Notes under the pieces: generated by a model
What the model was told of the DNA's origin: nothing
What the model saw: the letters and a program-made list of their open reading frames with translations, nothing else
Databases searched by the model: none
Virus record (IMG/VR): IMGVR_UViG_3300022938_000001
Coordinates: 1-20,352 of that record
Length of the DNA stretch: 20,352 nt
Direction: 5' to 3' (one strand)
Origin: a virus
In this document: one piece after another, positions 1 through 20,352 of the stretch
How positions within the stretch are numbered: the first letter of the stretch is position 1
Layout of the letters: each line of letters opens with the position of its first letter
Program-made: the position numbers and the translations under genes

Positions 1-141
1 TAAATGTTGGGCATAAATTTCTAACATTCCTGGCGGTTTTTTCAGATCGATCAACCACGTTTTATAATCTGTGTCCCTATAATTTGATCTTTCTGCCAAC
101 AGACTTTTAAACGCTGTTGGGTTATGACTGAAAAGACTCAT
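1..141 (-). CDS. Unknown protein, 3' part beyond the window edge
   Basis: Only the first 47 codons are in the window; the frame is still open at base 1. The ATG at 139-141 is preceded by a perfect AGGAGG at about 148-153, so the start is well supported. It overlaps the end of the upstream 243-residue gene by 20 bases, which suggests translational coupling. The visible part begins MSLFSHNPTAFKSLLAER and later reads KKPPGMLEIYAQ. I recognise no family from it. Its place in the run of glycosyltransferase, sulfotransferase and methyltransferase genes makes a further carbohydrate-related role possible, but that is inference from context only. Confidence 0.7.
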   Translation of the reverse strand, partial: MSLFSHNPTAFKSLLAERSNYRDTDYKTWLIDLKKPPGMLEIYAQHL

Positions 142-853
142 AGTGGTTCCTCCTGATTTCAAAAATTATATGGTTTATATCGTCAAGGTGAGGGATAAGC
201 CTCCACCCTACTTTTTTATGATCTGCCCATCTTAAATATCCAGCATTGGGACCAACATTGGCAATATCAGCTTTGTCTCCCTTTGGAGTCGTTAAAATCC
301 AGGGATCTTTCCCACACATTAGAGAAAGAATTGTTAATGAAGTAATGAGCCCCACTCTTATCGGGCTGTTTTTTATAGCATATACAGTCGATTCTAAATA
401 ATTATCATAATCCCAGGCACTCGCACATTTAAAATGATAACTATAATCCGGATGGCCGGCTGCAAAGAGCCTTACCCCTCTGCTTTGAAGTTGATAAACA
501 AACTTATCCCACTTATCCCAATTCATTTGAGCATTATTGGCCTTTTTTCTCGGGAAAAAAACAACATCTGCTTCAAAGCCGAATTTTTTGACCTCCGGAA
601 TAAACGGTTTTGCTTTTTGACAGTGACCACCAGCATGGACAAATTTATAATCTTTTCCAAATTTATTTCTTATATCATCGTCCGACATATTCTTCTCAAC
701 GTAAAATCTTTCATCCGCACTTGGATAAAGGCACTCTTTACCCTTTTCGTGGCAAACAATCTTATATTTGTCTATGCCGTTAACATGATAAACATTTTTA
801 AGAAGCTCCCCTCCGAATTCATAGGTAATTGGTAAACAAACAATTTTATCCAT
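122..853 (-). CDS. Possible GT-B glycosyltransferase (divergent GT9-like)
   Basis: The 243-residue product is soluble with no signal peptide or membrane span. The C-terminal segment around residues 163-190 (SPIRVGLITSLTILSLMCGK) looks like the acceptor-side helix of GT9 heptosyltransferases, where a G-x-x-T/S-x-x-x-x-L-A/S-x-x-x-G-K pattern contacts the nucleotide sugar. The N-terminus has EFGGELLKN in place of the usual GDxxxxxP loop, so a catalytic Asp is not obvious. Its ATG overlaps the stop of the sulfotransferase gene by eight bases (ATGGATAA), and GGGAG lies just upstream. It is probably part of the same sugar-modification operon. The family call is a weak structural guess; it could be an inactive or different GT-B protein. 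Confidence 0.5.
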   Translation of the reverse strand: MDKIVCLPITYEFGGELLKNVYHVNGIDKYKIVCHEKGKECLYPSADERFYVEKNMSDDDIRNKFGKDYKFVHAGGHCQKAKPFIPEVKKFGFEADVVFFPRKKANNAQMNWDKWDKFVYQLQSRGVRLFAAGHPDYSYHFKCASAWDYDNYLESTVYAIKNSPIRVGLITSLTILSLMCGKDPWILTTPKGDKADIANVGPNAGYLRWADHKKVGWRLIPHLDDINHIIFEIRRNHYESFQS

Positions 854-1481
854 AAATTTCTCCCTCTATCCATGGCGGAATACATGCCTTGCGTATATTT
901 TCACCAATTTGATCACACTCATTGCAAATATCGGCGCTCAGATAAATTATATCTTTCCCCTTCGACCTATTTATAGGAACATGCCTATGTTGTTCTACAA
1001 GTTTCATATTTTGATCGTTTACAAGAAGATCAAACAGATCGAGCATTATTTGATTATAATACCCATCGAAATAATCTTTTGACCATATAAACCACGGCTT
1101 TGGATTAATATCAGGAAGTTGCTCATAAATGCTTTCATAGGTACGCTTCCAGTATTTATCAACAAGTTGCTCCGGAGTAAGATCTTTGTCGGGACTTCCC
1201 TTTCCCAAATAATAATTGTGTAAAGAGGCACAACTCTCTAAAACCCTGCGATATAAGATAATAAATCGTGCATAAGGATAATCTTTTGCTATTTTTCCAA
1301 TTTTTGGGCTTTTGCTCCAATCGCAATCGATAAAATTCACATCAGGAGATATGAGGCCAAACCCTTTTTGATGTTGGGCAATTCCATTAATGCCGTTTGC
1401 CTCAAATAGCTTTCTGTATAATGTAGCGATATGCAACGTTCCGCTTTTCGCCATACCTAAAACTATAATTTGACGAGCCAA
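846..1481 (-). CDS. P-loop sulfotransferase-like protein
   Basis: The 211-residue protein has the two hallmarks of PAPS-dependent sulfotransferases. An N-terminal beta strand leads into a phosphosulfate-binding loop (IIVLGMAKSGT, residues 5-15). A second segment, ARFIILYRRVLESCASLHN (about 71-89), resembles the 3'-phosphate-binding strand and helix with its Arg and Ser. By family knowledge it would move sulfate from PAPS to a hydroxyl on a sugar or other acceptor. The start is TTG at 1479-1481. The next ATG, at codon 10, would cut off the strand before the P-loop, so TTG is preferred; AAGGAAG lies upstream. It overlaps the GT9 gene behind it by 19 bases. An unrelated P-loop kinase is possible but less likely. 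Confidence 0.72.
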   Translation of the reverse strand: MARQIIVLGMAKSGTLHIATLYRKLFEANGINGIAQHQKGFGLISPDVNFIDCDWSKSPKIGKIAKDYPYARFIILYRRVLESCASLHNYYLGKGSPDKDLTPEQLVDKYWKRTYESIYEQLPDINPKPWFIWSKDYFDGYYNQIMLDLFDLLVNDQNMKLVEQHRHVPINRSKGKDIIYLSADICNECDQIGENIRKACIPPWIEGEIYG

Positions 1482-2263
1482 TTTTTTACGCTTCCTTTCT
1501 CGTAATCGTTAATATCAACCGACGCAACGTTCTGTTTAGTATAACAATCAATGCAATACGTTTTCTGTAAATAAAGCGTTTTTTCAGGCATAACCGCTAA
1601 ACTGACCGGCAAATTACCAGAAGCGACACAAATTGAAGCCGCACAATGCTGATAAAGTCCAATTAATGTTTTTACAGAAGGCTTTGCGCCTCTTGTCGTA
1701 CAGTCAATGAAACCGAACTTTTTATTTACCGGATTATAATATTTATGTTGAAAAAACGCCTCGATAGGAATAAAACCGGATTCGATAATCTCATTCCATA
1801 TCTCTTCTGCCGTTTCTTTTGTGGGGTTGATAGGATCAGGCAGGGCAGTTGCCTGAAAATGACAGGCTACTAGCTTACTTTCATGTTTGGGGAGTGTGGG
1901 GTAATCATCAACAGGATCTATTCCCAATTCTTGAACACAACACCAGCCTTGTTTCGTGTAAGCCCCGTTAAGGTGCTCACACATTGGGAAGTGGATCTGA
2001 AAGGTGTATTCATATCCATCGATCGCTTCGTTGGGTGAAGTTATCAGGAGCCCACCTTCAAATAGGACTTCCTGGCCAACTCCATCTTGTAGCGCAATAT
2101 CTATTTTTGTATCAGGAAATAACGCCCTCAATTCAGCCAGTGGACGTAAAAACATGATCACATCACCAAGGCCATGCCAAAAAATGAGACATACCTTTCT
2201 TGGTTTTTCCAAAATAAGATAATCAGCTACCTTTTTACTGGCATAGCTCGTGATAAGTTCCAT
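1463..2263 (-). CDS. GT9-family (heptosyltransferase-like) glycosyltransferase
   Basis: The 266-residue protein has a typical GT9 N-terminus: HGLGDVIMFLRPLAELRALF (residues 30-49), matching the GDxxxxxPxLxxLRxxFP motif of ADP-heptose:LPS transferases, with Asp34 in the catalytic-base position. The C-terminal segment TLIGLYQHCAASICVASGN fits the second Rossmann domain. It is shorter than bacterial WaaC and WaaF, which are about 320-350 residues. The start is ATG at 2261-2263 with AAGGAT upstream, directly against the stop of the gene before it. It would transfer a sugar from a nucleotide donor; donor and acceptor are not predictable. The frame is intact. Confidence 0.78.
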   Translation of the reverse strand: MELITSYASKKVADYLILEKPRKVCLIFWHGLGDVIMFLRPLAELRALFPDTKIDIALQDGVGQEVLFEGGLLITSPNEAIDGYEYTFQIHFPMCEHLNGAYTKQGWCCVQELGIDPVDDYPTLPKHESKLVACHFQATALPDPINPTKETAEEIWNEIIESGFIPIEAFFQHKYYNPVNKKFGFIDCTTRGAKPSVKTLIGLYQHCAASICVASGNLPVSLAVMPEKTLYLQKTYCIDCYTKQNVASVDINDYEKGSVKNWLVKL

Positions 2264-2569
2264 TTAATCCTTGGGTGGGCCAAACCTCCGGACGTTCCCT
2301 GTCTCTTTCTGAGTATTCGGCACTTTTTGAAGGTGCTTTCTCAGGCTATGGGGAATATCCTCCTGCGGAAATCTTATTGTTCCCTGCCAGTGGAAAAGTT
2401 TTTCGCCCTCTTTACGAGAGATTGCTATCATAAAACTACCGGATTTTTCTGCAAGTTCAATCTGCTCGTTCATTTCGGCATAGATCTTTTTTTCTGCCGT
2501 TTGAGTTTTAACAACCATTCCTAATTTCTTACCAACTTCCTTGTTTTCAGCCTCTTTTTTCCCTTCCAT
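2264..2569 (-). CDS. Small unknown protein behind the duplicated leader
   Basis: I choose the ATG at 2567-2569 (101 residues) because AAAGGAG sits just before it. An in-frame ATG twelve codons upstream has no ribosome site and falls inside the leader hairpin. The first 45 residues are highly charged and lysine/glutamate rich. The rest has a compact-looking segment with GEKLFHWQGTIRFPQEDIP near residues 58-76. I recognise no domain. The gene ends directly against the GT9 gene, so the two are probably co-translated. It is the only cassette gene with the same 5' leader as the scaffold gene, so it may be made in large amounts or under the same control. Confidence 0.72.
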   Translation of the reverse strand: MEGKKEAENKEVGKKLGMVVKTQTAEKKIYAEMNEQIELAEKSGSFMIAISRKEGEKLFHWQGTIRFPQEDIPHSLRKHLQKVPNTQKETGNVRRFGPPKD

Positions 2570-2573
2570 TTTG

Positions 2574-2626
2574 ATTCTCCTTTCGTTGTGTAAAATAGTT
2601 GCCATGCAAATATGTTACACAACTTT
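2574..2626 (-). promoter_or_regulatory. Leader hairpin, copy 1 of a two-copy element
   Basis: On the minus strand a 9-base arm GTTGTGTAA (2615-2623) and its exact complement TTACACAAC (2585-2593) flank a 21-base loop. The element ends four bases before the Shine-Dalgarno of the 101-codon gene. The 5' arm contains the last codons and stop of the preceding gene. The same arrangement, with the same loop length and same distance to the start codon, occurs before the scaffold gene at 13025-13063. It could be an RNA hairpin governing translation or mRNA processing, or a DNA operator. Confidence 0.6.
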
Positions 2627-3262
2627 TGCAAAATATTCTTTGTGTGTCATTTTAAAATATTTACCAAATATAGCCACCCTTGTCCTAGGTCTATACATTT
2701 CTTTAAAGTCTACAACATCTGCTTTAAAATTTTTCGGTTTAGATAACGCTATGGCTTTTATAAAGATTTCTGGATGCATTACAGCCGAACCCATATTAAC
2801 AAAATGGAAATTGTCTTGTATAAACCTTATTCTTAATGTGTTAAAACATGATTGAGAAACATCTCCAAGTTGATTCCATTCGGCAATATCAAAATGATGC
2901 CAAAAATCAGCACCAGGCATTGTAAAAAGAAGAATAGGGATATCCATATCTTCACATAATCTTGTTACTGAGCCCTGTGGCGCAAAAGATGATAGCATAT
3001 CCATTTGAATCGGATCTTTTTTGCTTGCTAACCATTTCCAAACCAATTCAGATGTTGGTCTATTACATTCAAATGATTCCAATAGTTTGTCAATCGGATA
3101 AGAGTGTGTTTTTAAATCTTTATCAATCACCCTTTGGAAGTCATGGAATATTGAACCGCCATTATGGATTAACATTTCAATTTTGTCATCCTTTACGGCT
3201 GCAAGTAATTCTTCTTTAGCGGTTTTTATGACAGCTCCACCTATGGCTAAAATTTTCTTAAT
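2615..3262 (-). CDS. Rossmann-like unknown protein with apparent ATT (AUU) start
   Basis: The first ATG in this frame (3173-3175) has no ribosome site. Upstream, the frame stays open with protein-like sequence KKILAIGGAVIKTAKEELL, which looks like the first strand and glycine turn of a nucleotide-binding fold. No ATG, GTG or TTG lies between the in-frame stop (3266-3268) and that ATG. A GGAGG at 3271-3275 lies 8 bases before an ATT at 3260-3262, so AUU is the best start, giving 215 residues. Later motifs are IHNGGSIFHDFQ, GADFWHH and VNMGSAVMHPEIFIKAIAL. The glycine pattern is faintly like the deoxyhypusine synthase fold, but I cannot assign a function. It begins 20 bases after the GT9 gene and ends inside the leader hairpin. 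Confidence 0.68.
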   Translation of the reverse strand: MKKILAIGGAVIKTAKEELLAAVKDDKIEMLIHNGGSIFHDFQRVIDKDLKTHSYPIDKLLESFECNRPTSELVWKWLASKKDPIQMDMLSSFAPQGSVTRLCEDMDIPILLFTMPGADFWHHFDIAEWNQLGDVSQSCFNTLRIRFIQDNFHFVNMGSAVMHPEIFIKAIALSKPKNFKADVVDFKEMYRPRTRVAIFGKYFKMTHKEYFAKVV

Positions 3263-3275
3263 ATTTCAAACCTCC
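3260..3275 (-). promoter_or_regulatory. Ribosome binding site fixing an AUU start
   Basis: GGAGG (3271-3275 on the minus strand) stands 8 bases before ATT at 3260-3262, inside the 20-base gap that follows the upstream stop codon. No standard start codon lies at the right distance. The placement matches other ribosome sites in this window. Confidence 0.6.
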
Positions 3276-3282
3276 ACCGTTC

Positions 3283-4152
3283 TTAATACGATAAAATCCC
3301 ACCATCGTAGTATAAAAGAACATTTCGCGCGACTTCTTTGGGACTAATCATGGCGTAACATCTTGGAACGCCGCCAACTCTTGACTTGCAATCCTCGAAT
3401 TTCGCCGTCCAACACCCATTTTCAGGCGCACACTTTAGACAGCCACAAACACTTAGGTATCTGTGACAATTATACATTTGCCACCGTGGGGGCTCTTTTC
3501 CTCCGGCAACAATGACAGACGGCTTATTAAAGGCCGTTGCCAGGATAAATTGACAGGATAACGGTCCAATGGTTCCATCGGATCGGTAAATAATGGTTAT
3601 CAGATCTCTCAGGCTCGTTTCTCCAATAAGGCTGAACACTCCAGTTAATTCCGGATGAGCATCGTTATTCGTCCCTACCTGAACGATCTGAACCTTATTT
3701 TTGAGCTCTTCAACAACCTCTTGCCAAAATGGATAATATTTTAATATTGCATCGGCTTTATATCCTGCGTTTAAAACCCAATATTTACCTGAATAACTTG
3801 TTTTTTCCTGAACCACATTACGCTGTTTTTCTTTATTGGTTATATGCAGATCAATATTCATTGATGTATGAGGAATATCAATTCCTAACTGATCAGCTAA
3901 ATCCAGTCTGAAACCGTCTGAAAACGACATAGAACCTGAATTCTGTATCAATGGATACCCAATATCAAGCGTTTTGCCCTCACCGTCATTAATCGGTGTA
4001 ATATATGGGTTATTTTTCCATAAATCCGGCCACCTTGTTCTAACGTCTGTTTCATATTTACCCGGGTGAGCCAGGTGTAAATCTCTGATTGCGATTGTCA
4101 TCATGGCCGTATCTCCAACATCAAGACCATGCTTTATTATTAATTTTTCCAA
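3283..4152 (-). CDS. GT9-family glycosyltransferase with cysteine-rich C-terminus
   Basis: This 289-residue protein is the most complete GT9-like enzyme here. The N-terminal loop is HGLDVGDTAMMTIAIRDL (residues 8-25), with Asp14 in the catalytic position. A central QVGTNNDAHPELTG and SLIGETSLRDLITIIYRSD match the core of the second domain. Then TIGPLSCQFILATAFNKPSV is the G-P-x-(x)n-A nucleotide-sugar loop. The C-terminus carries six cysteines within about 40 residues, as many GT9 proteins do. The start is TTG at 4150-4152, touching the stop of the methyltransferase gene; AAGGA lies upstream. The donor may be ADP-heptose or another nucleotide sugar. Confidence 0.82.
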   Translation of the reverse strand: MEKLIIKHGLDVGDTAMMTIAIRDLHLAHPGKYETDVRTRWPDLWKNNPYITPINDGEGKTLDIGYPLIQNSGSMSFSDGFRLDLADQLGIDIPHTSMNIDLHITNKEKQRNVVQEKTSYSGKYWVLNAGYKADAILKYYPFWQEVVEELKNKVQIVQVGTNNDAHPELTGVFSLIGETSLRDLITIIYRSDGTIGPLSCQFILATAFNKPSVIVAGGKEPPRWQMYNCHRYLSVCGCLKCAPENGCWTAKFEDCKSRVGGVPRCYAMISPKEVARNVLLYYDGGILSY

Positions 4153-4665
4153 TTATTTCCTTCCAAATAGATAAGATCCAATATCGGACCGGATTTCACA
4201 TTCTGGATGCCCCTTTATGCCAAGTTCAAAACCTCGTTTATCAAAAAATTCAATAATGCTGTGATCTGTAAACGTACAGATATGCTCCCCTGGTTTATAA
4301 TGTTTCCATTCGTGCAAAAGAATTCCTGGCGGAAGAATCGGAACCGTCACTGCTACCCACTTTGAGCAGCTTATCATGGCATTTGCCAGGGTTAAATCTT
4401 CCAGATGTTCAAGAACGTCCCAAAACGTAATAAGATCATATCTTTCTCTTGTTATCCCAGTTTGCGGAGCCACCCCAATATCATAAGTATCAACCTCAAC
4501 TCCTGCAGGACGAAACACCCTGAACCATGGAATTCCTGCGCCAAAATCAAGAACATGCTTTGCATCACATAAATTTACAAAATTCCATCTTATAGCAGAT
4601 ATTTTTTCAGCCGTCGAACTGTTAAGCCTTAAAGTTCTTTCAAAATAATCAATATCATACTTCAT
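4153..4665 (-). CDS. Class I SAM-dependent methyltransferase
   Basis: The 170-residue protein has SAM-binding motif I (VLDFGAGIPW, residues 38-47), an acidic end of the second strand (VDTYDIG, about 58-64), and a DLITFWDVLEHLED segment at 77-90 typical of the Methyltransf_23 type. These enzymes often methylate sugars, quinones or small molecules. Being first in a glycosyltransferase and sulfotransferase cassette, a glycan methyltransferase is the most likely role; that is inference. It is shorter than usual (200-250 residues) but the core fold is present. Its ribosome site is weak (AGGC), and the gene begins eight bases after the stop of the beta-rich gene, so coupling is likely. Confidence 0.82.
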   Translation of the reverse strand: MKYDIDYFERTLRLNSSTAEKISAIRWNFVNLCDAKHVLDFGAGIPWFRVFRPAGVEVDTYDIGVAPQTGITRERYDLITFWDVLEHLEDLTLANAMISCSKWVAVTVPILPPGILLHEWKHYKPGEHICTFTDHSIIEFFDKRGFELGIKGHPECEIRSDIGSYLFGRK

Positions 4666-4673
4666 TTATTTGC

Positions 4674-5018
4674 CTATATTATGGTTATGGGTATGATAAA
4701 TAAAGTTGCCTCATCTTTAAGAGGAAGCCCTGCTCCAAACTCAGCCGACGTATAAGTGCCTTGAAATGTCAGCTTTCTCTTTGTTTTTGCGTTTCCGTCA
4801 ACGGCAAGATCATCTCCTGATAACAGAAAACTTTCGGTGGAAGCCGGTGCAACTATTGCAACATCTTCTCGGCTGTTAATGATAGACGCTCCTGCATCGT
4901 CGGTTAAAGTCCAAGCCATTGTGTCGGGAGCAACGGCATTACCTGATTCGTCGTAAAATGTAGCAGTTATCTTAAAACTACTTTTTTCGGTTGCTGTTTC
5001 TTTTATGACTCCTGGCAT
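4674..5018 (-). CDS. Small beta-rich, Ig-like virion-associated protein
   Basis: The 114-residue product alternates short hydrophobic strands and turns. Examples are SFKITATFYDESGNAV near the N-terminus and a KTKRKLTFQGTYTS segment near residue 80. This is the texture of an immunoglobulin-like or invasin-like beta sandwich, as often found in phage accessory proteins. There is no signal peptide or membrane span. AGGGG lies upstream of its ATG, inside the preceding 50-codon frame. It sits between the nozzle-like gene and the sugar cassette. It may be a decoration or tail accessory protein, but no specific family is recognised. Confidence 0.65.
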   Translation of the reverse strand: MPGVIKETATEKSSFKITATFYDESGNAVAPDTMAWTLTDDAGASIINSREDVAIVAPASTESFLLSGDDLAVDGNAKTKRKLTFQGTYTSAEFGAGLPLKDEATLFIIPITII

Positions 5019-5130
5019 AATCTTTTCCCCTTTTTAACGGAATTCCATGCTTTGCCGGTGAAATGATCTTTTCACCTGGCTTTGCTTCGATTTCCGTAAC
5101 CTCAATAAATTGGTTTTTCCAGTTTTTCAT
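4978..5130 (-). CDS. Possible 50-residue basic protein coupled to the nozzle gene
   Basis: The ATG at 5128-5130 overlaps the TGA of the 827-residue gene in an ATGA junction. GGAG lies about ten bases upstream. The product starts MKNWKNQFIEVTEIEAKPGE, continues with an SPAKHGIPLKRGKDY segment and ends in a lysine/arginine-rich tail. Its last 41 bases overlap the start of the beta-rich gene in another frame. The overlap pattern and ribosome site support translation, and the front half looks protein-like. I see no known family. It could be a chance frame filling a 108-base gap. Confidence 0.45.
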   Translation of the reverse strand: MKNWKNQFIEVTEIEAKPGEKIISPAKHGIPLKRGKDYARSHKRNSNRKK

Positions 5131-7610
5131 GCCTCGCTCCAAACATTTGTTTTCATGCCAACTTCAATGAGCTCCATTTCGGTATTGAACTCACCAGCAC
5201 TTATTTTAACTGAAATGTTTTGATCGGTTATATTGGTATTAAATCGTGCTCTTGATACGATCTGCCCAGGCTTTTCCGGAAGCATCGAAATGACCTTATT
5301 CGACTCAGACAGATTATTTTTTAAAAATTCAATAATAACTTCGCCATATTCCTGTGCTGCGAATCTTATCAGGAATTCCTCAATATTGATTAATTCACCA
5401 TTAAAATTAAGTTCCATCTTGGAATAAGAGTCAACCGCTTCATTGACATCGTTAAGACCGTAATTTGACTGGTAAATAGTTCCATCACTCTGACCACCAC
5501 CAAGTTGAAGGGCTGGAACGTTGCCGGATCCGGCTTCACATTCAGCCAAGCAAGAAAATTTCTGCCCCAAATCGTCGAATGACCACGTTTTATCTTTTAG
5601 ATCATATACCGGAAATACATTTGCTTTTGTGGCCAAGGATCCAGAAACAAGACCAAGCCTGAGAACGCCATAGGCTGAATCGTATTTCAACCACATTTTA
5701 TGCTCATATCCTCGCCTAATACTTTCTGGCTTTGTGGGATCAAAATAGTTTTGAATATCATCAGAAATAATAGAAATAGTGTAACCGTTTGAAACACATA
5801 CGCCTTTGATGGATAAAAAGAATACCAAAGTGGCAATTTTATCTTCAAGGGAAGTGGCTTTATCGGCTGTCGCTGTTTCGACACCCTCAACGATTTCAAC
5901 CGTTTTGGCATTCATTGTGCCAATTCTTGACGAAAGAACGGTTCTCGTCATAGTTACCGGAGTGGTCCCTGAAAATAACGTTACGCAACCACCTTCAACG
6001 CCCTCTTCTGCTTGCCACACCATCAAAGTATCTTTATAACTCTTCATGTTTACGATTTTATTACTTCGCCCATCACCAGCTCTTAATATTCCGTAATCAG
6101 ATCCATTTAAAACTAACGGCGCACCCCTTTTAGAAAGATAAAGATAATTTCCATATTGATCAAAACTATATACCGTCCGGTCCTTCCATGTTGTATTACA
6201 CTGGCTTATTCCAAGATCGGCTATATCAAAATATGGCATAACATCTATCGCAATGACAACATCTGCATCTATTGAGGTGTTGAAAATTAGTTTATACCAG
6301 TAAGCATAGTTGCGGTTTTGCTGAAACTGTGATGCTTGTGCCGGTTTTCTCGCAAAGGTTATCCAGCCACTTTGCTGAAGGCCGTTTGTGCCGTCACTCA
6401 CTGCACCTTCTCCACCTTCTCCGACATCAAGGGCATATATATAATCAAATCCATCTCCATCCCAAAAGTCAATCTCTCTAATTGCCTTTGAATCGTCACA
6501 CGGTGTATTTCCAAGGTCTATATATATCCCCTCTATCGGATCGTTTGTTCCTATGATTATTTCGCTTTGCGCTGTCAAACTTCCAATATCTACCGCCCCG
6601 CTTCCATAGGTTCTATATACGTCCGGCGTTTGAGACTCTATATAATCTCCAACCAAAACTTCTACGGCTGGCGGAATAACCCCATCCCACACATTGATAA
6701 TGTTTTGAAAGTCTGACTGAAATGTTACTGTTTTTATTTGAATATTGTTAGATGTCCAGTTGCTAAAAACAATTCGATACCAAAAACCGCTTTTCCCAAA
6801 CTGATACCGTGGAATGAGTCCTTCCGTCGAGTCTGTTTCTTTAACGGAAGGCGCGGTAAACGTCATATCGCCGTCTTGTGCTAAAGCTATCCCTCCAGAG
6901 GCAGTTCCATCACTAAAATTAGATACGGCGGTCCATCCTGTAGATGAATTATAATATTGAATTGCCGCTGTTAAAGTAGCGGTATTGGGAGTGGTTACCA
7001 CAAACCCAAAGGCTTTTGCCGGAACAGGCACACAAATATAAAGAGCATGAGCTGTTGACATACTGGAAAACGTTGCATAAACAGCCCTGTTATTTCTTAC
7101 CTCCGTGGAATAGTCAACACCACCACCAGGAATATCCGGAATTGGAGTAGGCGCTTTATAAACTATGAACTTTTCAACAAAACTTTCAACCCCACAATAT
7201 ATCTGATGCTGATCGACACCATTTGACATAATCAACTTGTCACCCTGAACACTCCAAGCTGCAGGAATCTGATTAATTCCTCCGTCAAAAACCTCGCTTC
7301 CAAAAACTCCAGTAGTCACTGTTGGGGGCTCGTTTGCTGCTGCAAGAATGTCACCGTCCGACATTTGAGCAAATATATAATTCTCATCAACTTGTGATTT
7401 TTTGAACTGATGAATGGAAAGAACTTCGTTTGATCCGTCCGCGGTCGTGTGAAGTTTTATTTGCCCAGGCCGTTTAATGAAATTGGGGTGTTTTCCCCTG
7501 ATATTCTGGACCATGGAATAAGAACCAAAAGGAAGCTGTGCTGCATTTCTCACCGTGACAGCTCCGCCCTGGACCGGATTAGCCTTAATCGGAGTCAATG
7601 GTTTAAGCAT
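5127..7610 (-). CDS. Putative tail nozzle/stabilisation protein (P22 gp10 or T7 gp12-like)
   Basis: This is an 827-residue beta-rich protein. Residues 36-50 (NIRGKHPNFIKRPGQ) match the 'rkG-x-l-x-kRPG' opening of podovirus tail hub and nozzle proteins, followed by strands and DGDIL/DGTIY turns suggesting a beta-propeller. The last 90 residues (EEFLIRF, EYGEVIIEFLK, SVKISAG) resemble the terminal domain of this class. Two similar segments, about 215-300 and 380-460, each carry SDGT, an FWYRI/YWYKL strand and an xFN turn, so a beta-sandwich domain seems duplicated and inserted. Its position after the connector-like gene fits. The start has AGAGGT upstream. It could instead be another large tail protein. 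Confidence 0.6.
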   Translation of the reverse strand: MLKPLTPIKANPVQGGAVTVRNAAQLPFGSYSMVQNIRGKHPNFIKRPGQIKLHTTADGSNEVLSIHQFKKSQVDENYIFAQMSDGDILAAANEPPTVTTGVFGSEVFDGGINQIPAAWSVQGDKLIMSNGVDQHQIYCGVESFVEKFIVYKAPTPIPDIPGGGVDYSTEVRNNRAVYATFSSMSTAHALYICVPVPAKAFGFVVTTPNTATLTAAIQYYNSSTGWTAVSNFSDGTASGGIALAQDGDMTFTAPSVKETDSTEGLIPRYQFGKSGFWYRIVFSNWTSNNIQIKTVTFQSDFQNIINVWDGVIPPAVEVLVGDYIESQTPDVYRTYGSGAVDIGSLTAQSEIIIGTNDPIEGIYIDLGNTPCDDSKAIREIDFWDGDGFDYIYALDVGEGGEGAVSDGTNGLQQSGWITFARKPAQASQFQQNRNYAYWYKLIFNTSIDADVVIAIDVMPYFDIADLGISQCNTTWKDRTVYSFDQYGNYLYLSKRGAPLVLNGSDYGILRAGDGRSNKIVNMKSYKDTLMVWQAEEGVEGGCVTLFSGTTPVTMTRTVLSSRIGTMNAKTVEIVEGVETATADKATSLEDKIATLVFFLSIKGVCVSNGYTISIISDDIQNYFDPTKPESIRRGYEHKMWLKYDSAYGVLRLGLVSGSLATKANVFPVYDLKDKTWSFDDLGQKFSCLAECEAGSGNVPALQLGGGQSDGTIYQSNYGLNDVNEAVDSYSKMELNFNGELINIEEFLIRFAAQEYGEVIIEFLKNNLSESNKVISMLPEKPGQIVSRARFNTNITDQNISVKISAGEFNTEMELIEVGMKTNVWSEA

Positions 7611-7619
7611 GTTTTACCT

Positions 7620-8474
7620 CTAAATGCTAATACCTAAATTGGCATTGCCTATTTCAAAATCGCTGAATATTTCGCTAAAATCCTGATCGTCGCTCTGTCC
7701 GGCAAATGCTCGGAAAGTTTCAATAAAATCTTCCATGTATAAATCCATTTCAACTTTATCAACTTTTTTCTGAGCAAGTGGGCTGGATGCACGAATCAGC
7801 ATAGAAGCTCTCGGGGCAAGTAAATGGTGAAATTCTTCTGGTAATTCAGGAACAAGACCAAAATAATCATCCTGTGCGGCCGTTTCGGTGATTGTTGCTA
7901 CCCTTGCCGTGGAATAATCCGTTATCGTATCAACCCAGTCTTTTGTAATATTCTCAATAAGCATATTATTATAGAAATCAACAAGTTTGCTTGCCGTGGT
8001 GGGAAGGGTAATTGAAGTAGCTGCTCCTGCAGTTGCTTTTCCGGAAAGTATTTTTCTTGGCTTCCATTTATAATAAAGGGTGTACGTTTTAGTAGAGCCA
8101 GCTTTTTCCAAGACAAGAGTATTTCCTTTTCTATAATAATGGAGAAACGATTTTCCGGAAGGAGTTTTATCTTTGACACCGATTTCCTTAACAGGAATGC
8201 CATTATCATCCTTGAACCATACAAGATGTGCAAAATTAGCTGGTAGAGTGAAAACAGAATTAACAGCCGTTAAGGTTGTCTCTTCCAAATATAGATGGGG
8301 TTTGCGCTTAAAAAGAAGGTTGAATATGAAATGTTGAGAAAGGTTTATTTTTTGGGTGATTAATTCATTTGTGAATTTTCCAACATCTGCACCCTGGACA
8401 TACGCCTCGCTGTATTCGTTAATATCACGGCGTACATCCCCAATAATTTGATAACAATTTTCGTAAGTTCCCAT
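7620..8474 (-). CDS. Putative head-tail connector/adaptor protein
   Basis: The 284-residue protein combines an N-terminal helical region (about 1-55), a middle beta region (FTLPANFAHLVWFKDDNG, then HYYRKGNTLVL and YTLYYKWKP), and a C-terminal helical region rich in acidic residues (DKVEMDLYMEDFIETFRAF). This layout and the 'LP-x-(D/N)-(F/Y)-x-x-L' motif recur in podovirus adaptors that sit below the portal, such as the T7 gp11 and P22 gp4 functional class. The gene ends ten bases before the nozzle-like gene and starts with a good GAGGA. The assignment rests mainly on layout and gene order. Confidence 0.58.
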   Translation of the reverse strand: MGTYENCYQIIGDVRRDINEYSEAYVQGADVGKFTNELITQKINLSQHFIFNLLFKRKPHLYLEETTLTAVNSVFTLPANFAHLVWFKDDNGIPVKEIGVKDKTPSGKSFLHYYRKGNTLVLEKAGSTKTYTLYYKWKPRKILSGKATAGAATSITLPTTASKLVDFYNNMLIENITKDWVDTITDYSTARVATITETAAQDDYFGLVPELPEEFHHLLAPRASMLIRASSPLAQKKVDKVEMDLYMEDFIETFRAFAGQSDDQDFSEIFSDFEIGNANLGISI

Positions 8475-8486
8475 AGAGTCCTCATT

Positions 8487-9212
8487 TTATTCCGGCTTAG
8501 ACTCTGGAAAAGGCTCTTTGAACAATTTTTCGTGTTTCTCTCTTATTTCTTCCTGAATCTCAACCGGATATGTTGGTATTTCTTCCCAGTTTTTCTTCAT
8601 CCATGCCGTGAACTGTGCTTTATTAAGTCGTCGAAATTTAACCGCTTCTTCAACTTCGGTTTTCTCGGGATTCGGATCCTCAGTTTCACTTACCTTTGTA
8701 AGTCCTTTGACCAGCATCATAAGCTCGCCTATTTGACCGGACATTTCTTTTATTTGACCGGCCTGTTCTTCGAGCTGAACGTTTTTATCATCAACTTCCT
8801 TCTTTAGTTTGCTGATCTTACTCTTTTCAATATCAGGAAGCTCATAAGGCGCAATAAGTTTGATTCCCAACTCGTCTGAATAGCTTTTGAGTTGTTTTGT
8901 CGGAGGAAGGTACGGAAGTTTTCGGCTTTCATTGGCCTGGTTCAACTGATTAAAGTCAACAACTTGTTTCAGTTTGAATTCCTTGTTCCGTTTTTTGCCC
9001 TCTTCTGCTTTTACTTTCTTAGCTTCTCCTTCATCTCCGAAATCAAGAGTTGTCAAACCCCTTGGGGCAAGAATGTTTAAAAGATGTCGAGCTTTGGCAT
9101 CATCCACCTTGACCATGTGTCCTTTTTCCGGATATTTATTGATCGTGGTGGTTATTCCAATGTGCTGTGCTGAAAGTACCTCGTTTGTTGGGTTAAATAG
9201 TGTTGTGGCCAT
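8487..9212 (-). CDS. Unknown coiled-coil protein of the head gene cluster
   Basis: The 241-residue protein starts with a beta-like segment (residues 1-60, including QHIGITTTINKYPEKG). It continues with a lysine-rich linker (about 61-80) and a predicted coiled coil near 125-165 (ISKLKKEVDDKNVQLEEQAG). It ends in a charged helical tail containing FTAWMKKNWEEIPTYP. No domain is recognised. It is expressed from a strong AAAGGAG site preceded by a 145-base gap with a 21-bp dyad, so it may begin its own regulated unit. Its place between the capsid and connector genes suggests a head-completion or virion role. Confidence 0.7.
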   Translation of the reverse strand: MATTLFNPTNEVLSAQHIGITTTINKYPEKGHMVKVDDAKARHLLNILAPRGLTTLDFGDEGEAKKVKAEEGKKRNKEFKLKQVVDFNQLNQANESRKLPYLPPTKQLKSYSDELGIKLIAPYELPDIEKSKISKLKKEVDDKNVQLEEQAGQIKEMSGQIGELMMLVKGLTKVSETEDPNPEKTEVEEAVKFRRLNKAQFTAWMKKNWEEIPTYPVEIQEEIREKHEKLFKEPFPESKPE

Positions 9213-9234
9213 AGTTTTTCTCCTTTCCCTTAAA

Positions 9235-9255
9235 TAATGACTGTATCAGACATTA
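9235..9255. promoter_or_regulatory. 21-bp dyad before the 241-residue gene
   Basis: Arms TAATGACTG and CAGACATTA (plus strand) flank a central TAT, with eight of nine base pairs matching. It ends about 10 bases before the AAAGGAG of the downstream gene. It could be a repressor operator or an RNA stem with one mismatch. No second copy was seen in the window. Confidence 0.5.
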
Positions 9256-9278
9256 ATAAAGGTATGAATGAGTTATAT

Positions 9279-9323
9279 TGGTCGAGTGAACAGGTGGCAT
9301 CACGCTCCTTATCCACCCGACCA
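9279..9323 (-). other. Nested stem in the intergenic leader
   Basis: TGGTCG (9318-9323, minus strand) pairs with CGACCA (9279-9284), and next to it GGTGG (9313-9317) pairs with CCACC (9293-9297). This gives an 11-bp interrupted stem with an 8-base bulge and a 15-base loop. The loop carries AAGGAG followed by ATG at 9298-9300, which opens a 15-codon frame ending at the dyad. A leader RNA is possible; function is not shown. Confidence 0.4.
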
Positions 9324-9357
9324 GCCTAAAAGGAGGCAAATGCCCCACGTGAGGCCA

Positions 9358-9792
9358 TTAATTGACGACCGTTCCTTTTAACTTGGGCTTAATTCTCCGA
9401 AAGGTTGAATTACCTTTTCCGCCACCGGCCAATTGAGAAAACTTGTTTGCAAGCTGAATTTTCCCATCTTTGGTCATGTTGCGGATATTGTCGGATGCGT
9501 CTTTCTTTGCTTTTTCCCTCGCTTTCTCCATGTATTGAGCCGATTTTCTGAGTCTTGACTCAACATCAACGTTGTTTCGATCACCGGATTTAATAAAATC
9601 AAGATCTCTTTTATCCGGCTGTCTGAATTCACCGTTTTTGCCCTTTACCATGCAGATAGGAACTGGTCCACCAACAACACGATCATAAGTCACTACAAAA
9701 TGACCGTGCTTTGGCTCGAACTTACACCCAAGTTTAGGATCTAAGTCCTTAATGTCCTTTACGAAAACTCTATCAGGTGTGTAATGAATCAT
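9358..9792 (-). CDS. Unknown basic protein of the capsid region
   Basis: The 144-residue protein has a short beta-rich front (YTPDRVFVKDIKDL, then HGHFVVTYDRVVGGPVPICM near residues 29-48) and a long basic helical back half (AQYMEKAREKAKKDA, about 86-100). It ends in a glycine and lysine rich tail. No catalytic motif is visible. AGAGGAT precedes its ATG, overlapping the end of the beta-helix gene by a few bases' distance, so it is likely coupled. The position between capsid, beta-helix and connector genes suggests a virion or head-assembly role; nothing more specific can be said. Confidence 0.68.
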   Translation of the reverse strand: MIHYTPDRVFVKDIKDLDPKLGCKFEPKHGHFVVTYDRVVGGPVPICMVKGKNGEFRQPDKRDLDFIKSGDRNNVDVESRLRKSAQYMEKAREKAKKDASDNIRNMTKDGKIQLANKFSQLAGGGKGNSTFRRIKPKLKGTVVN

Positions 9793-9803
9793 ACTATATC
9801 CTC

Positions 9804-10760
9804 TTATGCCGGTGTGCCAACAGTAGGCATCAGATAAGCAGAAGTGGTACCTTCAAAGATATAATAATTTTCAAAACAAGCGATTCCTGTCGCTCCGCAT
9901 AGAAACGGAGTAGCGCCGGCAACATCAAGACCATAAGCTAAGTTATGGTGAATAGTACCGGTTCCGACCGCTTCAAGTACAGAAATACCAACAACAGCAT
10001 TAGCATTGTGCTGATTGTGAATTTTATTGTAGGCAATTTCGATGTTTACAGGAATTTCATCATCAGGCATGAGAATAGGTGCGTATGGTGACGCTCCAAA
10101 GTTGCCCAATATATTATTGTCAAGAATCTTAACATCTTGATTGTCTTTGTTTAAAACAACACAACCGGTATTTGCCGCATCCACGCTTACAAAGTCGTTT
10201 CCGGCAACCAGTAAACCATCATGGTCATTGTCGGCGGCTCCTGCTGAAATGCTTATTTTAAAGTTTTCTGTGGCAACGTTTTCACCAACTCGGTTGTTGG
10301 TAAAATGAAAACCTTTGGCAGTAACAAGAGCAAAATAGGCCAGATCTGCATGTCCAGAATTAAAAACGCAGTTATCTAACCCCATATCTGCCGATGTGAC
10401 CAGCATGGAACAGAGCGCACCGTCCATTAAAAATGTCGGTCGAGCATCGTACCGGCCTAAACCACGGATTGAAACGCCAGCCTTGTCAAGCGTAATTCCT
10501 CCGGCTCCTGTAATGGTTTCAGTATGGTAGGGAGCAACAATAATCGTATCGCCCCTGCTTGCCACGCAAGATGCAAGTGCAGCATCAAGAGTTTTGTGAA
10601 GATGATCACCAGGCACTCGGCCTCCAAGCCATGTTCTCGCCTGGATTCCTGATTTTGCAACATAATGAACTTCGCCGATAAACGGTCCATCGGCTCCCAT
10701 TCCCTGAATTTTGCTAAGGTCAATAGCTGCTCCTGGCGCTATGTTTCTGTTAAATATCAT
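9804..10760 (-). CDS. Right-handed beta-helix protein, possible capsid decoration or fibre
   Basis: The 318-residue protein starts with a short linker and a GEVHYVAKSGI segment. A GDTIIVAPYHTETIT turn follows near residues 70-84, then repeated strands with Asn/Gly turns: VSIRGLGRYDARP, FHFTNNRVGEN, GLLVAGNDFVS, VKILDNNILGNFG, IEIAYNKIHNQHN and GTIHHNLAYG. This is the ladder of a pectate-lyase-like parallel beta helix with Asn-containing turns. No lyase catalytic site is evident. It starts with AAGGAG and lies just after the capsid terminator, so it is probably a virion-surface protein made in smaller amounts than capsid. Decoration, fibre or enzyme roles cannot be separated here. Confidence 0.72.
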   Translation of the reverse strand: MIFNRNIAPGAAIDLSKIQGMGADGPFIGEVHYVAKSGIQARTWLGGRVPGDHLHKTLDAALASCVASRGDTIIVAPYHTETITGAGGITLDKAGVSIRGLGRYDARPTFLMDGALCSMLVTSADMGLDNCVFNSGHADLAYFALVTAKGFHFTNNRVGENVATENFKISISAGAADNDHDGLLVAGNDFVSVDAANTGCVVLNKDNQDVKILDNNILGNFGASPYAPILMPDDEIPVNIEIAYNKIHNQHNANAVVGISVLEAVGTGTIHHNLAYGLDVAGATPFLCGATGIACFENYYIFEGTTSAYLMPTVGTPA

Positions 10761-10791
10761 TAGATTTTCTCCTTGTTTTTAATAGTTTACC

Positions 10792-10804
10792 CCTCAAAAT
10801 GAGG
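10792..10804. other. Small hairpin before the beta-helix gene
   Basis: CCTCA and TGAGG flank a three-base centre. It lies between the capsid terminator and the ribosome site of the beta-helix gene. It may be a minor RNA stem; no other support. Confidence 0.25.
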
Positions 10805-10810
10805 ATACTA

Positions 10811-10839
10811 AGGAAAACCCCCTGGCCGAAACCAGGGGG
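10811..10839 (-). terminator. Rho-independent terminator after the capsid gene
   Basis: On the minus strand CCCCCTGG, a six-base loop TTTCGG and CCAGGGGG form a perfect 8-bp GC-rich stem, followed by TTTT. It starts about 20 bases after the capsid stop codon. Read-through would be needed to reach the beta-helix gene unless a promoter lies in the 50 bases between. Confidence 0.85.
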
Positions 10840-10859
10840 AAGATTTTAATCAATAAATC

Positions 10860-12182
10860 TTAGGTATAAAGAGCTGGTTCGACAAGATCTTTCAGAAGAG
10901 TCAATGAAGCTCTCTTCTCGGTTCCTACATTAGTGTAGATCCTGAGAAATCTGTCGTACTCGTCAAATCCTGCTCTCTGATGCATACCAGGATCAATGTT
11001 ACCCCAACCCAGTGGAGTCATTTCAAACTTCTCAATAACGCCATTAGGCTCAAAGAACATTTTATTCGGTGGAAGTGCCGGATCTATAATCATTTTCACG
11101 GATCCATCACCACCGGAGAAGGTCAGTCTTTCATAACCGCCCTCAAGGGTTCCTGGTGTAAAGCGAATATCAGGAATGAGCAAGTTCGCATATTTTCTAC
11201 GCTGGCCCAAGCCCATTCGGATACACTGGACATTATCGCCGCCTCTTGTTCTCGAAAGATCAAGAGCTTGAAGCATTAAGTCCAGGGAAAGTTCACGGTT
11301 TACGCTCGAATTTCCAAGGACGCTTGCTTTCCACTCGGGATAAGTGGCAACGGTAATATTCTCAAAGGTTGCAAGCAATGTGCCGTCGTCATAAATACCT
11401 TCAAGTCCCATCATTTCGGTAGATACGTCGGTTGTGGCATGTGCCGCTTCCCTCGCGCCGATTCTGACCATTTCGGCTGCATCGGCAACTGCATCAGTGG
11501 CAACGGTATAGCTCTGAGCTGCTACGATTGGATGGTTTGCCAAGTAGGTGCTATCATTGAATTCCATCTCAAGGGTTTTGCCTGAAGGATGAACTTCTGC
11601 GATACGGCTTGCAGCAGCAGATTGATCGATGGTTGTACCACCGGTGTAAAAGTCAACAATCATGCCAGGAATACATCTTGATACTCCAAGATCATTATCC
11701 ATGGTGACTGTCCAGGTTGTCGCTGATGTGGTAAGCGCATCTGAGGCTTCTGACAATGTTCCCAGTAAACCAAAACTGTCACCACAAGACATCCTGTTAA
11801 GATCGACAACGATACTCTTATAAATATCATCAATCGAATCAGAAAGTGCATCAACGAATGCCGCAACATCTCCCTTTGCCGCTTCGATCGAAGGTCCGGT
11901 AAGTCGGATTGAACCATAAACGTACTTTGGTAAAATCTTCCCTTTATCCGGTTTGATGGCCAACGGATCAGGCAGATTAGCGGATTCTCGCCTTGCGCCA
12001 ACACCCTGCGCTCTGGCGTAACGAATTCCGAATTCATAACCAAGCCCTTTTGGGGACCGGCCAGTTTTCGGAAACAAATTGTAAGTTGTTTTCTCATCAG
12101 CGAACTGATTGGTCAACCCTTCACCATAAACAAGTTTAAGGGTATCCTCAATCGCTGTAAGAGTTGTGTAGTCTACTCCCAT
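10860..12182 (-). CDS. Major capsid protein (HK97-fold)
   Basis: The 440-residue protein has the size and gene position of a podovirus capsid protein, directly after the scaffold gene. The N-terminus (YTTLTAIEDTLKLVYGEGL) is helical. A basic extended region follows (GIRYARAQGVGARRESANL). A middle domain has ALDLSRTRGGDNVQCIRMG near residues 308-326. The end has MTPLGWGNIDPGM and LRIYTNVGTEKRASLTLLKDL, the strand and helix pattern of the HK97 A-domain and C-terminus. The start is ATG with AAGGAGG, the strongest site in the area, as expected for the most abundant virion protein. A strong terminator follows. Confidence 0.85.
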   Translation of the reverse strand: MGVDYTTLTAIEDTLKLVYGEGLTNQFADEKTTYNLFPKTGRSPKGLGYEFGIRYARAQGVGARRESANLPDPLAIKPDKGKILPKYVYGSIRLTGPSIEAAKGDVAAFVDALSDSIDDIYKSIVVDLNRMSCGDSFGLLGTLSEASDALTTSATTWTVTMDNDLGVSRCIPGMIVDFYTGGTTIDQSAAASRIAEVHPSGKTLEMEFNDSTYLANHPIVAAQSYTVATDAVADAAEMVRIGAREAAHATTDVSTEMMGLEGIYDDGTLLATFENITVATYPEWKASVLGNSSVNRELSLDLMLQALDLSRTRGGDNVQCIRMGLGQRRKYANLLIPDIRFTPGTLEGGYERLTFSGGDGSVKMIIDPALPPNKMFFEPNGVIEKFEMTPLGWGNIDPGMHQRAGFDEYDRFLRIYTNVGTEKRASLTLLKDLVEPALYT

Positions 12183-12208
12183 TATATTTCCTCCTTATTT
12201 ACCGGAGG

Positions 12209-13009
12209 CTATTTAAAGATTTTATCAAGCCTTGACTTTAAAATGCCCCTGGCCTCTTTAAGGGTTTTTACCTTTTTAGTTTCAGGAGGGGTTGAGTCAG
12301 AAGAAGTGGTCATTTTCACAACTTTGGCCTTACCTTTGATATAACGTTTGATAACGTCCTGCTCGAAAGCCATGATCTTTTTAGCTGCAGACTTTGTAAT
12401 GCGCTTGATTGCAGTTTTATCTTCAAGATCGATTTCATGGATTTCGTTCTCAATACCAAGGAATTCAGTCAAATGGTTGTGATATGCTGCCGGAAGATCC
12501 TCTTGCGCCTTAATGGTTGATTTGACCGTATTAGTAAAGAAGGTAAGAGCCCTTTTATTTTCCTGAAATTTTTCTTGTTCAGCTTCTTGCTCCTTGAACT
12601 TTCTGCGCTCTTCCAGTTTTTCCTTTTTTAATCGGGCAATCGTTTCCTCTGGCGTTTCGTTATCTTCCCTTTCCTTCTCCTTATCCTCCGCCCATACCTT
12701 TTGATACCTTTTTAGAAGGGCTGAATGTTCTTTGAGCTCTTCAAGATTGGCATCGCCAACATCATCCTTGAGGGTTGCCAGTTTCGCAACAAACGTTTTA
12801 AGTTCTTCCGGTGAACTAATCTCATATTCATCAAGAAGACCTTTGATTGTTTTGATTCCTGCCTTATCATCATCTGATAGTGCGCCAGCTTTTTCTTTTC
12901 CGGCTTTGTCAATATCAGTGGTGTCCTCAACGATCTTTTCCGTTAAATCCTCGACACCAGCTTTAGTGCCGTCCTCTAATGCTGTTGTTTCTGTTCCTTC
13001 TTCTCCCAT
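12209..13009 (-). CDS. Capsid scaffolding protein
   Basis: I use the ATG at 13007-13009 because GGGAGG precedes it; upstream in-frame ATGs have no ribosome site and fall in the leader element. The 266-residue product is very charged and mostly helical. It has an acidic N-terminal third (residues 1-110), a long central coiled coil (about 125-175, rich in Lys/Glu/Arg), and a basic C-terminal helix (TLKEARGILKSRLDKIFK). This is the usual plan of phage scaffolds, whose basic end binds capsid protein. It lies immediately before the capsid gene, 26 bases apart. No protease domain is visible. Confidence 0.82.
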   Translation of the reverse strand: MGEEGTETTALEDGTKAGVEDLTEKIVEDTTDIDKAGKEKAGALSDDDKAGIKTIKGLLDEYEISSPEELKTFVAKLATLKDDVGDANLEELKEHSALLKRYQKVWAEDKEKEREDNETPEETIARLKKEKLEERRKFKEQEAEQEKFQENKRALTFFTNTVKSTIKAQEDLPAAYHNHLTEFLGIENEIHEIDLEDKTAIKRITKSAAKKIMAFEQDVIKRYIKGKAKVVKMTTSSDSTPPETKKVKTLKEARGILKSRLDKIFK

Positions 13010-13013
13010 GATG

Positions 13014-13066
13014 TTCCTCCCTTCGTCGTGCAAAATAGTCATAATATGAATATGTTGCATAACTGT
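13014..13066 (-). promoter_or_regulatory. Leader hairpin, copy 2 of the two-copy element
   Basis: Minus-strand arms GTTATGCAA (13055-13063) and TTGCACGAC (13025-13033) flank a 21-base loop. Compared with the copy at 2585-2623, one T-A pair has become C-G, one pair is now a wobble and one is a mismatch. Loop ends CATATT and ACTATT are shared, and in both copies 15 bases separate the element from ATG. Confidence 0.6.
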
Positions 13067-13080
13067 TGTTATTAATAAAA

Positions 13081-13114
13081 AAGGCCACGCTGGGTTTTAT
13101 CCCTGCATGGCCTT
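13081..13114 (-). terminator. Rho-independent terminator between Com-like gene and scaffold
   Basis: On the minus strand AAGGCCATGC pairs with GCGTGGCCTT (ten pairs, one G-T), with an inner GGG/CCC stem and AT-rich loop, followed by a T-rich run. It lies just after the Com-like gene, so the scaffold and capsid genes likely need their own promoter or read-through. Confidence 0.85.
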
Positions 13115-13142
13115 CTTGAAGCTCTGTGGAATTGTTATGTCT

Positions 13143-13307
13143 TTATTTTACTACGGCTATTTTCTTGCCGTAAATCAACGTAAACGGAACTATTCGCTCT
13201 TTAAACTTGTTGAATTGTTTACACTTTCGACACTTTATTTCAATGTCTATCTCCCCTGCCGCTTTTAAAAGAAATGTACCACATTTTTTACATTTGATTT
13301 TAGTCAT
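13143..13307 (-). CDS. Com-like zinc-ribbon protein, 54 residues
   Basis: The frame from ATG 13305-13307 to TAA 13143-13145 encodes 54 residues with two CxxC pairs, Cys6/Cys9 and Cys26/Cys29, in the setting IKCKKCGTFLLKA and IEIKCRKCKQFNKF. This matches the small zinc-binding Com family, whose phage Mu member binds mRNA and activates mom translation; here no mom-like gene is visible. The lysine-rich tail could bind nucleic acid. No clear ribosome site precedes it; GTTGACAAC, a small palindrome, lies about 13-21 bases upstream. It starts 29 bases after the portal stop and is closed by a strong terminator. It may regulate neighbouring mRNAs. Confidence 0.72.
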   Translation of the reverse strand: MTKIKCKKCGTFLLKAAGEIDIEIKCRKCKQFNKFKERIVPFTLIYGKKIAVVK

Positions 13308-13336
13308 ATATTTATAGGGTTGTCAACTGTTTTTGA

Positions 13337-15424
13337 TTATTTCGCTGGTTTCTGGCCTCCTGCTGCCTCCTGCATAGCGATTTGTTGCTGCATGGCCTCT
13401 TCGATCTGCGCTTTCATGCCAAATTTATGAAGGTCCGTATGACCTATCAAGGTTTGCTTTGCATCCGGCGACAGCTCTCTGAATTCAGCACCGATGATAA
13501 AGTCTCGGTGAATATTGAAATGAATCACATGGTTATCATACTTGAATTTAGGATCATCAGACAAAGTAATGGTTTCAAGTGGCTCTTCTTCTGTTCCCCT
13601 GGGATCGTTCATGCTCAAATATATTCCAGGAATAATCGAAACTATGAGTTTTTTACCTCCACCAGCATCCACTTCAACATCAACAAAACGGTCCTCTTCG
13701 TTTGCGTCTGCGATCTGTGAGTTTTCGTGCTGTGCTCGTTGTACGTCTGCATTGGTCTTATCGGCAAAACCTGAAAGCCCCATTCTTCTCATAAGCTCGT
13801 CCCTGAATTCAGGCTCTAATTCAGACTGTGCGGAAAAGAATCCTGCCTCGATCAATTTAAGGAACATTTGAACTTGACCGGTCTTTGTAGATGAAATGCC
13901 GGAGCTCAATTCAAGTCGAACATCAGTATTATCTCTTAGATCTGAACCCTTGAATTTGCGTATTTCGATCTTTTTACCTTTGCCTGACACCTTAAGCATA
14001 CGCTCTTCGCTGTATAAATGTTTGGCCAGGATGAGACTTTTCCGTTTTGTTCTCTTGATTCCACGATAAAACCTCATAACATCAGGAGTATGGCCTTGCT
14101 CGGCTGCTTCCCTGAGAGTGTCAACCATCACACCGGACGCTTGAGCACTTGGAGCCTGACCTCGCATAACGTTCTTTGGATCTCCTGCGGCTTCCTGAGC
14201 TACCTGTCTATGAGCCTGTCTTTCATCAAGAATCTGTGCCGGTAATGGTATCCCCTGTCTAAATTCCGGTTTTTGGCCACCAGATGTCATAGCATCAAAT
14301 TTAAGAAGGAGTAAATGCTCACCGTAATCAGATATTTTCTTTATTTCAATATCTGAGGTCATAGTAACCATGCTGCGCCCCAGTGACTTCCGGTTGACTT
14401 CAAGAGCCTGATCTATTTGATTAATGGTATTTTGTGGGCTTATCAGGTCATTTACACCAGCGTCAGACCAGAAGCGACCAGGGACATAGTAATAATGAAA
14501 ATCGGTACAGGTGTATTCCCATTTTCCGTTTTCATCAATCGGGATAGGCATTTTATCGTGGGCAAACATCTTTTGACCGCAACAAGTGGCAACATATCGG
14601 CCGTTCGGATATCTCATATCGGGCTTATACTCAATTTCCTTGAAAATAACCATATCATCATCCTCAACATCAGATAATGTTTCTAAGCCGGATCCCTTCC
14701 AAGGAGAAACGCTTGCCACCATTTTCATGAGTTTCTTTTGATAGTTTGTGGCCTTTTCCGCCTCGTCAGTGGTTAAATTTATTTTAAAAGTATCTTCAAC
14801 CCATTCTCTCGGCTTAACAGATTGAACACCCACCGCACGCTTTTTATTCAGGGTTTCGCCCATTACATCAACGAAAACATTAAATAATGAAACATTCTCG
14901 GATACAACTTCACCCGTTTTCATCATATCGCCATTGTCGTCAAGATACCATTGCCCTCGATCCAGCTCCGGAAAAGTACGAAAAAACGTCGTGCCGGCCA
15001 ATACAACCCACATGGCCACCTTTTCTTTTTCGTCTAAGAATTCTTCATCGTTGGCCGCTTCCATATCTTTCAGGACCAGCTCACCTAATTTTGCGGCTTG
15101 AGCATCCTCAACATCATCGCTGTTTGGCCATACTGAAACGGAAAAGTCTTTATTGAGGATAAGCGCTTTCATGGATCGAACATAATCTCGAATGATATTT
15201 GATACGGGGGTGGGGAGTGAGTTTTTCTTTATAATACGCCTGAACATTTGTTCTTTCTTTGCCCAGTTCATCCATTGCTCACCCATGTAATAAAGGATAT
15301 TGCGAAAGGTGATTCGGTGGAGCATTTGAATATAAAGATCCTGATCGAAATTAAAGAACTCTTCGACGGTCCTGATCACATACGCTTCGTCTAACTTGTC
15401 TACCGGAGCTGTTTTCGAATTCAT
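13337..15424 (-). CDS. Portal protein (P22-like)
   Basis: The 695-residue protein is the usual size for P22-type portals. The N-terminus has a helical front (FNFDQDLYIQML, FRNILYYMGEQWMNW near residues 40-55). Then PTPVSNIIRDYVRSMKALIL (about 71-90) is a hallmark of this family: N-x-I-x-x-x-V followed by a strand on membrane-free wing domains. Later YYVPGRFWSDAGVNDLISPQ and QTNTINQIDQ-like helices and the GQAPSAQASGVMVDTLREAA segment fit the clip and crown. The end is Gln/Ala/Met rich. It forms the dodecameric DNA channel. It starts with AGAGGT, thirteen bases after the cysteine-rich gene. Confidence 0.85.
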   Translation of the reverse strand: MNSKTAPVDKLDEAYVIRTVEEFFNFDQDLYIQMLHRITFRNILYYMGEQWMNWAKKEQMFRRIIKKNSLPTPVSNIIRDYVRSMKALILNKDFSVSVWPNSDDVEDAQAAKLGELVLKDMEAANDEEFLDEKEKVAMWVVLAGTTFFRTFPELDRGQWYLDDNGDMMKTGEVVSENVSLFNVFVDVMGETLNKKRAVGVQSVKPREWVEDTFKINLTTDEAEKATNYQKKLMKMVASVSPWKGSGLETLSDVEDDDMVIFKEIEYKPDMRYPNGRYVATCCGQKMFAHDKMPIPIDENGKWEYTCTDFHYYYVPGRFWSDAGVNDLISPQNTINQIDQALEVNRKSLGRSMVTMTSDIEIKKISDYGEHLLLLKFDAMTSGGQKPEFRQGIPLPAQILDERQAHRQVAQEAAGDPKNVMRGQAPSAQASGVMVDTLREAAEQGHTPDVMRFYRGIKRTKRKSLILAKHLYSEERMLKVSGKGKKIEIRKFKGSDLRDNTDVRLELSSGISSTKTGQVQMFLKLIEAGFFSAQSELEPEFRDELMRRMGLSGFADKTNADVQRAQHENSQIADANEEDRFVDVEVDAGGGKKLIVSIIPGIYLSMNDPRGTEEEPLETITLSDDPKFKYDNHVIHFNIHRDFIIGAEFRELSPDAKQTLIGHTDLHKFGMKAQIEEAMQQQIAMQEAAGGQKPAK

Positions 15425-15436
15425 AGCTTACCTCTT

Positions 15437-15676
15437 TTATAGTGCGTTTTCGTTGAGCTTATGATCTCCGCACCAATCATCGGAATAAACAACTGGATAG
15501 CCGTTCATTGAAGGGGCATGTCGTCTGCACCGACCGATCTCCATAATCACTTCACCGGTTTCTGTTTCCTTGGCCATTTTCTTGACATACCACATGCAGG
15601 TTCCACAACGCATCCCTTCGGATCTATACGCCCACGGATCATCTACAATCACTTGTTTTTTCTTTTCCTTTGCCAT
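15437..15676 (-). CDS. Small cysteine-rich metal-binding protein
   Basis: The 79-residue product has Cys24, Cys27, Cys50 and Cys69, in GMRCGTCMWYV, IGRCRRHAPSM and DDWCGDHK. Such 'CxxC...GxCrrhaP...WCG' proteins are recurrent in phages near portal genes and are expected to bind zinc or an iron-sulfur cluster. Function is unknown. The N-terminus is lysine rich. A perfect AAGGAGG lies upstream, and it ends just before the portal. No signal peptide or membrane span. Confidence 0.7.
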   Translation of the reverse strand: MAKEKKKQVIVDDPWAYRSEGMRCGTCMWYVKKMAKETETGEVIMEIGRCRRHAPSMNGYPVVYSDDWCGDHKLNENAL

Positions 15677-15703
15677 TTCTCTACCTCCTTTTAAGTAGAA
15701 AGG

Positions 15704-15991
15704 TTAATGTTTTTCTTGCTCAGAATAATATCTTTTGCCCTTCTTGAATACTCGGTATCCTGCTTTTTTCTCGCCCTTCTCAAGTTTATCCCACGTTTTA
15801 TGCTTGCGCCCTTTTAGTAATTTGCCGGTCTTTGGGTCACGGCTCCCCATGTGTCCACGTTTATCACGTTTCATTCCGGATTTCTTGGCTGTCTCATAAT
15901 CGTAACCGGATCCCTCTGGATTAAAAGAAGAAGATATGTCTGCTTTCGGTTTTAGAGTATCGTGGACGGATCTAAGTGTTTTCTTTGGCAT
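15704..15991 (-). CDS. Small basic phage protein (GYDY / KGRKHKTW type)
   Basis: I choose ATG 15989-15991, with GGTGA seven bases upstream, over the ATG ten codons earlier. The 95-residue product reads SGYDYETAKKSGMKRDKRGH near residue 40, then MGSRDPKTGKLLKGRKHKTW. This is a recognisable pattern in small phage proteins of unknown function that lie near terminase and portal genes. It is strongly basic, and may bind DNA or RNA. Its start overlaps the zinc-ribbon frame upstream by 40 bases, in a different frame. Confidence 0.65.
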   Translation of the reverse strand: MPKKTLRSVHDTLKPKADISSSFNPEGSGYDYETAKKSGMKRDKRGHMGSRDPKTGKLLKGRKHKTWDKLEKGEKKAGYRVFKKGKRYYSEQEKH

Positions 15992-16194
15992 ATTTTCACC
16001 ATCTTTCTGCATCTTGAGCATCTATAACGTTTTCTTAATTTCACCACGGAAAATGAGGCAAAGCAATAAGGGCAATCCCGTCTTCCCCATTTCAGGTTAT
16101 CAGGACCAGCCGGCTTAAAATACCACGGAAAAATCTTATCAACATAAAGAGGATCATCCCTTGACAATACAAATCGGTCCAATACGTCTCGCAT
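15952..16194 (-). CDS. Small zinc-ribbon protein
   Basis: The 80-residue frame carries CPYCFASF (Cys41, Cys44) and RCSRCRKM (Cys59, Cys62), a standard four-cysteine zinc ribbon with a fifth Cys at 69. The start at 16192-16194 overlaps the stop of the upstream gene (TAATG) and has AAGGAT nearby. The two CxxC pairs, one in each half, would be unlikely by chance. Its last 40 bases overlap the next gene. Nucleic-acid binding is likely; partner unknown. Confidence 0.62.
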   Translation of the reverse strand: MRDVLDRFVLSRDDPLYVDKIFPWYFKPAGPDNLKWGRRDCPYCFASFSVVKLRKRYRCSRCRKMVKICQRKHLDPSTIL

Positions 16195-16514
16195 TATCCT
16201 TTTCCCTTCTTTTGCTGTTCTGCATAGATAATGTCCAGCTTTCTCAAAATGGCCTCACGTTCTTCTTTAAGTTTAAGATATTCCGTTTTAACGTGCGCTG
16301 GCCACTGGCTCTTAGCTATGCCATATTGTTTTTCCAGATCCCACATTCTTTCCTGCAAGGCTTTAGCTCTGATTTCCAAAAATCCATAGTTCATCACCAA
16401 TTTTAAGGTGTTAAGATCGTCTGCTTTGGCAAAATAAGAGACAGCCCCAAACCCTGCGGTAAAAATAACCACCAGGGAAACGATAACGGTTATTATGCTG
16501 GAATATTTTTTCAT
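16194..16514 (-). CDS. N-terminally anchored membrane protein with coiled coil
   Basis: I start at ATG 16512-16514; the GTG three codons earlier is itself part of the AAAGGTG ribosome site. The 106-residue product has a hydrophobic segment at about residues 7-26 (IITVIVSLVVIFTAG) followed by a charged helical stretch (about 45-106) with heptad-like hydrophobics. Such a single-span anchor plus coiled coil resembles an inner-membrane spanin or XhlA-like lysis helper, but no partner o-spanin is seen here. A membrane-linked virion-assembly role is also possible. Confidence 0.65.
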   Translation of the reverse strand: MKKYSSIITVIVSLVVIFTAGFGAVSYFAKADDLNTLKLVMNYGFLEIRAKALQERMWDLEKQYGIAKSQWPAHVKTEYLKLKEEREAILRKLDIIYAEQQKKGKG

Positions 16515-16541
16515 ATACCGCACCTTTCTTAAAGGATTAGA

Positions 16542-16778
16542 TTAATCGACCTGTAAATCATCGTTCGGTTTGGTATCTATCTCCCCGATATATTCAGACT
16601 TTTGGGGTTTAGATGAAGCAATAACCTTGTTCCTCACATAATCATCGTGGGAATTGGCCATAAGCCGGTTAATGAAATCATTCTCCCTTTTGGTATGCTG
16701 CCACTTCTCGACAATATTCATAATCAAAAGGTATATGCAGATACCGCATAATATTAGAATGTTATATTGGGTTTCCAT
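16542..16778 (-). CDS. Single-span membrane protein with NRLMA motif
   Basis: The 78-residue protein has one span at about residues 6-23 (NILILCGICIYLLIMNIV), then a basic stretch and FINRLMANSHDDY at 35-47. The NRLMA-type motif after a short membrane anchor is common in small phage proteins of unknown function. It starts with GAGGAAG and overlaps the upstream gene by 17 bases. It could be a small holin-like or anchoring protein; not established. Confidence 0.65.
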   Translation of the reverse strand: METQYNILILCGICIYLLIMNIVEKWQHTKRENDFINRLMANSHDDYVRNKVIASSKPQKSEYIGEIDTKPNDDLQVD

Positions 16779-17052
16779 TATTTTCTTCCTCTTCTGCTTT
16801 TACGTCCGGATCCGGTTCTGTTTCATCAGCTTTGGATTGTCCGTCGATGGTCATTGAACCCTGGATCGGCTCAACCCATTTCCCGTTTTCATCACCTTGA
16901 ATTGAAAGGGCTGTTTCAACCCTAAATATTTTCGGCTCGTCGCTTAATCGAGTAACGCTATAAATTCTTTCGCCTGGGAATAAATCGGTCATGACAGCAC
17001 TTTCCCCTTCTTCAAATTCTACTGCGTAAACTCTGATTGCGTTGACGTTCAT
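16762..17052 (-). CDS. Small acidic unknown protein after terL
   Basis: The 96-residue product starts MNVNAIRVYAVEFEEGES, has beta-like segments to about residue 65 (ERIYSVTRL, IFRVETALSIQG), then an acidic low-complexity end (DETEPDPDVKAEEEENNG). No family recognised. An AAAGGAG precedes its ATG, 14 bases after the terL stop. The acidic tail could mimic DNA or be disordered. Confidence 0.68.
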   Translation of the reverse strand: MNVNAIRVYAVEFEEGESAVMTDLFPGERIYSVTRLSDEPKIFRVETALSIQGDENGKWVEPIQGSMTIDGQSKADETEPDPDVKAEEEENNGNPI

Positions 17053-17066
17053 GGTTAAATTCTCCT

Positions 17067-18548
17067 TTAATAATCCTCATATTCGTTTTCATTAAGTTCT
17101 TTCCGGAGCTCGTCAATTTCCGACCAGGCCGCTTGTGCAATTTCAGGAAGTTTGGCTCTTGTCGCTGCAACTCGTTTTTTGTCTTCTGCTCTTGCCGCTT
17201 CGGAAGGAACTAAACTTAATGGCCGTGCCATGCAAATGTGACACGCTTCGTCATAAATATGATCTTCTTGCTGAGTATCAATATCTTCCGGATTTGTATC
17301 ATCAGAACATAGCGCCGGTATGGTCCTGATAAATTCCTTGCAAGTATCGTAAATCAGCATCATCGGTTTTGAATCTTCTGGAATAATCAGTCGTTCACGA
17401 AACTGTCTGATCTTTAAGGTTCTCATTGCATCAGACGGCCTTAATTTTAATCCTGCAGCTCTGAAAACTTCTGCCGTGCTCGGTCCCTGCCCACCACCTT
17501 TATAATCAGGTTTTTTATTAAAACAATCGTTTCCGGCCAGCCTGATTATCTCTCTGTCCTTAATTCCAAGGTCTTTCTCTCTCTTTATAATTCCCTTGGC
17601 AATAATTGAATCTTCAATCCTTAAACCTTCGTTTGGTGTTCCGTTCCATCCGTACCATTCTGAAAAGCGATAAGCTCTGTTGTCTGCATCGATCCACCAC
17701 CAGCCAATTGAAAATGGGGCCCCGAATCCCCAGTCAAATGTCATATAAATAGGCGCATAATCAGGGACCGGAAGAGGCTTGATAATATGAAATTCCCTGG
17801 TAAGATTAAACGCTTGGCCGATAAATACATCCCAATCACCTTTGATCCAGGCTTTTTTAAGTGCAGGATCCTTGATTGAAAGAAGCCGTGCAACATAAAG
17901 TGGATCATTTTCACACAAGATGCGATTATCTTTTAAAAAGGAAGGAATGAATATCCTTGTCTCTTGAAATCCTCCTTCCAGCTTGTGATACATGATGGTT
18001 TTCGGATCTATGCCTGAATCCGTGCCAAGTTTGAAATATTCCTTAACTTCATTATGTCCTGGTCCACCAGGATTGCCGGTCCCGAACATATGACACGGAA
18101 CTCCATACGGTGAACGGCAAGAACCTTTTAGTTTATCCACCATTTTAGTGAAAAAAGGAAACGTCGTACACTCATCAACGCCTATTTCGGTATATTGCTG
18201 TCCAACATGGTCGTTCACCCTTTCGAGCCGATCAATGGCCGTTAAGATCGATTGAGCTCCATTTTTAAACCTAAGATAATTTGTTTGCTGATCGCCGCCT
18301 ATGCGCTCTGCCGGTAAACCGTTTTGAATTAAAATATCGATTCTTCGGCGCATTTCCTGGAACTCTTTATATTTCCGCCTTAACATCAGGCCGTTCCAGT
18401 GACCTTTATATAATTCTGCGCCTCTGAGCTGCCGGCCAAGTAAGCAATCTGATTTCCCTCCACCCCTGGAACCACCAAAAAAGGTAAAATCCACCGGACA
18501 GGTGGACGCTTCTAATTGTGGTCCTGGTTGTGGTATCCAGAAAGCCAT
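17067..18548 (-). CDS. terL: Terminase large subunit (DNA packaging ATPase-nuclease)
   Basis: I use ATG 18546-18548 (493 residues). It lies four bases after the terS stop and gives the usual N-terminus FWIPQPGPQLEAS, the adenine-recognising Q region. The upstream GTG at 18584 only adds a hydrophobic shadow of the terS frame. Walker A is FFGGSRGGGKSD (about residues 24-34) and Walker B with catalytic acid is EIGVDE (about 121-126). A GTGNP coupling motif follows (about 156-160), and a nuclease strand with Asp at MTFDWGFG (about 269-276). A later acidic DHIYDEACHI matches the second nuclease metal site. It pumps DNA through the portal and cuts it. Confidence 0.9.
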   Translation of the reverse strand: MAFWIPQPGPQLEASTCPVDFTFFGGSRGGGKSDCLLGRQLRGAELYKGHWNGLMLRRKYKEFQEMRRRIDILIQNGLPAERIGGDQQTNYLRFKNGAQSILTAIDRLERVNDHVGQQYTEIGVDECTTFPFFTKMVDKLKGSCRSPYGVPCHMFGTGNPGGPGHNEVKEYFKLGTDSGIDPKTIMYHKLEGGFQETRIFIPSFLKDNRILCENDPLYVARLLSIKDPALKKAWIKGDWDVFIGQAFNLTREFHIIKPLPVPDYAPIYMTFDWGFGAPFSIGWWWIDADNRAYRFSEWYGWNGTPNEGLRIEDSIIAKGIIKREKDLGIKDREIIRLAGNDCFNKKPDYKGGGQGPSTAEVFRAAGLKLRPSDAMRTLKIRQFRERLIIPEDSKPMMLIYDTCKEFIRTIPALCSDDTNPEDIDTQQEDHIYDEACHICMARPLSLVPSEAARAEDKKRVAATRAKLPEIAQAAWSEIDELRKELNENEYEDY

Positions 18549-18552
18549 AAAG

Positions 18553-19242
18553 CTAACTACCAGTATCAGTATTATTTTTTTCACGGTTTATCTCGGCCTC
18601 TTTCATCTGTTTTTCCCATTCGGAAAGGGTTAATGGACCGGAAGGAAATGCTGTAAGTACGCCCTCTCCCTCTGGCATTTTAGCGGGTGCATCATCCAAA
18701 TTAAAAGATAATCTTTCTAAGGGGATCAAACGGCTTGCAGCGATGGTAACAGAATTGAAGAGTGCAGATTTTTGGTTTGCTGGTATTTTAGTATAAATTT
18801 TCTTACCTTTGTCCGTGATCTTGGCAACAATCTTATCTTTTTTGAGCTCTTCCAAGAATTGATTTGCCACCACCGTACACTTTTCAATGATACGCCGGTG
18901 TCTCGTTATTATCTTAACGCCCTCTTTTGCGGCCTCTTCAATTGCTTCTGTCTCAAACTTCTCTTGATCTTGTTTGCCGTTTACTTGTTTACTGTTTACC
19001 TTTGCTTTTTTCCCCACCAATTTTGCACGAACTTTCTCTCTAACCCTTGGTGATAAATCTCTTTCGATGCCTCTCTTTTTTTTCACCTTAAAAACTGTTG
19101 CGGGTGAACAGCCGTGTTTACGTCCAATTTCCCTGATCGATAACATTCCGGCTGCAAGATCTTTCGCGATAGCCTCGTGGTCATAAATTCTTGGTGTTGT
19201 TTTTGGCTTTGGTTTATCTTTTCCGCCCTTAATTACCTTCAT
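18553..19242 (-). CDS. terS: Terminase small subunit
   Basis: I use ATG 19240-19242 with GAGG nine bases upstream; an in-frame TTG five codons earlier is the weaker choice. The 229-residue product has a helix-turn-helix near residues 25-55 (AGMLSIREIGRKHGCSPATV, then FKVKKKRG). A very basic linker follows, then a helical middle (about 90-165) suitable for ring oligomerisation. The end (SGPLTLSEWEKQMKEAE) is suited to contact TerL. It recognises phage DNA and loads the motor. It lies directly before terL. Confidence 0.8.
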   Translation of the reverse strand: MKVIKGGKDKPKPKTTPRIYDHEAIAKDLAAGMLSIREIGRKHGCSPATVFKVKKKRGIERDLSPRVREKVRAKLVGKKAKVNSKQVNGKQDQEKFETEAIEEAAKEGVKIITRHRRIIEKCTVVANQFLEELKKDKIVAKITDKGKKIYTKIPANQKSALFNSVTIAASRLIPLERLSFNLDDAPAKMPEGEGVLTAFPSGPLTLSEWEKQMKEAEINREKNNTDTGS

Positions 19243-19266
19243 CCGGTTTCGCCTCAATACTGTGAG

Positions 19267-19368
19267 TTATAATGAAAAAAGAGCTGCCACTATCACAACG
19301 ATCCCTATCCATAAGAGCACTTCAACCCAAGGAAATGCCATTGTATTAATATCACAAATATTCTTCAT
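19267..19368 (-). CDS. 33-residue single-span membrane microprotein
   Basis: ATG 19366-19368 lies four bases after the stop of the 75-residue gene, and the frame ends at TAA 19267-19269. The product is MKNICDINTMAFPWVEVLLW followed by 13 hydrophobic residues, a single span at about 12-32. The ribosome site is weak, so it may depend on coupling. It fills the 115-base gap before terS. A chance frame is possible, but the long hydrophobic run is more typical of a real microprotein. Confidence 0.45.
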   Translation of the reverse strand: MKNICDINTMAFPWVEVLLWIGIVVIVAALFSL

Positions 19369-19372
19369 TAAT

Positions 19373-19600
19373 TTATTTAATTCTTTTTCGGTCATGTTCA
19401 ATTGCCTCATCAACCTTCTTTTTGTATATTTTTAAAACTGTCGCTTCCACTTCCAGGTATTTTTTCCATGGAAGTTTTAAGTTTTCAGCCATCCTTCTTC
19501 GAGTCGCGCGATTCTCTTTGCTCGTTGTGAGTATGGTTTCAAATGCAATACCGGCCGCAATATCTTTAAGCGGTTTTAGCTCTGGAATTTCCTCGGTCAT
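19373..19600 (-). CDS. Small unknown helical protein
   Basis: The 75-residue product is helical and basic, with IAAGIAFETILTTSKENRAT near residues 14-33 and a lysine-rich end. It starts with AAGGAT and overlaps the zinc-ribbon gene by 35 bases. No family recognised; small nucleic-acid binding protein possible. Confidence 0.6.
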   Translation of the reverse strand: MTEEIPELKPLKDIAAGIAFETILTTSKENRATRRRMAENLKLPWKKYLEVEATVLKIYKKKVDEAIEHDRKRIK

Positions 19601-19910
19601 AGATCAGATCCTTATCACATTCCCAACAGCCCCAAAAAGAAGCATATTCTGAAATGGTAACCCAGTCGCACTTTTCTCCGCACTTACATTTGACTGGATA
19701 ATGAAGAGTGTCGATTTCCTTAAAGAATAACCGTTTATAGATTGCTCGAACAAAATATTTTACATCACGAGCTCGATTGATTACATATCTCCGGATCTTG
19801 ATGTATGAGCTGGCGTTATTGTACTGATCTTTCCACCACTCAGGCATCTGTGACCAAAGAGGAATGACCTGAACTGACCTTATATCGTGGTTTTGGGTCT
19901 TTTCGCTCAA
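19566..19910 (-). CDS. Zinc-ribbon-containing unknown protein with TTG start
   Basis: A perfect AGGAGGT lies 8 bases before TTG 19908-19910, which fixes the start. The 114-residue product has a helical, Trp-rich front (VIPLWSQMPEWWKDQY, residues 15-30) and a cysteine cluster at Cys75, Cys77, Cys81, Cys95 and Cys98 (KCKCGEKCDW, CWECDKDLIY), a likely zinc site. No known family is recognised. It precedes the terminase genes, so a packaging or regulatory role is possible but unproven. Confidence 0.65.
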   Translation of the reverse strand: MSEKTQNHDIRSVQVIPLWSQMPEWWKDQYNNASSYIKIRRYVINRARDVKYFVRAIYKRLFFKEIDTLHYPVKCKCGEKCDWVTISEYASFWGCWECDKDLIYDRGNSRAKTA

Positions 19911-19996
19911 AAATCGACCTCCTGAGTTGCGTTATATTGGCTTATCTATTACCGATGAATGGTATTGGCAAGCATATTTAAGTGGTTTTATTTCAA
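19911..19996. other. 86-base intergenic gap before the zinc-ribbon gene
   Basis: It holds the AGGAGG ribosome site at its left end. A TACC/GGTA short stem and a TATAAC box are visible on the minus strand, but no convincing -35 element goes with the box, so I do not call a promoter. Confidence 0.3.
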
Positions 19997-20083
19997 CTAT
20001 TTACACTTAGCTTTGTAATAAGCATACGCTGCCAATAAAAAACTAATCAATACCCAGGCAATTGTTAAGTTGATGATAGTCAT
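19997..20083 (-). CDS. 28-residue single-span membrane microprotein
   Basis: ATG 20081-20083 overlaps the TGA of the upstream gene (ATGA junction) and has AAGGA about ten bases upstream. The 28-residue product MTIINLTIAWVLISFLLAAY is one membrane span ending in a short basic tail (YYKAKCK). Coupling plus ribosome site make it more convincing than most frames this short. It could act in lysis or modulate a host membrane protein. Confidence 0.6.
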   Translation of the reverse strand: MTIINLTIAWVLISFLLAAYAYYKAKCK

Positions 20084-20352
20084 TTTAATCTTTTCCTTTT
20101 TGTATCCTCATCATTTGTTTCTTTTTTCGTCTTTGGGTTTCCACGGCTTTTTTGCCCCACTTGTTTCCGTATCGGCTTTGCCGTTCCAGCTTTTTTGCTT
20201 CCCTGAACTGCATCCTCTTTCTTTTGTTTTTTCCCTTCCGGCCTAACCCCACCTTTTCCGCCCAAAATTCGATTGTTTCTTTTGCGCTCAGCATAATCGG
20301 TTTCCTCCATTACATATTTTTTACCGTTACATTCGGGGCAAGGTTCTCGTTC
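20080..20352 (-). CDS. Lysine-rich protein, N-terminus beyond the window edge
   Basis: The frame is open to the right edge, so the true start is not visible. The first in-window residues are EREPCPECNGKKYV, with a CxxC pair that could be half of a zinc site. The rest is basic and low complexity, with RILGGKGGVRPEGKKQKKED and a lysine/arginine tail. It ends in an ATGA junction with the 28-residue membrane protein, which supports real translation of this frame. A second frame in the same DNA (20085-20294) also has a good ribosome site. Confidence 0.5.
   Translation of the reverse strand, partial: EREPCPECNGKKYVMEETDYAERKRNNRILGGKGGVRPEGKKQKKEDAVQGSKKAGTAKPIRKQVGQKSRGNPKTKKETNDEDTKRKRLK
20085..20294 (-). 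CDS. Alternative overlapping basic protein, 69 residues
   Basis: GGAGG lies 8 bases before ATG 20292-20294, entirely inside the other reading frame. The product starts MLSAKETIEFWAEKVGLGRK and is then very basic. The front looks protein-like and the ribosome site is excellent. Either this frame, the longer partial frame, or both are translated; the sequence alone does not settle it. Confidence 0.4.
   Translation of the reverse strand: MLSAKETIEFWAEKVGLGRKGKNKRKRMQFREAKKLERQSRYGNKWGKKAVETQRRKKKQMMRIQKGKD

Follow-up and report, generated by a model that had tools for sequence, protein, structure and literature searches.

A probable RNA leader hairpin upstream of the scaffold gene in a family of uncultivated tailed phages, with a second copy in a sugar cassette

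The window analysed here corresponds to a complete virus record in IMG/VR, 20,352 nt in length, and carries two copies of a 39-nt hairpin, one upstream of the gene in the scaffold position and the other upstream of a small gene in a sugar cassette. The hairpin has a paired structure that covaries, a position just ahead of the Shine-Dalgarno sequence, a restriction to particular genes and a signal that is stronger on the sense strand. Taken together, these properties indicate that the element is probably a cis-acting RNA leader hairpin that acts post-transcriptionally on the output of the downstream cistron, and that it has been kept across a large family of uncultivated tailed phages and copied in the clade of the window.

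The genes of the window lie on the minus strand and comprise terminase, portal, the scaffold-position gene, major capsid, and head and tail genes, followed by a sugar cassette that contains genes for a methyltransferase, two GT9-like proteins and a sulfotransferase-like protein. The portal gene gave a weak match to P22_portal and the major capsid corresponds to phrog_14242. The scaffold protein had no Pfam or PHROG match and is named for its position between portal and major capsid and its coiled composition. The two hairpin copies and the genes that follow them are:

13025 to 13063, minus strand: hairpin copy 1, leader of the scaffold gene (covariance model score 60.3 bits)
12209 to 13009, minus strand: scaffold gene, 266 aa, product starting MGEEGTETT
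2585 to 2623, minus strand: hairpin copy 2, heading the small unknown gene that sits between the two GT9 genes (covariance model score 56.4 bits)
2264 to 2569, minus strand: small gene, 101 aa, matching phrog_4240 (unknown function; E 0.007)

A preliminary description had reported two 39-nt sites with inverted arms, each 15 bases from an ATG, and both were recovered as described, on the coding (minus) strand. The spacers between element and ATG, GAAAGGAGAATCAAA and GAAGGGAGGAACATC, are exactly 15 nt long, and GAA(A/G)GGAG follows directly 3' of each hairpin as the Shine-Dalgarno region, which agrees with the claim that the element lies against the Shine-Dalgarno. All 9 positions of the outer stem are paired in copy 2; in copy 1, seven of them form Watson-Crick pairs and the other two are U.G and A.C. 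The earlier account of a T-A to C-G swap, one wobble and one mismatch between the copies is confirmed. What had been regarded as a 21-base loop itself folds into AUA/UAU pairs, a 4-bp inner stem and a 3-nt loop, giving an overall build of a 9-position outer stem, a 1x1 C.U mismatch, AUA/UAU, a U.C mismatch, the 4-bp stem and the 3-nt loop (GUUAUGCAA-C-AUA-U-UCAU-AUU-AUGA-C-UAU-U-UUGCACGAC). The inner stem holds three further compensatory differences between the copies (TCAT..ATGA vs TTGC..GCAA), and both copies fold into the same shape with RNA folding z-scores of -3.9 and -3.7. The search of the window for the arm pattern that had been proposed, run with up to three mismatches, returned only the two known sites on both strands (4 matches; 0.27 expected, and 0 of 100 shuffles reached 4).

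Nine copies of the element from six viral contigs of the close clade (the window, L003, L004, L005, L007 and L011/L012) were aligned. In all five relatives the element precedes the scaffold gene, and L003 and L011 also have it before their small-gene homologue; the whole records of these two, both long enough for the comparison, contain exactly two copies each, before the same two genes. Standard pairs fill 91% of the pair cells of the alignment, and both-sided changes occur at 8 of 16 pairs, compared to 2.4 +/- 1.1 in shuffles (0 of 500 as high) and at most 3 in slid structures, so that compensatory changes are commoner than chance in these homologous leaders, as had been anticipated. A covariance model located a tenth copy, not used in the alignment, before the scaffold gene of L023 (39.5 bits, E 1.3e-6) and no further new sites in a scan of 1.3 Mb, and it scored the sense over the antisense strand by about 20 bits or more. 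Within the close clade the core CATATTC...GACTAT is strongly conserved while the arms drift, and the stems contain 11 G.U against 5 A.C. The more distant L039 keeps the gene order and gave no match to the hairpin covariance model.

An IMG/VR search with the exact core plus arms and a DNA similarity search of known phages returned no match, and relatives were therefore sought through the capsid, scaffold, small-protein and GT9 sequences. Capsid homology provided 15 contigs at first and 80 with a family alignment, and scaffold homology provided 20 loci; a search of genome_contigs found no relative and, for this reason, no host was inferred. In the distant contigs (capsid identity about 45-70%) the sequence of the element is unrecognisable, and in most of them a similar hairpin ends 0 to 14 nt before the scaffold Shine-Dalgarno. 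Folding z-scores were computed on the 55 nt before the Shine-Dalgarno, with gene starts picked automatically, and the controls were other leaders whose intergenic space measured 45 nt or more. The scaffold leaders of 68 contigs showed a median z of -2.8, 79% of them falling below -2, whereas the 312 other leaders had a median of -0.43 (p 3e-16; this and the other p values are optimistic, as the contigs share ancestry and the tests are not fully independent). About a fifth of the contigs have no significant hairpin before the scaffold gene, and the leaders of the homologues of portal (median z 0.13), of a 284-aa gene (-0.5) and of an 827-aa gene (0.2) show no signal. Of 67 scaffold leaders, 54 had a lower z on the sense than on the antisense strand (p 8e-8), the absolute sense and antisense folding energies (p 0.36) being uninformative because of base composition, and stems outside the close clade contain 35 G.U against 18 A.C (p 0.027). 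Both the strand asymmetry in z-score and the excess of G.U speak for a sense-strand RNA rather than a DNA dyad. In Shocker, a cultivated distant relative that is a Microbacterium phage, a terminator precedes the scaffold-position gene and no clear matching hairpin was seen.

Three further features lie between the portal gene and copy 1:

13075 to 13114, minus strand: intrinsic-terminator-like hairpin with T run, recognised on visual inspection and from its fold, with its end about 10 nt upstream of copy 1
13143 to 13307, minus strand: 54-aa ORF encoding a Com-like zinc-ribbon protein, between portal and scaffold (PF10122, below the cut-off)
13297 to 13326, minus strand: sigma-70-like promoter TTGACA-18-TAAAAT, 11/12 match, just after the portal gene

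The consensus terminator scan did not list the hairpin at 13075 to 13114; the window and most terminator-bearing relatives have an intrinsic terminator whose end lies 10 to 20 nt upstream of the scaffold hairpin. The TTGACA box after the portal gene is also kept in L003, L005, L007 and L011. L005 has no terminator between the hairpin and a TTGACA-16-CAATAT promoter situated about 45 nt upstream of it, and the hairpin would therefore be in the scaffold mRNA leader of this phage. The ATG of the Com-like ORF overlaps the -10 region of the TTGACA promoter. Several folds paired the T run of the terminator with the Shine-Dalgarno region; this pairing is absent before copy 2 and was judged incidental. 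Upstream of copy 2, no terminator and no promoter better than chance was found. The stop codon of the preceding 186-aa ORF falls within the 5' arm of copy 2, which places this copy between cistrons in the window.

Three close-clade contigs reach the region of the small gene (the window, L003 and L011), and in each of them copy 2 precedes this gene, which lies between two GT9 genes; homologues of the small gene occupy the same place in L003, L011 and L039. The AlphaFold model of the small protein had a mean pLDDT of 51.7, too poor for a structure search. The proposal that the hairpin reflects shared control of assembly and sugar modification is conjectural, as the second target is a small uncharacterised protein between two GT9 genes; coordinated control of the two processes is nonetheless possible, given the placement of copy 2 before this conserved gene in all three contigs. 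The 186-aa ORF (3175-2615, minus strand), without a Pfam match, is inserted between the GT9 gene and the small gene in the window only. The sulfotransferase-like gene (1481-846, minus strand) matches Sulfotransfer_3 with an E value of 1.5e-4, below the cut-off.

Structured leaders also occur elsewhere in the window:

9228 to 9262, minus strand: third imperfect hairpin with pyrimidine mismatches, in the leader of a 241-aa gene, followed by GAAAGGAG and 15 nt from the ATG
9212 to 8487, minus strand: the 241-aa gene led by this third hairpin
10782 to 10810, minus strand: separate element TAGTATCC-stem-GGGGTAAACTAT, conserved in relatives, in the leader of the first gene after major capsid

The leaders of the 241-aa gene homologues in 37 contigs have a median z of -2.55, with 73% below -2. 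The earlier statement that only the scaffold gene and the small gene carry the hairpin accordingly holds for the sequence motif, found before the same two genes in the testable relatives, and fails for the architecture, since the leader of the 241-aa gene is also a hairpin. The post-capsid element has the form AGTATCC-variable stem-GGGGnnAACTAT and lies just before the Shine-Dalgarno in about 35-40 viral contigs. Its flanks are nearly invariant and its stem covaries, one pair being UA in 11, CG in 10, GC in 3 and AU in 1 (alignment A7, 25 contigs), and the window and five relatives gave no Rfam match at this element. It may be a stronger candidate for an RNA family than the scaffold hairpin. 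Unusual low-complexity DNA was observed at the start of contig L008 (1-1300), in the form of an ACT/AGT repeat-rich stretch (ACTACTAGTATTATT...).

From these comparisons we infer that the hairpin is functional in the transcript, that both copies are transcribed, and that an acting factor raises or lowers the output of the downstream gene. The hairpin would be transcribed together with its gene and end a few nt before the Shine-Dalgarno; in the clade of the window it would have been duplicated, or recruited, in front of the small sugar-cassette gene. A double-strand-RNA-binding factor, either of the host RNase III type or a phage protein, could bind or cut the intercistronic hairpin, and this would create or protect the 5' end of the scaffold-capsid mRNA and position the ribosome. 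Such processing or 5'-end protection is our tentative first choice of mode, slightly above a protein-bound translational operator. A general role in mRNA processing or as a leader fits the presence of similar hairpin leaders before other genes, such as the 241-aa gene. The intercistronic RNase III sites of phage T7 are imperfect hairpins located just upstream of genes in polycistronic mRNA, variable in sequence and several per genome. The hairpin described here is likewise imperfect, intercistronic, just upstream of a gene and variable in sequence, but it is shorter, is concentrated at the scaffold and a few other genes and often comes right after an intrinsic terminator, and its cleavage is hypothetical. 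Its stem of 17-18 paired positions, mismatches included, appears short for a classic two-turn RNase III substrate (20 bp or more). With one core shared by two unrelated genes and similar hairpins ahead of a third, the product of each gene is unlikely to be the ligand; a host RNase, the ribosome or a phage protein common to these leaders would fit better as the acting factor. A specific binder, rather than a hairpin of generic type, is suggested by the strong conservation of the core in the close clade and by the family-wide enrichment in C.U mismatches (C.U/U.C in 27 of 70 single mismatches outside the close clade, or 39%, vs 16% in shuffled controls, p 1e-5).

A possible but less favoured alternative to processing is a translational operator, in which a phage protein (the scaffold or another conserved one) would bind the hairpin, block the adjacent ribosome-binding site and repress scaffold synthesis, the small gene having joined this control by acquiring a copy. 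The contact with the Shine-Dalgarno at a constant 15-nt spacing, the conservation of the core amid drifting arms and the mismatch excess outside the close clade are all consistent with such an operator. The P22 scaffold is subject to post-transcriptional autoregulation and provides a precedent. In P22 (NC_002371), however, only 13 nt separate the portal and scaffold genes and no comparable leader is present. The gp43 protein of T4 acts as a repressor of its own mRNA by way of a hairpin operator close to the start (PMC3014915), and the present element resembles this operator and those bound by RNA-phage coat proteins in being a small hairpin next to the ribosome-binding site whose stem varies while its core is kept. 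It differs from them in that the loop is not conserved (AUU, AUG, AUA, ACA, CAUGA and CAAGU were all found), the start signals lie outside the hairpin, and two unrelated genes share it, so that the gene product alone cannot be the ligand.

The repressor-bound dyad raised in the preliminary description, or a dyad recognised by a phage RNA polymerase as a promoter, is improbable. The element is a long near-palindrome with a conserved ACTAT core, and its location immediately past a terminator is one at which a promoter might be required. Both half-sites differ between the two copies with pairing kept, however, the wider family keeps the hairpin in unrelated sequence, the sense-strand signal is the stronger, and there are only two copies per contig. 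A mechanism like that of phage Mu, where Com, bound to a hairpin ahead of mom, activates translation (PMC6483171), appears about as improbable; here the zinc-ribbon protein encoded upstream would bind the hairpin and switch on translation. The Com-like ORF lies between the promoter region and the terminator in the window, L004, L007 and L011/L012, and the L007 protein scores above the PF10122 cut-off, whereas that of the window falls below it. A pattern scan of all contigs found no such ORF near the hairpin in L003 or L005, nor in any hairpin-bearing contig outside the clade; the ORF therefore cannot be a general partner and was dropped in that role. The hairpin shares with com/mom its place upstream of a late gene and the nearby ORF in part of the clade, but its loops lack the Com motif CC(N)2-3GAG, no inhibitory stem covers the start codon, and most relatives lack the ORF. 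A functionless duplication or chance palindrome, which would account for the core shared by the two copies, is refuted by covariation, the double changes, the out-of-sample copy and the family-wide folding signal bearing out the earlier argument that the paired structure is selected.

The manA and wcaG motifs are structured RNA leaders of phages linked to sugar metabolism genes (PMC2864571), and the hairpin is similarly a structured leader in phage and metagenome contigs; unlike them, it matches neither these nor any other Rfam family, whether at the gathering thresholds or at E values up to 5 around both copies. A literature search on phage scaffold leaders found nothing relevant. Leader hairpins are known as a type, and as far as was searched, this family, its link to the scaffold gene and its duplication into a cargo cassette are undescribed in the literature. 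A broader scheme, which we regard as unlikely, is that one family-wide RNA-binding factor reads a set of structured leaders and fixes head-assembly stoichiometry, with one clade having wired in a cargo gene by copying the hairpin; the set would comprise the C.U-mismatch hairpins of the scaffold gene, the 241-aa gene and the clade's small gene together with the AGTATCC...GGGGnnAACTAT element. Phages must make scaffold and capsid protein in a set ratio, and an RNA-level mechanism for fixing it is known in few systems. A covarying scaffold leader in dozens of uncultivated phages, absent from Rfam, is a concrete and testable cis element, and the AGTATCC element close by adds another candidate RNA family to this operon. 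The second copy of the hairpin in the sugar cassette suggests that such leaders are movable and can recruit cargo genes into late expression.

Follow-up and report, generated by a model that had tools for sequence, protein, structure and literature searches.

Downstream of a group of Com-like zinc-ribbon genes in phages, a small RNA hairpin overlaps an intrinsic terminator, the 3' arm of the hairpin being at the same time the start of the terminator's 5' arm. The hairpin covaries, is present or absent together with Com, and in one record is found a second time at a distance from it. That these proteins represent a phage subfamily paired with an attenuator instead of mom, and antiterminate transcription into head and tail genes, is a reading for and against which we consider the case about evenly balanced. 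Com is known mainly as the mom regulator in Mu-like phages. The window (W) is the whole stretch of 20,352 nt of viral DNA that was analyzed; L-numbers label the loci and records compared with it.

The Com-like gene of the window

The Com-like gene is located on the minus strand at 13143..13307 (ATG at 13307, stop codon 13145-13143) and encodes 54 amino acids. The plus-strand frame over the same bases is interrupted by a stop. A preliminary description of this DNA had pointed out a 54-residue frame with two CxxC pairs in the Com arrangement; its coordinates hold, and its strand is minus. The protein (MTKIKCKKCG...IEIKCRKCK...) has its cysteines at C6-x2-C9 and C26-x2-C29, which is the N-terminal C-x2-C ... 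C-x2-C ribbon sought in proteins of about 60 aa. All four are invariant across 31 aligned Com-like sequences and likewise in an alignment with 21 other Com-like proteins, Mu Com included, to which the window protein is 41% identical over the aligned part.

The profile searches agree with the Com-like assignment made earlier. In the PHROG scan, gpCom is matched over residues 1-32 (5.1e-6), followed by 'translational regulator' (1.7e-5). PF10122 (Zn_ribbon_Com) is the best Pfam match (8.4e-4), although its 19.2 bits stay below the curated cut-off of 22.9 bits; the same model is matched above the cut-off in 11 of 17 records with related loci. An unrelated ribosomal-type ribbon had been named as the outcome that would speak against Com, and in Pfam both the S27e ribosomal and the RNA polymerase ribbons score below PF10122. 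The NCBIfam scan gave no match over the cut-off. The AlphaFold2 prediction, made with 23 sequences, is an all-beta ribbon with a mean pLDDT of 81.8, in which the C-terminal 14 residues are less certain. No significant match to this predicted fold was found with Foldseek (best E 0.53 for ZitP, then RPB9/LysW-type ribbons), and sequence searches of solved structures returned, with no E below 0.04, only the ribbons of S27e, Pf0610, acetyl-CoA carboxylase and TRM112. Judged by its sequence, the product is a C4 zinc ribbon of the Com-like type. Purifying selection acts on the gene: the comparison with the L007 com gives dS 1.32 and dN 0.34, and other pairs agree (L149-L155, dS 0.37 and dN 0.08; L043-L045, 0.34 and 0.04), with synonymous sites saturated in some pairs.

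On the minus strand, com is preceded by the portal protein gene (13337..15424; phrog_156, 6.7e-14) and followed by a terminator, a presumed scaffold gene (12209..13009) and the major head protein gene (10860..12182; phrog_14242, 7.7e-31). The scaffold gene is named by its position and has no profile match; its ATG at 13009 lies inside an ORF spanning 13060-12209. The earlier placement of com between portal and terminator is thus borne out, the portal being found at 15424-13337 and the terminator at 13114-13077. A TTGACA element upstream of com (13321..13326, minus strand), a putative promoter, is conserved in the relatives L004, L007, L011 and L018 and also in L003 and L005, which are devoid of Com. 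The gene is without a clear Shine-Dalgarno sequence. Further upstream, beyond the portal gene, two small cysteine-rich proteins with weak or no profile matches are encoded on the minus strand (15437-15676 and 15952-16194).

As stated before, no mom gene is in view: neither mom nor DNA-methylase models are matched among the 18 proteins of the 20,352-base record scanned with Pfam. The sole methyltransferase among them matches Methyltransf_23, which is not a DNA-methylase model. Accordingly, com neither overlaps nor precedes a DNA-modification gene in the window, where the next gene, past the terminator, is the presumed scaffold. A cluster of sulfotransferase-like, glycosyltransferase-9 and Methyltransf_23 genes (846-4665, minus strand) is located at the tail end of the phage fragment.

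Com loci with and without a modification gene

Relatives were found by their portal and major head proteins. In L004, L007, L011/L012 and L018, com occupies the same gap between portal and scaffold; it is missing in L003, L005, L006, L008, L009 and L010, and no PF10122 match was found in the whole L003 record. At the com position, L003 has a different 32-codon frame behind the same TTGACA element (8831-9200) and L005 a shorter frame behind TTGACA (6850-7080), as if small genes swap there. In a different phage, L001, a 68%-identical Com is encoded ahead of the portal, which here is a frame reading rather than a profile match.

Two kinds of com loci can be told apart. In the first, com adjoins a DNA-modification gene. 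Among 23 downstream genes from Pseudomonadota genomes and named phages (19 of the 29 Com loci plus L023, L025, L050 and L103), Pfam counts 16 MethyltransfD12, 2 N6_N4_Mtase and 2 C-5 DNA_methylase; the result is pooled and does not distinguish which gene matches which model. An annotated DNA methyltransferase adjoins com in Smp131, AP3, KS5, Chuche and TJ1 and overlaps it in the first four. Similarly, a D12-type gene overlaps com in Mcat3, and a Mom-like gene is found beside it in JD024. In AC844P1, Com precedes a very long unnamed gene and no methyltransferase adjoins it. In the Pseudomonas phage Komp_PAO1_1 (L024, 5298-6425), the gene after com encodes a protein matching ABC/AAA and acetyltransferase models and is followed by a formyltransferase gene, possibly another DNA-modification pathway. 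Not every Com acts on its neighbor: a com stop mutation in Pseudomonas syringae was without effect on the levansucrase gene behind it, as given in the available part of PMC3899960.

In the second kind, to which the window belongs, orphan Coms of viral contigs are encoded before a head protease (L032 group, L046, L102), before a scaffold-like gene and major head protein (L040, L041, L042, L044, L089), before the major head protein (L038), the portal (L001, L029), an endolysin (L095, L096, L099, L101, L104) or the tape measure (L031, L106). An int-alpA RNA (Rfam RF02996) is located at 11781-11845 of L029, a Com-bearing phage. Com-like C4 proteins are also encoded in Candidatus Saganbacteria contigs (L048, L051, L052), outside obvious phage genes.

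The Com tree comprises 50 rows and 38 columns and has many open forks. On it, the Coms linked to the element described below require one label change, as opposed to a mean of 17.0 after shuffling (0 of 500 shuffles as low); the split that unites them in one clade is weakly supported (62/61). The window groups with L001, L004, L011 and L018 (95/85).

The hairpin-terminator element and its linkage to com

The element found 3' of orphan coms in many unrelated phages consists of one or two small hairpins of the form GA[4 bp, pentaloop, 4 bp]C and a subsequent intrinsic terminator. An example of hairpin 1 is GA[GCGG UUCGA CCGC]C, which is followed by a short A/U-rich linker; an example of hairpin 2 is GA[GCCU UACGA AGGC]C, the 3' arm of which starts the 5' arm of the terminator. 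The two structures are therefore mutually exclusive. The element measures about 45 nt plus the terminator. In the minimum-energy folds of 32 of 32 cases, the window included, the terminator takes up 4 or more of the 5 nt in the 3' arm of hairpin 2; forcing hairpin 2 to form costs 3.3-12.8 kcal/mol and releases bases beside the U-tract. The terminator thus wins by default in these folds, and a ligand of hairpin 2 would relieve termination.

In an alignment of 22 elements, all 176 cells of the 8 pairs are paired (100%). Both partners vary in 6 of the 8 pairs, giving 38 double-change cells compared to 10.3 after shuffling, and sliding the pair partners leaves 23-53% paired; 17 of the 22 elements satisfy a pattern that fixes many letters, so that only the free positions inform on covariation. 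Across 23 non-redundant cases found by way of the protein, GAG...CC and the final loop A are present in every one (loops UACGA 9, UUCAA 5, UUCGA 5, CAAGA 2, CCAGA 1, UCCGA 1). This bears on the view that com with a strong terminator is a moron or mobile cassette inserted among late genes, the hairpins marking its 3' boundary and the target of Com lying elsewhere, e.g. in a DNA-modification gene outside the window. Com and terminator do occur together in unrelated phages and at several positions, and Com adjoins modification genes in named phages. Loop and GA..C flanks are, however, conserved while the stems covary, and a D12 methyltransferase was found in 0 of 10 element-type or related records, as was Mom (0 of 10, in a search that had no positive control). 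We regard the cassette as unlikely.

The Rfam search gave no match in the window at the gathering score and none for the element in 9 loci; L040 1300-1480 returned only chance-level matches (E up to 5). No earlier description of a Com-linked hairpin-terminator element was found in the literature searched, mostly without full texts. The SELEX motif of Haemophilus sputorum Com, given in the available part of PMC6483171 as CC(N)2-3GAG in a loop, was considered as a target and set aside: it is not conserved in the element, and it occurs once beside the window hairpin and 15 times on that strand.

The linkage to Com was examined from both sides. A pattern of the RNA alone, run on viral contigs, retrieved 23 stretches (8 contigs already known, a few near-identical), and a Com-like C4 frame lies upstream in all 23; these frames were recognized as Com by reading. 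The com stop codon is -1 to 18 nt before the motif in 22 of them and 254 nt in one. A pattern of hairpin 2 only, with pairing not imposed, yielded 21 matches. Com is encoded 24-43 nt upstream in 8 of the 10 that pair and directly upstream in 0 of the 11 that do not; in one of these 11, L169, a cysteine-rich but unrelated frame is found at a distance of 466 nt. Neither of the 2 paired matches without Com has an overlapping terminator.

Starting from the protein, a hairpin-terminator was found within 600 nt 3' of com in 25 of 38 viral contigs and in 1 of 760 shuffled viral stretches. The window is positive. Window-like Coms served as the query for the viral set, which hence leans to the window's Com subfamily; one further viral locus and two genome loci, in which no Com frame was called, are left out. 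Three of the 13 viral loci in which the script finds no element (L037-39) have it by folding, including the overlap, and were missed by this and the loop-agnostic scan because of a G-U pair. For the coms that adjoin modification genes, no hairpin-terminator follows in the loci scanned (Smp131, Mcat3, Mu, Komp_PAO1_1, all but one of 27 Pseudomonadota loci). In the test starting from the protein, a single one of the 27 Pseudomonadota loci was positive, as were none of the 5 genome contigs and none of the 4 named phages. In 2.79 Mb of fetched sequence outside known Com tails, the loop-agnostic scan gave 12 matches, all in Com-bearing loci of the RNA-only pattern.

A model of the element (R2), run over 86 sources (725 kb), gave 28 matches at E up to 1, all but one (E 0.24) close 3' of com. 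On whole records, matches were obtained in 14 of 15 and 18 of 30; L007 and L102 came out empty because of their single off-consensus hairpin. With the same model, the element is absent from the whole records of the Com-less relatives L003, L005, L006, L008, L009 and L014, and there was no match in the records of the non-element Coms L030, L031, L043, L103 and L106. In 395 + 398 genomes, 2 marginal matches were obtained, both without Com or terminator and read as chance; this search is weak, since only 15-16 candidates per genome were scored.

The record of L046 (61 kb) holds one com and two full elements. The first follows com and precedes the protease and major head protein genes. The second is located 7.4 kb further on, between the tail-terminator and major tail protein genes, with no C4 frame in the preceding 1.2 kb; its hairpin 2 overlaps a terminator as well. 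Two weak R2 matches at 34.7-34.85 kb of this record are without a terminator and were not counted. The second element is the pattern expected of a trans-acting protein with two targets, in a single case. In 44 of 45 whole records the element is absent or found only beside Com, a distribution that hitch-hiking could also produce.

The spacing and the second copy are informative with regard to two further explanations. A Com-like protein that binds the hairpins could instead shut its own operon, protect or process the mRNA 3' end, or favor termination. The position of the element directly after the com stop codon in most cases is that of an autoregulatory site, and there is one terminator per com. 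In L004 and L032-type phages, however, com is separated from the element by small genes, the element remaining beside the head gene, and the L046 copy without com likewise argues against autoregulation. Moreover, hairpin 2 and terminator are exclusive in 32 of 32 folds, so that stabilizing hairpin 2 should lower termination. This explanation appears rather improbable to us. The close spacing would also suit ribosome-coupled attenuation, in which translation of com, with its stop abutting hairpin 1, picks the hairpin and the protein itself is dispensable; in 22 of 23 cases the distance from stop to motif is -1 to 18 nt. The longer distances in L011 (87 nt), L032 (222 nt), L150 (254 nt) and L004 (471 nt) speak against it, as does the L046 element without any com, and we think it very unlikely.

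In the window, the structure that comes and goes together with Com is the hairpin that overlaps the terminator (13124-13077). The hairpin, a candidate antiterminator, reads GAGCTTCAAGAAGGCC (13109..13124, minus strand) and has the form GA[4 bp, loop CAAGA, 4 bp]C; the 5' arm of the terminator opens with the 3' arm of this hairpin (13114-13109). The terminator is strong and extends over 13077..13114 on the same strand, with 14-nt arms (AAGGCCATGCAGGG / CCCAGCGTGGCCTT) and a U-tract. It is likely that the window Com has its RNA target adjoining it. No other element examined is as poor as that of the window: hairpin 1 is missing, hairpin 2 has only -1.6 kcal/mol, forcing it costs 12.8 kcal/mol, the highest of the 32 folds, and R2 assigns 7.8 bits (E 0.59). 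The L007 element, with loop CCAGA, resembles it, and L018, whose portal is 79% identical, has both hairpins. Given the lost hairpin 1, the weak R2 score and the unclear Shine-Dalgarno sequence, the window is taken as a reduced member of the system, in which regulation may be weakened or lost on account of the single, weak stem. Pure decay of the window hairpin is too strong a description, as the unrelated L102 has the same CAAGA loop and an overlapping terminator.

The preliminary description had suggested another target, namely structured leaders including a duplicated one. The duplication is real. Copy 1, the leader of the scaffold gene (13008..13064), begins 79 nt 3' of com; copy 2 (2568..2624) precedes a gene of about 100 aa. 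Both are on the minus strand and sit just before the ribosome-binding sites of their genes. Their hairpin covaries (92.7% of cells are paired, and both partners have changed in 7 of 15 pairs) and has no Rfam match. According to its covariance model (R1), the leader occurs in 7 phages of the window's clade, at one of the two places or at both, and L003 and L011 have it at both (L114 in this search is a contig of L003); it is absent at E below 0.1 from the other phages searched, including other Com phages. The leader does not track Com, as it is found in L005 and, in two copies, in L003, both of which are devoid of Com, and neither copy in the window contains a Com-type hairpin. The intergenic leader at 9213-9357 (minus strand) has a very stable predicted fold (-51.3 kcal/mol); R2 yields there only a 3.7-bit match touching its edge. 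The duplicated leader was therefore rejected as the Com target, and its binding by the Com-like protein, real as the structure is, seems extremely unlikely.

Proposed mechanism and comparison with known systems

From the linkage alone we infer that the Com-like protein binds the candidate hairpins, and antitermination would be the consequence of this binding. By default, RNA past the com stop codon would fold as the terminator and transcription of the head genes would halt. Once accumulated, the Com-like protein would bind the GA-hairpins, i.e. hairpin 1 and the hairpin 2 that shares its arm with the terminator. Bound protein would hold hairpin 2 shut and thereby remove stem bases beside the U-tract, so that RNA polymerase could read into the scaffold and capsid genes, or elsewhere into protease, capsid, tail or endolysin genes. 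Tentatively, and with a little less than even confidence, this can be extended to a widespread late-gene switch, in which Com-like ribbons are sequence-specific antiterminators acting on tandem GA/UNCRA-loop hairpins which preclude formation of the intrinsic terminator ahead of capsid, tail or lysis genes, with further targets elsewhere in the same genome.

If orphan Coms are antiterminators, the Com family has a second mode of action and a second class of RNA targets, and Mu Com would represent a single branch of a larger family whose members relieve inhibition by RNA structures, be it of translation or of transcription. Many uncultured phages would then have a simple, testable switch that times their capsid expression, and an element of this small size can be tested directly in vitro.

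The methyltransferase-linked Coms of KS5, AP3, Chuche and Smp131 belong to the same protein family as the window Com. Their com overlaps the methyltransferase gene, whereas the element-type com does not. In the RAT antiterminators of LicT, SacY and BglG, the 3' side of a hairpin overlaps the 5' arm of a terminator, and the bound protein causes readthrough. The same sharing of a hairpin 3' arm and a terminator 5' arm is found here in 32 of 32 folds, including that of the window. The protein is, however, a zinc ribbon and not a CAT-domain protein (no Pfam match of the BglG/LicT CAT RNA-binding type was found for the linked gene), there is no sugar-PTS module, and the RNA has two UNCRA-type pentaloop hairpins. 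The put element of HK022 is likewise a phage RNA element that suppresses termination; in the available part of PMC9378689 it acts as RNA alone on RNA polymerase, whereas a linked protein gene and a terminator overlap are present here.

A parallel in protein terms is Com/mom of Mu, with a small N-terminal C4 zinc ribbon in both. As described in the accessible part of PMC6483171, the hairpin bound by Mu Com adjoins a structure that masks the mom start and is opened by Com, for which an accessible GA is needed; Mu Com thus acts on a hairpin adjoining or overlapping an inhibitory RNA structure, like the candidate described here. Differences are the lack of an overlapping modification gene, the different hairpin sequence, the separate tree branch and the nature of the inhibitory structure, which is a transcription terminator here and a structure over the start codon in Mu. 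The logic by which Mu Com opens an inhibitory structure, applied to a terminator, would result in antitermination.
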